Shown: piece after piece, positions 1 through 64,000 of the stretch
How positions within the stretch are numbered: the first letter of the stretch is position 1
Layout: every line of letters starts with the position of its first letter
Assembly (NCBI RefSeq): GCF_000585375.1
Contig: NZ_KK073874.1
Coordinates: 5,789,864 to 5,853,863, forward strand
Origin: Cryptosporangium arvum DSM 44712
Lineage (GTDB): Bacteria; Actinomycetota; Actinomycetes; Mycobacteriales; Cryptosporangiaceae
DNA length: 64,000 nucleotides
Direction: 5' to 3'
Notes under the pieces: model-generated
The model's database searches: none
What the model saw: the letters and a program-made list of their open reading frames with translations, nothing else
Told to the model about the DNA's origin: nothing
Translations under genes and position numbers: made by a program

Positions 1-1
1 T

Positions 2-2708
<2,707 letters not shown>

Positions 2709-2712
<4 letters not shown>

Positions 2713-3206
2713 CCCTCGATTGTGGCGGCGAACGTCGTGAGTTCGGCGAGGGCCTCGGCGGCGCTCGGGGCGTTCGCCGGGTCGACCAGCCACTGGAGCA
2801 TGAGGCCGGTCAGCAGCGCGAGCGGCACCGAACCGCCGAGGCCGTCCCGGCCCTCCCGCTGGCCGGCCGCGAGGTGTTCACGCACCTCGGGTGAGCGCTG
2901 GGCCTGCACCGCGGCTTCGAGCTGGGCCACCCACAGCTGCCGGTGGGTGGTGAACGTGTCGATCAGGGCCTGCCAGCGCTCGGCCGGCGACTCGGCCGCG
3001 CCGCGCCGCGCGAGCTCGGCCGACAGCTCCTCCATCGCCTCGACCAGCGCCTGGGTGAGCAGCGCGTCCTTGCTTCCGAAGTGGTAGCCGATCGCGGCGT
3101 GGTTGACGTCCGCGGCCTGAGCGATGTCCCGGACGGTGGTGTGCGCCCAGCCGCGCTCGATCAGGCAGCGTTTCGCGCCCCGGAGCAGGTCCTCACGGTT
3201 TCCCAT
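2709..3206 (-). CDS. TetR/AcrR family regulator
   Basis: The product has 165 residues and starts MGNREDLLRGAKRCLIERGW. The N-terminal HTH contains TTVRDIAQAADVNHAAIGYHFGSKDAL, the classic TetR recognition region, followed by a short all-helical ligand domain. The ATG at 3206 is preceded by TATGGT and exactly six bases, so the transcript is probably leaderless. That -10 box lies inside the CCATATGG operator array shared with the divergent FAD monooxygenase, which suggests autorepression and control of that enzyme. The gene is coupled by ATGA overlap to the downstream cyclotransferase. The inducer is unknown. Confidence 0.85.
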
Positions 3207-3212
3207 GACCTG

Positions 3213-3254
3213 ACCATATGGTTTATCCAAATGGATTGACCATATGGATAAACT
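3213..3254. promoter_or_regulatory. Divergent promoter with three CCATATGG-type boxes
   Basis: Three eight-base boxes, CCATATGG (3214-3221), CCAAATGG (3227-3234) and CCATATGG (3240-3247), are spaced exactly 13 bp apart between the TetR gene and the FAD monooxygenase. The outer arms GTTTATCC (3221-3228) and GGATAAAC (3246-3253) form a further inverted repeat. Probable -10 boxes are TATGGT (reverse, 3218-3213) and TAAACT (forward, 3249-3254), so repressor bound here would cover both promoters. Confidence 0.7.
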
Positions 3255-3261
3255 CCGGTCC

Positions 3262-4284
3262 ATGACGAATTCGGTGTTGATCTCGGGGGCGAGCGTGGCC
3301 GGCCCCACCCTCGCCTGGTACCTGCGCCGGGCCGGTCACGAGGTGACCGTCGTCGAGCGCGCCCCGGCGTTACGCGACAGCGGATACGCGGTCGACTTCC
3401 GCGGGGCGGCGCTCGACGTCCTGGTCGAGCTGGGCGTCCTCGACGAGGTCCGTGCGCACGCCACCGGCGCGCGGGGCACCGTGCTCGTCGACGCGTCCGG
3501 CGCCGAGACCGCGCGCTGGGGCGCCGAGGCGCTCGGCGGCGACCTGGAGGTCCCCAAGCGCGAGCTGACCCGCATCCTGCACCGGGCCACGGCGGACGGG
3601 ATCGAGTACCTCTTCGACGACTCGATCGTCGGGCTGACGTCCGGCACCGTCCACTTCGAACGGGCCCGGCCCCGCGGGTTCGACCTCGTGATCGGTGCGG
3701 ACGGCGTCCACTCGAAGGTCCGGGAGCTCGTCTTCGGCTCCGGCCTGCGTCACCTCGGCCTGTCCGGCGCCGGGTTCAGCACCGACGACTTCCTCGGCCT
3801 CGACCGCACCGGCGTGCTGCAGCCCGGCGAGGGCACCGCGGTCTACCTGTTCGGCGCCGGCGACCGGCTCACGGTCAGCCTGTCGTTCGCGACCAACTCG
3901 CCCGCCCTGGACCGGCGGCCCCGCGCCGAGCAGGAACACGCCGTGCGCACCGTGTTCGCCGGGCACGGCTGGGTCGTTCCCCGCCTGCTCGACGCGATGA
4001 GCGCCGCGCCGGACTTCTACTTCGCCTCGAGCGGCCAGGTCGAGCTCGACCGCTGGCACCGCGGCCGGGTCGCCCTGGTCGGCGACGCGGGGTACTGCGC
4101 CGCACCCACCAGCGGGATGGGCACCTCGCAGGCCCTGATCGGGGCGCGCACCCTCGCGAAGCACCTGGCGGCGTCCGGCGATCCCGAAGCCGCCTTCCGC
4201 GCGTACGAACAGGAACTACGCCCCTACGTCGACGCCAATCAAGCCGCCGGCCGCGAGGCCGCCGCGTTGTTCGGCGCCGGATGA
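3262..4284 (+). CDS. FAD-dependent monooxygenase (TetX/PHBH-like)
   Basis: The product has 340 residues. The FAD-binding GASVAGPTLAWYLRRAGHEV lies at the N-terminus and contains the GxSxxGxxxA variant typical of this branch. The DG-motif stretch LVIGADGVHSKVRELVF and the GDAGYCAAPTSGMGTSQALIGARTLAKHL stretch follow. It probably hydroxylates a small aromatic or drug-like molecule with NAD(P)H. The divergent TetR gene and the operator covering both promoters suggest substrate induction. The ATG at 3262 lies 7 nt after TAAACT, consistent with a leaderless mRNA. An in-frame ATG at 3244 lies inside the operator and is less likely. Confidence 0.8.
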   Translation: MTNSVLISGASVAGPTLAWYLRRAGHEVTVVERAPALRDSGYAVDFRGAALDVLVELGVLDEVRAHATGARGTVLVDASGAETARWGAEALGGDLEVPKRELTRILHRATADGIEYLFDDSIVGLTSGTVHFERARPRGFDLVIGADGVHSKVRELVFGSGLRHLGLSGAGFSTDDFLGLDRTGVLQPGEGTAVYLFGAGDRLTVSLSFATNSPALDRRPRAEQEHAVRTVFAGHGWVVPRLLDAMSAAPDFYFASSGQVELDRWHRGRVALVGDAGYCAAPTSGMGTSQALIGARTLAKHLAASGDPEAAFRAYEQELRPYVDANQAAGREAAALFGAG

Positions 4285-4289
4285 GACCG

Positions 4290-5594
4290 TCACTCCGCGG
4301 CGAGCAGCCCGGCGATCGGCCGGCGGCTGCTCCACCAGGCCGGCAGCAGCGTCGCGACGAGCATCAGCGCCAGCTCCCCGGCCGCGGTCACCGCGACCGC
4401 TCCGAACCCGGCGGCGGGCGCCGCACCGGCCGCCCACACCCCGGCGACGGTCACGACCCCGACCGCCACCGCCCCGACCAGCGCGGCCGTGACCACGTAG
4501 AGGACGGCCTCCCAGGCGGCGGCCCCGACCACGACCCCGGCCGTCCCGCCGCTCGCCTGCACCAGCGCGGCCTCCCGGTCCCGCGCACCCGACGCCATGA
4601 CGACGGTCACCGCGGCGCCCAGCACCGACAACACCAGCGGCCCGCCGATCAGCAGCACCACCGCGGCGATCCCCACCGACCCCGACCGCGCGACCCCGTT
4701 CGCCGCGTACAGGCTGCCGGGCAGCGCGACCGCCACGACCAGCGGACTCATCGTCGCCGAGCTGCGCCCGACGCGGTGCAGCGCACCGGCCCGGGCCAGG
4801 AACCAGGACGACGAGGCGGTCGCGGGGACGACGCTCGTCCAGGCCCGCATCACGGCCGGGTAGAGCACCGGCCCGAGGCACGCCGACAGGCTCGCGACCA
4901 GCAGGCCGGTGAGCAGCAGCGGCGGCTCGAGGTTCTCGGCCGGGCGGCCGGGCAGGCTCCGGACGATCGTTCCGGCCAGCGCGGCCAGGAGCGCGGCCGC
5001 GACCCAGCGCACGACGCCCATCCTGGTCGTCGGCGGGTCGGGGTCACGCAGCACGGCCAGCCCATTGACCCGGGCGGCGCGCCGCGCGCTGCCGCCCCCG
5101 GCGAACAGCACCACGACCGCCACGAACACCACCACGCTGACGTAACCGCGCGGGCCGAACACGACGTCGACGGAACCGAGCCCCTCGCTGTCGGCCACGA
5201 CGCGTGCGAACAGCGGTCGGACCACCGGGAGCGCGACGAGCGTGCCGGCCACCGCCCCGATCAGGGCCACCACGACCAGCTGCGTGGACACCACGAGCCG
5301 CACGGTGGACGGTCCGATGCCGGTCAGCTGCCACAGTGCGTAATCGCGCTGCTGGAGCACGACGGTCAGGCCGGCCGCCGAGCTCAGCACCACGACCGCC
5401 GCGACCGTCGTCGTGACGACCATCAGGCCGCCGATCGCGTACAGCGCGAGGCCGGCGTTCCCCCCGGCGCGCGCGGCGGTCTCGAGCGCGGTCGCCGCGA
5501 CGTCGAGCACCGCCGCCGTGGCCGCCGCGACCACCGTCACCCCGAGCCAGATCCGCGCTTTCGCCCGGAGCTCGTTCACCACGAGCCGCAGCAT
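4290..5594 (-). CDS. ABC transporter permease, FtsX-like
   Basis: The product is a 434-residue integral membrane protein with about eight hydrophobic segments. The FtsX-type region (GLTVVLQQRDYALWQLTGIG and following) carries the QRxxA-LxxxG signature of MacB/FtsX permeases. It is half the length of the large duplicated permeases of this class. Its start overlaps the stop of the ATPase gene (TGATG at 5592-5596), so the pair forms one exporter. It ends 5 bp from the convergent FAD monooxygenase gene. The cargo is unknown, and lipoprotein, peptide or drug export are family possibilities. Confidence 0.8.
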   Translation of the reverse strand: MLRLVVNELRAKARIWLGVTVVAAATAAVLDVAATALETAARAGGNAGLALYAIGGLMVVTTTVAAVVVLSSAAGLTVVLQQRDYALWQLTGIGPSTVRLVVSTQLVVVALIGAVAGTLVALPVVRPLFARVVADSEGLGSVDVVFGPRGYVSVVVFVAVVVLFAGGGSARRAARVNGLAVLRDPDPPTTRMGVVRWVAAALLAALAGTIVRSLPGRPAENLEPPLLLTGLLVASLSACLGPVLYPAVMRAWTSVVPATASSSWFLARAGALHRVGRSSATMSPLVVAVALPGSLYAANGVARSGSVGIAAVVLLIGGPLVLSVLGAAVTVVMASGARDREAALVQASGGTAGVVVGAAAWEAVLYVVTAALVGAVAVGVVTVAGVWAAGAAPAAGFGAVAVTAAGELALMLVATLLPAWWSSRRPIAGLLAAE

Positions 5595-6310
5595 CAGACG
5601 GCTTCGCTCGCCGCGCCGACCGCGGCGAGCACCTCGGCCGGCCCGGGGTGGTGGAGCTCCGCGTGCAGGCGGCCGTCGCGCAGGACGAGGACGCGGTCGC
5701 CGCGGGCGGCGGCCTCCAGGTCGTGCGTCACCATGACGACCGCGCGGTCGCCGGTCGCCGCCTCGCGGAGCAGCCGGAGCACCGCGTCGCCCTTCGCGGT
5801 GTCGAGCGCGCCGGTCGGTTCGTCGGCGAACACCAGGTCGGGCCGCATCGCGAGCACCCGCGCGATGGCCACCCGCTGCTGCTGACCCCCGGAGAGCTGC
5901 GCGGGCTTGTACCGGACCCGGTCGCTCAACCCGACCCGCTCGATCGCCGCGGCGATGTCGTCGGAGCTGATCGGGCGCCGGGCCAGCCGTGCCGGCAGCG
6001 CGACGTTGTCCCGGACCGTGAGCGAGGTGATCAGGTTGTAGGACTGGAACACGAACCCCACGTGGTCGCGCCGGAACGCGGCGAGCGCGCGCCGGCTCAG
6101 CCCGGCCAGCGGGGTGCCGAGGATCGAGACGTCCCCCGACGTGACCGCCTCGAGGCCGGCGAGGCAGTACAGCAGCGTCGACTTGCCCGAGCCGCTCGGC
6201 CCGACGATCGCGACGAGTTCGCCGGGTTCGACGTGCAGCGAGATCCCCCGCAGGACGGGCTCGGCGGCGCCGAAGCTCTTGGTGACCTCGCGCGCCTCGA
6301 GAACGCTCAT
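5594..6310 (-). CDS. ABC transporter ATP-binding protein (MacB/LolD-like)
   Basis: The product has 238 residues. Walker A is GPSGSGKST, the Q-loop is FVFQSYNLITSLTVRDN, the signature is LSGGQQQR, and Walker B is LVFADEPTGALD followed by the H-loop VTHD. This arrangement is typical of LolD/MacB ATPases that pair with FtsX permeases. MSVLEAREV at 6310 is the natural N-terminus. Longer in-frame starts run into the upstream gene. It is coupled by one-base overlaps to the NTF2-like gene before it and the permease after it, giving a three-gene operon read toward lower coordinates. Confidence 0.9.
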   Translation of the reverse strand: MSVLEAREVTKSFGAAEPVLRGISLHVEPGELVAIVGPSGSGKSTLLYCLAGLEAVTSGDVSILGTPLAGLSRRALAAFRRDHVGFVFQSYNLITSLTVRDNVALPARLARRPISSDDIAAAIERVGLSDRVRYKPAQLSGGQQQRVAIARVLAMRPDLVFADEPTGALDTAKGDAVLRLLREAATGDRAVVMVTHDLEAAARGDRVLVLRDGRLHAELHHPGPAEVLAAVGAASEAV

Positions 6311-6675
6311 CAGTCGGTCAGCAGCAGCGTGTAGACGGATCGGATCAGGCCGTCGCGCACCAGCGCGATGTCGACCCCGCGCACGACCGGCGGCTGCCCC
6401 GCCGGACCGAAGTTCCAGGTCAGGTAGCCCAGGTCGTGGTTGACGTAGACCGCGCCGGCCGGGGTGAAGACGAAGCCGGGCGCGCGATCGAGAATGTTCT
6501 GCGCCTTGGCGTCGAGGGCGTCGTGGCCGACGACGATCTCGTCCGGATCGGAGAACTGGACGTCGGGCGCGTAGGTCCGGCGGATCGCCGCCCGGCGGCG
6601 CTCGCCGTCGCGCTCGTTGAAGACCTCCAGGAGGTTGGCGCTCATGAGTTCCTCGATCGTCGCCACGGCGGGCAC
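6310..6675 (-). CDS. SnoaL/NTF2-like fold protein
   Basis: The product has 121 residues and matches the small NTF2-like (SnoaL-like) alpha+beta barrel. The key pattern is YAPDVQFSDPDEIVVGHDAL, then GYLTWNFGPAG and VVRGVDIALVRDGLI near the C-terminus. Members are enzymes (isomerases, cyclases) or ligand-binding proteins, and the reaction here is unknown. The GTG at 6675 is used because homologues as I recall them include the TIEELM segment. An alternative ATG at 6645 has a good GAGGA site. It is the first gene of an operon with the ABC exporter and lies 19 bp from the divergent MarR gene. Confidence 0.7.
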   Translation of the reverse strand: MPAVATIEELMSANLLEVFNERDGERRRAAIRRTYAPDVQFSDPDEIVVGHDALDAKAQNILDRAPGFVFTPAGAVYVNHDLGYLTWNFGPAGQPPVVRGVDIALVRDGLIRSVYTLLLTD

Positions 6676-6682
6676 CTTTCGC

Positions 6683-6688
6683 TAGTTT
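6683..6688 (+). promoter_or_regulatory. -10 box of MarR gene (leaderless)
   Basis: TAGTTT ends exactly six bases before the GTG at 6695. No ribosome site is present, so transcription probably starts at or next to the start codon. Confidence 0.55.
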
Positions 6689-6694
6689 CAAGAA

Positions 6695-7144
6695 GTGGAG
6701 GGACGTCTCAATCCGCTGGAGCTGCGGGCCTGGCGCGGTCTGATCGAGACCACCGCGCTGCTGCGGTACCGCTCCGACCGGCTGCTGATGGAGGATTCCG
6801 GGCTGTCGGGCAGCGACTACCCGATCCTGGTGACACTGCACGAGCGCGGCGACGAGCCGGTGCGGTCGGTGGAGCTCGCCGGGCTGATCGGCTGGGAGCA
6901 GAGCCGGCTCTCGCATCAGCTGGCGCGGATGGAGCGTCGCGGCCTGATCCGCCGGCAGACCCACCGCGCCGACAGCCGCGGTTCAGAGGTGCATCTGACC
7001 GCCGAGGGACGCACCGTTTTCCTGGCGGCCGCGGCGGCGCACTCGCGGGCCGTCCGGACCCTCTTCGCCGACGTGCTGGACGACCGTCAGCTGGAGGCGC
7101 TCGCCGACGCGATGGAGACCGTGCGCAGGCACCTGGAGAACTGA
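6695..7144 (+). CDS. MarR family regulator
   Basis: The product has 149 residues with a winged-helix core. The recognition region is VELAGLIGWEQSRLSHQLARMERRGLI, and the wing is RRQTHRADSRGSEVHLTAEGR with the conserved DxRxxxxxLT pattern. It sits back to back with the NTF2-like/ABC operon, only 19 bp away. It is therefore the likely repressor of that exporter and of itself. The GTG start is supported by the TAGTTT -10 box six bases upstream. The ligand is unknown. Confidence 0.85.
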   Translation: MEGRLNPLELRAWRGLIETTALLRYRSDRLLMEDSGLSGSDYPILVTLHERGDEPVRSVELAGLIGWEQSRLSHQLARMERRGLIRRQTHRADSRGSEVHLTAEGRTVFLAAAAAHSRAVRTLFADVLDDRQLEALADAMETVRRHLEN

Positions 7145-7181
7145 AGCCACGTCCGCGAACTTACATGACGCGTCATGCAAG

Positions 7182-7733
7182 TCAAGGGCCGAGCATCGCC
7201 CGGGCCAACCGGTCCAGCGCCGCGGTGATCGCGGCCCGGTCCTCGCCGCGATCCCGCTGGTGCTGGTAGAGCTCGGGAGCCAGCGGCGCCAGCAGGACGT
7301 CGACGAGCGCGTCCGGCCCGGGCGTGCCCGCCGCGACGAGCAGCGAGCGCACGTGCGCGCTCCAGAACCCGTAGGCGCCGGTGCGGAACCGCGCGGCCCC
7401 GGTCTCGCCGCCGAGCGCGAGCGGCAGGTGCTCGTCGAGCAGCTCGACCATGGCGGCGTAGAAGGCGGCCAGCCGCTCGGCCGGTGACGCGCCCGGCCCC
7501 AGCGGCGGCTCCCCCCGGATGAGCCGCTCCTGGAGCTCGCGTTCGTGCTCGTCGAGGAGGGCGAGGGCCACCTCGGCGGGGTCACGGTAGCGGCGGTAGA
7601 GCGTGGCCCGGCCGATGCCGGCGGCACGGGCGAGATCTTCCATCGTGACCGCACGCGGGTCCTTCTCGCGGAACAGGCGCCGGGCCGCGTCGAGAACGCG
7701 GGCCCGGTTGCGGGCCGCGTCAGCACGCTCCAT
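7182..7733 (-). CDS. TetR/AcrR family regulator
   Basis: The product has 183 residues and begins MERADAARNRARVLDAARRL. The HTH VTMEDLARAAGIGRATLYRRYRDPAEV is intact, and a helical effector domain follows. The ATG at 7733 stands six bases after TACAGT (7745-7740), so the message is probably leaderless, and a longer N-terminus would cross that promoter. The gene is divergent from a YdcZ-type exporter, with a TAAGTG/CACTTA operator between them. The inference is a local repressor of efflux. Confidence 0.85.
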   Translation of the reverse strand: MERADAARNRARVLDAARRLFREKDPRAVTMEDLARAAGIGRATLYRRYRDPAEVALALLDEHERELQERLIRGEPPLGPGASPAERLAAFYAAMVELLDEHLPLALGGETGAARFRTGAYGFWSAHVRSLLVAAGTPGPDALVDVLLAPLAPELYQHQRDRGEDRAAITAALDRLARAMLGP

Positions 7734-7739
7734 GCCGCC

Positions 7740-7745
7740 ACTGTA
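7740..7745 (-). promoter_or_regulatory. -10 box of TetR gene (leaderless)
   Basis: On the reverse strand TACAGT is followed by GGCGGC and then the ATG at 7733. Confidence 0.5.
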
Positions 7746-7758
7746 ACGACCCGGGGAA

Positions 7759-7781
7759 TAAGTGGACGGGCGTCTCACTTA
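7759..7781. promoter_or_regulatory. Probable TetR operator
   Basis: This is a 23-bp inverted repeat with arms TAAGTG (7759-7764) and CACTTA (7776-7781). It lies between the divergent TetR and YdcZ-type genes. Its size and position suit a TetR dimer site. Confidence 0.6.
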
Positions 7782-7821
7782 ATCGGAGACACGCATCCGC
7801 TCAGAGCATCGGGAGTTCGAC

Positions 7822-8727
7822 GTGGAACTGGCATCAGCGCTGTTCATCGGCTGTCTGCTGGCCGTGCAGGCATCCGCGAACCTGCAACTCACCCGGGGCC
7901 TCGGGACGCCATACGGCGCGGCGGCCGTACAGCTCGGCCTGGCGACGCTCGTGCTGCTCGTCGCCGCCGTCGCGACCGGTTCGCTCCCGGCAGCGGGTCC
8001 GGTGACCTGGTGGCATCTGCTCGGAGGCCTGGCCAGCCCGCTCTACATCACCAGCGGGATCCTGCTGTTCCCCCGACTCGGCGCGCTGACATCGGTGGCG
8101 CTGTTCGTCACCGGGCAGATGTTCGCGTCGCTGGCGCTGGATCTGGCCGGGCTGCTCGGCGTGTCCCGGCGTCCGCTCACGGGGGCGGTGGCGGTGGGTT
8201 CGGTCGCCGTGCTCGCCGGCATCACCGCGATCGTCCGCGCCCAGCGTCCCGCGCCGGCGTCCGCCGGGCCTGTGCCGGGCCCGGCGGCGGGGCGGATCGG
8301 ATGGCTGGGGCTGGGGCTGGTCGCCGGCGCGGTGCTGCCGATCCAGGGTGCGGTCAACGCGCGGCTGCGTGCCGATCTGCACGAGCCGCTCGCCGTCGCG
8401 CTGGTCAGCTTCGTCATCGCGACGATCGCGATCCTGGTCGTCGTGGTCGCGACCCGCACCCGGTTCCGGCCGGACCTCGGTGTGGTCCCCTGGTGGGGCT
8501 GGCTCGGGTGCCTCTGCGCCGCGACCTACGTCACCGGCACGTTCCTGCTGCTCCCGACGCTCGGCGCGGCCACGACGATCGCGCTGACCGTCACCGGCCA
8601 GCAGCTGGCCTCGGCCCTCATCGACCACGTCGGCGGGTTCCGCCTGGCCCGCCGCCCGCTGACCGCCGCCCGCTCCGGCGGCCTGGCCCTGCTGCTCCTC
8701 GGCTGTCTCCTGGTGCAGCTGGGATAG
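7822..8727 (+). CDS. DMT-superfamily transporter, tandem YdcZ (DUF606) domains
   Basis: The product is a 301-residue integral membrane protein with ten hydrophobic segments in two similar halves. Each half has the YdcZ pattern: QASANLQLTRGLGTP and IQGAVNARLRADLHEPL near the half starts, then LGALTSVALFVTGQM and LGAATTIALTVTGQQ. YdcZ proteins occur as small pairs in many bacteria, and here the two are fused. The role is likely small-molecule export. The GTG start has a GGGAG site at 7811-7815. Control by the divergent TetR is suggested by the operator between them. Confidence 0.8.
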   Translation: MELASALFIGCLLAVQASANLQLTRGLGTPYGAAAVQLGLATLVLLVAAVATGSLPAAGPVTWWHLLGGLASPLYITSGILLFPRLGALTSVALFVTGQMFASLALDLAGLLGVSRRPLTGAVAVGSVAVLAGITAIVRAQRPAPASAGPVPGPAAGRIGWLGLGLVAGAVLPIQGAVNARLRADLHEPLAVALVSFVIATIAILVVVVATRTRFRPDLGVVPWWGWLGCLCAATYVTGTFLLLPTLGAATTIALTVTGQQLASALIDHVGGFRLARRPLTAARSGGLALLLLGCLLVQLG

Positions 8728-8748
8728 CCACGGCCCCGGTGCCGTGGC
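8727..8748. terminator. Convergent hairpin between YdcZ-type and YihY genes
   Basis: GCCACGGC (8727-8734) and GCCGTGGC (8741-8748) form an 8-bp stem around a six-base loop in the 27-bp gap between convergent genes. No T-tract follows, as is common in high-GC actinomycetes. Confidence 0.5.
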
Positions 8749-8754
8749 CCCCGG

Positions 8755-9840
8755 CTAGTTCGTACTCAGGCCGCGATCGCTGCCCTTCTTGATCTTGCGG
8801 TCGTCACGGAGCTCGAGGAACGGCTCGTCCGTCGGGTCGTGGCCCGCGGCGATCGCCCGGCCGCGCTCCAGTTCGGCGTCGAGCTCGGCGCCGAGCAGGA
8901 TCGCGATGTTGCTGATCCACATCCAGACCAGGAACGCGATGACGCCGGCCAGCGTGCCGTACGTCTTGTTGTAGCTGGCGAAGTTGGCCAGGTAGAGCGC
9001 GAACGCGATCGACGCGACGATCCAGAGCAGCACCGCGAAGATGCCGCCGGGGCTCACCCAGCGGAACCCACCGGTCTTCGCGTTCGGCGACGCCCAGTAC
9101 AGGATCGCGAACATCAGGCTGATCAGGACGATGAGCACCGGCCACTTCACGATGCTCCAGGTGGTGACCGCGGCATCGCCGAGCCCGATCACGTCCCCCA
9201 CCACGCGGGCGAGGTCACCGGTGAAGATCACGATCGCCGCGGACACGACGAGCATCAGACCGACGACCGCGGTGACCCCGACTCGGATCGGCAGCGTCTT
9301 CCAGATCGGACGCCCCTCGGGGACGTCGTACACCGCGTTCGAGGCCCGCATGAACGCCGCCACGTACCCCGACGCCGACCAGAACGCGGCCACCAGACCG
9401 ACGATCGCCGCGATCCCCGCCCCACCGGAACTGTTCACCTGGGTCAGCACGGTGTCGACGAGTTCCTGCAGCTGCTTGTTCGGCGCGAGCTCGTTGACGG
9501 CGTTCGTCACGGTCTCCTTGCCGTCGCTGCCCAGCAGGCCGAGCAGCGAGACGATGACGATCGCCCCCGGGAAGATCGACAGGACGCCGTAGTAGGTCAG
9601 CGCGGCGGCCCAGTCGGACAGGTTGTCGCTCGAGAACTGGGTGAACGTGCGCTTGAGCGCCGCGAACAGCCCCTTGCCCTTCAGCTCGATGGGGCTGTCG
9701 GGGCCGGCGTCGGGCGGCACGGTCGACAGGTCGTTCGGCGCGTCGTCGCCGGTGCGGGTGCTTGCGGCCGCGTCGAGGTCGTAGTCGTCGGATCTTTCCG
9801 CGGATCTCTCCGCGCTGTCCTGCCGACGCTTTCCGAACAT
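8755..9840 (-). CDS. YihY/BrkB family inner-membrane protein
   Basis: The product has 361 residues. A hydrophilic N-terminal stretch of about 70 residues rich in Asp, Ser and Arg precedes the core. The core starts ALKRTFTQFSSDNLSDWAAALTYYGVLSIFPG, the hallmark of the family, and has six membrane helices. Two further family landmarks are GYVAAFMRASNAVYDVPEGRP and the FLVWMWISNIAILLGAELDAELER end. The family was once mislabelled RNase BN, and its function is unsettled. The ATG at 9840 is preceded by CGGAGGAAAACC, a strong ribosome site, so the upstream in-frame extension is rejected. Confidence 0.88.
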   Translation of the reverse strand: MFGKRRQDSAERSAERSDDYDLDAAASTRTGDDAPNDLSTVPPDAGPDSPIELKGKGLFAALKRTFTQFSSDNLSDWAAALTYYGVLSIFPGAIVIVSLLGLLGSDGKETVTNAVNELAPNKQLQELVDTVLTQVNSSGGAGIAAIVGLVAAFWSASGYVAAFMRASNAVYDVPEGRPIWKTLPIRVGVTAVVGLMLVVSAAIVIFTGDLARVVGDVIGLGDAAVTTWSIVKWPVLIVLISLMFAILYWASPNAKTGGFRWVSPGGIFAVLLWIVASIAFALYLANFASYNKTYGTLAGVIAFLVWMWISNIAILLGAELDAELERGRAIAAGHDPTDEPFLELRDDRKIKKGSDRGLSTN

Positions 9841-9958
9841 GGTTTTCCTCCGAGCTGTCGCACGCTTCTCTGGCGGCGATACCCGGCAAACCAGCTGATG
9901 AACGTGCCACTTGCCGGTCACCGTCCATTGGGGTCGCGCCCGGACGGGTTCCGGCGGG

Positions 9959-9977
9959 TCATAAGCCGCGGTTATGA
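9959..9977. promoter_or_regulatory. Palindrome upstream of korA
   Basis: TCATAAGCCGCGGTTATGA has arms TCATAA and TTATGA around CCGCGG. It lies in the 255-bp gap between the divergent YihY and korA genes and is the most AT-rich symmetric element there. It is a candidate operator for korAB, and no known regulator is assigned. Confidence 0.4.
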
Positions 9978-10095
9978 GGTCAACAGCAGATGCCACCTAC
10001 CGGGGCGACGCGGCCGGGGTGAGGCTGGTGAGCTGACGAACGCCTCTCCGGGGTTCGGCGCCGCCCCGCGCGGTGTGGCAGAGGAGGACAGCCGA

Positions 10096-11985
10096 GTGAG
10101 CAAGCAGGTCCAGCGGTTGGACCGTGTGGTGATCCGGTTTGCCGGTGATTCCGGTGATGGGATGCAGTTGACCGGTGATCGGTTCACGTCGGAGACCGCG
10201 TCGTTCGGGAATGATTTGTCGACGTTGCCGAATTTCCCGGCGGAGATCCGGGCGCCGCAGGGCACGTTGCCGGGGGTTTCGTCGTTTCAGGTGCATTTCG
10301 CCGATCACGACATCATGACGCCGGGGGATCGCCCGGATGTGCTGGTGGCGATGAACCCGGCGGCGTTGAAGGCGAACCTGGGGGATCTGCCGCGGGGCGC
10401 GACGGTCATCGTGGACACCCATGACTTCACCAAGCGGGCGTTGGCGAAGGTGGGGTATGGGGCGTCGCCGTTGGAGGACGGGTCGCTGGAGGCCTATCAC
10501 GTGCATTCGCTCGGGTTGACCGAGTTGACGTTGCAGGCGGTGGACGGGCTCGGGCTCTCGCGTAAAGACGCCGGGCGGGCGAAGAACATGTTCGCGCTGG
10601 GGTTGGTGTCGTGGTTGTATTCGCGGCCGATCGAGGCGACGGTGGGGTTCCTGGAGAAGAAGTTCGCCACCAAGCCGCAGGTGGCGGCGGCGAACGTGGC
10701 GGCGTTGAAGGCGGGCTGGAACTACGGGGAGACCACGGAGGATTTCTCGGTCACCTATGAGGTGAAACCGGCGCCGATGCCCTCGGGTACTTACCGCAAC
10801 ATTTCCGGGAACCTGGCGTTGGCCTACGGGCTGCTGGCCGCCGGGCAGCGCGCCGGTCTGCCGTTGTTCCTGGGCGCGTATCCGATCACGCCGGCCTCGG
10901 ACGTGCTGCACGAGTTGTCGAAGCACAAACGGTTCGGGGTGCGGGCGTTCCAGGCCGAGGACGAGATCGCCGCGATCGGCGCCGCCCTCGGCGCGTCCTT
11001 CGGCGGCGCGCTGGGCATCACGACCTCCTCGGGGCCGGGGATCGCGTTGAAGTCCGAGACCATCGGGTTGGCGGTGTCGCTGGAACTGCCGCTGGTGGTG
11101 GTCGACATTCAACGCGGTGGCCCGTCGACCGGGTTGCCGACCAAGACCGAGCAGTCGGATCTGTTGCAGGCCATGTTCGGGCGCAACGGCGAAGCCCCGG
11201 TACCGATCGTGGCGCCGCGCTCCCCGAACGATTGTTTCGACGCCGCGATCGAAGCGGCGCGCATCGCGGTCACCTACCGCACCCCGGTGTTCCTGCTCTC
11301 CGACGGGTATCTGGCCAACGGCTCCGAGCCGTGGCAGGTCCCGGCCGTGGACACCCTGCCGGATCTGCGGACCGAGTTCGCGTCGGAGAAAAACCATGGG
11401 GAGGAGTTCTGGCCGTATCTGCGGGACCCCGACACCCTGGCCCGGCCGTGGGCCATCCCCGGTACTCCCGGCCTGGAACACCGCATCGGCGGCATCGAGA
11501 AAGCCGACGGGTCGGGCAACATCTCCTACGACCCGGCCAACCACGACCTGATGGTGCGCACCCGCCAAGCCAAAATCGACGGCATCGCCCGGTCCATCCC
11601 CGCGTTGGAGGTCGACGACCCCTCCGGCGACGCCGACGTGCTGGTGCTGGGCTGGGGCTCCACCTACGGCCCCATCGGCGCCGCCGCCCGCCGGGTGCGC
11701 CGCGCCGGAATGAAAATCGCCCAGGCGCACCTGCGGCACCTCAACCCGTTCCCGGACAACCTCGGCGAGGTCCTCCACCGCTACCAGCGTGTGGTCGTGC
11801 CCGAGATGAACCTCGGCCAACTCGCCCTGCTCCTCCGCGCGAAATACCTGGTCGACGTCGTCTCCTACAACCAGGTCCGCGGCCTACCCTTCCGCGCCGA
11901 AGAACTCGAAGAAGTCCTCACCAACGTCATCACGCAGGCCGCCGGCACCACCGACACGGCCGATGAGATTGGGATCACCCGATGA
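10096..11985 (+). CDS. korA: 2-oxoglutarate:ferredoxin oxidoreductase, fused gamma-alpha subunit
   Basis: The product has 629 residues. The gamma domain (residues about 1-200) has VVIRFAGDSGDGMQLTGDRF, the CoA-ester-forming oxidoreductase signature. The alpha domain begins near ISGNLALAYGLLAAGQRAGL and carries FLGAYPITPASD and SGPGIALKSETIGLAVSLELP with VVDIQRGGPSTGLPTKTEQSDL. With KorB it oxidatively decarboxylates 2-oxoglutarate to succinyl-CoA and reduces ferredoxin, an alternative TCA step known from mycobacteria. The GTG start has AGGAGG at 10082-10087. Its stop overlaps korB by ATGA. Synonymous codon preference switches from G-ending (frequent TTG Leu) to C-ending near 11.2 kb. Confidence 0.92.
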   Translation: MSKQVQRLDRVVIRFAGDSGDGMQLTGDRFTSETASFGNDLSTLPNFPAEIRAPQGTLPGVSSFQVHFADHDIMTPGDRPDVLVAMNPAALKANLGDLPRGATVIVDTHDFTKRALAKVGYGASPLEDGSLEAYHVHSLGLTELTLQAVDGLGLSRKDAGRAKNMFALGLVSWLYSRPIEATVGFLEKKFATKPQVAAANVAALKAGWNYGETTEDFSVTYEVKPAPMPSGTYRNISGNLALAYGLLAAGQRAGLPLFLGAYPITPASDVLHELSKHKRFGVRAFQAEDEIAAIGAALGASFGGALGITTSSGPGIALKSETIGLAVSLELPLVVVDIQRGGPSTGLPTKTEQSDLLQAMFGRNGEAPVPIVAPRSPNDCFDAAIEAARIAVTYRTPVFLLSDGYLANGSEPWQVPAVDTLPDLRTEFASEKNHGEEFWPYLRDPDTLARPWAIPGTPGLEHRIGGIEKADGSGNISYDPANHDLMVRTRQAKIDGIARSIPALEVDDPSGDADVLVLGWGSTYGPIGAAARRVRRAGMKIAQAHLRHLNPFPDNLGEVLHRYQRVVVPEMNLGQLALLLRAKYLVDVVSYNQVRGLPFRAEELEEVLTNVITQAAGTTDTADEIGITR

Positions 11986-13220
11986 CCGAGCCGCAGCTTC
12001 CCTCCGAGCCGCAGCTTCCCTCCGAGCGGCAGGTGGACGAAGGCCGTGCCCCCGAGGCGCTGCAGTCCCCCGACCGCCGCAGCCCCGTCGCCGACTCCGC
12101 CGGCAGCCCCGCTGCTTCGAGCCCCGCCGCCGTGGGTGGCCCCGCTGCGCGGGGTGCCGCGGGCGGTGGCGCCGGGCGCGCCAAGGCCGGCACGGTGGCG
12201 CTGGACTTCCCGAGCATGCGGCTGGTGCCCAAGACCGACACCCCGCAGAAAGCCGGCGACTTCAAAACCGACCAAGAAGTCCGCTGGTGCCCCGGCTGCG
12301 GCGACTACGCCATCCTCGCCGCCGTCCAATCCTTCATGCCCCAACTCGGACTCAAACGCGAAAACATCGTGTTCGTCTCCGGAATCGGCTGCTCCAGCCG
12401 CTTCCCCTACTACATGAACACCTACGGGATGCACTCCATCCACGGACGCGCCCCCGCCATCGCCACCGGCCTGTCCACCAGCCGCCCCGACCTCTCCGTC
12501 TGGGTCGTCACCGGCGACGGCGACGCCCTCTCCATCGGCGGCAACCACCTCATCCACGCCCTGCGCCGCAACGTCAACCTCAAAATCCTGCTGTTCAACA
12601 ACCGCATCTACGGGCTGACCAAAGGCCAGTACTCCCCCACCTCCGAAGTCGGCAAAATCACCAAATCCACCCCCATGGGATCCCTGGACCACCCCTTCAA
12701 CCCCGTGTCCCTGGCCCTCGGCGCCGAAGCATCATTCGTCGGCCGGGCCATCGACTCCGACCGCAAACAACTCACCAGCGTGCTGCACGCCGCCGCCCAG
12801 CACGAAGGCTCCGCCCTGGTCGAGATCTACCAGAACTGCAACATCTTCAACGACGGCGCCTTCGAACTCCTCAAAGACAACGCCACCAAAGACGACTGGA
12901 CCATCCGCCTCGAACACGGCCAGCCGCTGCGCTTCGGCAAAGACAACGAGAAAGGCGTCCTCCGCGGGACCTTCGAAATCGTCGACGTCAACGACGACAA
13001 CGAGAAAGACCTCGTCGTCCACGACGCCCACGGCGAGAACCCCGCCTACGCCTTCGCGCTCTCCCGCATCCCGCGCTACACCCCGGTCGGGATCTTCCGC
13101 TCGGTCGAACGTCCCACTTACGACACGGAGATGGCGGCCCAGCTCGACACCGCCCGAGCCCGCGGCGGCGCCGACCTCCAGCAGTTGCTCCACGGCAACG
13201 ACACCTGGACGGTTGGCTAG
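11982..13220 (+). CDS. korB: 2-oxoglutarate:ferredoxin oxidoreductase, beta subunit
   Basis: The product has 412 residues. Iron-sulfur cysteines appear in RWCPGCGDYAIL, SGIGCSSRFPYY and YQNCNIFNDGAF. The thiamine diphosphate motif is VVTGDGDALSIGGNHLIHAL with FNNRIYGLTKGQYSPTS after it. The first 70 or so residues are a Ser/Pro/Ala/Gly-rich tail, with PQLPSE encoded by a short direct repeat near 11990-12030. This tail is longer than I recall for mycobacterial KorB and is probably disordered. The gene is translationally coupled to korA. A small methyltransferase gene follows 5 bp downstream. Confidence 0.92.
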   Translation: MTEPQLPSEPQLPSERQVDEGRAPEALQSPDRRSPVADSAGSPAASSPAAVGGPAARGAAGGGAGRAKAGTVALDFPSMRLVPKTDTPQKAGDFKTDQEVRWCPGCGDYAILAAVQSFMPQLGLKRENIVFVSGIGCSSRFPYYMNTYGMHSIHGRAPAIATGLSTSRPDLSVWVVTGDGDALSIGGNHLIHALRRNVNLKILLFNNRIYGLTKGQYSPTSEVGKITKSTPMGSLDHPFNPVSLALGAEASFVGRAIDSDRKQLTSVLHAAAQHEGSALVEIYQNCNIFNDGAFELLKDNATKDDWTIRLEHGQPLRFGKDNEKGVLRGTFEIVDVNDDNEKDLVVHDAHGENPAYAFALSRIPRYTPVGIFRSVERPTYDTEMAAQLDTARARGGADLQQLLHGNDTWTVG

Positions 13221-13225
13221 ACCCC

Positions 13226-13639
13226 ATGCTGTCCCCGCGGCTCGCCGCCCTCGTCGACGCCCTGCCGCTGCGCCCGGACTCGCGCGTCCTCGAGATCGGC
13301 TGCGGGCCGGGCGCGGCGGCGCGTGCGGTCGCGGCCCGGCTGACCACGGGCCGGATCGTGGCCATCGACCGCTCGGCGGCCGCGATCCGCCAGGCCGAAT
13401 CGGCCGGTGCCGAGGAGATCGCCGCCGGCCGCCTCCGCGTCCGCCGGATCGCGGCCGAGGCCTTCGTGCTCGACCCCGGTGAACCCCCGTTCGACCTGGT
13501 TTTCGCCGTCCGGGTCGGCGCTCTGGACGGCCGCCTCCCGGAGCTCGGCGCGCAGGTCCTCCGCCGCTTGGCCGAGTGCACCACTCCGGACGCCCGGCTC
13601 TACGTCGACGGTCACCACCACCCGATCCCCCGGGCTTGA
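13226..13639 (+). CDS. Small class I SAM-dependent methyltransferase
   Basis: The product has 137 residues. It contains motif I DSRVLEIGCGPGAAARAVAA and the acidic end of strand 2 in GRIVAIDRSAAAI, then PFDLVFAVRVGALDG. It is short for the fold, holding little beyond the SAM-binding Rossmann core, so its substrate-recognition part is minimal or lost. It starts 5 bp after korB and is probably the last gene of that operon. The substrate is unknown. Confidence 0.7.
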   Translation: MLSPRLAALVDALPLRPDSRVLEIGCGPGAAARAVAARLTTGRIVAIDRSAAAIRQAESAGAEEIAAGRLRVRRIAAEAFVLDPGEPPFDLVFAVRVGALDGRLPELGAQVLRRLAECTTPDARLYVDGHHHPIPRA

Positions 13640-13662
13640 CAGGCACGCCGCCTGGCGCGAAG

Positions 13663-13680
13663 GTAAACCATATGGTTCAC
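13663..13680. promoter_or_regulatory. Palindromic operator over the ArsR start codon
   Basis: GTAAACCATATGGTTCAC is symmetric at 16 of 18 positions, with a perfect 12-bp core AACCATATGGTT that includes the ATG at 13672. A GAAGG ribosome site (13659-13663) abuts it. A TTGACA hexamer lies at 13636-13641. Autoregulation by the ArsR protein is likely. The same ACCATATGGT core occurs at 3213-3222. Confidence 0.55.
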
Positions 13681-13977
13681 CGTCAGTTCGCGGCTCTGGG
13701 CGACCCGACCCGTCTGGCCATCGTCGAACGGCTCGTTCGCGGGCCGTCGACGGCCGGCGATCTCGCGGCGCCGACGTCGATGTCGCTGCCCGCCGTCCTC
13801 AAGCACGTCCGCGTGCTCGAAGAGGCCGGTCTGGTGACGACGGTCAAACGGGGCCGCGTCCGCGAATGCCGGTTGCGTGACGACGCGCTCGTCGCCGTGG
13901 CCGAGTGGACCGCACGGCAGCAGGCGCTCTGGTCGACCCGGCTGGACGCTCTCGGCACTCTCCTGGAGGAATCGTGA
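13672..13977 (+). CDS. ArsR family winged-helix regulator
   Basis: The product has 101 residues. The N-terminus HRQFAALGDPTRLAIVERL is typical of the ArsR subgroup that partners SRPBCC proteins, and the recognition helix lies in MSLPAVLKHVRVLEEAGLV. No cysteine pair for metal sensing is present, so this is a non-metal type. The GTGA overlap with the next gene forms an ArsR-SRPBCC module, a common pairing in actinomycetes. A palindrome covering the start codon suggests autorepression. Confidence 0.85.
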   Translation: MVHRQFAALGDPTRLAIVERLVRGPSTAGDLAAPTSMSLPAVLKHVRVLEEAGLVTTVKRGRVRECRLRDDALVAVAEWTARQQALWSTRLDALGTLLEES

Positions 13978-14426
13978 CCACCGCTCCGCTCCTGTCGTTC
14001 GACCTCGACCGCACCTACCCCGCGCCACCCGAGCGGGTCTGGGCCGCCTGGACCACCGCCGACCAGCTGGAGCGCTGGGTCCTGCCGGATCCGGAGTGGC
14101 GCGTGTCGAGCTGCGAGGTCGACGCCCACCAGGGCGGCGGCTACCGGCTCCGGTTCGGCCCGCGCCCGGACGGCGACTCGTACCGCGAGACGGCGACGTT
14201 CGCGGTGTACGAACCCGTGGAGCGTCTCGTCTTCGACGTGCTGACCGAGGGCGACGGCACGTCCGAGCGGTCACGCTGCACGGTGCGGTTCCGACCGGTG
14301 GACGGCGGCACCCACCTGGAGCTCACCGTCGAGGGCCTCTCCGGCCCGCAGGCGCTCGAGCACCTGCGTACCGGCTGGCAGTGGTGCCTGGAGGGCATCG
14401 CGGCCACGCTCGAGGCGACGGCGTGA
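13974..14426 (+). CDS. SRPBCC (AHSA1-like) domain protein
   Basis: The product has 150 residues. The Bet v1/AHSA1 fold is marked by DLDRTYPAPPERVWAAWTTA at the N-terminus, GGGYRLRFGPRPDG in the sheet and a C-terminal long helix ending GWQWCLEGIAATLEA. Such proteins bind hydrophobic ligands in a deep cavity, and those next to ArsR genes are thought to act with the regulator. The GTG start at 13974 overlaps the ArsR stop, and the stop overlaps the next start by GTGA. The ligand is unknown. Confidence 0.82.
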   Translation: MTTAPLLSFDLDRTYPAPPERVWAAWTTADQLERWVLPDPEWRVSSCEVDAHQGGGYRLRFGPRPDGDSYRETATFAVYEPVERLVFDVLTEGDGTSERSRCTVRFRPVDGGTHLELTVEGLSGPQALEHLRTGWQWCLEGIAATLEATA

Positions 14427-14851
14427 CGACGACCGGCGCCCCGGCCGCGAGCCGGACCTCGTTCGTCGTCACCGGGCTGGTCGCCAGTGCCGTCGCGGCG
14501 TCGGCGACCGGGCTCGCGGCCCTGCTCGCTCAGGCCGTCGGCGTCGATTTCGACGTCGTCGACGGCCAGACGATCCCGGTGCCCGGCTTCGTCGTGGTGG
14601 CGGGGTTCTTCTCGCTCGTCGGCGTGCTCGTCGCGGCCGCGTTCCGCCGCTGGAGCGCCCGCCCCGCCGTGCTGTTCGTCCGCACGGCGGTGGCGCTGAC
14701 CGTGGTCTCGTTGATCCCGCCGCTGGTGTCCGGAGCGGCCGCCGCCACGGTCGTCGCACTCGTCGTGTTACATCTGGTCCCGGCGGCCGTGATGATTCCC
14801 GTGCTGGCCCGGAGTCTGTCCGGTCAGGGCTTGCGGGCCACCGCGCCGTAG
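14423..14851 (+). CDS. DUF6069 family membrane protein
   Basis: The product has 142 residues with four hydrophobic segments. The first is VVTGLVASAVAASATGLAAL, the second PGFVVVAGFFSLVGVLVAAA, and the last ends the protein. The spacing and the loop with DVVDGQTIPV fit the DUF6069 family of actinobacterial membrane proteins of unknown role. It is the third gene of the ArsR-SRPBCC operon. Its last 28 bp overlap the convergent methyltransferase gene. Confidence 0.65.
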   Translation: MTTTGAPAASRTSFVVTGLVASAVAASATGLAALLAQAVGVDFDVVDGQTIPVPGFVVVAGFFSLVGVLVAAAFRRWSARPAVLFVRTAVALTVVSLIPPLVSGAAAATVVALVVLHLVPAAVMIPVLARSLSGQGLRATAP

Positions 14852-15615
14852 ACCGAGACCAGTTCGTCGCTGCGGTCGGCGAAGCGGTCCTGCTCGTCCG
14901 GGCGCCAGCGGTGCACGAGCGTGAGCCCCGGGTCGATCACGTCGAGCCCGTCGAAGAACCGCTCGATCTCGGCCTTCGGCCGGACCTGCATGGTGACGCC
15001 CCGCTCCGCGTAGATCGCCTCGACCTTCTTCCACTGCTCCGGCAGGAAGTCGCCGGTCAGGTGCGAGAGCGCGAGGAACGAACCGGACGGGAGCGCGTCG
15101 ACGAGTTCGCCGACGATGCGGTGCGGCTCGTCCGCGTCGCCGACGAAGTGCGCGATCGCGACCAGCAGCAGCGCCACCGGACGGTCGAAGTCCAGCGTCT
15201 CCTTGGCGGCCGCGAGGATGCGCGACGGGTCGCGGAAGTCCGCGTCGAGATAGTCGGTCGACCCTGCGGGGTTGCTGGTCAGCAGCGCCCGGGCGTGCGC
15301 GAGGACGATCGGGTCGTGGTCGATGTACACGATCCGCGCGCCCGGGTCGACGCCCTGGGCGACCTCGTGCACGTTCGGGGACGTCGGCAGCCCGGTGCCG
15401 ATGTCGAGGAACTGCCCGATGCCCTGCTCGCGCGTCAGGAACGTGACGACGCGCCGTAACCAGTCGCGGTTCGCGCCGGGGGCGACGTCGCTGGCCGGGT
15501 TGGAGCGGCGACCCTGCTCGGCCGCGGCCCGGTCGGCCGCGAAATTGTCCTTGCCGCCGAGGAGGTAGTCGTACACCCGCGCCGGATGCGGGACCTCGGT
15601 ACGCAAGTCAACCAC
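14824..15615 (-). CDS. SAM-dependent methyltransferase, Methyltransf_19 (DUF574)
   Basis: The product has 263 residues. The family N-terminus HPARVYDYLLGGKDNFAADR is unmistakable, followed by FLDIGTGLPTSPNVHEVAQ (SAM motif I), IVYIDHDPIVLAHARALL and LLLVAIAHFVGDADEP. These proteins are numerous in actinomycetes and mostly uncharacterised. GTG at 15615 has GAGGAG upstream. It is transcribed alone, toward the ArsR operon. Confidence 0.9.
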   Translation of the reverse strand: MVDLRTEVPHPARVYDYLLGGKDNFAADRAAAEQGRRSNPASDVAPGANRDWLRRVVTFLTREQGIGQFLDIGTGLPTSPNVHEVAQGVDPGARIVYIDHDPIVLAHARALLTSNPAGSTDYLDADFRDPSRILAAAKETLDFDRPVALLLVAIAHFVGDADEPHRIVGELVDALPSGSFLALSHLTGDFLPEQWKKVEAIYAERGVTMQVRPKAEIERFFDGLDVIDPGLTLVHRWRPDEQDRFADRSDELVSVYGAVARKP

Positions 15616-15665
15616 GACAGCTCCTCGTCAACATCGATCCAGTGAGGACATGATGCTGTCACGGG

Positions 15666-16064
15666 TCACACGAACTTCGCTTCCAGGTCGGCGAAGAACG
15701 CGGTGGACAACGCGAGAAAGTCGGCCTCGCGCAGGCCGATCGGATCCCCCACCCGCAGTTTCAGCACCGACGTCGCCGGGTCGAGCCGGATCGCCTTGTC
15801 CGTGCCCATCACACCGCCGTTGCTCAGCAGCGACATCGCGACCACCCGCACCTCGTTGAGCGGGTTGCCGTCCTTCTTCTCCAGCGTCCGCGTGCGGTGC
15901 ACGAAGTGGTGCTCGAGGCGCAGCACGAGGTTGTTGAAGAAGACCGGCTCGAACTCACGCACCTCCGGGGTCGATCCCAGCGCCCGGAACGCGTCCACCT
16001 GCACGCCGAGCTCACGCCGGCAGGCGTCCACGTAGTCCTGCGGGTACTTGTTCATCGCCAGCAT
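15666..16064 (-). CDS. Conserved hypothetical protein
   Basis: The product has 132 residues and I do not recognise a named family. The sequence is mainly helical and has a conserved-looking core with FFNNLVLRLEHHFVHRTRTL and GNPLNEVRVVAMSLL. No signal peptide or membrane segment is visible. ATG at 16064 has AAGGGG seven bases upstream, and a second ATG at 16055 is possible. It stands alone between the methyltransferase and the two-component operon. The paired His in LEHHFVHR might bind metal, which is speculation. Confidence 0.6.
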   Translation of the reverse strand: MLAMNKYPQDYVDACRRELGVQVDAFRALGSTPEVREFEPVFFNNLVLRLEHHFVHRTRTLEKKDGNPLNEVRVVAMSLLSNGGVMGTDKAIRLDPATSVLKLRVGDPIGLREADFLALSTAFFADLEAKFV

Positions 16065-16118
16065 CGCGCGCCCCTTCGACCGGTCGGTTCACCCTAGATC
16101 CCCCCGGCCGGGCCGCCG

Positions 16119-16745
16119 CTAATCCTCGGCCGGCAGGTGATCACGCACCCAGAGCGCCGCCGACGTGCGGTCGGAGACCCCGATGCGTTTGAACGCGTTG
16201 CCCAGGTGCACCTTCACGGTCCGTTCGGTGATGCCGAGCGTCCGCCCGATCTGCTTGTTCGCCAGCCCTCGCGCCACCAGCAGCAGCACCTCCCGTTCCC
16301 GGGGGCTGAGCAGCGCGGCCGGGTCGGGTGCCGCGCCCGGGAGCAGCGTCCGCGCCACCCGCGGATCGAGCGGCGCGTCGCCGCGCGCGGCCGCGTGGAT
16401 CCCGGCCACCAGGTCACGCGGGTCCGCGTCCTTGAGCAGGTAGCCGGTGGCTCCGGCGGCGAGCGCGTCCTGCACCGAGCTGCGTCCCGACGACGACGTC
16501 AGCACCAGCACCGTGCTGCCCGGCTGTTCCGCCAGCAGCCGCCTGGTCGCCTCGACCCCGTCCATCACCGGCATCGACAGGTCCATGAGCACGACGTCGG
16601 GCCGCAGCGAGGCCGCGAGTTCGATCGCCCGCGCGCCGTCCTCCGCCTCGCCGACGACGTCGATCTGATCGGCGTCCTCGAGAAGAGACGCGAGCCCGGC
16701 CCGGACGAGCGCGTGATCGTCCACCAGGAGTACCCGGATGCTCAT
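16119..16745 (-). CDS. NarL/FixJ-type response regulator
   Basis: The product has 208 residues. The receiver domain has acidic pocket D9-D10, phosphoacceptor D55 in VVLMDLSMPVMDG, a Thr-Ser switch in VLVLTSSSG and K in GYLLKDADP. The LuxR HTH at the C-terminus contains LSPREREVLLLVARGLANKQIG and ITERTVKVHLGNAFKRIGV. It is coupled by ATGA overlap to the kinase gene before it, so it is the cognate regulator. Targets are unknown. The secreted-protein gene heading the operon is a candidate. Confidence 0.92.
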   Translation of the reverse strand: MSIRVLLVDDHALVRAGLASLLEDADQIDVVGEAEDGARAIELAASLRPDVVLMDLSMPVMDGVEATRRLLAEQPGSTVLVLTSSSGRSSVQDALAAGATGYLLKDADPRDLVAGIHAAARGDAPLDPRVARTLLPGAAPDPAALLSPREREVLLLVARGLANKQIGRTLGITERTVKVHLGNAFKRIGVSDRTSAALWVRDHLPAED

Positions 16746-18091
16746 GGTTTCTTCTCCAAGCGCCAGCGGGTGCCGCCGCCCGGTCGGGACGCGACCGCGA
16801 GCGTCGCGCCCGCCTCCCGCGCGAGGTCGGCCATCACACGCAGCCCGAAGTGCCCCTCGGGGCCGACCGCGGCCGGGTCGAACCCGACGCCGTCGTCGGC
16901 GACCTCGAGCGTGACCGCTCCGGTCACCGCGACCACGACGTGCGCGGCGTCCGCGTGTTTCGCCACGTTGCGCAGGCTCTCCTGCGCCACCCGGAACAGC
17001 AGCGATTCGACGTCGGGCGTGAGCTCACGCGTGGGCTCGACGGTGATCTCCACCTCGGTTCCGCGCTCGCGCAGGCCGGTGACCAGGTCTTCGAGAGCGG
17101 CGGCCAGCCCCGAGTCGACGAGCGAGGGCGGATAGATGTCGACCAGCAGGGATCGCATGCTGCCGACCCCGGCGCGCACCGTGCCGGCCACCGAGTCCAG
17201 GCGCTCGGCGAGCGACTCGGCGCCCGGCGTCGCCCGGGCCTTGCCGGCCGCCGCCGCGACCGCGAACGCACCCGCGGTCAGGTCCTGGACGACGCCGTCG
17301 TGCAGCGTCGCGGCGATGCGTTTGCGTTCGGAGTCGGAGGCGGCCATCGCCCGCTCACGGAGCTGTTCGCGCTGGAGGGTGGCCCGGCGGACCCGGCCGA
17401 CCAGGGCCCAGATCACCGGCGCCTGGAGCACGAGCATGAGCAGCAGGCTGCTGACCGTGATGCTGGCGAAGCCCCGCCAGAGCTGCCCGCTGCGGTCGGT
17501 CACCGCGTCGTAGCGTGAGTAGGTCTCGAACAGCAGCGTCCGGCCGCCCGGGGTCCAGACCGGGCGGTAGACCTCGAGCAGCTTGCTGTCGCTGCGCTCG
17601 TACTGGTTCTCCGGCTCGTCGAGGTCGCTGACGTCGGCCCGGGTGCGCGGGGTCTCCAGGACACCGCGCTCGTCGTCGCCGAGCGGGAACGTCCGCCCGA
17701 TCAGGCGCGGTTCGTCGGAGTAGACGATCGTGCCGTCGGGTGTCCAGATCTTCGTGCGCACGATCGCGCCCACCAGGACCCCGGGCCGAATCACCGCGTC
17801 GAGCCGTTCCCGGGCGGCGGCCGCCGTGGTCCGGTCCGGGGAGAGCAACGCGTCCTCCAGCGCCGGGGTGACCACCGCCCCGGCCAGCAGGTCGGTGACG
17901 GTGAGCGCGTCGTTCACCGACTCGGACTCGGCCGCCTGGCGGGCGGCGATCGTGCCGGCCGAGGCCGCCACGCCGAACACCACCAGGACGGCGAGCACCG
18001 ACTGGACGATGATGCGGCGCCAGGACACCACCCGATCGGCCCGGGCGGGGTTCCCGGCGGCGGCGAGCACCACCCAGTTGTCGTCGGTCAC
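16742..18091 (-). CDS. Sensor histidine kinase (HisKA_3 type)
   Basis: The product has 449 residues. The first membrane helix (IIVQSVLAVLVVFGVAASAG) starts near residue 27. It is followed by an extracytoplasmic domain of about 170 residues resembling a PAS-like sensor (TKIWTPDGTIVYSDEPRLIG), then a second helix. The DHp helix has the phosphoacceptor H264 in ATLHDGVVQDLTAG. The ATPase domain has the N-box in VAQESLRNVAKHADA and G-box DDGVGFD. It lies 14 bp after the secreted repeat protein gene and overlaps the response regulator. The large external loop and the co-encoded secreted protein suggest sensing at the cell surface. Confidence 0.9.
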   Translation of the reverse strand: MTDDNWVVLAAAGNPARADRVVSWRRIIVQSVLAVLVVFGVAASAGTIAARQAAESESVNDALTVTDLLAGAVVTPALEDALLSPDRTTAAAARERLDAVIRPGVLVGAIVRTKIWTPDGTIVYSDEPRLIGRTFPLGDDERGVLETPRTRADVSDLDEPENQYERSDSKLLEVYRPVWTPGGRTLLFETYSRYDAVTDRSGQLWRGFASITVSSLLLMLVLQAPVIWALVGRVRRATLQREQLRERAMAASDSERKRIAATLHDGVVQDLTAGAFAVAAAAGKARATPGAESLAERLDSVAGTVRAGVGSMRSLLVDIYPPSLVDSGLAAALEDLVTGLRERGTEVEITVEPTRELTPDVESLLFRVAQESLRNVAKHADAAHVVVAVTGAVTLEVADDGVGFDPAAVGPEGHFGLRVMADLAREAGATLAVASRPGGGTRWRLEKKP

Positions 18092-18105
18092 GGGGAAATC
18101 CTTGC

Positions 18106-18573
18106 TCAGTCGTGGTTCGGACCGTCGTCCGACCCGCCGCCCTTACCGCTGTTGCCACTGCCCTTGCCGCTGTTCCCGCTGCCCTTGCCGCTGTTGTCGT
18201 CGTCGTCCCCGCCGCGGTTCCGGCGGCCGCCGTGGTCGTCGCCGGATTCGGTTCCGCTGGAGTGGGTGCTGCTGGAACGGGTGCTACCGGGGTGGGTGCT
18301 GCTGCGGTGCGTGCCGCGGTCGTCGCCGGGCTCGGCGGTGCGGTGGCCCTTGTCGTCACGCTGACGCAGGCCGCCCTTGTCGTCGGCCGACGCGGACGCC
18401 GAGGCCGACGCCGACGGCCGCGCCGTCGGGCTGTGGCTGGTCGCCGAGGGCGACGGCGCCGTCTTCACCGCGATCTCCCGGCTGAGCGCACTGTTGCCGG
18501 TCACCCCGGCCACCGCCGGTGCCGCCGCCGCGAGAACCGCCACCACACCGAGCGCTACGAACGTCGCTTTCAT
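18106..18573 (-). CDS. Secreted His/Asp/Ser/Gly-rich repeat protein
   Basis: The product has 155 residues. A Sec signal peptide (KATFVALGVVAVLAAAAPAVAG) is followed by low-complexity sequence. This comprises Ser-Ala dipeptides, a His-Ser-Thr stretch (THRSSTHPGSTRSSSTHSSG), an Asp run and NSGKGSG repeats encoded by 18-bp DNA repeats. There is no recognised fold. His and Asp clusters could bind metal ions. A strong GAGGAG site precedes the ATG. It is the first gene of a three-gene operon with a histidine kinase and response regulator, which suggests an accessory or target of that system. Confidence 0.7.
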   Translation of the reverse strand: MKATFVALGVVAVLAAAAPAVAGVTGNSALSREIAVKTAPSPSATSHSPTARPSASASASASADDKGGLRQRDDKGHRTAEPGDDRGTHRSSTHPGSTRSSSTHSSGTESGDDHGGRRNRGGDDDDNSGKGSGNSGKGSGNSGKGGGSDDGPNHD

Positions 18574-18765
18574 CAGGTCTCCTCCTCGACACGAAATGCG
18601 ATGAGACCTTTGTCCGCCACAAGCGGTTCCAACCGACAGCCGTACGGTAGTACTAGTACCCCCCGAGGGCAGCTCTCACCAGCAAAAACAGGTCGACGCA
18701 TCGGCGGTGGCGGGCCGTCGGTACCCCGCCGACCAGGTGGTCCACCCACCCACTAGGGTTCCCGC
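18574..18765. other. Divergent intergenic region
   Basis: This 192-bp region carries the promoter of the two-component operon on one side and of the small gene at 18766 on the other. Its only notable symmetry is GTACTAGTAC (18650-18659), a perfect 10-bp palindrome in an AT-richer patch that may be a regulator site for the operon. Confidence 0.4.
18754..18759 (+). promoter_or_regulatory. -10 box (leaderless) of small Cys protein gene
   Basis: TAGGGT stands exactly six bases before the GTG at 18766. There is no ribosome site. Confidence 0.5.
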
Positions 18766-18999
18766 GTGACCCAGGGGGTTCCCGACCGCTGCGTGATCGG
18801 CGGGCCGGACGGCACCGACTGTCCCGCCCCCGCCGAGGTGAAGCTCGCCGACGGCTCCGGGGCGTCCGCCTGGAGTTGCGCCGACCACGCCGACGAAGTG
18901 CTGATCAACGCGCGCGGGGTGTTCCTCGCCGACGACGAACCCGACGGCCTGGTCGCGTTCCTCGCCGCCCGCGGACGCACGCTCGGCGGCACCGGCTGA
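18766..18999 (+). CDS. Small cysteine-containing hypothetical protein
   Basis: The product has 77 residues. Cysteines lie in DRCVIGG, DCPAPAE and SCADHADE, and the spacing with the nearby His could hold a zinc ion. I do not recognise the family, though similar short soluble actinobacterial proteins exist. The gene is supported by an ideal leaderless promoter (TAGGGT, six-base gap, GTG) and by codon structure with strongly GC-biased third positions. It stands alone and the function is unknown. Confidence 0.55.
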   Translation: MTQGVPDRCVIGGPDGTDCPAPAEVKLADGSGASAWSCADHADEVLINARGVFLADDEPDGLVAFLAARGRTLGGTG

Positions 19000-19122
19000 C
19001 GAGGAATTCCTGACACTTGTAGTTACTGCTTGGCTGCGCTCCCAACGGGGAATAGGGGGATCAGTTTGTTGTGGGCATCACCAACCCCCCGCCCGGATGC
19101 CCCCATCCCAGGAGGTCGCACC

Positions 19123-19320
19123 ATGCGAATCGGAAGCGTTGTCGTGGTGATCTGGTTGTTGATCGGCGTCATCGCTGCCGCACAGCGTGACTACTTCTCC
19201 GGTGGAGAAGCCAGTTGCGCGAAGACGGGCACGATCCTCGTCACGATCGTCGCCGGTCCGTTGAACTACTTCGGGCTCAACCCGAAGGTGAACTGCTCGA
19301 CGCCGCAGCCGTCGAAGTAG
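19123..19320 (+). CDS. Small membrane protein
   Basis: The product has 65 residues. One N-terminal membrane helix (IGSVVVVIWLLIGVIAAAQ) and a second hydrophobic stretch (TGTILVTIVAGPLNYFGL) flank a short loop with Cys. A near-perfect AGGAGGT site lies seven bases before the ATG, and a very strong terminator follows, so the gene is probably well expressed as a single-gene unit. Similar small proteins recur in actinomycetes as far as I recall. The function is unknown. Confidence 0.75.
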   Translation: MRIGSVVVVIWLLIGVIAAAQRDYFSGGEASCAKTGTILVTIVAGPLNYFGLNPKVNCSTPQPSK

Positions 19321-19330
19321 TTCACCGCAC

Positions 19331-19366
19331 ACGCGTGGGAGCCCGCTCGGGCTCCCACGCGTTTTT
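19331..19366 (+). terminator. Strong intrinsic terminator
   Basis: Arms ACGCGTGGGAGCCCG (19331-19345) and its exact complement (19348-19362) give a 15-bp stem followed by a run of five T. It is placed 10 bp after the stop of the small membrane protein gene and is the best Rho-independent terminator in the window. Confidence 0.92.
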
Positions 19367-19407
19367 GTTGCCACCGGTACAGCACGCCGACCCGTCCCGC
19401 GCCGGTC

Positions 19408-19686
19408 GTGACCGCCGCGCTGCTGGCCGGCGCCTACGCCGTGCACTGCGCCTACCTGGCGACGCACGGCCTCCTCGACCGTGACGCGTCGGCGCTCGTC
19501 CCGCTGGTCGAGTTGGGCGTCTGGGGTCTGCTCCCGGCCGGGCTGTGGCGCGGACGCCACCTCGCGTACGTGCTGGTGACGATCGCCGCCACGCTCACCG
19601 TCCTGGTGGCCGCGCCCGCGTTCGGGGAGTCCCACCACTGGGCGGACGCGGTCCGGCTGGTCGACGGTCGCCGCGCCCGGACGTGA
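19408..19686 (+). CDS. Small integral membrane protein
   Basis: The product has 92 residues with three hydrophobic segments: TAALLAGAYAVHCAYLATHG, a central one in LVELGVWGLLPAGLW, and LAYVLVTIAATLTVLVAAPAF. There is no recognised family. The GTG start lacks a clear ribosome site and the true start may lie slightly upstream. It begins 42 bp after the terminator and ends 28 bp before the PaiB gene. Support is from length, hydrophobic pattern and codon bias only. Confidence 0.5.
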   Translation: MTAALLAGAYAVHCAYLATHGLLDRDASALVPLVELGVWGLLPAGLWRGRHLAYVLVTIAATLTVLVAAPAFGESHHWADAVRLVDGRRART

Positions 19687-19702
19687 ACGGCCCGGTCCGG
19701 GT

Positions 19703-19708
19703 TAGGGT
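19703..19708 (+). promoter_or_regulatory. -10 box (leaderless) of PaiB-like gene
   Basis: TAGGGT is followed by six bases and the ATG at 19715. It is identical in sequence and spacing to the boxes at 18754 and 40134. Confidence 0.5.
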
Positions 19709-19714
19709 CGGGGA

Positions 19715-20341
19715 ATGTACGTCCCGTCCCACTTCGCCGTTCCGGCGCACCGCCAGGCCGCGCTCCTCGGCGGCGGTGGTTTCGCGCATCTGGTGACGCC
19801 CACCGCCGAGGGGCTCCTGTCCACGCCACTACCCCTGCTGTTCGACGCCGGGCGCAACGCGTTGCTGGGCCACGTGGCGCGCAACAACCCGCACTGGCGC
19901 GACCTGCCCGACGCCGAGTCGCTGGCGATCCTCACCGGCCCCGACGCGTACGTCTCCCCCGGGTTCTACGCCTCGAAGCGTGAACACGGCCGGGTGGTGC
20001 CGACCTGGAACTACGAGGTGCTGCACGTCCACGGGCGGCTGGTCGCCCACGACGACGTCGAGTGGCTGCGTGACCTGGTGACCAGGCTGACCGACGCCCA
20101 CGAGTCGAACCGCGCCGAGCCGTGGCAGGTCACCGACGCCCCGGAGCGCTTCATCGACGGGCAGTTGCGGGCCATCGTCGGCTTGGAGCTGGTGATCAGC
20201 CGGGTCGAGGGCAAGGCCAAGCTCAGCCAGAACCGCTCGGACGCCGACCAGGAGGGCGTGATCGCCGGCCTGAGCGCCACCGGCGAACCCGGCGACGCCG
20301 AGGTGGCCACCGCCATGCGCTGGGCCCGCGCCGACGCGTGA
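19715..20341 (+). CDS. PaiB-type FMN-binding negative transcriptional regulator
   Basis: The product has 208 residues. The N-terminus MYVPSHFAVPAHRQAALL and the core GHVARNNPHWRDL, GPDAYVSPGFYASKREHGRVVPTWNYEVLHVHG are diagnostic of the PaiB family, a split-barrel flavin-binding fold. Further support is GLELVISRVEGKAKLSQNRSDAD near the C-terminus. Bacillus PaiB affects sporulation and protease genes. The activity in actinomycetes is largely unproven and may be enzymatic. The ATG follows a TAGGGT box by six bases. Confidence 0.88.
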   Translation: MYVPSHFAVPAHRQAALLGGGGFAHLVTPTAEGLLSTPLPLLFDAGRNALLGHVARNNPHWRDLPDAESLAILTGPDAYVSPGFYASKREHGRVVPTWNYEVLHVHGRLVAHDDVEWLRDLVTRLTDAHESNRAEPWQVTDAPERFIDGQLRAIVGLELVISRVEGKAKLSQNRSDADQEGVIAGLSATGEPGDAEVATAMRWARADA

Positions 20342-20713
20342 TCACCGCGGGGCCGATCGTGGCCCCCGTTCCCCGACGGCGAGACCGAGCCGCCCGCACC
20401 GTCGCGGCCGACTGTCGTGATGACGACAGCGGGGATCGCCCGCTCCGCTGTGGACATAGACTCGGCGCGCTCCGGGCGGGCCGAGAGGGGGCCGCTCCGC
20501 GAGCGGCCCCCTCCGCATGCCCCACCACTCCGGTGGCCTCCGAAGGACGGTCGCCGCTCCACGCCGGCTCTGCCACGCTGAAGCGGTCCGGTCCGGGGGC
20601 GGCCGACAGCTGTGGGGGGAATTCCGCGGGCCGTCGAGGCCCGCTCTCTCGGTGTTCCGGCGTTGTCGTCGTCGACGGATCTCTGTGCGCTCTTCCCCGA
20701 GAGGTCGTGACCG
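20342..20713. other. Intergenic region, no gene seen
   Basis: I see no supported gene in these 372 bp. The region holds a perfect hairpin at 20485-20513, probably the terminator of the PaiB-like gene. The rest presumably carries the promoter of the secreted protein gene that starts at 20714, though no convincing -35/-10 pair stands out. Confidence 0.5.
20485..20513. terminator. Perfect 13-bp hairpin
   Basis: GAGGGGGCCGCTC, loop CGC, GAGCGGCCCCCTC. A long GC stem without a T-tract, 143 bp after the PaiB-like stop codon. It is plausibly a terminator of the U-less type seen in actinomycetes. Confidence 0.55.
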
Positions 20714-21148
20714 ATGTCCCGCAAAGTCCTGACGGCCCTGGTCGGCCTGGCCGCGGCGTTGGCCCTGCTGGTCGGCGCCGGTGGCCCCGCCGCCGCGGCC
20801 GTACCCACGAGCAGCCGCAACGGCATCACCACCTGGTTCGACCCCGGCAGCAACGGCTCCTCGACGGTCTGGCAGTTCAACCGGTTCACCGGCACGGGCT
20901 GGAAGCAGGGGTACCTGCGGATCGGCACGCTGGGCATCACCCAGCAGGGCCGGTACCACTTCACGATCCGGCAGTCGGGCGCCACCTACACGCTCACCTA
21001 CCCGACCGGAACCGTGCAGCGGATAGTCGAGCGCGGAGCCAACCCCGGCGCGAACGCGTTGTTCGTGAACTACGTCGGCTACGAGCAGATCTGGTTCGGC
21101 TGCTCGTCCGGCCGGATGCCGTACTACGCCCTGTCCGCCTGCCGCTGA
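20714..21148 (+). CDS. Secreted hypothetical protein
   Basis: The product has 144 residues. A clear Sec signal peptide (RKVLTALVGLAAALALLVGAGGPAAAA) precedes a mature domain of about 115 residues rich in aromatic and beta-prone residues (TTWFDPGSNGSSTVWQFNRF, GRYHFTIRQSGATYTLTYPTG). Two cysteines near the C-terminus (WFGCSS and SACR) may form a disulphide. I do not recognise the family. GAGAGGT is the ribosome site. It is a single gene with a hairpin terminator shared with the opposing oxidoreductase. Confidence 0.7.
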   Translation: MSRKVLTALVGLAAALALLVGAGGPAAAAVPTSSRNGITTWFDPGSNGSSTVWQFNRFTGTGWKQGYLRIGTLGITQQGRYHFTIRQSGATYTLTYPTGTVQRIVERGANPGANALFVNYVGYEQIWFGCSSGRMPYYALSACR

Positions 21149-21158
21149 CCGCGCCCGC

Positions 21159-21184
21159 CGTGGGGTCCGAACCCGGGCCCCACG
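21159..21184. terminator. Bidirectional hairpin
   Basis: CGTGGGG (21159-21165) pairs with CCCCACG (21178-21184) in the short gap between the secreted protein gene and the convergent oxidoreductase gene. Partial pairing continues inside the loop. Confidence 0.5.
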
Positions 21185-21185
21185 C

Positions 21186-23450
21186 CTACCGGCGTTCCAG
21201 CCGGACGACGACCGACTTCGACACCGGCGTGTTGCTGATCTCGGCGGTCGAGTCCAGCGGGACCAGCACGTTGGTCTCCGGGAAGTAGGCCGCCGCGCAC
21301 CCGGGAGCGGTGTCGTACGCGATCACCCGGAAGTCCTCCGCGACCCGCTCGCCGTCGGCGTATTCGCTGATCAGATCCACGTGGTCGCCGTCGCCCAGGC
21401 CGAGTGCGGCCAGGTCGCCGGGGTTGACGAACACCACCCGGCGGCCGGAGCGCACGCCCCGGTACCGGTCGTCGAGACCGTAGATCGTGGTGTTGTACTG
21501 GTCGTGGGAGCGTACGGTCTGCAGGATCAGCCGCCCCGGCGGCACCCGCAGCACCTCGAGCGCGTTCGCGGTGAAGTTCGCCTTGCCGGTCGCGGTCGGG
21601 AACGTCCGCGCGTCCCGCGGCCCGTGCGGCAGCACGAACCCCTCCTGCGCGCGCTCGACGAAGTTCTCGAAGCCGGGCACGACCCGGGAGATCCGGTCCC
21701 GGATCCGGTCGTAGTCCTCGGTGAACTCCGGCCACGGCAGCTCGATCCGGCCCGCTTTCGCCAGCGTGCGCTCGGCCAGCCCGGACACGATCGCGACCTC
21801 GGACAGCAGTTGCGCCGACGCCGGCCGCAGACGCCCACGTGAGGCGTGCACCGCGCTCATCGAGTCCTCGACGGTCACGAACTGCGGCCCGCTCGCCTGC
21901 CGGTCGGCCTCGGCGCGGCCGAGCGTCGGCAGGATCAGCGCCTGCTCACCGGTGATCGCGTGCGACCGGTTGAGTTTCGTCGAGACCTGCACGGTCAGCC
22001 GGGTCCGGCGGAGGGCCGCCTCGGTGACCGCGGTGTCCGGCGTGGCCGACACGAAGTTCCCGCCCAGCGCAAGGAACACCTTCACGACGCCGTCACGCAT
22101 CGCCCGGATCGAGTCGACGACGTCGTAGCCGTGCTCGCGCGGCGGCGTGAAGCCGAACTCGGCTCCGAGCGCGTCGAGGAACTGCGGGGCGGGCTTCTCG
22201 TAGATGCCCATCGTGCGGTCGCCCTGCACGTTGCTGTGCCCGCGTACCGGGCAGACCCCCGCGCCGGGGCGGCCGACGTTGCCGCGCAGCAGCAGGAAGT
22301 TCACGATCTCGCGGATCGTCGGCACCGAGTTCTTGTGCTGGGTGAGCCCCATCGCCCAGCAGACGACGATCCGCTGCGAGCCCAGCACCCGCTGGTGGAT
22401 GCGCTCGATCTGCTCGCGCGGTAACCCGGTGGCCTCCAGGATCTCGTCCCAGGACGTCGCCAGGGCCTCGGTCGCGAACTCGTCGAAGCCGTGGGTGAAC
22501 GTGTCGACGAACGAGCGGTCGACGCCGTCGGAGGCGAGCAGCAACTGGTTCAACGCCCGGAACAACGCCAGGTCGCCGTTGAGACGGATCTGCGCGTACT
22601 CGTCGGCGAGCGCGGTGCCGCGCCCGACCACGCCGGACGCCTTCTGGGGGTTCTTGAACCGCATCAGCCCGGCCTCGGGCAGCGGGTTCACCGCCACGAT
22701 CGACGCGCCGGCCTTCTTCGCCTTCTCCAGCGCCGAGAGCATCCGCGGGTGGTTGGTGCCCGGGTTCTGCCCCACCACGAAGATCAGGTCGGACTGGTAG
22801 AGGTCCTCCAACGACACACTGCCCTTGCCGACGCCCAGCGTCTCGACGAGCGCCGACCCCGACGACTCGTGGCACATGTTCGAACAGTCGGGCAGGTTGT
22901 TGGTGCCGAACGCGCGCACGAACAGCTGGTACAGGAACGCGGCCTCGTTGCTGGTGCGCCCGGAGGTGTAGAACGACGCCTCGTTCGGGTCGTCCAGCGC
23001 GGCCAGCTCCGACGCGATCAGGTCGAACGCGGCGTCCCACGAGATCGGCCGGTAGTGCTGTTCGCCCCGCGCCAGGAACATCGGTTCGGTGAGCCGGCCC
23101 TGCTGCCCCAGCCAGTAGTCGGTCTTGTCCGCGAGGTCGACCACCGAGTAGGCGTCGAAGAAGTCGGCGCCGACGCGACGCTCGGTCGCCTCCTCGGCCA
23201 CCGCCTTCGCACCGTTCTCGCAGAACTCGGCGACGCTGCGGTGATCGGGATCCGGCCACGCGCACCCCGGGCAGTCGAACCCGTCCTTCTGGTTGACCTT
23301 CGCCAGCGTGAGCAGCGTGCGACCAGCGCTCATCTGCCGGCCCGCATGACGTAAAGACTGGACAACAGCTGTCAAACCCGCCGCATGGTCCTTGGCGGGA
23401 CTAACCGACAGGTTGCGCTCGTCGACGTCCGCGGAAGGGGGCTTGGCCAC
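21186..23450 (-). CDS. FdhF/YdeP family molybdopterin oxidoreductase
   Basis: The product has 754 residues. It contains FDCPGCAWPDPDHRS in place of the four-cysteine iron-sulfur site of formate dehydrogenases, as in E. coli YdeP. It then has HYRPISWDAAFDLIASEL, the CSNMCHESSG molybdopterin loop and VVGQNPGTNHPRML, and a C-terminal dinucleotide-binding domain starting at FTANALEVLRVPPG. Length and layout match YdeP (about 760 residues), which is linked to acid resistance in E. coli, and the substrate is unknown. GTG at 23450 has GAGGTG eight bases upstream, and a TTG one codon earlier is an alternative. The gene stands alone, and no FdhD-like gene is next to it. Confidence 0.9.
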   Translation of the reverse strand: MAKPPSADVDERNLSVSPAKDHAAGLTAVVQSLRHAGRQMSAGRTLLTLAKVNQKDGFDCPGCAWPDPDHRSVAEFCENGAKAVAEEATERRVGADFFDAYSVVDLADKTDYWLGQQGRLTEPMFLARGEQHYRPISWDAAFDLIASELAALDDPNEASFYTSGRTSNEAAFLYQLFVRAFGTNNLPDCSNMCHESSGSALVETLGVGKGSVSLEDLYQSDLIFVVGQNPGTNHPRMLSALEKAKKAGASIVAVNPLPEAGLMRFKNPQKASGVVGRGTALADEYAQIRLNGDLALFRALNQLLLASDGVDRSFVDTFTHGFDEFATEALATSWDEILEATGLPREQIERIHQRVLGSQRIVVCWAMGLTQHKNSVPTIREIVNFLLLRGNVGRPGAGVCPVRGHSNVQGDRTMGIYEKPAPQFLDALGAEFGFTPPREHGYDVVDSIRAMRDGVVKVFLALGGNFVSATPDTAVTEAALRRTRLTVQVSTKLNRSHAITGEQALILPTLGRAEADRQASGPQFVTVEDSMSAVHASRGRLRPASAQLLSEVAIVSGLAERTLAKAGRIELPWPEFTEDYDRIRDRISRVVPGFENFVERAQEGFVLPHGPRDARTFPTATGKANFTANALEVLRVPPGRLILQTVRSHDQYNTTIYGLDDRYRGVRSGRRVVFVNPGDLAALGLGDGDHVDLISEYADGERVAEDFRVIAYDTAPGCAAAYFPETNVLVPLDSTAEISNTPVSKSVVVRLERR

Positions 23451-23582
23451 CAAGTCGACACCTCATCATCATCGAGCCGGAACACCCTCAAACTACCCTT
23501 CTCCCGCCCGAGCGCCATTTGACCGCCGCGCAGGGGACGCCACTGTGGACTCCGCCGTGCCATAGTGCGCGGCGGGGGGACC

Positions 23583-26294
23583 ATGCGATCCAGCTCAGGG
23601 CGCCAGGTGCGGGCGGCGATCCGCCGGCAGGCCGCCGCGCGCCTCGGCGACGCCGACCACCACGTCTTCCTCTCCTACAACCACGCCGACCGGGACTGGG
23701 CGCAGACGCTCGCGCACCGCTTCCAGTCCCTCGGCCGGGGCTGGCGGCGGCACCCGCCGTTGCGTGTCTTCGTCGACTCCACCGACGTCAACGCCGGTCC
23801 CGACCTGTCCGCCGCGGTGACCGACGCGCTGGCCCGCTCGCGGTACCTGGTGCTGCTGGCCTCGCCGCACTCGGTGGCGTCCCGGTGGGTACCGCGCGAG
23901 CTCGCGTACTGGCTCGCGCACCGGCCGGTCGAGAACCTGCTGATCGCGCACCTCTCCGGCCACCTGGAGTGGGACGACACCACCGGCTGGACCGGCACCG
24001 CGATCGACGCCGACCTCCTCGGCCGGGCGTTCGCGGCCGAGCCGGTCCACGCCGACCTCACCGGGCTCCGCCCGTTCCGGCTCCGGCGGCCGGCCACCTG
24101 GCGTCACCGGAAGGCGGTCAGCTCCGCGGCCGCCTCGCTCGCCGCGGCCGTGCTCGACCTGCCCAAACGTCAGCTCTACGACGACGACCTGCGCCGCCAG
24201 CGGCGATTGGTGCGCTCGACCGCGCTGGCCGTCGTGGCCCTCCTCGCGCTGGGCACCGCGGTGCCGGTCCTGGCCGACCGCTGGCGCCAGAGCAGGCAAC
24301 TGGAGTTCGCCACCCGGCTGGCCCGCGCCGCCGACGCCGAGACCGCCCGGCCCGACCTCGCGCTGCTGCTCAGCGCGGCCGCCGCCCACGCGGCCCCGAA
24401 CCACGAGCTCGATCGGGTGCTGCTCCGCCGCGCCGCCCGCTACCCCGGCCTCCGCCGCGTCCTTCCCGGCCCCGGCATCGGCACGGTCGAGCAGCTCGAC
24501 GTCTCCCCCGACGGGCGCTGGATCGCCGGCGCGACCCGCGTCGGCTCTCGCGCGGGGCTGATCCTCTGGCCCGCCGCCGGCGGCACCCCGCGGGTCGTCC
24601 ACGTCGAGGGCAGCCTCGCCACCGCGGTGGCGTTCGCTCCGGACGGCCGCACGGTGGCCGTCGGCACACTGCAGGGCACGGTCGAACTGCATCCGGTCGA
24701 CGCCGGGCGCGCGGGCCGCCGCGCGGTCGGCGACCGGCCGGCCGGCGCGGTCACGTCGCTGTCCTATCCGCCCGGCGGCGACCGGCTGATCGTCGGCCAC
24801 GACGACGGGCACGCCCGGCTGTGGGACCTGGCGCGCTCCGCCCCGGTGCGCACCTGGACGGACGTCGCCGCGGTCCGGGGAGCCCCCGACGGGCGCACGG
24901 TCGCGATCGCCGACTCCGCCGGGCAGCTGACGATCCGGGACACCGCGACCGACCGCGTCGTCCGGCGCGTCGACTCCGGTGGGCCGGTGCTCACGATGGC
25001 GTACCGGCCCGACGGGCGCCGGATCGCGGTCAGCGGGCCGACGACCGTGCTGGTGGTCGACCCCGCCACCGGGGCGGTGCGGCCGGTCCCGGGCGCGCCC
25101 GGCGGCGAGCAGCTCGCGTACGGCGCCGGCGACCTCCTGGCGTCGGGAAACACGCTCGTCGACGACGCCGCGACGAACCCGGTGACGCGGGGCCGTCCGT
25201 TCGCGCTGCTCGAGCGTACGATCGCCGTCGACCCGAGCGGGCGCACGCTGATCAGCGCCGGCCAGTGGCTCGACAGCCCCGATCACGGCGCGGCGCTGGT
25301 GTGGGACGCGACCGGCGGCCCGCTCGGCCAACGCGTCCTGCGCTCCACCGGTGCCCACGCCGTGCCGGCCCCCGACGGACGCCGGGTGGCCGCCGCCGGG
25401 CCGGGTGGCGTCACCGAGTACGACCCGGACACCGGCCGTCCGCTCGGCGGGCCGTTCACCGGCGTGAGCGCGCCCGACGCGCTCGCGTACAGCACCGACG
25501 GCCGGTGGCTGGCGGCCGTCGAAGGGCGCCGGCTCGTGCTCTGGCGGGGCGGGCGCGCTCCGGCCCGCGAGATCGCGCTGCCGATGCCGATGCTGGCCAC
25601 GAGCGGCCGGACGGCGCTGGTCGCGGCCGCGACGGTGTTCGCGGTGGCTCGGCCGGACGGCAGCGTGTCCGTCGTCGACGTCCGGTCCGGCGTGGTGAGC
25701 GAGGGCGCGGCGCCGGGCGGCGCACTGACCCCGGTGGCCTTCACCCGCGACGGGCGCACGGCCGCGATCGGCACACCCGGCGGGGTCACGCTGTGGAAGG
25801 GCGGGCGCACGCTCGCGCTCGATCGCCCGGTGACCGCGCTGACGTTCGTCGGCGCCACGTCCGACCTCGTCGGCACCGACGGGCGGCGCGTCGTGCGCTG
25901 GGACACCGGCACCGGGCGGCGCACGACGCTCGGCGAGGTGAGGGTGCCTTCCGGCGCGCCGCTCACCCGGCTGGCGACCGACCCGGCGGGGACGGTGCTC
26001 GCCGGAGCGTCGGACGCGGGGGGCGTCTACCTCTGGGACGTCGCCGACGGCACCCGGTGGACCCTCCAGGACACCGGCACCGGGGCCAGCGTCCTGGCCG
26101 ACGGTCCCGTCACCTCGCTGGCGGTCACCGGCGACGGCCGTGCGCTCGTGCTCGGACAGGGCTCGCGCCTCGTCCGCTGGACTCTCGACCCGGAGCATTG
26201 GAGGCGCTGGACATGCGACGTCGTGGGGCGGAACCTGACCGCGGACGAGTGGCACCAGTACGCGACCGGCGACCCGCCGCGGGTGTGCGGCTGA
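23583..26294 (+). CDS. TIR domain-transmembrane-WD40 repeat protein (copy 1)
   Basis: The product has 903 residues. The TIR domain (about 27-150) begins HHVFLSYNHADRDWAQTLAH, has RVFVDSTDVNAGPDL and LVLLASPHSVASRWVPREL, and retains the Glu after SRWVPR expected for NADase-type TIRs. One membrane helix follows (about 209-231, LVRSTALAVVALLALGTAVP). A helical linker (ARAADAETARPDLALLLSAAA) leads to a WD40 beta-propeller with many DGRxVA and LWD/LWR repeats (about 300-870). The C-terminal cap WTCDVVGRNLTADEWHQY ends in a final Cys. TIR proteins may act in immunity or signalling. Here the propeller would lie across the membrane from the TIR. ATG at 23583 follows GGGGGGACC. A paralogue lies at 48281-50119. 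Confidence 0.88.
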   Translation: MRSSSGRQVRAAIRRQAAARLGDADHHVFLSYNHADRDWAQTLAHRFQSLGRGWRRHPPLRVFVDSTDVNAGPDLSAAVTDALARSRYLVLLASPHSVASRWVPRELAYWLAHRPVENLLIAHLSGHLEWDDTTGWTGTAIDADLLGRAFAAEPVHADLTGLRPFRLRRPATWRHRKAVSSAAASLAAAVLDLPKRQLYDDDLRRQRRLVRSTALAVVALLALGTAVPVLADRWRQSRQLEFATRLARAADAETARPDLALLLSAAAAHAAPNHELDRVLLRRAARYPGLRRVLPGPGIGTVEQLDVSPDGRWIAGATRVGSRAGLILWPAAGGTPRVVHVEGSLATAVAFAPDGRTVAVGTLQGTVELHPVDAGRAGRRAVGDRPAGAVTSLSYPPGGDRLIVGHDDGHARLWDLARSAPVRTWTDVAAVRGAPDGRTVAIADSAGQLTIRDTATDRVVRRVDSGGPVLTMAYRPDGRRIAVSGPTTVLVVDPATGAVRPVPGAPGGEQLAYGAGDLLASGNTLVDDAATNPVTRGRPFALLERTIAVDPSGRTLISAGQWLDSPDHGAALVWDATGGPLGQRVLRSTGAHAVPAPDGRRVAAAGPGGVTEYDPDTGRPLGGPFTGVSAPDALAYSTDGRWLAAVEGRRLVLWRGGRAPAREIALPMPMLATSGRTALVAAATVFAVARPDGSVSVVDVRSGVVSEGAAPGGALTPVAFTRDGRTAAIGTPGGVTLWKGGRTLALDRPVTALTFVGATSDLVGTDGRRVVRWDTGTGRRTTLGEVRVPSGAPLTRLATDPAGTVLAGASDAGGVYLWDVADGTRWTLQDTGTGASVLADGPVTSLAVTGDGRALVLGQGSRLVRWTLDPEHWRRWTCDVVGRNLTADEWHQYATGDPPRVCG

Positions 26295-26956
26295 CGGTCG
26301 GTGTGCTGCTGACCGCGGGTGCGCTGGCGGCCGGCTGCGCCGAGACCCCGGCTTCGCCGGACCCGGCTTCCTCGGGCCCGGCCGCCTCGGGCCCGGCCGC
26401 CTCGGGCCCGGCTTCTTCCGGGCCGGCTTCTTCCGGGCCGGCTTCTTCCGGGCCGGCGTCGGCGGGGGTCGCGGCCGCGCTGGCTGACGTGTTGCGGGCG
26501 CCGCCGGGGTTCGCGCCGTACTCGCACCCGCTGGCCGGCCCGATCACCACGCCCGACGAGGTGGCCACGGTCTTCGCCGACCACCCCGGCGACGCCGAGT
26601 TTCTCCTCGGCCACGGCTTCCGGGCCGGCTACCTGCGCGGCTGGGCCCGCGAGACCGGCACCACCACCGCGACCAGCACCGTCGACCGCACGATCGCGCA
26701 GAGCATCGTCGTGCGGTTCGCGACCCCGGCCGACGCGCGTGCGTTCGTCACCCGGTCCCGCGACCTGTACACCACCGACGGGTTCACCCCGTTCCCGGTG
26801 CCGGCCGCGCTGCCCGGCGGGTGGGGCGGACGGTCCACCGGATCGGCCGGTGTCCTCTGGACCCGGGGCACCGACCTGTACAGCCTCGTCTTCACCTCGG
26901 CGACCATCCCACCGTCCACCGACGAGCTCGTCCGGGCCGCGCTGGCCCAGAACTAG
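26285..26956 (+). CDS. Secreted lipoprotein overlapping the TIR-WD40 gene
   Basis: The product has 223 residues. The signal peptide VRLTVGVLLTAGALAAGC ends in a clean lipobox (LAAGC). A Pro/Ala/Ser linker follows, encoded by 15-bp repeats near 26365-26460, then a domain of about 170 residues including PDEVATVFADHPGDAEFLLG and SIVVRFATPADARAFVTRSR. I do not recognise this domain. GTG at 26285 overlaps the TIR-WD40 gene by 10 bp, and an ATG at 26213 would put a hydrophilic tail before the signal. The overlap implies one operon, so the lipoprotein may act with the TIR protein at the cell surface. Confidence 0.68.
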   Translation: MRLTVGVLLTAGALAAGCAETPASPDPASSGPAASGPAASGPASSGPASSGPASSGPASAGVAAALADVLRAPPGFAPYSHPLAGPITTPDEVATVFADHPGDAEFLLGHGFRAGYLRGWARETGTTTATSTVDRTIAQSIVVRFATPADARAFVTRSRDLYTTDGFTPFPVPAALPGGWGGRSTGSAGVLWTRGTDLYSLVFTSATIPPSTDELVRAALAQN

Positions 26957-27165
26957 TCGAACACCACCAGCGCGCCGCTCAGCAGCGCCAGCGTCGAGCC
27001 GAGGACCATCGACAGCCACCGCGGCGGCGGGCGGCGGCTCACCCGCCCCACCCAGCCCCGGCGCACTCCCGCGCCGCCGGGTCTCGAGCGTCGGCGCTGG
27101 TGCTGGTGGACGCGTGGCCGGCAGTGCGAGCGGCCGGTGGCTCCGGCGCGATGGGCGGCAGTCAT
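26953..27165 (-). CDS. Possible small C-tail-anchored protein
   Basis: The frame encodes 70 residues: an Arg/His-rich N-terminal part and a C-terminal hydrophobic helix (RWLSMVLGSTLALLSGALVV) ending the protein. It could be a tail-anchored basic peptide. There is no ribosome site and no leaderless -10 box. Its stop codon shares bases with the stop of the opposing lipoprotein gene. Reported because the membrane helix at the exact C-terminus is suggestive, but it may be chance. Confidence 0.3.
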   Translation of the reverse strand: MTAAHRAGATGRSHCRPRVHQHQRRRSRPGGAGVRRGWVGRVSRRPPPRWLSMVLGSTLALLSGALVVFD

Positions 27166-27240
27166 GTGACGAACAATGCCCTCCGTAGGCAAGTGTCCCC
27201 TTCGTACCGGCTGAGAATCAGCGCAGAATTCGCCGCCCCA

Positions 27241-28344
27241 TCACGCCGAGGTCGCCCACTCCCGGTGCGGGCCGCGGTGCACGGCCGCGTAGACGGCGTC
27301 GCGCAGACGGTTGGCCTGCGCCGAGGTGAGCGCGCCGGTCGGGGGGCGCAGCGTCAGGCGCACCAGCACGTTGCACTCGTCGGGGCCCAGCCCGAGGCGT
27401 TCGCGCGCCACCGGCGGCAGCTCGTCGTACGGCGTGACGCCGACGATCTCCACCGACTCCAGCGACTCGGCGTCGTCGCCCAGCGCGCCGCGTACCGTGT
27501 CGCCGAGCAGCTCGGCGTCCGGGATCCCCGCGACGACGATCGACAGGTCACGCCGCACCGCGGGTTGCCGCGAGACCGGACGCCACGGCGCCAGGTCGAG
27601 CATCTGGCCGGCCACGCGGGGATCCGCCGAGCGCAGCAGCCGGATGTCGTCGACGCCCTTGCGCACCATCAGCGCGCGATCGAGCCCGATGCCCATCGCC
27701 AGCCCACCCATCCGCGGGCCGCGGGAAGTCAGACCGGCGTGATCGAGTACCGCGGGCGCGATCAGGCCGCACTCGCCCAGCTCGACCCAGCCGCCCGGCG
27801 TCTCGACGTCGATCTGGCGTCCGTCGCGCGTGTACGGGTGTGACGCCGGCGTCAGCCGCCACCGGGCACCGGGCACCACGGTCGCGACGACGAGCGCCGC
27901 CATGGCCTCGAGGTCGTCGAGCGAGACCGGCGACACCGTCACCCGCCACAGGTCCACCTGGTGCGGCGCCCCGACGTGCAGCCGGTCGATCACGTCGCGC
28001 CGGTGGACCAGGCCGGGCAGCACCAGCAGGACGTCGGGCACCGGGTCGGCCGCCAGGCGGCGCAGCGCGGGCGGGACGCCCGCCGACGTGTGGCTGCGCA
28101 GCATCACGGTCTCGCCGACGTACCGGCTGTACCGCGCGTCGCGGGTGACCGCGTCGGGTGCGTACCCGAGCCGGTCGTAGTTGTCCTCGACGGCCACGAG
28201 CGGCGACGGCCGCTGCACGCTCACCGGGCAGCGCCAGTCGGCGGCGACGAGGTCGTCGAGGAGGAGTTGGACGGCGTGCGGGCCGGCGGCCGGGTCGGTC
28301 AGGTCACGCAGCCGCAGGGCGGAAACGAGTTCAGCAGTGTTCAC
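27241..28344 (-). CDS. PheS-like class II ligase with C-terminal FDX-ACB domain
   Basis: The product has 367 residues. The class II core resembles phenylalanyl-tRNA synthetase alpha. It shows LRSHTSAGVPPALRRLA (substrate loop), SHPYTRDGRQIDV with GWVELGECGLIAPAVL (motif 2 region) and GGLAMGIGLDRALMVRKGVDDIRLL (motif 3). Residues about 270-365 form an FDX-ACB domain normally found at the end of PheT (PAVRRDLSIVVAG, TPYDELPPVARERLGLG). The N-terminal coiled coil of PheS is missing and no pheT is adjacent, so the layout is that of mitochondrial PheRS. I recall related proteins being called PheS-related ligases of unknown role (SrmL). GTG at 28344 has GAGGA five bases upstream. A Phe-codon leader and terminator precede it. 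Confidence 0.82.
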   Translation of the reverse strand: MNTAELVSALRLRDLTDPAAGPHAVQLLLDDLVAADWRCPVSVQRPSPLVAVEDNYDRLGYAPDAVTRDARYSRYVGETVMLRSHTSAGVPPALRRLAADPVPDVLLVLPGLVHRRDVIDRLHVGAPHQVDLWRVTVSPVSLDDLEAMAALVVATVVPGARWRLTPASHPYTRDGRQIDVETPGGWVELGECGLIAPAVLDHAGLTSRGPRMGGLAMGIGLDRALMVRKGVDDIRLLRSADPRVAGQMLDLAPWRPVSRQPAVRRDLSIVVAGIPDAELLGDTVRGALGDDAESLESVEIVGVTPYDELPPVARERLGLGPDECNVLVRLTLRPPTGALTSAQANRLRDAVYAAVHRGPHREWATSA

Positions 28345-28376
28345 GGGAATCCTCGTTCAGGTCGGAGGGAACAAAA

Positions 28377-28445
28377 CCCCCGGCCGACGAGCCCGCGCGC
28401 TACCGACTGATCACGGCACCCGCACGGCTGACCGGCAGCCGGGGG
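28377..28445 (-). terminator. Attenuator: terminator and alternative hairpin
   Basis: Read on the reverse strand, CCCCCGGC (28445-28438) pairs with GCCGGGGG (28384-28377), followed by UUUUGUU: a terminator ending 32 bp before the ligase start. An alternative hairpin CGGCUG-CCGGU-CAGCCG (28441-28425) uses part of the same 5' arm, so the two structures exclude each other. The 5' arm begins six bases after two Phe codons in a short reading frame. This is the layout of ribosome-mediated attenuation. Confidence 0.65.
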
Positions 28446-28493
28446 CGACGAAAGAAGGTGCGCACGAATTCACGGTACGCCCGCGCGCTACCG
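28391..28493. repeat. 15-bp direct repeat pair containing two stop codons
   Basis: GCCCGCGCGCTACCG occurs at 28391-28405 and 28479-28493, 88 bp apart. In the reverse direction each copy contains CGG-TAG: the upstream one ends the DUF72 gene and the downstream one ends the putative leader peptide. It may mark a local duplication or two equivalent RNA elements. Confidence 0.85.
28400..28465 (-). CDS. Putative leader peptide with Phe-Phe codons
   Basis: The 21-residue frame starts GTG CGC ACC TTC TTT CGT CGC and encodes MRTFFRRPRLPVSR plus seven further residues. The two Phe codons are at 28456-28451. A ribosome paused there would cover the 5' arm of the terminator (28445-28438) and permit read-through into the PheS-like gene. 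Completed translation would stop at TAG (28402-28400) and let the terminator form. No good ribosome site is visible, so translation is unproven. The peptide is otherwise Arg-rich. Confidence 0.5.
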   Translation of the reverse strand: MRTFFRRPRLPVSRAGAVISR

Positions 28494-29207
28494 GATTAGG
28501 GCGCGCAGCGTCTCGGCGTTGCGGACGGCGTGGCCGTGCCCGTCGTTGTTGAAGTACGCCCACACCTCGTGCCCGGCCGAGGCCCACTCGTGCAGACGAT
28601 CGGCCCACCAGCGCAGGTCGTCGTCCGAGTACGACCCGGCGTAGAGGTGCTCGTGGTCCGGTCCGTGCAGCCGCACGTACACGAACGGCGCGGTCGCGCG
28701 GAGGACGCACGGCAGCTTCGCGCCGCTCATCACGACGTAGGCCGCGCGGTGTCTCTCCAGCAGCGTGAACACGGCCTCGTCGTGCCAGCTGGGGTGACGG
28801 AACTCGACCGCGGTCGGTATCCACGGGGGCAGGCAGCTCAGGAAGTGGTCGAGCCGGGCGTCGTCACGCTGGTGGGCGGGGTGGGTCTGCACGAGCAGCA
28901 CCCCGCGCTTGTCGCCGAGCTCGTGCCAGCACGTCGCGATGCGTTCGATCCAGACCTCCGGTTCGCGGAGCCGTTTGGCGTGGGTCAGCCCGCGCGGCGC
29001 CTTGACCGTCAGCCGGAACCCGGCCGGCAGTCGCTGCCGCCAGCCGGCGAACGTCTCGGTGCGCGGCCAGCGGTAGAAGCTCGCGTTCAGTTCGACCGTG
29101 GAGAACCGGTCGACGTAGTGCGCGAGCCGATCGCGGGCGGGCGTGCCCGGCGGATACAGCACGTTCTCCCAGTGGTCGTAGCTCCACCCCGACGTCCCGA
29201 TGTGCAC
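28488..29207 (-). CDS. DUF72 family protein
   Basis: The product has 239 residues. The start HIGTSGWSYDHWENVLYPPG is the family signature. FSTVELNASFYRWP, FRLTVKAPRGLTHAKRL, VEFRHPSWHDEAVF and EVWAYFNNDGHGHAVRNAE follow in the usual TIM-barrel order. Members (YecE-like) are structurally related to endonuclease IV/xylose isomerase barrels, and their function is unknown. GTG at 29207 is the start, and in-frame sequence further upstream is unrelated. The stop lies 143 bp before the PheS-like gene on the same strand, so the two may share a transcript. Confidence 0.85.
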   Translation of the reverse strand: MHIGTSGWSYDHWENVLYPPGTPARDRLAHYVDRFSTVELNASFYRWPRTETFAGWRQRLPAGFRLTVKAPRGLTHAKRLREPEVWIERIATCWHELGDKRGVLLVQTHPAHQRDDARLDHFLSCLPPWIPTAVEFRHPSWHDEAVFTLLERHRAAYVVMSGAKLPCVLRATAPFVYVRLHGPDHEHLYAGSYSDDDLRWWADRLHEWASAGHEVWAYFNNDGHGHAVRNAETLRALIR

Positions 29208-29250
29208 GAACGCAGCGTGCCCAGAACGACGCGGGTCTACCGTTTTTTCC

Positions 29251-29604
29251 GTGGCGCGGTGGACGTGTCTCCTGCTCCTCGCCGGTGCGCTGGCGGGGTG
29301 CACGGCCGCGCCGCCGGTCGATCGGCGCCCCGGCCACCGCGATGTTCTTCCGCGGCAGCGTGGTCGTCGGCGAGGAGGTGAAGATCGTCTGGACCATGCC
29401 CGGCCTCGGAGACTTCGCGATCCGGCCGTCGGCGCCACCACGATCGGCCCGGCGTGGGGTCCGGAGCCCCATCGGGAACCGCCCGACGAATGGGGCACCG
29501 GCTGGGTGTTCCCGTCCGCGCGGTGCTGGACGTTCGTGGTGACGCGGGGCGCGGCGACCGGCCGGGTCACGATCCGGGTGGCGGAGTCCTCTCCGACCCG
29601 GTGA
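29251..29604 (+). pseudogene. Lipoprotein gene with two frameshifts
   Basis: GTG at 29251 opens a signal peptide ARWTCLLLLAGALAGC with a perfect lipobox. Around 29320-29338 the protein-like signal moves to the +1 frame, where FFRGSVVVGEEVKIVWTMPG and GLGDFAIR continue to about 29425. It then returns to the first frame with TTIGPAWGPEPH, GWVFPSARCWTFVVTRGAA and a stop at 29604. One frame alone gives Arg-rich nonsense in the middle. Either a decaying gene or two assembly errors explain this. The intact protein would be a lipoprotein of about 115 residues of unknown role. Confidence 0.65.
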
Positions 29605-29612
29605 ACGCGCGC

Positions 29613-30974
29613 CTAGCTGAGCCGGGGCAGCGACGCGACGGCGGCGGCGACCTCCTCCTCGGAGAGTTCGTGGTCGACCATCTCACCGGCGAGGAACGCG
29701 CCGTACGCGGCCAGGTCGAGGTGCCCGTGCCCGCAGAGCGCGGTCAGGATCACCTTGGGCTCGCCGGACTCCTTGCAGGCCAGCGCCTCGTCGATGCACG
29801 CGGCGAGCGCGTGGGTCGGTTCCGGGGCCGGCACGATGCCCTCGGTGCGCGCGAACCGGATCCCGGCGTCGAAACAGTCTTTCTGGGACTTCGCGACCGC
29901 CTCGATCAGCCCGAGCTCGTAGACGTGGGAGATCAGCGGAGACATCCCGTGGTAGCGCAGCCCACCGGCGTGGATCGGGTCCGGGACGAAGTCGTGGCCG
30001 AGCGTGTGCATCTTCATCAGCGGCGTCATGCCCGCCGTGTCGCCGAAGTCGTAGGCGTAGACGCCTTTCGTCAGCGACGGGCAGGACGTGGGCTCCACCG
30101 CCCGGATCACCGGGTTCATCGCCCCGGCCAGCTTCTCGCGCAGGAACGGGAACGCCAGCCCGCCGAAGTTCGATCCCCCTCCGGTGCATCCGACGATCAC
30201 GTCCGGCGTCAGGCCGACCTTCGCGAACTGCAGCAGCGCCTCCTCGCCGATCACGGTCTGGTGGAGCAGCACGTGGTTGAGCACGCTGCCCAGCGCGTAG
30301 TTCGTGTCGGCGTGCTGGGCCGCCACCTCGACGGCCTCGCTGATCGCGATGCCGAGCGAGCCGGGCGAGTCCGGGTGCTCGGCCAGGATCGCGCGGCCGG
30401 CGGCGGTCAGCGGCGACGGCGACGGGTGGATCACGCCGCCGAACGTCTCGATCATGATCTTGCGGTAGGGCTTCTGGTCGTAACTCGACCGGACCTGCCA
30501 CACCTCGCAGTCCAGCCCGAACTGCGCCGACGCGAACGACAGCGCCGTGCCCCACTGCCCGGCGCCGGTCTCGGTGGTGAGCCGGCGGATCCCGGCGGCG
30601 GCGTTGTAGTACGCCTGCGGCACCGCGGTGTTCGGCTTGTGCGACCCGGCGGGAGAGACGCCCTCGTACTTGTAGAAGATCTTGGCCGGCGTTCCCAGCG
30701 CCTTCTCCAGCCGGTGCGCGCGGAACAGCGGCGAGGGACGCCAGAGCCGGTACACGTCGAGCACCTCGTCGGGGATGTCGACGTACCGCTCGGTCGTGAC
30801 CTCCTGCTCGATCAGCGCCATCGGGAAGAGCGGCGCCAGGTCGTCCGGCCCCACCGGCTGCCCGGTGGCCGGATGCAACACCGGCGGCGGCGGGGTCGGC
30901 AGGTCGGCGACGAGGTTGTACCAGCGGCGCGGCTGCTCGGACTCGTCCAACAGGATCTTGGTCGGCTCACCCAT
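29613..30974 (-). CDS. trpB: TrpB2-type tryptophan synthase beta-like protein
   Basis: The product has 453 residues. The PLP lysine lies in [26 protein letters not shown], the phosphate loop is [20 protein letters not shown], and N-terminal [22 protein letters not shown] matches the TrpB2 branch (longer than TrpB1, usually without TrpA). TrpB2 enzymes make tryptophan from serine and indole, or act on related substrates. It starts 40 bp after an MFS exporter gene on the same strand, so export and synthesis may be co-regulated. ATG at 30974 has GAGGT upstream, and an in-frame ATG at 30992 is the alternative. No trpA is visible here. Confidence 0.88.
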
Positions 30975-31014
30975 CGTGCGATTCAACCTCATGAGGTGCC
31001 GGGACGGCGCCGTC

Positions 31015-32379
31015 TCAGCGCGGGGACTCCTGCGGGTACCACCACGGCTCGGTGACGTCGCGGTAGGCCACCGGCCGGAAGTCGTGATACGGCGCCGGGG
31101 CCGCGTAGTGGCTGCTCACCAGCAGGTGATTGGGGTTCTGGAACCAGCTGAAGTTCGGCGCCGTCGCGCCGGCCGCGTCGGAGGCCGGCGCCTCCAACGC
31201 CGGTGCGGTGGACAGCCGCGACGGGAACGCCGTGCGCGCGAGGAACACGATGACCCACGCCACCGCGGCCAGCCCCAGACCGACGATCGGCAGCACCTCC
31301 AGGAGCCCGGCCCGGACGATCCGCTCCCCCAGGAACGAGCCGCCCCCGATGCCGATCTGGAACGCCACCACGTACACCGCGGACGCCGCGTCGGCCGACC
31401 GGGGCGCGACGCGTAACACCGCGGCCTGCATGATCACCGGCGAGGCCGTCATCGCCGCACCCCAGGCGAGCACCGCGACGATCGTCGGCCCCGGGCCGAG
31501 CGCCGGGACGAGCAGGGCCAGCGCCGCGATCATCACACCGATCAGGACCTTCAGCAACGGCCCCGGACGCCGGTCGACCCACCGTCCGATGAACCAGTTG
31601 CCGACCAGCCCGGCCACGCCGAAGCCGAGCAGCAGCGCGCTCAGCGCCGGACCCTCCAGCCCGGCGTTGCGCCGGAGCAGCGGCGCCAGGAACGTATAGG
31701 CGCTGAACAGGCCGGTCATCAGCACGATCGTGGCGAGAGCGACCGCGACCAGCGGCCGGGACCGCAGCACCAGGATCGCGTTGCGCTGACGTTGCCAGGC
31801 CGACGTCTGCAGGTCGCCGGGCAGCGGCGACAGCGCGGGGAGCTGCGTCAGGATGCCGACGACGCAGAGCGCGCCGCCGACGGCGAGCGCGGCCAACACG
31901 ACCCGCCAGCCGAAGTACTGGCCGAGCGCGGTGCCCAGCGGCACGCCGACCACGATCGCCAGCGAGTTGCCGAGGAACACCCAGGCGGTCGCCCGGCCGC
32001 CCTGGCCCGGCCGGACCAGCCGGAACGCGATCGGGGCGACCGTCGCCCAGAAGATGCCGTGCGCCAGTGCACACGCCAGCCGGGCCACGACTAGCAACGC
32101 GAACGTCGGTGCCAGCGCCGACGCCAGCTGGGAGAGCGCGAAGATCGACATGCCGATCGCGATCAGGCGCCGGCGCGGGACCTGCATCGTCACCGCGGTC
32201 AGCGGGATCGACGTCAGCGCGGCGACCGCCGCGTAGATGGTCACCAGCAGCCCGACGTCCGCTTCGCTCACCGACATGTCGGCGGAGATCTCCGGCAGCA
32301 GCCCGACCGGGATGGCCTCGGCGGTCACGTAGACGAACGTGGAGGCACCCAGAGCTGTCAGGGCAACGCGGGGGTTCAC
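31015..32379 (-). CDS. MFS transporter (DHA1/Cmx-like efflux family)
   Basis: The product has 454 residues and 12 hydrophobic segments. It begins [21 protein letters not shown], has [20 protein letters not shown] after helix 1 as in arabinose/chloramphenicol efflux proteins, and [20 protein letters not shown] in the conserved 2-3 loop. An unusual cytoplasmic tail of about 60 residues, rich in Pro, His, Trp and Tyr, ends the protein. GTG at 32379 lies seven bases after TACTCT, suggesting a leaderless message, and a GTG at 32397 is an alternative. It is the first gene of a probable operon with TrpB2, 40 bp downstream, hinting at export of an amino-acid or indole compound. Confidence 0.82.
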
Positions 32380-32386
32380 GCTGGTG

Positions 32387-32392
32387 AGAGTA
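32387..32392 (-). promoter_or_regulatory. -10 box of MFS gene (leaderless)
   Basis: Reverse-strand TACTCT is followed by seven bases and the GTG at 32379. A second candidate, TAAAAT (32423-32418), lies in an AT-rich island further upstream and would give a 30-nt leader. Confidence 0.4.
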
Positions 32393-32397
32393 GGCAC

Positions 32398-32755
32398 AGA
32401 GCTAAGAGTTAATCGTGATTTTAGAGCGATTGGTGTTACGTTTGCGCATCGTCCCAGGTCAGGTGGTGTTTCAGGAGCCACTGGGGACAGTGGGTGAGTG
32501 GGGTTGTCCGGGAAAGACCGGGAAAGCTCGCCGCTGGGGTGATGAGGGTCAGTGGTCGGGGTGAGGTGGGGCGGCGTTGTCATGTCGGCCCGCGGGCGCG
32601 GGGTAGCGCTTGGCTCCGCAGCGCAGCGGAGTTCAGCCGAAAGAGCCGCCCGCGGCCTGATCGCCACGCCCAACGCCGCGAGCGACGTTTGCGCCGCCCC
32701 GAGCTCAGCCGGGGCGGATGCTCACGAAGCGGGGAACATCACGTGTCGGGCATGG
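32398..32755. other. Intergenic region between MFS gene and epimerase 3' end
   Basis: These 358 bp carry the MFS promoter at one end, including an AT-rich island (32401-32445) unusual for the window. A CTCCGC/GCGGAG hairpin near 32610-32640 lies in the middle. Short open frames have no recognisable similarity. I see no gene. Confidence 0.5.
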
Positions 32756-33649
32756 TCACTCGGCTACGCCGTAGGCGCCCGAAAGGATGTCTTCGATCAG
32801 CGTCGGGCCGGTCGGCGTCCAGTCGAGCAGCTCACGGGTCCGTGCGCTGGACGCGTACATGTCCAAGCCATAAAACCCACCGATGAACCCGAAGTGCTCA
32901 TCGGCCTCGGCCGTGGCGATCGAACTGACCGGGAGCCCCAGCGCCCGGCCCACGGCCTCGGCGATCTCGCGCGTGGAAACAGACTCCTCGGCGACCGCGT
33001 GCAGACGCACCCCGGCGGGCGCTCGCTCGAGGCCGAGCCGGATGAGCCGCGCGGCGTCCGAGCGGTGCACCGCCGACCACTGGGTGGAGCCGTCCCCGAG
33101 GTAGCCGGACACCCCGCGCCGCCGGGCCGCGTCGGCGACGAACTTGACGAAGCCCCAGTCCCCCACACCGTGCACCGAGGGGGCGAACCGCACGATCATC
33201 GACCGCACCCCGCGTTCGACGTGATCGAGCGCGAGGTTCTCGCTGCCACCCCGGTCGGCGTGCGGGCCGACCTCCGGCGAGGCGTCGGTCTCCACGACCG
33301 CACGGCCCCGGACCAGGCCCGACAGCCCGTTGGCGAGGGCGAACGGCTTCGCGGTGCCGACGAGCTCACCGAGGATCGCCTCGACCGCGGCGCGCTCCGC
33401 CCGGTCGCTCTCCGGGCCGAAGTCGTGCTTGTTCGCCAGGTACACGACGGCGTCCGAGCCGGTGGCGCCACGCTTCAAGGCGTCGAGGTCGTCCAGGTCG
33501 CCGCGGAGTGCGCTCGCGCCTTTCCGCTCCAATGCCGCCGCCGACTCGTCCGAGCGGGCCAGGCCGGTGACCTGGTGCCCGGTGGCCAGCAGTTCGTCGA
33601 CGGTCGCGGAGCCGATCCAGCCGGTCGCTCCGGTGACAAAAACACGCAT
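32756..33649 (-). CDS. NAD(P)-dependent epimerase/dehydratase (extended SDR-like)
   Basis: The product has 297 residues. The Rossmann start MRVFVTGATGWIGSATVDEL has the GxxGxxG motif. VVYLANKHDFGPESDRAERA and MIVRFAPSVHGVGDWGFVKF fit the atypical extended SDR group whose members reduce or isomerise sugars or small carbonyls. A canonical YxxxK is not obvious, as in several such proteins. GGGAG lies upstream of the ATG at 33649. The divergent TetR gene and the 25-bp GTTTCGA/TCGAAAC operator between them point to local regulation. Confidence 0.82.
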   Translation of the reverse strand: MRVFVTGATGWIGSATVDELLATGHQVTGLARSDESAAALERKGASALRGDLDDLDALKRGATGSDAVVYLANKHDFGPESDRAERAAVEAILGELVGTAKPFALANGLSGLVRGRAVVETDASPEVGPHADRGGSENLALDHVERGVRSMIVRFAPSVHGVGDWGFVKFVADAARRRGVSGYLGDGSTQWSAVHRSDAARLIRLGLERAPAGVRLHAVAEESVSTREIAEAVGRALGLPVSSIATAEADEHFGFIGGFYGLDMYASSARTRELLDWTPTGPTLIEDILSGAYGVAE

Positions 33650-33675
33650 GATCGTTTCTCCCTTAATCGGGCTCC

Positions 33676-33700
33676 GTTTCGAAGCACCGTGTATCGAAAC
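33676..33700. promoter_or_regulatory. Probable TetR operator
   Basis: The inverted repeat GTTTCGA (33676-33682) and TCGAAAC (33694-33700) is centred between the divergent epimerase and TetR genes. The spacing suits a TetR dimer. Confidence 0.65.
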
Positions 33701-33730
33701 ATAGCACAGAAACGAGTCATGGTGTCTCGG

Positions 33731-33736
33731 TACTAT
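33731..33736 (+). promoter_or_regulatory. -10 box of TetR gene (leaderless)
   Basis: TACTAT lies exactly six bases before the ATG at 33743. Confidence 0.55.
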
Positions 33737-33742
33737 GGCCGC

Positions 33743-34324
33743 ATGAGCGAAGCGAAAGGCCCCGGCGGGCGGCCCCGGAGCGAACAGGCCCGCGAGGCCG
33801 TGCTCCACGCCGTCGACGATCTGCTCCTGGAGGTCGGGTACGCCGCCCTGACCATGAAGGGCATCGCCGAGCGGGCCGGCGTCGGACGGCAGACCGTCTA
33901 CCGCTGGTGGTCGACGAAAGCCGAGGTGCTCTTCGAAGCCAGCGTCGCCGACGTCGCCGAGGAACTGGCCGTCCCACCCGCGGACGCCACGGAGCAACCC
34001 GCCGACGCCGCGCTGGGCGTCGTCACGGCGTACCTGGACGCGTTCGTCCGGTTCCTCGCCCACTCACCGGCCGGTATCGCCCACCGGACCCTGCTCGGCG
34101 CCGCGCAGCACGACCCCGCGGTCAAAGCACTTGTCGACGCCGACGACGCCCTGGTGGCCAGCGCCCGCACCGTCGTGGAGCGGGCCCGGCCCGGGCGGAG
34201 CGTGTCCGATCAGGAGGCGGCCCAGCTGATCGGACCTCCGCTGTTCTGGATCATGACCGGACGCGACCCCGCGGACCTCGACACCGGCGAACTGGCCCGC
34301 GGCTTCCTGGCCGCACACCCGTAG
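33743..34324 (+). CDS. TetR/AcrR family regulator
   Basis: The product has 193 residues. The HTH is LTMKGIAERAGVGRQTVYRWWSTKAEVL, the QTVYRWW variant of TetR proteins that often control oxidoreductases. A C-terminal TetR ligand domain follows. The start MSEAKGPGGRPRSEQAREAV is fixed by the TACTAT box six bases upstream. The longer open frame upstream lies antisense to the epimerase and is not coding. It likely represses itself and the divergent epimerase gene. Confidence 0.88.
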   Translation: MSEAKGPGGRPRSEQAREAVLHAVDDLLLEVGYAALTMKGIAERAGVGRQTVYRWWSTKAEVLFEASVADVAEELAVPPADATEQPADAALGVVTAYLDAFVRFLAHSPAGIAHRTLLGAAQHDPAVKALVDADDALVASARTVVERARPGRSVSDQEAAQLIGPPLFWIMTGRDPADLDTGELARGFLAAHP

Positions 34325-34667
34325 CGGTCAGCCACCGAGACGGATCACCGATCAGGCGGCCGGGCGGCCAGTAGTTGCCCGGCGAGGTGGGCCGCGGCCG
34401 GTCGCACCCGCACCAACTCCACTCCCCGGTGGCACCGCCGACGCTCTGGCGGATCAGGGTCGGGACAACCACCCCGGGCGAGAACGGCGAGCCGTGCGTA
34501 CGCCGCGAGGCCGGGCGCGAACGTCCGCCGACCGAGCAGGGCCCGGCGCACCAGTGGTTCGCCGCTCGATCGCGACGAAGCCAGCGAGCCCTCCGACGCC
34601 GGCGACCGGGCCCACCGGCGCCCACCACCGCCGGCCCCGCTCCGGCCTTGGTTGCGCGGGACGGGCG
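34325..34667. other. Intergenic region, no gene recognised
   Basis: About 340 bp without a supported gene. Frames on both strands are open but Arg/Pro-rich and resemble no family I can name. It may be decayed sequence. Confidence 0.4.
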
Positions 34668-34697
34668 TCCGCGGTCACGGAGTTCCGTGACCGCGGA
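34668..34697. terminator. 30-bp perfect palindromic hairpin
   Basis: TCCGCGGTCACGGA (34668-34681), two bases, then its exact complement (34684-34697). It lies 10 bp beyond the stop of the truncated hydrolase gene. It is probably its terminator although no T-tract follows. Confidence 0.65.
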
Positions 34698-34707
34698 CCA
34701 CACATCC

Positions 34708-35331
34708 CTACCGCGCCGCTTCCTCGATCAGCTCGACGAGCGCCGCCGCCTCCGGGATCGCGACCGTGTGGGAGCCACCGGCGAGCTCCACGGTCCGGCG
34801 CGACCCGGCCCGCTCGGCCATGAAGCGGTGCGCCGCGACCGGGATGTTCAGGTCCTCGGACCCGAACAGGAACCACGACGGCAGGCTCTTCCAGGCCGGC
34901 TCTCCGGACGCCTCACCCAGCGCCGCCTCGGTGATCGGACGCTGGGTCACCGCCATGACGGCCGCCTCCTCGGCGGACGAGTCGGCGGCGAACTGGTGGT
35001 GGTACTTGTCCTGCTGGATGTAGAGGTCGACGGTCTTGTCGGAGAGCGTGACCGGGGACAGCGTGTCGCCGAGCGTGCCGCCCGGGAACTTGCCGGCCAG
35101 GTCGCCCGCGCTCTCCCCGGCCTCCGGCGCGAACGCACCGACGTACACCAGCGCCTTCACGTTCGCGGCGCCGACGGCCGCGTTCGAGATCACCATGCCG
35201 CCGTAGGAGTGGCCCACCAGCACGACGTCTCCGTCGATCGTCGGCAGGAGTGCCCGCAGGTACTCGGCGTCGGCGGCGACGCCTCGCAGCGGGTTGGCGA
35301 CCGCGACGGCCGGGTAGCCGGCGCGCGTCAA
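34708..35331 (-). CDS. Alpha/beta hydrolase lacking its N-terminus (probable pseudogene)
   Basis: The frame encodes 207 residues from a TTG. The nucleophile elbow GHSYGGMVISNAA, the Asp-bearing loop in LFGSEDLNIPVAAHRFMAER and the His in LAGGSHTVAIPEAA are intact. However, family members begin about 25-30 residues earlier with a beta-strand and HG-containing oxyanion loop before the AGYPAVAVANPLRG region, and no matching sequence exists upstream in any frame. There is no ribosome site. The gene therefore looks 5'-truncated by a deletion and is likely inactive. Confidence 0.6.
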   Translation of the reverse strand: MTRAGYPAVAVANPLRGVAADAEYLRALLPTIDGDVVLVGHSYGGMVISNAAVGAANVKALVYVGAFAPEAGESAGDLAGKFPGGTLGDTLSPVTLSDKTVDLYIQQDKYHHQFAADSSAEEAAVMAVTQRPITEAALGEASGEPAWKSLPSWFLFGSEDLNIPVAAHRFMAERAGSRRTVELAGGSHTVAIPEAAALVELIEEAAR

Positions 35332-35406
35332 CCATCACGAAGTCGTGGATTATTGCCGAGCAGGTGACGTGGGTCACCGAAGTCGGCAGGGGCCGGGTAG
35401 CGCGAC

Positions 35407-35928
35407 TCAATCCGTGAGGGATCTCCACAGGATGTGCAGGCCGACCCGGCCCCGATCGGGATGGGCGAACGCGCCGGGGACCGTCCCGATGACGACGAAT
35501 CCCTCGGACTCGTAGAGCCGGACGGCCGCGGTGTTGGTTTCGACGACCGCGTTGAACTGGATGCCGGCGTAGCCGGAGCGCCGCGCCCAGCTGATCATCT
35601 CGCGCACCAACGCGCGCCCGGCACCCCGGCCCCGCGCCTCCGCGGCGACCATGATGCTGCCCGACGCGACGTGCGATCCCTGGGCCGGTCGGTTGGCGTA
35701 CATGTTGGCGGTGCCGAGGACCACCCCGTCGGCGTCCCCGGCCACGACGACGCGACCACGCATCCAGTCCGCCCGAGCGACGCGCTCGTCCGGGGCCGCC
35801 TCCATCGCGAACGTCTCTCCCGCCCGCGCCACCTCCGCGACGATCGGCCAGATGGCCGACCAGTCCCGCTCCGAGGCGTCCCGCACCCGGATCGGCCCCG
35901 GGCCGACCCCACCCGCGTCACCGCTCAT
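35407..35928 (-). CDS. GNAT family N-acetyltransferase
   Basis: The product has 173 residues. IRVRDASERDWSAIWPIVAE starts the fold, SGSIMVAAEARGRGAGRALV is the acetyl-CoA pyrophosphate loop (motif A, RGRGAG), and GYAGIQFNAVVETNTAAVRLYESEGF is motif B. The sequence resembles acyltransferases of the phosphinothricin/L-amino-acid group. The acceptor is unknown. ATG at 35928 lacks a strong ribosome site. It lies upstream of the truncated hydrolase on the same strand. Confidence 0.82.
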   Translation of the reverse strand: MSGDAGGVGPGPIRVRDASERDWSAIWPIVAEVARAGETFAMEAAPDERVARADWMRGRVVVAGDADGVVLGTANMYANRPAQGSHVASGSIMVAAEARGRGAGRALVREMISWARRSGYAGIQFNAVVETNTAAVRLYESEGFVVIGTVPGAFAHPDRGRVGLHILWRSLTD

Positions 35929-35976
35929 GAGCTGATCATGCTCGACGCCGGCCGTCGAACCACTCCGATTTTCGAG

Positions 35977-36008
35977 CCCGCCGGGTGCGAGCGCTCGCAC
36001 CCGGCGGG
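35977..36008. terminator. 32-bp perfect palindrome
   Basis: CCCGCCGGGTGCGAGC followed immediately by its complement (35993-36008). It stands 8 bp after the stop of the small secreted protein gene on the reverse strand and is a probable terminator. Confidence 0.65.
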
Positions 36009-36016
36009 GTGGTTCG

Positions 36017-36244
36017 TCAGTTCACGAAGCCGCGGAGCGTCCAGAACGGCTCGTCACGTTCGCAGCGGTAGGTCTCGTACGAGCCGCTCCGGACGCGGCT
36101 GGCACCCACGGATTTACATTGCGACTGGGTCGAGTACGTCCCGCCGTACACCCATTGCGCGGCCGACGCCGCGGGCGGGGCGATGCTCATCGCTCCACCC
36201 AACAACAACGCCGGAACAGCGATCCGGGCGATCCATCGCTTCAT
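36017..36244 (-). CDS. Small secreted protein
   Basis: The product has 75 residues. The signal peptide KRWIARIAVPALLLGGAMSI ends near APPAASAAQ, leaving about 45 residues with two cysteines (QCKSVG, YRCERDE) that could form one disulphide. Its layout resembles other short secreted actinomycete peptides, and the function is unknown. GGGAGG precedes the ATG. The downstream palindrome probably terminates it. The IS element lies 133 bp upstream of its start. Confidence 0.7.
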   Translation of the reverse strand: MKRWIARIAVPALLLGGAMSIAPPAASAAQWVYGGTYSTQSQCKSVGASRVRSGSYETYRCERDEPFWTLRGFVN

Positions 36245-36372
36245 CGTTGCCTCCCACACGGTGTTCCGCTTGTGGCGGTTCCCACTGGTTATCGGCTTTC
36301 GCGCACCAGCGAAGCACGACGCGATCGTCCGATGTGGCCATCTGAGGCAGTCCTGAGGTTCTCCGGCCGCGG

Positions 36373-36376
36373 CTAG
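36373..36376. repeat. Target-site duplication, left copy (CTAG)
   Basis: CTAG directly abuts the left inverted repeat of the IS element, and an identical copy stands at 37340-37343 after the right inverted repeat. Confidence 0.85.
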
Positions 36377-36419
36377 GGCCTGTCCTGTGAATCGGTGACC
36401 GGCCTGGTTGGATGCTCGG

Positions 36420-36872
36420 GTGGTTCGTCGGGACGAGGTCACTGAGGCGGCGTGGGAACGGATTGCGCCGTTGTTGCCGGTCAGCGCGGGTAGGGGTGGG
36501 CGGTGGAAAGACCACCGGCAGGTGCTCAACGCGATCGTGTGGAAGCTGGGCACGGGCGCGCCGTGGCGCGACATCCCGGACAGATACGGCTCGTGGAAGA
36601 CCGCGCATGAACGTCTGCGGCGCTGGAGCGCGGACGGCACCTGGGATCGGATCCTGGAACACGTGCAGGTCCACGACGACGCGGTCGGGGAGATCGAGTG
36701 GACCTTCCACGTCGATTCCAGCGTCGTTCGTGCACATCAGCACGCCGCCGGAGCCCGCAGGCCCCAGGCGGCGACAAAAGGGGCTGCCTCGATCAGCGCG
36801 GCGCCGCGCGTGCGGGCGTCGCGGTCGCTGCGGTCGAGGGTGAAGCGATCGGGCGGTCCCGGGGCGGGCTGA
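36420..36872 (+). CDS. IS5-family transposase orfA (DUF4096-like N-terminal part)
   Basis: The frame encodes 150 residues from GTG. The DNA-binding N-terminus VTEAAWERIAPLLPV, GRWKDHRQVLNAIVWKLGTG and APWRDIPDRYGSWKTAHERL is typical. The first catalytic Asp is in FHVDSSVVRAHQHAAG. The frame loses similarity after about 36780. Before that, A-AAA-GGG at 36776-36782 could let ribosomes slip back one base into orfB. The last 30 or so residues in this frame are therefore read only without slippage. Confidence 0.8.
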   Translation: MVRRDEVTEAAWERIAPLLPVSAGRGGRWKDHRQVLNAIVWKLGTGAPWRDIPDRYGSWKTAHERLRRWSADGTWDRILEHVQVHDDAVGEIEWTFHVDSSVVRAHQHAAGARRPQAATKGAASISAAPRVRASRSLRSRVKRSGGPGAG

Positions 36873-37324
36873 GCAGCAAGATCCACCTCGCGGTTGATGG
36901 GCGGGGACGGCCGATGGCCGTCCGGCTGACCGCCGGGCAGGCCGGCGACAACCCGCAGTTGCTGCCGTTGCTGGATGAGATTTCGGTGCATCGGCCGGGG
37001 CCCGGCCGGCCGCGCAAGCGCCCGGACCGAGTCGTGGCTGACAAGGCCTGCTCTCATCCCTCAACCCGCGCCGCGCTGCGGCGTCGCAAGATCGCGGTGA
37101 CCATCCCCGAGCGGCGCGATCAGGTCGCCCGGCGCGCTGCGAAAGGCTCGGCCGGAGGCCGGCCGCCTGCCTTCGACCCAGTCATCTACCGGCAGCGCAA
37201 CCTCGTCGAACGCTGCTTCAACCGGCTCAAACAGTTCCGCGCGATCGCCACCCGGTATGCCAAACGCGCCGTCCTCTACCGCGCGCTACTCACCCTCGCC
37301 GCGACCCTGATCTGGCTGACGTGA
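36698..37324 (+). CDS. IS5-family transposase orfB (DDE catalytic part)
   Basis: This is the -1 frame relative to orfA. The meaningful portion starts near 36777 (DKRGCLDQRG) and contains AIGRSRGGLSSKIHLAVDGR, RPDRVVADKACSHPSTRAAL with the second catalytic Asp, and NLVERCFNRLKQFRAIATRY with the catalytic Glu. It ends 15 bp before the right end. Residues before the slip point come from reading orfA DNA out of frame and are not part of the protein. Confidence 0.8.
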   Translation: MDLPRRFQRRSCTSARRRSPQAPGGDKRGCLDQRGAARAGVAVAAVEGEAIGRSRGGLSSKIHLAVDGRGRPMAVRLTAGQAGDNPQLLPLLDEISVHRPGPGRPRKRPDRVVADKACSHPSTRAALRRRKIAVTIPERRDQVARRAAKGSAGGRPPAFDPVIYRQRNLVERCFNRLKQFRAIATRYAKRAVLYRALLTLAATLIWLT

Positions 37325-37339
37325 TTCACAGGACAAGCC

Positions 37340-37666
37340 CTAGGCGAGGGCAATGGGGGATCCGCCGTACTGCGCGTGATCTCCCGGCCTCCGACGCCGC
37401 GATCGGACCGCGATCGTGATCAACCCGACAACGGCCGGCAGCTCGTCCCCCACCTCACCTTGCCCGGCGCCGTAGATGTAGAGAACGCCGTCGCTGGTCG
37501 TGGAGTAGCAGCTGCGGGGGTCGCGGCCCGCCGGCACCTCGAAGAAGAAACGGCACTCGGCGATGGTCGCGCGGTGGCGCGGTGAGGTCAGCCAGTCGGC
37601 CACCCACCGCGACGTGACCAGGCTCCAGCCCGCGGCCGCCAGGAGGAGAGCGACACAGGCGGCCAC
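37340..37666 (-). CDS. Small membrane protein; IS inserted at its stop codon
   Basis: The product has 108 residues from GTG. An N-terminal helix (AACVALLLAAAGWSLVTS) and a second near the C-terminus (ELPAVVGLITIAVR) flank an external region with two cysteines (AECRFFFEV, RSCYSTTS), suggesting a disulphide-stabilised loop. I do not recognise the family. The stop TAG is part of the CTAG target duplicated by the IS, so the coding region stays intact on both sides of the insertion event. Confidence 0.55.
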   Translation of the reverse strand: MAACVALLLAAAGWSLVTSRWVADWLTSPRHRATIAECRFFFEVPAGRDPRSCYSTTSDGVLYIYGAGQGEVGDELPAVVGLITIAVRSRRRRPGDHAQYGGSPIALA

Positions 37667-37720
37667 CGCGCCGAGCCGAGACCTGGCGGCAGTGCAGAGC
37701 GGCCGCGCTTGGCGTCCGCC

Positions 37721-38890
37721 TCAACAGTTGCTGGTGGCGGTTCTGCCGGCGAAACGGTCACCGAGGAACGTGAGCACGGCCGGTACCGACGTGATGAGCG
37801 TGCTGACGTGTTCGCCGGCGAACGTCGCCCAGCGCACGTTCACCCCGGCCGCGCAGTACTGGGCACGCAGGGTCCGGGCCTGGGCCAGCGGGATGATCTC
37901 GTCGTGCGTGCCGTGGAACAGGAACACCGGCGCGCGCGGCGGCGTCGACCCGAGTTTGTTCTCGGTGAGCCGCGCCTGCCACGCCGCGGTGGTCAGCGGG
38001 TTCGTCGTCGTGTAGTCGCCGATACGTTGGAAGGCGTAGCCGAGGACCTGGTCGACGCAGGCGTCCTGCCGGGTCCGGTAGAGCGTCCGGCCACGTTCGT
38101 TGAGGTACGCGGGCAGGTTCAGCTCCGGGTACGCGGCGTCCAGACCGAGCGCCGCGAGCAGTTCGAACCCGAAGCCGATGCCGCCGTCGAGGAACGTCGC
38201 GACCGCGTCCAGGTCCGCGGGGGTTCCGCCGGCGGCGATCGCGACGACGTCGAGCTCCGGTGCGTAGCGCGGGGCCAGCTCACCGGCCCAGGCGGCGCCG
38301 CCACCGCCCTGCGAGTAGCCGGCGAACGCCACCGGTCCGTCACCGGTGAGCCCGCTCGCCGGTAGTCGCGTCGAGGCCCGGACAACGTCGATCACACCGC
38401 GCCCCTCGGACTGTCCGACGACGTACGGGTGCGTGCCCGGCGTCCCGAGGCCCTCGTAGTCGGTGATCGCGACCGCCCACCCTCGGCGCAGCATCGCGTC
38501 GATGAGCAGGGGCTTTTCGTAGTCGGGCTGGAACTTCGACGGCGCGCACCCGTCGCCGATGCCGCGGGTGCCGCTCGCGACCGAGACGATCGGGCGCGGC
38601 CCGGTCCCCCGCCAGGCGAGCTTCGGGACGAGCACCCGGCCGGAGACCGCGATCGGAGCGCCGGTCGCGCTGCGTGAGCGGTACAGCAGCAGGTAGCCCC
38701 GGTTGATGATGTCGTCGGGGAGCGGCCGCCACCAGATGACGTCGCCGTCGGCCCCGGCGGGCAGCGGGGACGGTGGGGTGTAGAACGCGTCGCCGGCCGG
38801 GCCCTGCGGAGGGGGTGCGGCACTCGCGGGAGCGGCCGGCGTCACCGCGACGACGGCGGCCAGGAGGAGCACGGCGAGGATGCGTTTCAT
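37721..38890 (-). CDS. Secretory lipase (LIP family)
   Basis: The product has 389 residues. A Sec signal peptide (KRILAVLLLAAVVAVTPAAPASA) is followed by a mature enzyme with FYTPPSPLPAGADGDVIWW near its start, the nucleophile Ser in FAGYSQGGGGAAWAGEL, Asp in FLFHGTHDEIIPL and His in FAGEHVSTL. RGWAVAITDYEGLGTPGTHPY is typical of this Candida/actinomycete lipase family. It probably hydrolyses lipids or esters outside the cell. ATG at 38890 has AGGAG five bases upstream. It stands alone. Confidence 0.9.
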   Translation of the reverse strand: MKRILAVLLLAAVVAVTPAAPASAAPPPQGPAGDAFYTPPSPLPAGADGDVIWWRPLPDDIINRGYLLLYRSRSATGAPIAVSGRVLVPKLAWRGTGPRPIVSVASGTRGIGDGCAPSKFQPDYEKPLLIDAMLRRGWAVAITDYEGLGTPGTHPYVVGQSEGRGVIDVVRASTRLPASGLTGDGPVAFAGYSQGGGGAAWAGELAPRYAPELDVVAIAAGGTPADLDAVATFLDGGIGFGFELLAALGLDAAYPELNLPAYLNERGRTLYRTRQDACVDQVLGYAFQRIGDYTTTNPLTTAAWQARLTENKLGSTPPRAPVFLFHGTHDEIIPLAQARTLRAQYCAAGVNVRWATFAGEHVSTLITSVPAVLTFLGDRFAGRTATSNC

Positions 38891-38996
38891 GGAACTCCTC
38901 ATCGAGTTCGTCGGGGGTGACGGGGACGATAAGGCGGCAAACCGAGAGATAGAAGAAATTGCGGATCTCACTACTGGCGAGTAACATGCCGCCGCG

Positions 38997-39503
38997 ATGG
39001 ACGATGTCACCGCCGCGGCCCGGGCGGCCGTCGCCTGGCTCGACGCGCACAACGGCCGCTCACCCGACGAGGTGTCGGCGCGGGTCGGCAAGGTCGCCGA
39101 GGAACTCGGCGAGGTGTGGGCGGCCTGGATCGGCGCGACCGGTCAGAACCCCCGCAAGGGCCACACCCACACCCCGGCCGACGTCGCCGACGAACTCGCC
39201 GACGTCGCACTCGCCGCCGCGACGGCCTCGCTCAGCCTGCCCGGGTCCGGCCGCCCGGCGGCCGGCAGCGACCTCGTCGACGGTGGCGCCGACGGTTTCG
39301 TCGGCGTCCTGCTCCGGCTCACCGCGGCGGTCGGGCGAACCGCGTCCGCGCGACTGGACGACGAGGACACTGCCGCCCGCCTGGCGGACGTGATCGGCGC
39401 GGCCCGCGCGGCGATCGCTCCGCTCGGGCTCGACCCCGACACGGTCCTGGCCGGCCGAGCCGCCACGGTCCGCGCGCGGTTCAGCGGGCCGGCACCGCGC
39501 TGA
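38997..39503 (+). CDS. MazG-like nucleotide pyrophosphohydrolase-type protein
   Basis: The product has 168 residues. The four-helix MazG motif is present as ARVGKVAEELGEVWAAW (EExxE) and ADVADELADVALAAATA (ExxD), with KGHTHTPADVADELADV as often seen in actinobacterial homologues. It may hydrolyse abnormal or excess NTPs, with the substrate unproven. TAACAT lies nine bases before the ATG. The last 23 bp overlap the convergent lipoprotein gene. Confidence 0.78.
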   Translation: MDDVTAAARAAVAWLDAHNGRSPDEVSARVGKVAEELGEVWAAWIGATGQNPRKGHTHTPADVADELADVALAAATASLSLPGSGRPAAGSDLVDGGADGFVGVLLRLTAAVGRTASARLDDEDTAARLADVIGAARAAIAPLGLDPDTVLAGRAATVRARFSGPAPR

Positions 39504-40089
39504 ACACGATCGTCGTGCTGAAGTTCGTGCCGTCGACCTGGAACGCGAAGCACCCGGGGCCGCTGACCGTCGTCGCCCCTGGCAGATCGACGTACTCCTC
39601 CTCCGGGAGCACCGCGAACCAGCCGTCGTCACGCGGCTCGCCCCAGTAGAGGAACCGGCCTTCGGCCCGGCCGGTCCCGTCGAGCCGCCCCCCGCGGATG
39701 AGCACCGGCCCGCTGTAGCCGACGCTCAGCCAGCGCACCTTCTTGCCGTACGTGCCGTCCGGCTGTTCGTCGTCGGGACGCAGGTCGAGCGTGGCACCGC
39801 CCTCGCGGAAGTAGTCGGCGATCGGGTAGAGCGGCCCGTTGCCGAGCACACGCGTCGCCTGCCCGGGGCCGGACCAGGCCTTCGACGCCGAGAGCGGGCA
39901 CGCCTGCCCGGCCGCCACCGTGGGCAGTTTCAACGGCGGAGCCGCGAACGCCGCCGCGGTGGCCGACGAGTTGGCCGATTCACCGGGCGTGGCCCGGGGC
40001 GTCGGTTCGTCACCGGAGCACGCCGTCACACCCGCCACGATCGCGAGGACGAGCGACACTGCCCGGGTTCGCCTACCCATAGCGCTCAT
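39481..40089 (-). CDS. Secreted lipoprotein
   Basis: The product has 202 residues. The signal peptide with lipobox ([17 protein letters not shown]) is followed by a Thr/Ser/Pro linker and a beta-rich domain with [35 protein letters not shown] and three or four cysteines in the whole protein. I do not recognise the domain. ATG at 40089 or 40080 is possible. It overlaps the 3' end of the MazG-like gene and is divergent from the LexA-like gene with 56 bp between them. Confidence 0.72.
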
Positions 40090-40133
40090 CGTCTCACCAC
40101 CCGGCATTAGTACAGGTGATCGAAAAAATGTCG

Positions 40134-40139
40134 TAGGGT
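40134..40139 (+). promoter_or_regulatory. -10 box of LexA-like gene (leaderless)
   Basis: TAGGGT, six bases, then ATG at 40146. No ribosome site and no canonical actinobacterial SOS box (CGAAC-N4-GTTCG) is visible in the 56-bp gap. An AT-rich stretch, TCGAAAAAATGTCG, lies just upstream. Confidence 0.55.
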
Positions 40140-40145
40140 TGGTGT

Positions 40146-40754
40146 ATGGCACCGCCCGAACTCACGCCGATCCGGCAGCAGATCCTTGGTTTCGTCCGCC
40201 GGACCGTGCCGGCCCGGGGCTATCCGCCGAGCATCCGCGAGATCGGCGTCGCGGTCGGGCTGAGCTCGACCTCCTCGGTGGCCCACCACCTGCGCGCCCT
40301 CGAGACGCTCGGGTTGATCAGCCGGGACAGCCGCGCCGCCCGGGCGGTGGACGCGCGCGACGCACGGGCCGGAGCGGACACCACGCTGGTGCCGCTGGTG
40401 GGGGCGATCGCCGCGGGCTCGCCGATCACCGCGGACGAGAACTTCGAGGAGGCACTGCCGCTGCCGGCGAGCCTGGTCGGCCACGGCGAGTTCTTCGCGC
40501 TGCGGGTCCGGGGCGACTCGATGATCGAGGCCGCGATCTGCGACGGCGACCTCGTCGTCGTGCGGCGCCAGCCCACCGCCGAGACCGGGGACATCGTGGC
40601 CGCGATGCTCGACGGCGAGGCCACCGTCAAGGTGCTGCACGTCGAGGACGGCCACGTGCGGCTCCTGCCCAAGAACCCCCACTACGCCCCGATCGACGCC
40701 GACGACGCGACGATCCTGGGCCGCGTCGTCAGCATCCTGCGCAGCCTGCGCTGA
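40146..40754 (+). CDS. lexA: LexA-family repressor
   Basis: The product has 202 residues. The N-terminal winged helix is [20 protein letters not shown] with [33 protein letters not shown]. The self-cleavage site is the Ala90-Gly91 bond in [11 protein letters not shown], with catalytic Ser125 (RGDSM) and Lys162 (ATVKVL). All elements for RecA-stimulated autocleavage are present. It is shorter than typical actinobacterial LexA (over 220 residues as I recall) and lacks an obvious SOS box in front, so it may be a paralogue with another regulon instead of the main SOS repressor. Confidence 0.85.
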
Positions 40755-40861
40755 CCGACGCGGCGCCGGCCGGTGTGCCGCACCGCACCGGCGGTCGGGC
40801 GAACCGCGGGCTACGGTGTAAACGGAGACACTCTCCGCTCGTCGTCCCGGAAGGCCCCGCC

Positions 40862-41851
40862 ATGACCATGCCGCTCTCGATCCTCGATCTCGCGCCGGTC
40901 GGCGCGGGCGAGTCCGCCTCCAGCGCGATCGCGGCGAGCGTCGCGCTGGCGCAGACCGCGGAGGAACACGGCTACCAGCGGGTCTGGTACGCCGAGCACC
41001 ACAACATGGCCGCGATCATGTCGTCGGCCACGAGCGTTCTGATCTCGCACGTGGGCGCTCACACCACGCGTATCCGCCTCGGCGCCGGCGGCATCATGCT
41101 GCCCAACCACTCCCCGCTGACGATCGCCGAGCAGTTCGGCACGCTCGCCGCGATGTACCCCGACCGGATCGACCTGGGCCTCGGCCGCGCCCCCGGCTCC
41201 GACCAGAACACGATGTACGCGCTGCGCCGCGACCCGAGTTCGGCCGAGTCGTTCCCGCAGGACGTCCAGGAGCTGCAGGGGTACCTGACCGGCAACACCC
41301 GCGTGCCGGGCGTCAACGCGTTCCCCGGCAAGGGTTCGGACGTGCCGCTCTACATCCTCGGCTCGTCGCTGTTCGGCGCGCAGCTGGCCGCCGCGCTCGG
41401 CCTGCCGTACGCGTTCGCGTCGCACTTCGCGCCCCAGGCCCTCACCCAGGCGGTGCGGATCTACCGCGAGAAGTTCCAGCCCTCCGAGCAGCTCGCGCAG
41501 CCCTACGTCATCGCCGGGGTGAACGTGCTCGCCGCCGACACCGAGGCGGACGCCCGGGCCCAGCACGAGGTCACCCGCCGCTCGCGCGCGCGCCTGCTCT
41601 TCGGCCGCGGCCGCAACCTCACCGAAGCCGAGACCGACGCGCTGCTCGCCTCCGGCGCCGGCCAGCAGCTCGACGCGATGATGACCTACGCCGCGATCGG
41701 TACACCCGACCACGTGCGCACGTACCTGGAGAACTTCAAAGTCGAGTCCGACGCCGACGAGCTGATCACCGCCCACCAGGCCCCCACCGTCGAGGGACGC
41801 CTGCGCTCGGTGGCGCTCACCGCCGAGGTGATGAGCCAGGTCCCGGCCTGA
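40862..41851 (+). CDS. LLM class flavin-dependent oxidoreductase
   Basis: The product has 329 residues. The luciferase-like barrel begins [20 protein letters not shown] with [18 protein letters not shown], the typical start of the single-component group. [40 protein letters not shown] and [30 protein letters not shown] follow. It uses FMN or F420. The substrate is unknown. GGAAGG lies before the ATG, and a CGGAGA-CAC-TCTCCG hairpin lies 25-39 bp upstream. Confidence 0.88.
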
Positions 41852-41871
41852 CCGCGCCCGGATCGCCGGGA

Positions 41872-42117
41872 TCAGGTTCCGGAGCGGACCGGTTCCCGGC
41901 GTCCGCGGGGCAGGCGGGCGGTGACGGCCCACCCGCCCGGGACCGGGCCGACCTCGGCGGTGCCGCCCAGTTCCTCGGCCCGGTCGCGCAGTGACCGGAT
42001 ACCCAGGCCCGGGTGCCACTCCGGGGGCGGGTCCCCGTCGTCGGTGATCGTCAGCTCGAGTTCGATCGAACGCAGACCGTAGACGATCCGCCGGACCCGT
42101 CGGCACCCCGCGGTCAC
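41872..42117 (-). pseudogene. Remnant of a sensor histidine kinase
   Basis: The 81-residue frame starts with VRRIVYGLRS, the end of a HisKA_3 DHp domain (usually IRRLVYGLRPPAL). It jumps directly to IELELTITDDG and HPGLGIRSLRDRAEELGGTAEV, the G-box end of the ATPase domain. Roughly 80-100 residues, including the N-box, are missing at the junction, and everything upstream is gone. It is best read as an internally deleted kinase gene. It lies after the GntR gene of the ABC operon. Confidence 0.7.
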
Positions 42118-42130
42118 GCCGTCCGCCGGA

Positions 42131-42520
42131 TCACGCCACCTCGGTGAAGATCTCTCGGGTCGCGGTCGTGAACAGCGCGTTCACCGCCTCGCGGTCCAGG
42201 CCGGCGGTGCGGGCGGCGGTCAGCCACTCGCGCAGCGACTCGCGCAGTGCGGGATGGGCGTCGAGCGCCGGTGACGCCAGCGATCGGGTCACGAACGTTC
42301 CCTGGCCCTGCCGCGACTCCACCAGGCCCTCGCGCTCCAACTCGCGATACGCCTTGTGCACCGTGTTCGGGTTGATCGCCAGCGCGGCGACCACCGCGCG
42401 GGCGGTCGGCAGCTGGTCGCCGGCCCCGAGGACGCCGAGCCGCAGCGCGTCCTTCACCTGCTGCACCAGCTGAAGGTAGGTGGTGACGCCGGAGGTGCGG
42501 TCCAGGCGGAACTCGATCAC
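42131..42520 (-). CDS. GntR family regulator, YtrA type
   Basis: The product has 129 residues. A winged helix with YLQLVQQVKDALRLGVLGAGDQLPTARAVVAALAINPNTVHKAY and REGLVESRQGQGTFVT is followed only by a short helical dimerisation tail, as in YtrA proteins. These repress adjacent ABC transporter operons. It is the last of four coupled genes, overlapping the permease stop by GTGA. The candidate operator is the CTACTAA/TTAGTAG repeat before the ATPase gene (44739-44764). Confidence 0.88.
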   Translation of the reverse strand: MIEFRLDRTSGVTTYLQLVQQVKDALRLGVLGAGDQLPTARAVVAALAINPNTVHKAYRELEREGLVESRQGQGTFVTRSLASPALDAHPALRESLREWLTAARTAGLDREAVNALFTTATREIFTEVA

Positions 42521-43158
42521 GACGACGTCCCCCTCCGCGCGACGACCGCGAACGTCCCGGCGATCAGCAGCACCGCCGCGGCGCCGTACCAGCCGAGCTC
42601 GGCCCAGCGGACCTCCTGCCAGCGCCCCCACGATCCGTCGCCGTCGCGCACCTGGCCCCCCACGAACCGGACGAACGCGTACACCAGGAGCGTGACCAGC
42701 ATGGCCGGTTCGACCCGTCCGATGACCGCGCCGACGAACGCGCCGAGCGCGACGGCGAACACCGCGAAGCCCAGGGCGGCCACCGACACGACGTCGTACC
42801 GGTAGTGGTCGTTGAACCGGCCGTCGAGCACCCACGCCAGGACCACCCGGACGGCGAGCGCGACCCCCAGCGTCGCCGCACCGAGCGTCAGCAGCGAGAG
42901 CGCCAGCCAGCGCAGGCGCGCGACCGGCCAGAGCAGATCGGCGGTGTGGTTCTCCAGCGGGCGGGCGAGCAGCGGCGCGCCCCAGAACACGCCGAGCGCG
43001 GCCGGGAGGAAGGCGGCCATCGAGCGGGTGGTGCTGCCGTTGTTCAAGGCGCCGACCAGCCCGTGGTGTTCCAGCAGCCCGATCAGCGCGAAGCCGGCGA
43101 CGACGGCGGCCGCGCCGGCCAGCAGCGCGCGCTGCTGACGCCAGGTCACCCAGATCAT
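42517..43158 (-). CDS. ABC transporter permease subunit
   Basis: The product has 213 residues with six hydrophobic segments (for example LLAGAAAVVAGFALIGLLEH and LALSLLTLGAATLGVALAVR). The start IWVTWRQQRALLAG is typical of permeases in YtrA-regulated operons. It overlaps the preceding permease by ATGA and the GntR gene by GTGA. With its neighbour it probably forms the membrane part of an exporter driven by the ATPase at 43838-44722. The cargo is unknown. Confidence 0.78.
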   Translation of the reverse strand: MIWVTWRQQRALLAGAAAVVAGFALIGLLEHHGLVGALNNGSTTRSMAAFLPAALGVFWGAPLLARPLENHTADLLWPVARLRWLALSLLTLGAATLGVALAVRVVLAWVLDGRFNDHYRYDVVSVAALGFAVFAVALGAFVGAVIGRVEPAMLVTLLVYAFVRFVGGQVRDGDGSWGRWQEVRWAELGWYGAAAVLLIAGTFAVVARRGTSS

Positions 43159-43841
43159 GAGCGCGGCACCTTCCGGGTCATCCAGGCGAACGTCACCGCG
43201 AGCAGCACCGCGGCGAACACGTACAGGACCACGGCGAAGGCCAGCACCGTCCGGGGAGAACTCCCCGGGATGACGCTGTTCTCCTCCGGCACCAGGACCC
43301 GGACGATCGGCATCACCACTCCGCCGTACCAGACGAACAGGAAGCCCACGACCGTGACGGCCATCGCCGGCAGCGTGCGGCCGAGCACGGCGCCCGCGCA
43401 GAACCCGAGCGCCACGCTGAAGAGCAGGAACCCGATCCGGACCGCGCCGCCGCCGGGCCACCAGAGGTGGCGGATGAGGTCGCTGCCGGGCGGGAGCCGG
43501 AACGCGGCCCGCGCGCCGAGCGCCGTGACCACCGCGAGGGCCGGCACGGGCAGGATCCGGGCCGCAAGCCACACCGCCCGGGGCATCGACTGGGTGTAGG
43601 CCAGGTCGATCGTGCGGCGCTGCTGTTCGCGGGCGAGCATCGGCGCGGCGACACCGGCGCCGAACAACAGCGGGATGACGGCGGACGGCTGGGCGAAGTC
43701 GCCCGCCGCCAGGTACCAGGAGGCCAGCGGGCGCGGCCCGGTGACCACCGCAGCGTACGCCGCGACCAGCAGGGCCGACAGCACGGCCGGCCCGCGCAGC
43801 CGGCGCAGGTTGAGCCAGGTGAGGGTCGCGAAGCCGCTCAT
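43155..43841 (-). CDS. ABC transporter permease subunit
   Basis: The product has 228 residues with six hydrophobic segments. It begins SGFATLTWLNLRRLRGPAVL and contains PMLAREQQRRTIDLAYTQSM, a pattern of ABC-2-like permeases. It is coupled by ATGA at both ends to the ATPase gene and the second permease. The two permeases are similar in size and topology and may form a heterodimer. Confidence 0.78.
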   Translation of the reverse strand: MSGFATLTWLNLRRLRGPAVLSALLVAAYAAVVTGPRPLASWYLAAGDFAQPSAVIPLLFGAGVAAPMLAREQQRRTIDLAYTQSMPRAVWLAARILPVPALAVVTALGARAAFRLPPGSDLIRHLWWPGGGAVRIGFLLFSVALGFCAGAVLGRTLPAMAVTVVGFLFVWYGGVVMPIVRVLVPEENSVIPGSSPRTVLAFAVVLYVFAAVLLAVTFAWMTRKVPRS

Positions 43842-44722
43842 GCCGCCACCAGCTCCGGCGCGACGACGGCACCGGGGCTGCGCAGGTAGCCGAGGACGAC
43901 GTCGGTGAGCGTCACCTCGTGCACGTCCCAGCGGGGGTCGACCGGCGCGGAGCTCCACCGCACCAGGACGGTGGCCTGGCGCTCGGTCGTGCGTGCCGAG
44001 ACGACGGGGTGCGCGCCGACCCGGCCGCCCCCCGCGTACACCTCGGCCGGCCCGACCAGCAGCCGGTGACCGCCGATCAGGTCGTCGATCCGCCCGGAGA
44101 CCTGGAGCGAACCCTCGTTGGTCAGCAGGAGCGAGTCGCAGACGTCGGTCAGCTCGGTGAGCACGTGCGAGGAGAGGACCACCGTGCAGCCCCGTTCCTC
44201 GACGGTCGCCATCAGCTCGCCGAGCAGCGCCGGGCGGGCGAGCGGGTCGAGGTCGGCCATCGGCTCGTCGAGCAGGACGACATCGGCCCGTTTGCCGAGC
44301 GCGAGCGCGATCGCGACCTGGGTGCGCTGGCCGCCGGAGATCCGGCCGACGCCGCGGTCGAGCGGGATACCGAGCCCGCGGAGGCGCTCGGTGGTGCCGC
44401 GCCGATCGAAGCCGGGGTTCGTCGCGGCCCCGAACCGGACCATCTCGGCGACGGTGAACCCGTCGTAGAGCGGTTTGGTCTGGCCGACGTAGGCGATCCG
44501 GTCACGCACGCGCCCGGGCGCGGCTCCGTCGATCCGGACGACGCCCTCGCTGGGCCGGGTCAGCCCGGCGGCCAGGCGCAGCAACGTCGACTTGCCGGAG
44601 CCGTTCGCACCGACCAGCGCGACCACACTTCCCGGCGGCACCGCGAACGAGCAGTCACGCAATCCCCAGCGCCGGAGCCCGTACCGCTTGCCGAGCCCCG
44701 TCGTCTCCAGCGTCGACGTCAT
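43838..44722 (-). CDS. ABC transporter ATP-binding protein
   Basis: The product has 294 residues. Walker A is GANGSGKST, the Q-loop is AYVGQTKPLYDGFTVAEMV, the signature is ISGGQRTQ, and Walker B is VVLLDEPMADLDPLAR followed by SSHV. The C-terminal extension of about 80 residues is usual for BcrA/YtrB-like drug or peptide exporters. It is the first gene of the operon, with a 26-bp inverted repeat 17 bases before the start. Confidence 0.9.
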   Translation of the reverse strand: MTSTLETTGLGKRYGLRRWGLRDCSFAVPPGSVVALVGANGSGKSTLLRLAAGLTRPSEGVVRIDGAAPGRVRDRIAYVGQTKPLYDGFTVAEMVRFGAATNPGFDRRGTTERLRGLGIPLDRGVGRISGGQRTQVAIALALGKRADVVLLDEPMADLDPLARPALLGELMATVEERGCTVVLSSHVLTELTDVCDSLLLTNEGSLQVSGRIDDLIGGHRLLVGPAEVYAGGGRVGAHPVVSARTTERQATVLVRWSSAPVDPRWDVHEVTLTDVVLGYLRSPGAVVAPELVAA

Positions 44723-44738
44723 GCGACCTCCCTCGTCT

Positions 44739-44764
44739 CTACTAAAGTACTAGCACATTAGTAG
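44739..44764. promoter_or_regulatory. Probable YtrA-type operator
   Basis: CTACTAA (44739-44745) and TTAGTAG (44758-44764) form a 26-bp inverted repeat in an AT-rich patch before the ABC operon. Size and position fit a GntR/YtrA dimer site overlapping the promoter. Confidence 0.65.
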
Positions 44765-44831
44765 TTAGGTTCACAGCGAGTGCCCAGCCCAGCCCCATTC
44801 GCTCGACAGGTCCGCGGTCGATTGTCGGAGC

Positions 44832-46073
44832 ATGACGATCACGACCCTCGATGAGGACGCGGTACAAGTCGCCGCCAAGGCCGGCCGGGCCGTGCTCGAC
44901 GTAGTGATCCCGGTCCACAACGAAGAGCACGACATCGAGGGCTCGGTGCGGCGCCTTCACTCCCACCTGACCGCGACGTTCCCCTACCCGTTCCGGATCA
45001 CCGTCGCCGACAACGCGAGCACCGACAACACCTATGCGATCGCCCACTGGCTGGCCGGGCAGCTGTCCGGCGTCGCGGCCGTGCACCTACCGGAGAAGGG
45101 CCGCGGACGGGCGCTCAAGGCGGTCTGGTCGGCCTCGGACGCACCGATCCTGGCCTACATGGACGTCGATCTGTCGACCGATCTCGCGGCGCTGTTGCCG
45201 CTGGTCGCGCCACTGATCTCGGGCCACTCCGACCTGGCCATCGGCACCCGGCTGTCCCGGGCCTCCCGGGTGGTGCGCGGAGCCAAGCGCGAGGTGATCT
45301 CGCGCTGCTACAACCTGATCCTGCGCGGCACGCTCCAGGCCGGCTTCTCCGACGCGCAGTGCGGGTTCAAGGCGATCCGACGCGACGTCGCCGGGCGCCT
45401 GCTGCCCCTGGTGGAGGACACCGGCTGGTTCTTCGACACCGAGATGCTGGTGCTGGCCGAGCGCGCCGGGCTGCGGATCCACGAGGTGCCGGTGGACTGG
45501 GTCGACGACCCGGACAGCCGGGTGGACATCGTGGCCACGGCCGTCGCCGACCTCAAAGGAGTCTGGCGCCTCGGGCGGGGTCTGGCCACCGGCGCGGTGC
45601 CGCTGCACACCGTGCGCGCGTCGCTGAAGACGCCCGAGGTCGCGCCCGGCGTCGAATCCCGGCTGGTGCGCCAGCTGATCCGGTTCGGCGGGGTCGGGGT
45701 CGCGAGCACGCTGGCCTACCTCGTGCTCTACGTGGCGCTGCGCGGCGTGGTGGGCGCGTTCACCGCGAACCTGCTCGCGCTGCTGGTCACCGCGGTCGCC
45801 AACACCGCCGCGAACCGGCGGCTCACGTTCGGCGTCCGGGGTGCCGGCCGGCGCGGGCGGCAGCACTTCGAGGGGCTGCTCGTGTTCGGGCTCGGCCTGG
45901 CGCTGACCACCGGCGCGCTCTCGGTGCTGCACGCGGCGGTGAGCGCTCCCGGCCGCGGCGTCGAACTGGCCGTCCTGATCGGCGCGAACCTCGCCGCGAC
46001 GATCCTCCGCTTCCTCCTCTTCCGCGCCTGGGTCTTCCACCCCCGGCGCACGGCTCCGATCCGGGAACAGTGA
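44832..46073 (+). CDS. GT2 glycosyltransferase fused to GtrA-like membrane domain
   Basis: The product has 413 residues. The DPM1-like GT2 domain (about 20-255) has VLDVVIPVHNEEHDIEGSVR, ADNASTDNTYAIA, the metal-binding YMDVDLSTD and DAQCGFKAIRRDVA. From about residue 280 a GtrA domain with four helices follows (LVRQLIRFGGVGVASTLAYL, NTAANRRLTFG). Such fusions make polyprenyl-phosphate sugars and move them across the membrane for cell-envelope glycosylation. The stop overlaps the start of the next gene (TGATG), which encodes a GT39-like transferase likely to use the lipid-linked sugar. Confidence 0.9.
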   Translation: MTITTLDEDAVQVAAKAGRAVLDVVIPVHNEEHDIEGSVRRLHSHLTATFPYPFRITVADNASTDNTYAIAHWLAGQLSGVAAVHLPEKGRGRALKAVWSASDAPILAYMDVDLSTDLAALLPLVAPLISGHSDLAIGTRLSRASRVVRGAKREVISRCYNLILRGTLQAGFSDAQCGFKAIRRDVAGRLLPLVEDTGWFFDTEMLVLAERAGLRIHEVPVDWVDDPDSRVDIVATAVADLKGVWRLGRGLATGAVPLHTVRASLKTPEVAPGVESRLVRQLIRFGGVGVASTLAYLVLYVALRGVVGAFTANLLALLVTAVANTAANRRLTFGVRGAGRRGRQHFEGLLVFGLGLALTTGALSVLHAAVSAPGRGVELAVLIGANLAATILRFLLFRAWVFHPRRTAPIREQ

Positions 46074-48199
46074 TGACCGCTCTGACCTCGGGGCCCCGCC
46101 CCGCCCTCGCCGACCCCGCGCCCGAGCGCCCGAGCGGCCGGTTCGCCCGGCTGCTCCGCGGCCGCGAGGACGATCCGCGCTGGATCCGGCCGGCGCTGCT
46201 GGTGCTGCTGGCCGGCACCGCGGCGCTCTATCTCTGGGATCTCGGCTCGTCCGGGTGGGCCAACAGCTTCTACTCGGCGGCGGTGCAGGCCGGCACCGAG
46301 AGCTGGAAGGCCTTCTTCTTCGGCTCCTCGGACGCGGCCAACTTCATCACCGTCGACAAGACCCCCGCCGCCCTGTGGGTCATGGAGCTCTCGGCCCGGA
46401 TCTTCGGCGTCAACGCCTGGAGCATCCTGGTGCCGCAGGCCCTCGAGGGCGTCGCCGGCGTCGGGCTGCTGTACCTGGCCGTGCGCCGGTGGTCGGGCCC
46501 GGTCGCGGGGCTGATCGCGGGTGCGGTGCTGGCGCTGACGCCGGTCGCCACGCTGATGTTCCGGTTCAACAACCCCGACGCGCTGCTCGTGCTGCTGCTG
46601 ATCGGCGCCGTCTACGCGACGATGCGCGCGATCGAGGCCGCCGCGGTGCGCGCCGGCACCCGCTGGCTCGCGCTGGCCGGTGTGCTGATCGGGTTCGGCT
46701 TCCTCACCAAGATGCTGCAGGCGTTCGTCGTCGTGCCGGTGCTGGCGATCGTGTACCTGGTGGTCGCGCCGACGTCGGTGCGCCGGCGGCTGTTCCAGCT
46801 CGTGGTCGCGTTCGTGGCCCTGATCGCCGCGGCCGGCTGGTGGGTGCTGATCGCCGAGCTGTGGCCGGCCTCGAGCCGCCCGTACATCGGTGGTTCGCAG
46901 ACCAACAGCGTGCTCGACCTGGTGCTGGGCTACAACGGGCTGGGCCGACTCTCCGGCGACGAGGCCGGCAGCGTCACGCCCGGCGGCGGAGGCGCGGGTT
47001 CCTGGGGTGAGACCGGCCTGCTGCGCCTGTTCAACTCCGAGTTCGGCACTCAGGCCAGCTGGCTGATCCCGGCGGCGCTGGTATTGCTGGTGGCGGTGCT
47101 CGGGTTCACCGCGCGGGCCCCGCGGACCGACCGGACCCGCGCGGCGATGCTGCTGTGGGGCGGCTGGCTGGTGCTCACCGGGCTGATCTTCAGCTTCATG
47201 CAAGGCATCATCCACCCGTACTACACGGTGGCCCTGGCGCCGGCGATCGGTGCGGTGGTGGGCATCGGTGCGGTGTCGGTGTGGACGCTGCGCGGCGAGG
47301 ACGCCGCTCGGGCCGTGCTCGCCGTCGCGATGGGCGCGACCGCGGTCTGGGCGTTCGTGCTGCTCGGCCGGGCCGACTGGCAGCCGTGGCTGCGGTGGGT
47401 GGTGCTGGTCGGCGGGCTGGGCGTCGCGGCCGGGCTCGCGTTCACGCCCCGGCTCGCGCGCCGGGTGGCGATCGCGATGGCGGCCGCCGCGCTGCTGCTC
47501 GGTGTCGCGGCTCCCGCCGCGTACGCCGTGCAGACCGCGTCGCAGCCGCACTCCGGCGCGATTCCGAGTGCGGGTCCGTCCGGTGGCTTCGCTGGCTTCG
47601 GCGGACGTCAGGCCGGCGGGCCCGGGGGCACGGGCACCCGCGGCGGCATGCCCGGCGGCGGGCAGCCGGGCCAGCTAGCGGGCGGGAACGGGAACCAGCT
47701 ACCGGGCGGGAACGCGAACCCGTTGCCCGGCGGGAACGGGAACCAGCAGCAGTGGCCGGGCGGCTCCCGGGGCAACGGGTTCGGCGGACAGCCGGGCGGG
47801 CCGTCGATGGGCGGCGGGAACCTGCTCACCGGCAGCACACCCAGCGCCGAGCTCACCGCGCTGCTGACCGCGGACGCGTCCGACTACACCTGGGTCGCCG
47901 CGACCGTCGGGTCGAACGCGGCGTCGGGCTACCAGCTGGCCACCGGCGACCCGGTGATGGCGCTCGGCGGCTTCAACGGCACCGACCCCACCCCGACGCT
48001 CGCCGCCTTCCAGCAGTACGTGAGCGAGGGCCGGATCCACTACTTCGTCTCCGGCGGCGGCGGCTTCGGAAACCGCGGCGGCGAGGGAACGTCGTCGCAG
48101 ATCACGCAGTGGGTGGAGGAGAACTTCACCGCGACGACCGTCGGCGGAGTCACCGTCTACGACCTGACCCGGCCGAGCGCCGGAACCACCGGGTCCTGA
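46073..48199 (+). CDS. GT39/ArnT-like membrane glycosyltransferase with Gly-rich insert
   Basis: The product has 708 residues. About 11 membrane helices follow WIRPALLVLLAGTAALYLWD. The first external loop has the acidic catalytic region GSSDAANFITVDKTPAALWV typical of the ArnT/PMT superfamily of actinobacteria. Residues about 500-590 are a Gly/Asn/Gln/Pro-rich disordered linker with repeats such as GGNGNQLPGGNANPLPGGNG. A final domain of about 110 residues (AELTALLTADASDYTWVAAT) is external. The gene is coupled to the GT2-GtrA gene, which probably supplies polyprenyl-phosphate sugar. Confidence 0.87.
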   Translation: MTALTSGPRPALADPAPERPSGRFARLLRGREDDPRWIRPALLVLLAGTAALYLWDLGSSGWANSFYSAAVQAGTESWKAFFFGSSDAANFITVDKTPAALWVMELSARIFGVNAWSILVPQALEGVAGVGLLYLAVRRWSGPVAGLIAGAVLALTPVATLMFRFNNPDALLVLLLIGAVYATMRAIEAAAVRAGTRWLALAGVLIGFGFLTKMLQAFVVVPVLAIVYLVVAPTSVRRRLFQLVVAFVALIAAAGWWVLIAELWPASSRPYIGGSQTNSVLDLVLGYNGLGRLSGDEAGSVTPGGGGAGSWGETGLLRLFNSEFGTQASWLIPAALVLLVAVLGFTARAPRTDRTRAAMLLWGGWLVLTGLIFSFMQGIIHPYYTVALAPAIGAVVGIGAVSVWTLRGEDAARAVLAVAMGATAVWAFVLLGRADWQPWLRWVVLVGGLGVAAGLAFTPRLARRVAIAMAAAALLLGVAAPAAYAVQTASQPHSGAIPSAGPSGGFAGFGGRQAGGPGGTGTRGGMPGGGQPGQLAGGNGNQLPGGNANPLPGGNGNQQQWPGGSRGNGFGGQPGGPSMGGGNLLTGSTPSAELTALLTADASDYTWVAATVGSNAASGYQLATGDPVMALGGFNGTDPTPTLAAFQQYVSEGRIHYFVSGGGGFGNRGGEGTSSQITQWVEENFTATTVGGVTVYDLTRPSAGTTGS

Positions 48200-48212
48200 C
48201 GCGACCAGGAGA

Positions 48213-48240
48213 GCCGGTGGCGCGCGACCGCGCCACCGGC
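48213..48240. terminator. Bidirectional terminator
   Basis: GCCGGTGGCGCG, tetraloop CGAC, then the exact complement, followed by TTCTC. It lies between the convergent glycosyltransferase and TIR-WD40 genes. Confidence 0.75.
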
Positions 48241-48280
48241 TTCTCGCGGTCCCCGGCACCTGCCGGGTGGAACTCGCGAC

Positions 48281-50119
48281 CTAGGACGCGCAGGTGTCGT
48301 GGTACTCGACGCCCGGCGCGTAGGACTCCCAGACGTCCCGGGGCAGTGCCCCGCCGGCTCGGCGGCACGCCTCGCCGGTCAGGGCGGCGTCGCCGTCGGG
48401 CACCGCGGCCGGGGCCGGGTCCCAGCGCACGACGCTCCCGTCGGCCGAGACGCTGCGCAGCGTGGTGCCCTGGAACGCCACGTCGAGCACGGTTCCGTGC
48501 TGCACCGACACCGACGTCACGGCGGCGCGGGTGCCGGTGTCCCAGACCGTGACGGTGCCGTTCGCGCCGCCGCCGGCCAGGCGTTTCCCGTCGGCCGACC
48601 AGCCGAGCACGGTGGGCCGGCCGGTCCCGCGCACCGCGGCCGGTGTGCCGGGCGCGGACGGCTCCGCGACGTCGACGAGCCGGACGCCGGTGCCGGTCGC
48701 CACCGCGAGCCGCTGCCCGTCGGGGCTGAACACCAGGTCGGCGACGTCGGGAAGGCCGTCGATCGTCGCCAGTTGCGCGGTCGGCGTCCCGTCGGCGACG
48801 GCCCAGATCCGCACCGTCCCGCTCCGGGCGTAGGCGAGCAGGTCCTCGCTGAACGCCACCGCGGTGACCGGTTCGGTGCCGCCGCCGATGACACCGCGGG
48901 GCGCCGGTGCCGACGGGACCGACACGTCCCAGAGGCGGACCTGACCGGCCGGTCCCCCGGTCGCGAGCGTCCGGCCGTCGGGGGCGAAGCCGAGCGCGCT
49001 GACGCCGGTGAGCGGCACCGTGCCGACGCGGCGCGGGGTGCCGGTGAGATCCCAGAGCTCGGTGTCGACGGCGGCGATCCGCTCGCTCGCGGCCAGCCGG
49101 GTGCCCGTCACCGCGGTCCGGGCGCCCTGCCGGAACGGATCGAGGCTCCACGACGACAGCGCGCCGTCGGGCCCCCGGGTGAGCAGGACGCCGGGGTTCA
49201 GGACGGCCGCGTCCACGGGGCCACCGGTGGTCACCGCACCGGCGAACGGCGTCGCGCGCAGCGCCTCGGTGAGCGCCGCCGAGGCCTCCGGGCCGGGCGT
49301 CAGGTAGCGGGCCGCGAGACCGGTCTGCAGCGCGCGGCCCGGGTCGCTCGTGCGGAGCCGGACGGCGTCGCGCAGGAACGCGCTCGCCGCCATCGCCCGC
49401 ACGTCGGCGGCCGCGCGCTCGTGCGCCCGCGCCTCGGAGCGGCCGTCGACGACCGCGACGCCGGAGATCACCAGCGACACCACGAGCAGCAGGGCCAGCA
49501 CCGCGATCGCGCTCAGCGCGGCGCGCCGGGCACGCCCACGTTCCCGCACGTCACGGCCCAGCAGTTCGCGCCGGGACGTGTGCACGATCGGCGCGGCGAT
49601 CGTGGCGACCTCGGACCGGAAGTCGGGGTCGTGGATCGAGAGGTCGTCCCGGCCGACCGCCCACCGCAGGTCGACGTACCGGGGCCGCGCCGCGTAGCGG
49701 CCGGACAGCGCCCGCGGTAGGCAGTCGGTGCGCGACCAGTCGAAGTCGTCGCGGCCCCAGTGGACCTCGCCGTCGAGCAGCACGAGGATCAGCCGGTCGA
49801 TCGGGTTGGGGGCGTCACCGGGCTGCAGCGCCGCGGTGCCGGCGCCGCTGAGCCAGTGTCCGACCTCGCGCTCGACCCAGCGCGAGCGCGCCGCCTTCGG
49901 GGACGCGAGCAGGATCAGGTAGCGGGAGGCGTCCAGCTCGGTGAACAGGTCGGAACGCAGGGAGCCGCTGGGTTCGGTGTCGGTGGTGTCGCGGTGGACC
50001 GACAGCGTGCCCGTTCCGTACCACGGGGTGCCGATCGTCCGGATCGCACGCTGGAGCGCCGAGGCCACGCCGGTGCCCTCGGCCCATGCATAGGTAATGA
50101 AAGCGTCATGCGCCGCCAT
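48281..50119 (-). CDS. TIR domain-transmembrane-WD40 repeat protein (copy 2)
   Basis: The product has 612 residues. The TIR domain begins AHDAFITYAWAEGTGVASAL, with TLSVHRDTTDTEPSGSLRSD and LILLASPKAARSRWVEREVG holding the conserved Glu. It continues through RLILVLLDGEVHW. One membrane helix (AALSAIAVLALLLVVSLVIS, about residues 195-222) separates it from a helical linker (LRTSDPGRALQTGLAARYL) and a WD40 propeller (about 300-585). The C-terminus has Cys and PRDVWESYAPG then a final Cys, like the cap of the paralogue at 23583-26294. It is transcribed alone. The function may be surveillance or cell death, which is inference. Confidence 0.88.
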   Translation of the reverse strand: MAAHDAFITYAWAEGTGVASALQRAIRTIGTPWYGTGTLSVHRDTTDTEPSGSLRSDLFTELDASRYLILLASPKAARSRWVEREVGHWLSGAGTAALQPGDAPNPIDRLILVLLDGEVHWGRDDFDWSRTDCLPRALSGRYAARPRYVDLRWAVGRDDLSIHDPDFRSEVATIAAPIVHTSRRELLGRDVRERGRARRAALSAIAVLALLLVVSLVISGVAVVDGRSEARAHERAAADVRAMAASAFLRDAVRLRTSDPGRALQTGLAARYLTPGPEASAALTEALRATPFAGAVTTGGPVDAAVLNPGVLLTRGPDGALSSWSLDPFRQGARTAVTGTRLAASERIAAVDTELWDLTGTPRRVGTVPLTGVSALGFAPDGRTLATGGPAGQVRLWDVSVPSAPAPRGVIGGGTEPVTAVAFSEDLLAYARSGTVRIWAVADGTPTAQLATIDGLPDVADLVFSPDGQRLAVATGTGVRLVDVAEPSAPGTPAAVRGTGRPTVLGWSADGKRLAGGGANGTVTVWDTGTRAAVTSVSVQHGTVLDVAFQGTTLRSVSADGSVVRWDPAPAAVPDGDAALTGEACRRAGGALPRDVWESYAPGVEYHDTCAS

Positions 50120-50166
50120 CGGTCACCTTTCGCCCCGGAGGCGGCTCACGGTAGCGACCCCGCCGG

Positions 50167-51198
50167 CTAGCCGATCCGCCCCGGGTGACCTGGCCGAACG
50201 TCTGAATCACGCACGGCGGTGCGCAGGGCCGTGGCGACCTCGGCGATCAGGTCGTCGTCGATGGCGTAACCGGGGAAGTACGCGCAGATCCGGTCGCAGT
50301 CGCCGTACCGGGCGACGATCTCGGCCGCGACCTGGTCGGGGGTGCCGCACACCGCGAGCGTGTCGACCATCTCGTCGGTGATCAGCTCGGCCATCGACGC
50401 CCACTCGCCACGCTTCGAGCGGGCATTGAGCTCGGGCTGCAGGTCACCCCAGCCCTCGACGTCGAGCACCGGGCGGTAGGCGGGCGTGGAGCCGTAGAAG
50501 GCCAGCAGCCCGCGGACCGCGCGTTCGGGGCCGGTGCGCCCGACGCCGACGATCACCTCGGCGGTCACCTCGAACTCCGCCCGCTCGCGGGCCAGCCCCG
50601 CGCGGATCGCCGGCCAGGTGCGCTCACGCATGTGCCGGGCGGAGTTGAACGGCATCACCAGGACGCCGTCCGCGACCTCGGCCGCCATCCGGTTCATCCG
50701 CGGCCCGAGCGCTCCGACGAGCACCTTCGGGACGCCGTAGGGGTTCGGGCCCGGGTTGAACGTCGGCGGCATCAGCGTGTGGCGGGTGTACTCGCCGCGG
50801 AAGTCCAGCCGGGTGCCGTCCTGCCAGCTACGCAGGATCGCCCGGGTGGCCCGCACCCATTCACGCATCTGGGCGACCGGCCGGCCCCACGGCGCGCCGT
50901 AGCGGTTCTCCACGTGCGCCCGGACCTGCGAGCCGAGCCCCAGCCGGAACCGCCCCCGGGAGAGCAGGTGCAGGTCGTAGGCCGCGTGCGCGAGGTGCAC
51001 GGGGCTGCGCGGGAACGCGATCGCGACGTTCGTCATCAGGTCGAGCTCGCAGACCGGCGCCGCGGCGACCAGCGGGAAGAACAGGTCGTGCGAGTTCTCG
51101 AACGTGAAGACGCCGTCCACACCGGCGGCCTCGAGCGCCCGCGCGCGGTCGGCGGCGTCGACGACGGAGTCCGAGAGCATCACGTCGAGTTTCAGCAC
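50167..51198 (-). CDS. LLM class F420-dependent oxidoreductase
   Basis: The product has 343 residues. LKLDVMLSDSVVDAADRARALEAAGVDGVFTFENSHDLFFPL matches the TIGR03617-type F420 group of actinomycetes. GRFRLGLGSQVRAHVENRYG and VGALGPRMNRMAAEVADGVL are conserved landmarks. It likely transfers hydride to or from F420 with an unknown alcohol or aldehyde. GTG at 51198 is chosen because similarity begins there. An upstream in-frame start at 51237 adds 13 unrelated residues. It is a single gene, 47 bp upstream of the second TIR-WD40 gene. Confidence 0.85.
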   Translation of the reverse strand: MLKLDVMLSDSVVDAADRARALEAAGVDGVFTFENSHDLFFPLVAAAPVCELDLMTNVAIAFPRSPVHLAHAAYDLHLLSRGRFRLGLGSQVRAHVENRYGAPWGRPVAQMREWVRATRAILRSWQDGTRLDFRGEYTRHTLMPPTFNPGPNPYGVPKVLVGALGPRMNRMAAEVADGVLVMPFNSARHMRERTWPAIRAGLARERAEFEVTAEVIVGVGRTGPERAVRGLLAFYGSTPAYRPVLDVEGWGDLQPELNARSKRGEWASMAELITDEMVDTLAVCGTPDQVAAEIVARYGDCDRICAYFPGYAIDDDLIAEVATALRTAVRDSDVRPGHPGRIG

Positions 51199-51389
51199 GC
51201 CCCTGATGCTGCCGGTTCCGAGACGCCCCGGGAGCATCTCTTACACAGTGGAACGAACTGTCAGGCGCAGCCGCCCACCATGTTCGCGCAGCCGCGCGCG
51301 AGGCTCGTCACCCCACCGACCGCGGTCTCCCGGGCATTCCCCCTAGCCCGACACTCGCGGTAGAGCTGGACACACGGCAGGATCGAACG

Positions 51390-52766
51390 ATGCTTGTCGA
51401 CGAACTGCGTGCGGCGCTCGGTGCGGAGCGCCTGATCGAGGACCCCGACGTGCAGGCGTCGTACGCACGCGACGAGGCCGCGTGGGCGCCGGCCGGCGCA
51501 CCGCTGCTCGTCGTCCGCGCCCGCACCACCGACGACGTCCGGACGGTCGTCCAGGCCTGCCTGCGCCACCGCGTGCCGGTCGTTCCGCGCGGTGCCGGCA
51601 CCGGCCTCTCCGGCGGTGCGAACGCCGTCGACGGGTGCGTCGTGCTCTCCACCGAGCAGATGACCGACATCGTCGAGATCAACCCGACCGAACGGCTCGC
51701 GGTCGTCCAGCCGGGCGTCGTGAACGACCACCTGCGTGCGGCCGCGGCGGAACACGGCCTGTGGTACCCGCCCGACCCGGCGAGCGCGCCCTGGTCGACG
51801 ATCGGCGGCAACGTCGCCACCAACGCCGGTGGGCTGTGCTGCGTGAAGTACGGCGTCACCCGGGACTACGTGCTGGCGCTGGAGGTCGTGACCGGCACCG
51901 GCGAACGGGTGCGCCTCGGCCGCCGCACCGCGAAGGGCGTCGCCGGGTACGACCTGGCCGGGCTGATCGTCGGCTCCGAGGGCACGCTCGGCATCGTCAC
52001 CGAGATCACCGTGCGGCTGCGCCCGGCCCGCGCCCCGGAGCACACCGTGGCCGGGTACTTCGCGTCGCTGGTCGCGGCGGGCGAGGCGGTCCGCGCCGTG
52101 GGCGAGGCCGGCGTCGTGCCGTCCGCGCTCGAGCTCGTCGACCGGCACTGCCTGGAGGCCGTCGACGCCTGGAAGAACATGGGTCTCTCGGCCGACGCCG
52201 ACGTGATCCTGCTCGGCCGCACCGACGCGCCCGGCCTGGCCGGCGAGGAGGAGGCGGCCGCCATGCTCGCCTGCTTCGAACGTGCCGGAGCCACCTGGGC
52301 CGCCCGGTCGACCGACCAGGAGGAGGCCGACGCGCTCTTCGCGGCCCGCAGGCTGGCCTACCCCGCGCTCGAGCGGCTGGGCCCGGTGCTCACCGAGGAC
52401 GTCTGCGTCCCCCGGGCCGCGGTGCCGGAGATGCTCGGCCGGATCGAGGCGACCGCCCGGCGCCACGACGTGCTCATCGCCAACGTCGCCCACGCCGGCG
52501 ACGGCAACCTGCACCCGCTGATCATCACCCCCGCCGGCGACGACGCGGCCCGCCGCCGGGCCCAGGGCGCGTTCGAACAGATCATCGCCGACGCGCTGGA
52601 GCTGGGCGGAACGGTCACCGGTGAACACGGCGTCGGGCTGCTGAAGCGCGACGGGCTCGAGCAGGAGCTGGCGCCCGCGGTGCAGGCGATGCACCACGCG
52701 GTGAAGCAGGCGCTCGACCCGGCCGGCATCCTCAACCCCGGCAAGGTGTTCGCCCGGCGTGCGTGA
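51390..52766 (+). CDS. glcD: FAD-linked oxidase (GlcD/D-lactate dehydrogenase type)
   Basis: The product has 458 residues. The PCMH-type FAD domain has VVPRGAGTGLSGGANAVDG and WSTIGGNVATNAGGLCCVKYG, followed by GSEGTLGIVTEITVRL. The C-terminal FAD-linked oxidase domain has ANVAHAGDGNLHPLII and GEHGVGLLKRDGLEQEL. These match glycolate oxidase GlcD and related D-2-hydroxyacid dehydrogenases. Neither GlcE/GlcF nor a reductase gene is adjacent, so the electron acceptor is unclear. ATG at 51390 is the natural N-terminus. Confidence 0.88.
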   Translation: MLVDELRAALGAERLIEDPDVQASYARDEAAWAPAGAPLLVVRARTTDDVRTVVQACLRHRVPVVPRGAGTGLSGGANAVDGCVVLSTEQMTDIVEINPTERLAVVQPGVVNDHLRAAAAEHGLWYPPDPASAPWSTIGGNVATNAGGLCCVKYGVTRDYVLALEVVTGTGERVRLGRRTAKGVAGYDLAGLIVGSEGTLGIVTEITVRLRPARAPEHTVAGYFASLVAAGEAVRAVGEAGVVPSALELVDRHCLEAVDAWKNMGLSADADVILLGRTDAPGLAGEEEAAAMLACFERAGATWAARSTDQEEADALFAARRLAYPALERLGPVLTEDVCVPRAAVPEMLGRIEATARRHDVLIANVAHAGDGNLHPLIITPAGDDAARRRAQGAFEQIIADALELGGTVTGEHGVGLLKRDGLEQELAPAVQAMHHAVKQALDPAGILNPGKVFARRA

Positions 52767-53275
52767 AGTCCTGCTCCCGCCCGAGCTCGGGTCCGCGGAG
52801 TTCCGGCGGCATCCCGGAGATCGACCCGGAACGCGCGGAGCCGGTCGGGATCGAGGTCACGCCTCGCCCGGGCGTCCCCATCGAGCGGCCGGCACGACCT
52901 TGATCGCCACGAGGACAGTGGCCCGCCCGGGGTGCGTCCGCAGGCCGCTCGCCCGGGGCGGGAACCGGACGCCCGGCCCCGCAGATCTGTCGGACCGGCC
53001 TCGAGGTCGAGCAGCCCGGCGACGTCGTCGACCGACCGGCGCAGCGGGCGCGGGAGCACACCCATCTCGGCGAGGCCGGCCTGAACCCGTCGAAGCTCCG
53101 GGCGAGAACCTGCCGCCGCAGGCCGCGCAGCGAATCCACCACCGTCAGCGTCGCTCCCGGGCTGCCACGCCCACGTCGACGCGGAGGAGGGGCGTCACCA
53201 CACCCGGTCACCGTTGTGAACGGAAATCAGATTCGGCATTGGGACGTAAACGGCGGCCGGCGGATCTAGCGTGGG
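52767..53275. other. Long intergenic region, possible decayed gene
   Basis: About 510 bp with no intact gene. On the reverse strand, protein-like fragments alternate between frames: SLRGLRRQVLARSFDGFR in one and MGVLPRPLRRSVDDVAGLLD in another, adjacent to each other near 53035-53125. This suggests a frameshifted relic. I do not recognise the family and give this low weight. AT-richer sequence at 53213-53270 serves the next gene. Confidence 0.35.
53267..53272 (+). promoter_or_regulatory. -10 box (leaderless) of small CxxC protein gene
   Basis: TAGCGT is followed by six bases and the ATG at 53279. Confidence 0.45.
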
Positions 53276-53278
53276 GTG

Positions 53279-53470
53279 ATGGGCGTCACGGTGGGAAGCG
53301 CCGCGATCGAGTGGGGCTGGATCGTGCGTGGCCGGCCGTGGTGCGTGCACGACGCCGGTGGGGTCGAGGCGGATGACGCGCAGCACCTGGCGTGTGCGGA
53401 GTGTGGCGCGGTGTGGTGGCAGCACGGCACCCCGCCACCACCCCGGGGCGACTCTCCCCACACCAGGTGA
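53279..53470 (+). CDS. Small CxxC-containing protein
   Basis: The product has 63 residues. Cys-rich part: RPWCVHDAGG, then LACAECGAVWWQH with a CxxC, resembling half of a zinc ribbon. I recognise no family. The case for coding is the leaderless promoter pattern (TAGCGT, six bases, ATG) and the ordered Cys/His spacing. It ends 80 bp before the secreted protease gene. It may also be chance. Confidence 0.4.
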   Translation: MGVTVGSAAIEWGWIVRGRPWCVHDAGGVEADDAQHLACAECGAVWWQHGTPPPPRGDSPHTR

Positions 53471-53550
53471 CAAAAATCCGTCCATTCACGAGCGTTACGC
53501 TCAGTTCCACGCTAGGAAGGTGAGCGACGATCACCGACTGAAGGGTCCTC

Positions 53551-54315
53551 ATGCGCTCGCTCCCGGCTCTCGCTCTGTCCGCTGTCACCGTGGGTGCAGT
53601 GCTCTTCGTGGGGAGCGCGCCCGCGCAGGCGGTGGCCAACGGCGTGCCGGTCGACGAGGGCCAGTACCGGTTCGCGACCAAGCTGACGATGACCGGCATC
53701 CCGACGCCGGACGGCGCGACCAGGGACAGCGCGTGTTCGGGGGCGCTGGTGGCTCCGCAGTGGATCCTCACCGCCGGGCACTGCTTCCACGACGTGGACG
53801 GCAACCTGGTGAGCGGCCCGGTGCCCTACGACACGGTCGCGACGCTGGGCCGGGTGCACGCCACCGGCGAGGGCGGCGTCGACCTGAAGGTCGTCGAGGT
53901 GGCGCAGTCGCCGGTGAACGACATCTCGCTGGCCAAGCTGGAGCGGCCGGTGGACGGGATCGAGCCGATCCGGCCGGCCTCGTCGGCACCGACCGCGGGT
54001 GAGGTGCTGCGCCTGACCGGGTGGGGTGCGCTCGACGGGGTGTCGGCCCAGCCGGCCGAGCAGCTGCAGACCGGGCTGGTCGAGGTGAAGAACGTCGCCG
54101 ACGTGACGGTCGGCGTCTCGGGCAAGGAGCCGTCGCCGAGCACCGGTGCGTGCCTGTTCGACTCCGGGGCGCCCTACTTCCGCGAGACGGCCGAGGGCGT
54201 CGAGGTGGTGTCGACCGAGAGCACCGGCCCGGACTGCCCGCACGACCTGGAGGAGACGACCGCGCGGGTGGACGCGGCCGCCGACTGGATCCGCACCACG
54301 GTCGAGGGTTCCTGA
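53551..54315 (+). CDS. Secreted trypsin-like serine protease (S1 family)
   Basis: The product has 254 residues. A Sec signal peptide (RSLPALALSAVTVGAVLFVG, ending near AQAV) is followed directly by ANGVPVDEGQYRFATKL instead of the IVGG activation sequence. The catalytic triad is His77 (LTAGHCFH), Asp124 (VNDISLAKL) and Ser205 in CLFDSGAPYF, where GDSGGP is altered to FDSGAP. Three or four cysteines allow the usual disulphides. It is probably an extracellular protease, although the changed Ser loop may alter activity. It is a single gene ending 8 bp from a convergent gene. Confidence 0.85.
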   Translation: MRSLPALALSAVTVGAVLFVGSAPAQAVANGVPVDEGQYRFATKLTMTGIPTPDGATRDSACSGALVAPQWILTAGHCFHDVDGNLVSGPVPYDTVATLGRVHATGEGGVDLKVVEVAQSPVNDISLAKLERPVDGIEPIRPASSAPTAGEVLRLTGWGALDGVSAQPAEQLQTGLVEVKNVADVTVGVSGKEPSPSTGACLFDSGAPYFRETAEGVEVVSTESTGPDCPHDLEETTARVDAAADWIRTTVEGS

Positions 54316-54323
54316 CCGGACGG

Positions 54324-54956
54324 TCAGGCCGTCGGGTAGCGCTTCTCCACACCCGGGAGCGGCTCCGGCCAGTACGCCGACTGGCTGAAGAAGATCTCCT
54401 TCACCGTCGGCAGGTCCTCCGAGGACGGCCACGTGTCGGGCTTCCAGATCCCGCCCCGCGTCGGCGCCTGCCCGCAGTGCAGGAACATCTCGTCCACCTC
54501 GACGACCGTCGCCAGGCGCGGTGACGTCCCCTGGTCGCCGTCGAGGCGGGAGCCCGGCAGGTCGGCCAGGAACGGCGCGTCACGCACGATCGTCGCGCGC
54601 CCGTTGAGCCGCACCGTCTCCCGGTAGCCCGGCACCAGGAAGATCAGGCCGACCGACGAGCGCTCGACGATGTTGCGGAAGCTGTCGATCCGGCGGTTGC
54701 CGGGCCGGTCGCCGAACGCGATGTGCCGCTCGTCGAGCACCAGCACGCCGCCCGGCTTCTCGCCCCGCGGCGACACGTCGAGGCGCCCGTCGGCGCTCAC
54801 GGTGGCCAGCAGGAAGTACGTCGAGAACGACAGGAATCGCCGGGTCTCCTCGTCGATCACCGAGATCGACTTCTGCTTCATGTGGGGGTGGGGGTCGGGG
54901 ATCAGCTCCCGCAGCTCCGCCACGCTGACGACCGGCTTCCCCAGGTCAGGGGTCAT
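54324..54956 (-). CDS. Pyridoxamine 5'-phosphate oxidase family protein (MSMEG_1061-like)
   Basis: The product has 210 residues. A split-barrel flavin/F420-binding fold is shown by FLSFSTYFLLATVSADGRLDVSPRGEKPG, VLDERHIAFGDRPGNRRIDSFRNI and LIFLVPGYRETVRLNGRA. The C-terminal FLHCGQAPTRGGIWKPDTWP is typical of the MSMEG_1061 subgroup. The substrate is unknown. ATG at 54956 is 30 bp from the divergent WYL regulator, which may control it. A half-match to the iron box lies in that gap. Confidence 0.85.
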   Translation of the reverse strand: MTPDLGKPVVSVAELRELIPDPHPHMKQKSISVIDEETRRFLSFSTYFLLATVSADGRLDVSPRGEKPGGVLVLDERHIAFGDRPGNRRIDSFRNIVERSSVGLIFLVPGYRETVRLNGRATIVRDAPFLADLPGSRLDGDQGTSPRLATVVEVDEMFLHCGQAPTRGGIWKPDTWPSSEDLPTVKEIFFSQSAYWPEPLPGVEKRYPTA

Positions 54957-54970
54957 GAGGCGCTCACGAA

Positions 54971-54982
54971 GGCTAACCTAAC
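54971..54982. promoter_or_regulatory. Promoter region with IdeR-like half site
   Basis: GGCTAACCTAAC (54971-54982) reads GTTAGGTTAGCC in reverse, matching one half of the DtxR/IdeR iron box (TTAGGTTAGSCTAACCTAA) but not the other. TAACCT (54974-54979) lies seven bases before the GTG at 54987 and is probably the -10 box of the WYL regulator. Confidence 0.35.
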
Positions 54983-54986
54983 AAGG

Positions 54987-55955
54987 GTGCGCGCGGAACG
55001 TCTGGTCGCCCTCCTGTTCATCCTCCAGCGGCGCTCGGCGGCGACCGTTCCGGAGCTCGCCGAGGCCGTCGGCGTCTCCGAGCGCACCCTGCACCGCGAC
55101 CTTGTCGCTCTGCGCGACGCCGGTGTCCCGCTCTGGACCGAGACCGGCCGCCACGGCGGGGTGCGGCTCGTCGAGGGCTGGCGTTCGCGCCTGGACGGCC
55201 TCACCTCACGCGAGGCGGTGGCCCTGCTGGCGATGGGCGCCCCGCAGGCCCTCGCGCAGCTGGGCCTGGGCACCGCGGTCACGGCCGCGCACGCCAAGGT
55301 CGCCGCCACGCTGCCGCCGGAGCTGCGCGACCAGGCCGAACACCTGGCTCAGCGCTTCCTCCTGGACGCACCGGACTGGTTCCGCACCGCCGACGGCACC
55401 GACCACCTGGCCACCGTCGCGGGTGCGGTCTGGCACTCCCGCCGGCTCCGGATCTCCTACCGCCGCGAGACCGGCACCGTGGAGCGCACGGTCGACCCGC
55501 TGGGGCTCGTCCTCAAGGCCGGCGTCTGGTACCTGGTCGCGGCGGTCGAGGGCACCGTCCGCACCTACCGGGTCGGTCGCGTCACGTCGGCCGACGAGCT
55601 AGACGAGCCCGCCGAGCGCCCCGGGTCGTTCCACCTGGCCGAGTGGTGGGAGACCTCGTCGGCGGCGTTCGAACGGTCGCTGCAACGCACCGACGTGCGG
55701 GTCCGGCTGAGCCCTCGCGGCTACCGCTGGCTCCCGAAGACCCTTCCGGCCGACGTCGCCGAGCAGGCGCTCGCCACCGCGGGCCCACCGGGTCCCGACG
55801 GCTGGCGCGAGGTCACGCTCGGGCTCGAGTCGCCCGACGTCGCGGTGGGTCAGCTCCTCCCGCTGGCCACCGAGGTGGAGATCCTCACGCCGGCCGCGGT
55901 CCGGGCGTCCTTCGCGCGGATCGCGGCCGAGATCGCCCGCCGCCACGGCGGGTGA
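54987..55955 (+). CDS. YafY/WYL-domain transcriptional regulator
   Basis: The product has 322 residues. The N-terminal HTH_11 domain is RAERLVALLFILQRRSAATVPELAEAVGVSERTLHRDLVAL with DAGVPLWTETGRHGGVRLVEG. The WYL ligand domain (about 140-215) includes LRISYRRETGTVERTVDPLGLVLKAGVWYLVAAV. A C-terminal extension (WCX) follows. WYL regulators bind nucleic-acid or nucleotide ligands. GTG at 54987 follows TAACCT by seven bases, supporting a leaderless start. It is divergent from the PNPOx-type gene, a common pairing. Confidence 0.9.
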   Translation: MRAERLVALLFILQRRSAATVPELAEAVGVSERTLHRDLVALRDAGVPLWTETGRHGGVRLVEGWRSRLDGLTSREAVALLAMGAPQALAQLGLGTAVTAAHAKVAATLPPELRDQAEHLAQRFLLDAPDWFRTADGTDHLATVAGAVWHSRRLRISYRRETGTVERTVDPLGLVLKAGVWYLVAAVEGTVRTYRVGRVTSADELDEPAERPGSFHLAEWWETSSAAFERSLQRTDVRVRLSPRGYRWLPKTLPADVAEQALATAGPPGPDGWREVTLGLESPDVAVGQLLPLATEVEILTPAAVRASFARIAAEIARRHGG

Positions 55956-55959
55956 GCGC

Positions 55960-56421
55960 TCACCAGCCCAGCGTGCCCGGCGCGCCTTTGAACGGGCCGG
56001 TGACGTCGGCGGTGATCCAGCCGCCGTAGAAGTCGCCGTCCTGCGGCTGGACCACCTCGCCGGCCACCCGGCACTCGTCGACCCGGCTCGGGTAGAAGGC
56101 CACCGCGTCGGTGAGCTCGGCGTACGCGGGCGTGGGGTCCGGGTACGACCAGCCTGCCCGCCGCACCCGGGTCTCCCCCACGACGACGTCCCAGTACTCG
56201 GCGATGCCTTTGAACTCGCAGAACGACCGGCCGTCCCCGGGTTCCAGCGCCCCGGCGGCGATGTCGTCGCGGGGCACGTAGTACACCGGCGGGTGCGAGG
56301 TCTCCAGGACCCGCCAGCACCGGTCGCTGTCGACGATCGTCCGGCCCGCGTGCACGATCGTGACCCGGCTCGCGGTTCGCTCGAGGCGCGGCGGGCGGGG
56401 GTAGTCCCAGACTGACTCCAT
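55960..56421 (-). CDS. DUF427 domain protein
   Basis: The product has 153 residues. SVWDYPRPPRLERTASRVTIVHAGRTIVDSDRCWRVLETSHPPVYYVP and FCEFKGIAEYWDVVVGE define DUF427, and AVAFYPSRVDECRVAGEVVQPQDGDFYGGWIT ends it. The fold is a small beta-barrel of unknown function that is frequent in actinomycetes. ATG at 56421 is the natural start. It ends 4 bp from the convergent WYL gene. Confidence 0.88.
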   Translation of the reverse strand: MESVWDYPRPPRLERTASRVTIVHAGRTIVDSDRCWRVLETSHPPVYYVPRDDIAAGALEPGDGRSFCEFKGIAEYWDVVVGETRVRRAGWSYPDPTPAYAELTDAVAFYPSRVDECRVAGEVVQPQDGDFYGGWITADVTGPFKGAPGTLGW

Positions 56422-56465
56422 CGGCTCAGCCTGCCAGCCCGGCCGCCGGGCCGCAGAACGGCGGA

Positions 56466-57386
56466 CTACCGGTACTTCGCGACCGTCTCCGCGTCGGCGG
56501 GCCGCCCCGCCCGCTCGACCTCGATCATGTAGCGCCAGCCGTCCGGACGGCTGCCGTCGACGTCGTCGATGCCGTACCGCTTCGCGAGCAGGCCGCTGTC
56601 GAGCGACTGCCCGCTGAGCGCGTGCCGGTCCGGATCGGCGGCGAGCGCGGCGACCGTGCGCCCGGCGAACGTCGGCGTCTCGGAGATCGCGAAGTGCGGC
56701 GTCGTGGCCAGCGCGTCGCGCCAGTTGTCCTCGCGCACGCCGAACGCCTCGAGCATCGCCTCCGACCGCAGCCACCCGGGCGAGAACGCGACCGCGGTGC
56801 CGCCGGACGGGGCCAACTCGAACGCCTCGGCCTTGACCAGCTGGTGCGCGGCGGTCTTGGCTACGTAGAACGCCGTCGACGTGCCCTGGCGGAACACCGC
56901 GTCGTACTCAGGGATCCCGTCGGTCAGCTCGACGACCAGGCCGTCCCCCGCCGCGACGACGAGCGGGAACAACACGTGTGCGGTGATCACGTGGGCGTCG
57001 ATCGCGAGGTGGAGCATGCGGAGGCTCGCGTCCAGGTCGTGTTCCCAGACCGGCTTGCCCCACTGCAGGTGGTGGTCACCGCCCCAGACGCCGTCCACCA
57101 GGACGTCGAGCCGTCCGTGCGCGGCCCCGATCGTGGCGGCCAGGCCACGCACGTCGTCGGGGACCAGGTGGTCGACACGGATCGCGGTGCCCTTCCCGCC
57201 GGCGGCCTCGACCAGCGCGACGGTCTCCTCGATCGTTTCCGGCCGGTCGACCTCGGAGCGACCGGCCGACGTCGACCGGCCGGTGACGTAGACGAACGCG
57301 CCGGCCCGGCCGAGTTCGACGGCGATCGCGCGGCTGGCCCCGCGGGTGCCGCCGGCGACGAGAGCGATCTTTCCGGTGAGATCCAT
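56466..57386 (-). CDS. Short-chain dehydrogenase/reductase (SDR)
   Basis: The product has 306 residues. DLTGKIALVAGGTRGASRAIAVELGRAGAFVYVTGRST contains the cofactor loop GGTRGASRA (a GxxxGxG variant with Ala-Ser in place of Ile-Gly). LDVLVDGVWGGDHH replaces the NNAG motif. The catalytic pair is in TAFYVAKTAAHQLV (YxxxK). PGWLRSEAML follows. The C-terminal part (about 230-306) is longer than in minimal SDRs. The substrate is unknown. It lies upstream of the DUF427 gene on the same strand with 44 bp between them. Confidence 0.86.
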   Translation of the reverse strand: MDLTGKIALVAGGTRGASRAIAVELGRAGAFVYVTGRSTSAGRSEVDRPETIEETVALVEAAGGKGTAIRVDHLVPDDVRGLAATIGAAHGRLDVLVDGVWGGDHHLQWGKPVWEHDLDASLRMLHLAIDAHVITAHVLFPLVVAAGDGLVVELTDGIPEYDAVFRQGTSTAFYVAKTAAHQLVKAEAFELAPSGGTAVAFSPGWLRSEAMLEAFGVREDNWRDALATTPHFAISETPTFAGRTVAALAADPDRHALSGQSLDSGLLAKRYGIDDVDGSRPDGWRYMIEVERAGRPADAETVAKYR

Positions 57387-57429
57387 GGACACCAGCGTCA
57401 CCGCAAACCCTGACAGCGCACGACAGGGT

Positions 57430-57771
57430 TTACCGCACGGGAAGAGAGACCATCCCGTTCATGCCGGTACGGATGAGAATCTCACGGATGAAATCGGGCA
57501 GTCCGCTGATGATCACCGGCGAATACACCCGCTCGACCAGCCCGGAGAGGAAGTTCAGCGCGGTGGCTCCGAAGAACGTCACCGCGGACAGGTCGACGAC
57601 CACCCGGTCGTCGCGCCCGGCCACGGTGCGGACCCGGTCCAGCACGGCCGCGTGCTCGAGGTCGATCGCACCACGCAACCAGACCAGCAGCAGCCGGTCG
57701 TAGCGGACCCACTGCACGGCGTCGGGCTGGGAGGGGGTCGCCAACGGAGCCGGAGGAAAGACGTCGTCCAC
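57430..57771 (-). CDS. STAS domain protein (anti-anti-sigma-like)
   Basis: The product has 113 residues. The STAS fold is seen in LLLVWLRGAIDLEHAAVLDRVRTVAGRDDRVVVDLSAVTFFGATALNFLSGLVERV. The usual phosphorylated Ser in DxSxxxFxxSxG is replaced: here the segment is VTFFGATAL, with Ala-Thr at the critical spot. GTG at 57771 has AGGAG five bases upstream. It may bind an anti-sigma factor or act with the nearby GGDEF-EAL/PAS-GAF signalling genes. No RsbW-type kinase is in the window. Confidence 0.8.
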   Translation of the reverse strand: MDDVFPPAPLATPSQPDAVQWVRYDRLLLVWLRGAIDLEHAAVLDRVRTVAGRDDRVVVDLSAVTFFGATALNFLSGLVERVYSPVIISGLPDFIREILIRTGMNGMVSLPVR

Positions 57772-57995
57772 GGAACTCCTGCATTCAGTCGTCGTCGAAC
57801 GGTGTTCGTCGTACGGGCCGACTGCTTGACCTCGGGAACAGCCCGCAACCGGACGTTCCACCTCTCATTCTGACGCAACCGGCGACCACCGGCACCTCGG
57901 AACCGCGACCCGGCGGCCGGTTTCACGAAGTCGCCCCCGATTGCTGCCGATGCACCGGGTGACGTGTGTACGGCGATCGGGGAGAGGGGCGGCCC

Positions 57996-60338
57996 ATGGC
58001 GCGTGCCGGACGCCCGGTCGGCCGTGCGGTCGCAACGCTGGTGTTGCTCTGTGTGCTGGTCTGCCTGCACGTCCCGGCCATCCGTACCGACTCGCTGTAC
58101 AGCGCCACGATCATGCTGCTGACCGGCGGCGGAGCCGTGCTGCACGGCTGGACGGCCGCACGCGCGCGCGGACGAGCGCGGCGGGTGTGGGCGACGACGA
58201 CGATCGCGCTCGCGTGCTGGGGGTACGCCGAGGTGTCGGTCGGGCTGCCGGCGGTCGCCACCGGCACCGCGCCCGAGCGGAGCCTGATCGCGAACGTGCT
58301 GAACCTGAGCGCGATGGTGTTCGCGGTCATCGGCATGCTCTCGATCCCCGGCGCGCCCCGCGACCGGTTCGCCCGCCTGAAGATGCTGCTCGACGGCGTC
58401 GTGGCCGCGACCGCGCTGGCCGGCGTCGTCTGGATGCTCATCCTGGAGCCGCTGATCCGGGTCAAAGGCTCGTCGCCGGCGTTCATGGACCTCGCCTATC
58501 CGGTGGGCGCCACCGGCATCCTGGCGGTCGGCGTCGTCCTGCTGGCCGGTCAGCCGATCCGGCAGTGGTCGGCGATGACGCTGATCACGACCGGCGTCAC
58601 GGTGCTGACGATCGGCCTGCTGGTGGAGATCGGCGGCGAGATCACCGGCGACGGCTGGATCCGGCCGTGGGCGCTCGACGCCTACGTGGTCGCGGCCGTG
58701 TTGCTGGCGGTCTCCGCGCTGGCACCGCTGCCCGAGGACACCGAGCGCGCCTGGCAGGCCGCGGGCGGCGGCCTGCTGCCGTACGTCCCCGTGGGTGTCC
58801 TGTACCTGACCGCGAGCGGGTACATGCTGACCGGCCGCGCCCTCGAACCGCCGGTGATGTGGGCGATGATGATCATGACCGCGGGGGTGCTGGTCCGGCA
58901 GTTCCTCGCGCTGCAGTCCAACGCGCGGCTCACCGCGGACCTGGCCGCGCAGCGCGCCAAGCTGGTGTTCGAGGCGACGCACGACGCGCTGACCGCCCTG
59001 CCGAACCGGGCGATGCTCCAGCGCGCGCTGGCCGCGCTCCCCGGCGCCACCCGGGCCGGTGACCGGCCGCCGCCGGACGGGCCGCCGACGCTGCTGATGA
59101 TCGACCTCGACGGCTTCAAGAGCGTCAACGACACGCTCGGGCACGCCGCCGGTGACCAGCTGCTGGTGGTGATCGCCGAGCGGATCCGCAGCGCGATCGA
59201 GCCGCTCGGCGACGTGGCACTGCCGGTCCGGCTCGGTGGCGACGAGTTCGCCGTGCTCCTGCACTCCGGCGGCGCCCCGGTCGCGGTCGAGCTGGCTCAG
59301 GACCTGGTGCTCGGCATCGGCACGCCGATGTCGCTGGACGGGCACCCGGCGACGGTCGGCGCGAGCATCGGCATCGCCGCGCACGGCCGGTCCGAGCGGA
59401 TGCTGCACGACGCCGACGTCGCGCTCTACGAGGCCAAGGCCCGGGGCAAAGGCCACTACCGGCTCTTCGACGAGCGGCTCTCGGCCGCCGTCGCGGCCCG
59501 CCAGAGCCTGGAGGCCGACCTCGGCGGCGCCCTCGGCGGCGGCCAGCTGTCGCTGGTGTACCAGCCGCTGGTCGACCTGATGGCCGAGGAGGCGCCGCGC
59601 TGCGAGGCGCTGCTGCGCTGGGACCACCCGACCCGCGGGCGCCTGACCCCCGATGAGTTCCTCACCGCCGCCCAGCACGTCGGGCTGCTGCCCGCGCTGG
59701 ACCGGTGGGTGCTCGGGACCGCGATCGCGCAGGTCGCGGCGTGGCGGCAGACCGACCCGGAGTTCGTGGTGAGCGTCAACGCGTCGGCCGCCTACCTGGC
59801 CTCGGGCACGCTCCCCCGGGACGTGCGCCGCGCGATGGAGCAGCACGGCCTGCCGGGCAGCGCACTGATCGTCGAGGTGACCGAGGGGTCGCTGATCGTC
59901 AACCTGGAGGCGGCCGCCGGGCTCCTGCGCGAGCTGCGTGAACTCGGCGTGCGGGTGGCGCTCGACGACTTCGGCGTCGGCTACTCGTCGCTGAACTACC
60001 TGCGTCAGCTCCCGGTGGACGTGGTGAAGCTCGACCGTTCGTTCACCAGCGAACTCGGCACCGGGCCGGACGCGGTGATCCTGGTCGACGGTGTGCTCGA
60101 CCTGGCGTACCGGCTCGGCCTGGAGACCGTGGCCGAGGGCGTGGAGACCGCGGAGCAGGCCAGCCAGCTACGTGACCTGGGCTGCCGGTACGGGCAGGGG
60201 TTCTACTTCGGGGCGCCGGCTCCGCCCGTGGAACACCCGCCCCGGATCGAGAAGACCGCCGTGCATCCGGCCAATCCGGGCGGGGTCACTCCCGGTGCGG
60301 CCGGGCCGGCGGGCCGTCGACCGGAAGCCGCACGGTGA
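57996..60338 (+). CDS. Membrane-anchored GGDEF-EAL protein (c-di-GMP turnover)
   Basis: The product has 780 residues. The N-terminal half (1-320) has about nine membrane helices resembling MASE-type sensors. The GGDEF domain has THDALTALPNRAML, FKSVNDTLGHAAGD and intact GGDEF at 414-418. The EAL domain has intact EALLRW at 537, DDFGVGYSSLNYLRQLP near 657 and LGLETVAEGVET. Both active sites look functional, so it may make and degrade cyclic di-GMP, regulated through the membrane region. ATG at 57996 has GGGGAGAGG upstream. Its last 53 bp overlap the convergent PAS-GAF gene. Confidence 0.92.
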   Translation: MARAGRPVGRAVATLVLLCVLVCLHVPAIRTDSLYSATIMLLTGGGAVLHGWTAARARGRARRVWATTTIALACWGYAEVSVGLPAVATGTAPERSLIANVLNLSAMVFAVIGMLSIPGAPRDRFARLKMLLDGVVAATALAGVVWMLILEPLIRVKGSSPAFMDLAYPVGATGILAVGVVLLAGQPIRQWSAMTLITTGVTVLTIGLLVEIGGEITGDGWIRPWALDAYVVAAVLLAVSALAPLPEDTERAWQAAGGGLLPYVPVGVLYLTASGYMLTGRALEPPVMWAMMIMTAGVLVRQFLALQSNARLTADLAAQRAKLVFEATHDALTALPNRAMLQRALAALPGATRAGDRPPPDGPPTLLMIDLDGFKSVNDTLGHAAGDQLLVVIAERIRSAIEPLGDVALPVRLGGDEFAVLLHSGGAPVAVELAQDLVLGIGTPMSLDGHPATVGASIGIAAHGRSERMLHDADVALYEAKARGKGHYRLFDERLSAAVAARQSLEADLGGALGGGQLSLVYQPLVDLMAEEAPRCEALLRWDHPTRGRLTPDEFLTAAQHVGLLPALDRWVLGTAIAQVAAWRQTDPEFVVSVNASAAYLASGTLPRDVRRAMEQHGLPGSALIVEVTEGSLIVNLEAAAGLLRELRELGVRVALDDFGVGYSSLNYLRQLPVDVVKLDRSFTSELGTGPDAVILVDGVLDLAYRLGLETVAEGVETAEQASQLRDLGCRYGQGFYFGAPAPPVEHPPRIEKTAVHPANPGGVTPGAAGPAGRRPEAAR

Positions 60339-61779
60339 ACGTCACGTCCGGGTGGTAGCGGGTCGACACCCGTACCGTCCCGCCGTGCGCCCGTACCACC
60401 GCCAGCGCCAGCCGGGGTCCCAGCGCGGCCTCGACCGGCGCCGACGGATCCGTCCCGGCGGCATCGTCGGAGAGCACACCGACGCCGATCAACGTGAGCT
60501 CCGCGATGCCCGGCTCACCCTTCAGCCGCACGTACACGTCCCCGCCGGCCACCGCCCCCAGCAGCGCGTCGACCGCGTCGCGCAGGCGCCCGGCGTCGCC
60601 CCGGAGCCGGAGCCGCTCGGGCCGGCCGACCCGCACCGACGCGCGGATCGACGGGCTCAGCGCCGCGACGGCGGCGGCCACGACCGCGACCAGGTCGAGC
60701 TCGGCGACCCGCAGACCGGCCCGGCCCTCCTCGAGCGCGGCGAGATCGAGCAGGTCGTCGCGGGCGGCGCGGGCGGCGGGCCCGTCGCGCTCGAACGCAC
60801 GCAGCAGCGTCCGGAAGTCGTCGCGGCTGCGGTGCAGCTCCGAGGCCAGCTCCTCGGCCCGGCGCCGGGACAGGAAGTGTCCGACCTGATTGGCGATGCC
60901 GCCGAGCTGGGCGACCAGCCGTTCGCCGTTGTACTCGCGGTGGTCGGCGACGCAGGTGAGGACGCCGAGCACCCGCCGTCCGTCACGCACCGGCACCGAG
61001 ACCGCCGCCCGCACCCCGACCGTGTGGGCGCGGCGGGCCCGGCCCGGGAAGTTGCTCGTCGGGACCTTGTCGGTGGAGAGCAGGTCGGGGATCCAGAGCG
61101 GTTCGCCGGTCTCCCAGACCGTGCCGCCGATCCCCCAGCCCCGCTCGATCGTCGGCGGGAGAAGCGCCTCGAGCGTGCGGCCCGGCGCGTCCCACTGCGC
61201 GGCCAGGCGCAGGACGTCGGCGACCTCGTCGACCAGCCAGAGCTGGGCGTGGGGCCAGCCGAGCGTGCCCGCGACCGCCCGGACCAGCGCCGGGCCGACG
61301 TCGGAGACCGTGGTGGCCTCGGCCAGCGCACGGGCCACGAGCCTCTCGCACCGGCGGAACCGGGTCGCGCGCTCGCGCAGCGTCGTGTCGCGGAACGCGG
61401 CGACCGCGCCGACCGTCCCGCCGTCGGGGGCCAGGACCGGCCGGGCGTTCACGTCGGCGTGGCGCGCCCTGCCGTCGGGGACGACGATCCGCACACTCAG
61501 GCCGTCCACGGTCTCGCCGCGCAGCGCCCGGTCCACCGGGTGGTGGACCGGGCCGAGCACGGTTCCCTCGGAGTCGGTGAGGCTCTCCCGGATCAGCCGC
61601 TCGACCGTGTGGTCGGCGTCGCTGAGCTGGTACAGCGCTCGCAGAGCGCGGTTCGCCCGCACCAGGCGGCCGGCGTCGTCGAACACCGCGACGCCGACCT
61701 GGAGCGTGTCGTAGAGCGCGGACGCGAATCCGTCGGGGCACACGACGCCGCCTTCGCGACGGATCCGGTCCGTTGCCAT
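60286..61779 (-). CDS. PAS-GAF sensor protein with degenerate kinase domain
   Basis: The product has 497 residues. A PAS domain (about 15-140: VGVAVFDDAGRLVRANRALRALYQLSD, DGRARHADVNARPVLAPDGG) and a GAF domain (about 165-320: GWGIGGTVWETGEPLWIPDL, VGVRAAVSVPVRDGRRVLGVLTC) are followed by a region aligned with HisKA/HATPase. There the phospho-His position is absent (HRSRDDFRTLLRAFERDG), the N-box Asn is missing (RLRDAVDALLGAVAG) and the DxGxG box is lost. It probably signals by protein interaction, perhaps with the GGDEF-EAL protein whose gene it overlaps tail to tail. ATG at 61779 follows GAAGG. Confidence 0.82.
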   Translation of the reverse strand: MATDRIRREGGVVCPDGFASALYDTLQVGVAVFDDAGRLVRANRALRALYQLSDADHTVERLIRESLTDSEGTVLGPVHHPVDRALRGETVDGLSVRIVVPDGRARHADVNARPVLAPDGGTVGAVAAFRDTTLRERATRFRRCERLVARALAEATTVSDVGPALVRAVAGTLGWPHAQLWLVDEVADVLRLAAQWDAPGRTLEALLPPTIERGWGIGGTVWETGEPLWIPDLLSTDKVPTSNFPGRARRAHTVGVRAAVSVPVRDGRRVLGVLTCVADHREYNGERLVAQLGGIANQVGHFLSRRRAEELASELHRSRDDFRTLLRAFERDGPAARAARDDLLDLAALEEGRAGLRVAELDLVAVVAAAVAALSPSIRASVRVGRPERLRLRGDAGRLRDAVDALLGAVAGGDVYVRLKGEPGIAELTLIGVGVLSDDAAGTDPSAPVEAALGPRLALAVVRAHGGTVRVSTRYHPDVTFTVRLPVDGPPARPHRE

Positions 61780-61878
61780 CGGAGGCCTTCCGCACGCAAA
61801 TCGGTCAGATTCGATGCGAGCGTACGCGTCCGATCTGTACGCCACGGCCCCACGAGGACCTTTAGGACATACGGCTAA

Positions 61879-62190
61879 CTACTTCTTCTTGGACGCCTTC
61901 TTGGCGCTCTTGCCCTTCTCGGCCACCGTGGTGTCGGGGTGACGCTTGACGGTGCTGTCCTTCACGAACTTGCCGGTGATCGCGCTGCGCTTCTGACCGC
62001 TGCTCTTCTTGCTCGACGACTTCTCGGCGACCGTCGTCTTCGGCTTCTTCTCGACGGTCTTCTTGTCGACGTACTCGCCGGTGACCGCGCTGCGGCCCTT
62101 CTTCACGCTGCTGGTGGTCTTCGCGCTCTTGGTGGCCTTCGTAGCCTTGGTGGCCTTCGTGCTCTTGGTGGCCGTCGCGGTCTTGGCCAT
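61879..62190 (-). CDS. Lys-rich protein with duplicated RSAxTG-TTVAEK motif
   Basis: The product has 103 residues and about a third Lys. A histone-H1-like N-terminus (AKTATATKSTKATKATKATK) is followed by two copies of a unit of about 30 residues. The first has RSAVTGEYVDKKTVEKKPKT-TVAEK and the second RSAITGKFVKDSTVKRHPDT-TVAEK. A single copy of this unit forms short stand-alone proteins in many bacteria as I recall. It is likely a nucleic-acid-binding small basic protein, and its role is unknown. The ribosome site GAGGAG lies upstream of the ATG. Confidence 0.75.
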   Translation of the reverse strand: MAKTATATKSTKATKATKATKSAKTTSSVKKGRSAVTGEYVDKKTVEKKPKTTVAEKSSSKKSSGQKRSAITGKFVKDSTVKRHPDTTVAEKGKSAKKASKKK

Positions 62191-62243
62191 GGGGGTTCTC
62201 CTCAGCATCGGGGGTTCTGCTGTTTTCTGCGTTACCCAATGGT

Positions 62244-63137
62244 TCACGCTGATGAACTCGCGGCTTTTGCCGTGATCGCCCGCAGCACGAGCCGCGCCGC
62301 CGGAGTGGGTTCGTGGCGGCCCGCTCGAGAGAGGACACCGATCCGGCGGACCCCGAGCGCCGGCGCGTCGAGGACCTTGACGCCGGGCGGCAGCTCGTCG
62401 GGCAGCGCGAGACCCGGCACGACGGCCGCCGCCAGCCCGGCCGCGACGAGCGCGATCGCGGCCGGGTACTCGAGCACCTCGTGCTCCCGGTCGAGCTCGA
62501 CGCCGTGCTGGGCGCAGAGCCGGTCGAGCGCCGCGTGCACGGCCGTACCCGGCGGGCTGCCCACCCACGGCCGTCCGAACGCGGCGGTGAGGTCGGCACC
62601 CCAGTCGGGCGGGGTGAGGACGCGGAACGGATCGTCGAGCAGCCACGTGCCGCCGAGACCGGCGCGGTCGGCGTCGGCATAACTCTCGGTCGTGACCAGG
62701 TCGACGCCGCCGGCGCGGAGCGCGGCCAGCGCCGGCTCCGGGTCGAGTTCACGCACCGAGACACGGACGTGCGGGGTGGCCGCGTGCACGGCCGCCACGG
62801 CCGGCCCCACCAGGTGCTGGATCAGCGTCGGGAACGCGCCGATCACCACCCGGCCGGTGACGTGACCGGTCAACGCGGCCAGGTCGCGCTCGGCCTCGGC
62901 CAGCACGACGGCGAGGCGGGCCGCGTGGTCGGCCAGCAGCCGCCCGGCCGGGGTGAGCCCCACCGGCCGTCCGGCCCCGGACCGGTCGAGCAGCGTCACG
63001 CCGGTCTCGGACTCCAGGCGCGCGAGGTGCTGCGACACCGCGGACGGCGTCAGGTGCAGCACCTTCGCGGCGGCGAGGACACCGCCGGCGTCGGCGACCG
63101 CGCGCAGCACGGCGAGCCGGCGAGGATCGAGAGGCAT
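62244..63137 (-). CDS. LysR family regulator
   Basis: The product has 297 residues. The HTH DPRRLAVLRAVADAGGVLAAAKVLHLTPSAVSQHLARLESETGVTLLDRS is followed by the LysR substrate domain (GRVVIGAFPTLIQHLVGPAV onward). ATG at 63137 is preceded by TAGCGT and exactly six bases (63149-63144), suggesting a leaderless message. It is divergent from the cyclase gene 72 bp away, a typical LysR-target arrangement, so it probably controls that enzyme. The inducer is unknown. Confidence 0.88.
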   Translation of the reverse strand: MPLDPRRLAVLRAVADAGGVLAAAKVLHLTPSAVSQHLARLESETGVTLLDRSGAGRPVGLTPAGRLLADHAARLAVVLAEAERDLAALTGHVTGRVVIGAFPTLIQHLVGPAVAAVHAATPHVRVSVRELDPEPALAALRAGGVDLVTTESYADADRAGLGGTWLLDDPFRVLTPPDWGADLTAAFGRPWVGSPPGTAVHAALDRLCAQHGVELDREHEVLEYPAAIALVAAGLAAAVVPGLALPDELPPGVKVLDAPALGVRRIGVLSRAGRHEPTPAARLVLRAITAKAASSSA

Positions 63138-63143
63138 TCAGTG

Positions 63144-63149
63144 ACGCTA
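63144..63149 (-). promoter_or_regulatory. -10 box of LysR gene (leaderless)
   Basis: Reverse-strand TAGCGT, six bases, then ATG at 63137. It is the same hexamer and spacing as at 53267. Confidence 0.5.
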
Positions 63150-63209
63150 CAGGGTTGGTGCAGAAATTGTCGTTACTACTACATGCCTCTCGACCGGCAG
63201 GATGACGTC

Positions 63210-63866
63210 ATGAGCCTGATCGACCTCTCGCACGAAATCCGCGCCGGCATGACGACCTACCCGGGTCTGCCGGGGCCGGAGATCACCCCGCACCTCACCC
63301 GGGAAGCGTCCCGGGAGGTGTACGCGCCCGGGGTCGAGTTCGCGATCGACCGCATCACGATGGTCGGCAACACCGGCACGTACCTGGACGCGCCGTTCCA
63401 CCGCTACGAGGGCGGAACCGACCTGGCCGGAGTACCGCTCACGTCGGTGGCGGACCTGCCGACCGTGGTCGTGCGGTGCACCGAGCGCGCGGTCGACGCG
63501 GCCGTCCTGTCCGCCGCGCTCGAATCATCGGTGCGGGGCCACGCCGTGCTGCTGCACACCGGGGGCGACCGGGGCTGGGGGACGCACGCGTACGCCGCGG
63601 ACGCGCCGTACCTGTCCGAGGACGGCGCGCGGTTCCTGGTGGAGGCGGGCGCGGCGCTCGTCGGCATCGACAGCGTGAACATCGACCAGGTGACGCCGGA
63701 GGGGTTCCGGCCCGCGCACTCGCTGCTGCTCGCGGCCGAGATCCCGGTGCTGGAGCACCTCACGAACCTCGGCGCCGTACCCGACACCGGCGCGCGACTG
63801 CACGCCGCGCCGCCGCCGGTACGCAACTTCGGCACGTTCCCGGTGCGCGCCTACGTCGTGGTGTGA
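63210..63866 (+). CDS. Cyclase/kynurenine formamidase-like protein
   Basis: The product has 218 residues. LIDLSHEIRAGMTTYPGLPGPEI and VGIDSVNIDQVTPEGFRPAHSLLL match the cyclase (KynB-like) metal-dependent hydrolase fold. The metal motif HxGTHxDAPxH is changed to NTGTYLDAPFH: two His ligands are replaced by Asn and Tyr. Some homologues share this variant as I recall, so the activity may differ instead of being lost. ATG at 63210 has AGGA upstream, and 63183 is an in-frame alternative. It is divergent from LysR and followed at once by a membrane protein gene. Confidence 0.82.
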   Translation: MSLIDLSHEIRAGMTTYPGLPGPEITPHLTREASREVYAPGVEFAIDRITMVGNTGTYLDAPFHRYEGGTDLAGVPLTSVADLPTVVVRCTERAVDAAVLSAALESSVRGHAVLLHTGGDRGWGTHAYAADAPYLSEDGARFLVEAGAALVGIDSVNIDQVTPEGFRPAHSLLLAAEIPVLEHLTNLGAVPDTGARLHAAPPPVRNFGTFPVRAYVVV

Positions 63867-63867
63867 C

Positions 63868-64000
63868 GTGGCCGAGGTCGCGGGGTGGGTCGGTGCGCTG
63901 GCGCTGCTGGCCGGGTACGCGCTGCTGTCGCTCGGGCGGATCCCGAGCGGCGGCCGCTACCACGTCTTCAACCTGGTCGGCGCGGCCGGCCTGATCGTCA
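63868..64000 (+). CDS. CBU_0592-like small membrane protein (partial, runs off the window)
   Basis: 44 residues are visible from GTG at 63868, which overlaps no other gene but starts 1 bp after the cyclase stop. AEVAGWVGALALLAGYALLS, LGRIPSGGRYHVFNLVGAAG and then LIV fit the CBU_0592 membrane family: helix, short loop with SGGRYHVFNLVG, second helix. The family's function is unknown. The close spacing suggests co-transcription with the cyclase. The 3' end is outside the window. Confidence 0.65.
   Translation, partial: MAEVAGWVGALALLAGYALLSLGRIPSGGRYHVFNLVGAAGLIV

Follow-up and report, generated by a model that had tools for sequence, protein, structure and literature searches.

A conserved phenylalanine-codon leader before srmL, a gene for a phenylalanine-poor PheS-related ligase, as a probable ribosome-mediated attenuator

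What controls a PheS-like gene that stands alone in the genome of an actinomycete? In the window, by which is meant the whole stretch of 64,000 nucleotides of Cryptosporangium arvum DSM 44712 that was analysed, the gene srmL (27241..28344, minus strand) encodes a PheS-related mystery ligase, SrmL, of 367 residues, none of which is Phe. The original prediction, made from this one sequence, placed before the gene a ribosome-mediated attenuator that answers to low charged tRNA-Phe. Comparison of many srmL loci makes it quite likely that the leader is an attenuator of this kind, which senses charged tRNA-Phe and controls a Phe-poor, single-chain PheRS-like ligase. A Phe-tRNA sensor in front of a stand-alone paralogue is well supported by this comparison, but the terminator included in the original prediction is not a general property of the leaders.

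The gene product is a member of the NCBIfam family NF051887, which it matches over the full profile (1-349 of 349) with a score of 503 bits (cut-off 300). Its scores fall far below the cut-offs of both the canonical PheRS alpha subunit (TIGR00468; 88 bits against 237) and the mitochondrial-type PheRS (TIGR00469; 87.6 against 258), and a separate canonical pheS is present in the same genome. SrmL is found in all four genomes of the genus, in 26 of the 395 genomes sampled in the class and in 3 of 396 in the phylum sample. Its carriers include Geodermatophilus, Modestobacter, Kineosporia, Kineococcus, Pseudonocardia, Planobispora, Rathayibacter, Arthrobacter, Paeniglutamicibacter and Rhodococcus. 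Conserved neighbours could have given a clue to function, but none is common to three or more groups of carriers; srmL is therefore a stand-alone gene for a PheS-FDX-ACB paralogue, as had been proposed. Two copies are irregular. In Pseudarthrobacter sp. NamB4 (L075) only residues 21-107 of SrmL are matched and no leader was found, so that this copy is probably broken, and the frame of L103 may be broken near its middle, where two overlapping tblastn pieces lie in different frames. Elsewhere in the window, the plus strand encodes a protein that combines an N-terminal TIR domain with WD40 repeats (23565-26294) and a putative lipoprotein stretch with repeated SSGPA/SGPAA units (about 26300-26950).

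The most telling result, in our opinion, was not part of the original prediction: SrmL is nearly free of PHENYLALANINE. No Phe occurs in 54 of 70 SrmL proteins, and the mean Phe content of the 70 is 0.11%, whereas 22 canonical PheS proteins from this order contain 15-20 Phe residues, or 5.0%. The depletion does not extend to Tyr and Trp. Phe is conserved in PheS at 13 columns of the alignment, and SrmL almost never has it there; its place is taken by Leu, Tyr, His, Val, Pro or other residues. Most of the few remaining Phe are accounted for by reference position 61 and by the Paeniglutamicibacter group, and the SrmL of L102, which comes from outside the class, has none at all. A composition free of Phe would be expected of an enzyme that is needed when Phe-tRNA is scarce. 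The same argument has been made as a cognate bias, in which enzymes needed during starvation are poor in the starved amino acid (PMC4209129).

The leader frame was found where the original prediction had placed it. It runs on the minus strand from 28465 to 28400, reads GTG CGC ACC TTC TTT and onward to TAG, and encodes VRTFFRRPRLPVSRAGAVISR in 21 codons followed by a stop. Both of its predicted Phe codons are present, but only the second, the TTT at 28453-28451, is conserved. Alignment with orthologous leaders had been suggested as a check and came out in favour of the prediction: all 68 complete, non-duplicate srmL leaders, which form the main set, contain a Phe-bearing short ORF with one invariant Phe, usually within the motif F-x-x-P-R. 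The Phe codon is followed by the stop codon at a distance of 51 nt in 61 of the 68 leaders and of 42, 48 or 57 nt in the others. It is TTT in 64 leaders and TTC in four, a preference whose binomial p-value is not to be taken at face value since the leaders are related by descent. Elsewhere TTT is rare, accounting for one of 30 Phe codons in srmL coding sequences and for none of 78 in six window genes, for one of which (a DUF72 gene) the start used is doubtful. The distant leaders L051, L102 and L103 encode a Phe-bearing short ORF as well. In the leaders of L102 and L103, both from outside the class (MVEHRRRFVSPPEVRGASRWR and MAASQRRRFPCPPVVRGVERRSR), Phe is retained and Pro-Pro replaces Pro-Arg; L051 has Pro-Gly at this place. 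A scan of NCBIfam with the leader peptide returned no match.

A -10-like box, TACCGT (28472..28477, minus strand), lies 6 nt before the leader start codon. Among the 68 leaders, 59 have a TANNNT sequence ending 6 or 7 nt before the in-frame start, compared with 0.8% at random ATG or GTG codons. This spacing is that of leaderless transcripts, and the mRNA of the leader is therefore probably leaderless itself.

Between the Phe codon and srmL the minus strand contains five arms. Arm B, CCCCCGGCTG (28436..28445), begins 8 nt after the first base of the Phe codon and can pair with either arm C, CAGCCGTGCGGG (28419..28430), in a local hairpin suggested by both covariation and folding, or arm E, CGGCCGGGGG (28377..28386), its long-range partner by covariation. 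Arm D, CGGGCTCGT (28387..28395), lies just 3' of the leader stop and, in minimum free energy folds, pairs with arm D', ACGAGGATTCCCG (28344..28356), which comprises the Shine-Dalgarno region of srmL and the first base of its start codon. The elements of the original prediction map onto these arms. Its 5' strand, CCCCCGGC, is present at 28445-28438, although it starts five bases after the TTT and not six; its 3' strand, GCCGGGGG, occupies 28384-28377 and is followed, as predicted, by TTTTGTT (28376-28370), a possible terminator tail that is not conserved in congeners. The competing hairpin was also recovered, with CGGCTG at 28441-28436 pairing with CAGCCG at 28430-28425. The folding energy of the window leader is ordinary (z of -0.76 for the whole leader and -1.47 from the start codon), so that the sequence of a single species could not settle whether the element is real. 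A terminator scan of the window did not list B:E, the loop of which is about 50 nt and thus accounts for the omission.

The pairings are borne out by the 68 leaders, in which both B:E and B:C covary. For B:E, 97.2% of the cells are paired and 14 cells show double changes; the 500 shuffles averaged 5.1 (sd 1.6), and not one of them reached this number. When the partner was slid by 1-3 columns, the pairing fell to 34-65%. For B:C, 86% of the cells are paired with 13 double changes, compared with 3.9 in shuffles. Wherever one column of B has A instead of G, both C and E have U, the pattern that an arm switching between two partners would produce. The arm next to the Phe codon is thus shared by two mutually exclusive pairings. 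Duplexes formed within a clade are better than those formed across clades in 78-83% of trials for B:E, B:C and D:D' and in 70% for C:D; the negative-control pairs C:E and C:D' give 49-52%, which is no signal.

The element is confined to srmL as far as the class was searched. A covariance model of the leader, R1, gave 21 matches in 247 genomes of the class, one per genome and each just upstream of srmL. These genomes include 22 srmL carriers, and the model missed only G046, whose leader (L100) has diverged. One weak match (L153; E 0.03), in a genome without srmL, lies beside an ORF for a Rieske-type protein and was taken as chance. Rfam gave no match to the window or the leader at either gathering or permissive thresholds and nothing relevant in nine relatives; the leader was assigned to no T-box, riboswitch or other Rfam family.

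From this comparison we infer how the leader may work. Transcription would start at or beside the leader start codon, as the spacing of the -10 box suggests, and the ribosome translating the leader would encounter the one conserved Phe codon, which is usually the rare UUU. If Phe-tRNA is ample, the ribosome would proceed and B would pair with either E or C, whereupon the srmL start region would be sequestered by D:D' and, in some clades, also by the 5' end of the leader; alternatively, transcription would end where a U-run follows E. If Phe-tRNA is scarce, the ribosome would wait at UUU and its footprint would extend over about the first bases of B; B:E and B:C would be weakened, and srmL would be expressed. 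Being essentially Phe-free, SrmL could be made under these conditions. The sensing of Phe-tRNA by the leader is likely, as is the expression of srmL under Phe-tRNA shortage, to which the Phe-free product and the arrangement of L051 point. Classical attenuators have several regulatory codons; the single conserved codon of the srmL leaders counts against the attenuator reading.

Several readings of the output have to be weighed. The CCCCCGGC/GCCGGGGG stem and its U-run had been interpreted as a terminator, and the same sensor might act by premature transcription termination in all species, through B:E without a U-run or through Rho. The run TTTTGTT does follow E in the window species, and L051, from an AT-rich uncultured bacterium, has an srmL leader (660-1010; fold z of -4.1) with the layout of a textbook transcription attenuator. 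By eye, its segments were assigned to the set B:C, C:D and D:E (1:2, 2:3 and 3:4), in which D:E is a clear terminator hairpin followed by U6 and CUGGGG/CCCCAG a candidate antiterminator. It also speaks for termination that B:E is the dominant fold in 63 of the 68 leaders when the RNA ends just after E (48 of 68 with B partly masked by a ribosome). Clear intrinsic terminators with a U-run before srmL are, however, restricted to the window species and L051. The congeners of the window species lack the run after E (GGGGGAGAGA and GGGGGAGATG), and in 57 of the 68 leaders the 8 nt after E contain 0-3 U, most leaders having GGGGGAG or similar there. Moreover, most leaders carry an arm complementary to the Shine-Dalgarno and start region of srmL, as D is in the window. 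Termination as the output in all species is thus somewhat unlikely. Control at the start of translation in most actinobacteria, with termination in some, is the better but unproven guess.

When the leaders are folded at full length, the srmL start region is for the most part paired, via D:D' and in some groups via the leader 5' end. When B was masked over a length that we assumed for the ribosome, the mean accessibility of the start site rose only modestly, from 0.34 to 0.39, with an increase in 31 and a decrease in 10 of the 68 leaders; the window leader goes the opposite way, from 0.38 to 0.31. In transcripts ending before E the same masking shifts the fold from B:C to C:D in 62 of 68 leaders. 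C:D was considered as a strong anti-sequestor and rejected: it has 10.1 pairs, compared with 8.5 for shuffled and 8.4 for cross-clade D segments, and since a shuffled or foreign D is nearly as good, C:D is weakly supported.

The leader might also be translated constitutively and be coupled to srmL by re-initiation or by opening of the start site, with no sensing of an amino acid. Hiding of ribosome-binding sites is common, and the srmL start region has its complement in the leader 5' end itself in 6 of 14 groups. In leaders of the f34 group, such as L089, the 5' end AUGCCAGG is complementary to the start region CCUGGUCAU, so that the srmL start site could be shut by the leader ORF. Such coupling would leave unexplained the invariant Phe, the preference for the rare UUU and the near absence of Phe from SrmL, and is improbable. 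More doubtful still is a nascent-chain arrest peptide with the arrest motif F-x-x-P-R, which would sense an antibiotic or metabolite and not Phe-tRNA. The Pro-Arg codons of the 68 leaders differ at third positions only, which hinted at a constraint on the peptide. This constraint was rejected, as L102, L103 and L051 retain Phe but have lost Arg; furthermore, the C/T and G/A changes in the Pro-Arg codons track changes in E, the remainder of the peptide is variable, and the product of the controlled gene is depleted specifically of Phe. Finally, a chance combination of a short ORF with GC-rich hairpins in a GC-rich spacer, with which the ordinary folding z-scores would agree, is refuted by conservation and covariation across many genera.

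The predicted fold of SrmL (mean pLDDT of 91.7) has its best match in human mitochondrial PheRS with a TM-score of 0.67-0.73, and the class II catalytic motifs HTS, RRD and GLGLDR are retained in the sequence. The Phe pair in the pocket of PheRS is replaced by H169 and Y171 in all 51 aligned sequences, the first Gly of GCG by an invariant Glu, E191, and the Glu of HQxE by Asp, D131; these four sites correspond to substrate-pocket positions of PheRS. The pocket that marks the mitochondrial-type PheRS, with two Phe and the GCG glycine, is thus not that of SrmL, and the altered residues H169, Y171 and E191 imply that its substrate may not be Phe. SrmL may serve as a backup PheRS whose pocket has been purged of Phe, or it may have another substrate. 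Its role would likely be to help in restoring the supply of Phe-tRNA, or to act on either tRNA-Phe or a Phe-like substrate. A more specific proposal casts SrmL as an emergency PheRS that bootstraps itself, or as an enzyme that charges tRNA-Phe with another aromatic amino acid; in both versions it is purged of Phe, which would let it be translated once Phe-tRNA has run out, and is armed by a one-codon UUU leader that would sense precisely this state. We put the proposal forward tentatively, with a chance that we judge a little short of even. In either version SrmL would give actinobacteria a response to inhibition of PheRS or to starvation for Phe, and a backup synthetase would bear on tolerance to PheRS inhibitors. 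In either case, two independent traces, the leader codon and the Phe-poor protein, link a mystery enzyme family to a signal, the lack of charged tRNA-Phe.

A related arrangement was observed before canonical pheS genes, both in the window genus and in some relatives within the order. There, a short leader ORF with the motif F-x-x-P-A-G, such as VRYRHEFRRPAGRA followed by a stop, lies shortly upstream of pheS at L104 and occurs at L105, L106, L005, L022, L023, L026 and L028. Its Phe codon is mostly TTT and is followed by GC-rich inverted repeats. A Phe attenuator on pheST is therefore probable in part of the Actinobacteria; the F-x-x-P-A-G leader is absent from most other pheS loci examined.

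Attenuation by a leader peptide is in itself well known. In the enterobacterial pheST and pheA attenuators a leader peptide with Phe codons is followed by rival hairpins that share the adjacent arm. The srmL leader resembles them in its Phe-bearing peptide, in rival hairpins sharing the codon-adjacent arm and, in the case of pheST, in the control of a gene for Phe-tRNA synthetase or a relative of it. It differs in having one conserved Phe codon, in being probably leaderless and usually without a U-run terminator, and in its target, a stand-alone Phe-free paralogue and not pheST or pheA. Attenuation of the enterobacterial operons is cited in PMC1183508 and PMC1262725, the latter of which reports that the phenylalanine operons of Actinobacteria have no conserved RNA regulatory structure. 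Another parallel is offered by the leaderless amino-acid leader peptides of Streptomyces (leuL, trpL, ilvL, thrL, alaL and metL), short ORFs which also precede synthetase or biosynthesis genes; none of the eight leader peptides of S. lividans described is for phenylalanine (PMC8079986). One of them, TrpL2, precedes trpS, contains just one Trp codon and lacks a U-rich tract (PMC8079986). With the srmL leader, phenylalanine would join the amino acids to which leader peptides of Actinobacteria respond, and the leader offers a clear test of the function of SrmL. The open-access literature yielded no report on SrmL or on a Phe leader in Actinobacteria, and as far as we know a Phe-sensing leader combined with a Phe-free synthetase paralogue has not been described before.

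The auxiliary, indolmycin-resistant TrpRS of Streptomyces is under ribosome-mediated attenuation. It is likewise a spare synthetase gene that is switched by attenuation when the cognate tRNA is uncharged, with Trp in place of Phe; we know of no report that this spare enzyme is purged of its cognate residue. Human FARS2, the mitochondrial-type single-chain PheRS, is the best match to SrmL in both sequence and fold and has the same architecture, a catalytic domain with an FDX-ACB domain behind it. SrmL shares about 21% identity with it and differs in the lack of Phe and in the pocket (F to H169, F to Y171, Gly to E191 and Glu to D131). The low cognate bias described for biosynthetic enzymes, in a paper in which the term 'tRNA synthetase' is absent (PMC4209129), is carried to an extreme in this synthetase-like protein, with no Phe in 54 of 70 sequences: SrmL would be an enzyme built without the very residue whose shortage calls for it.
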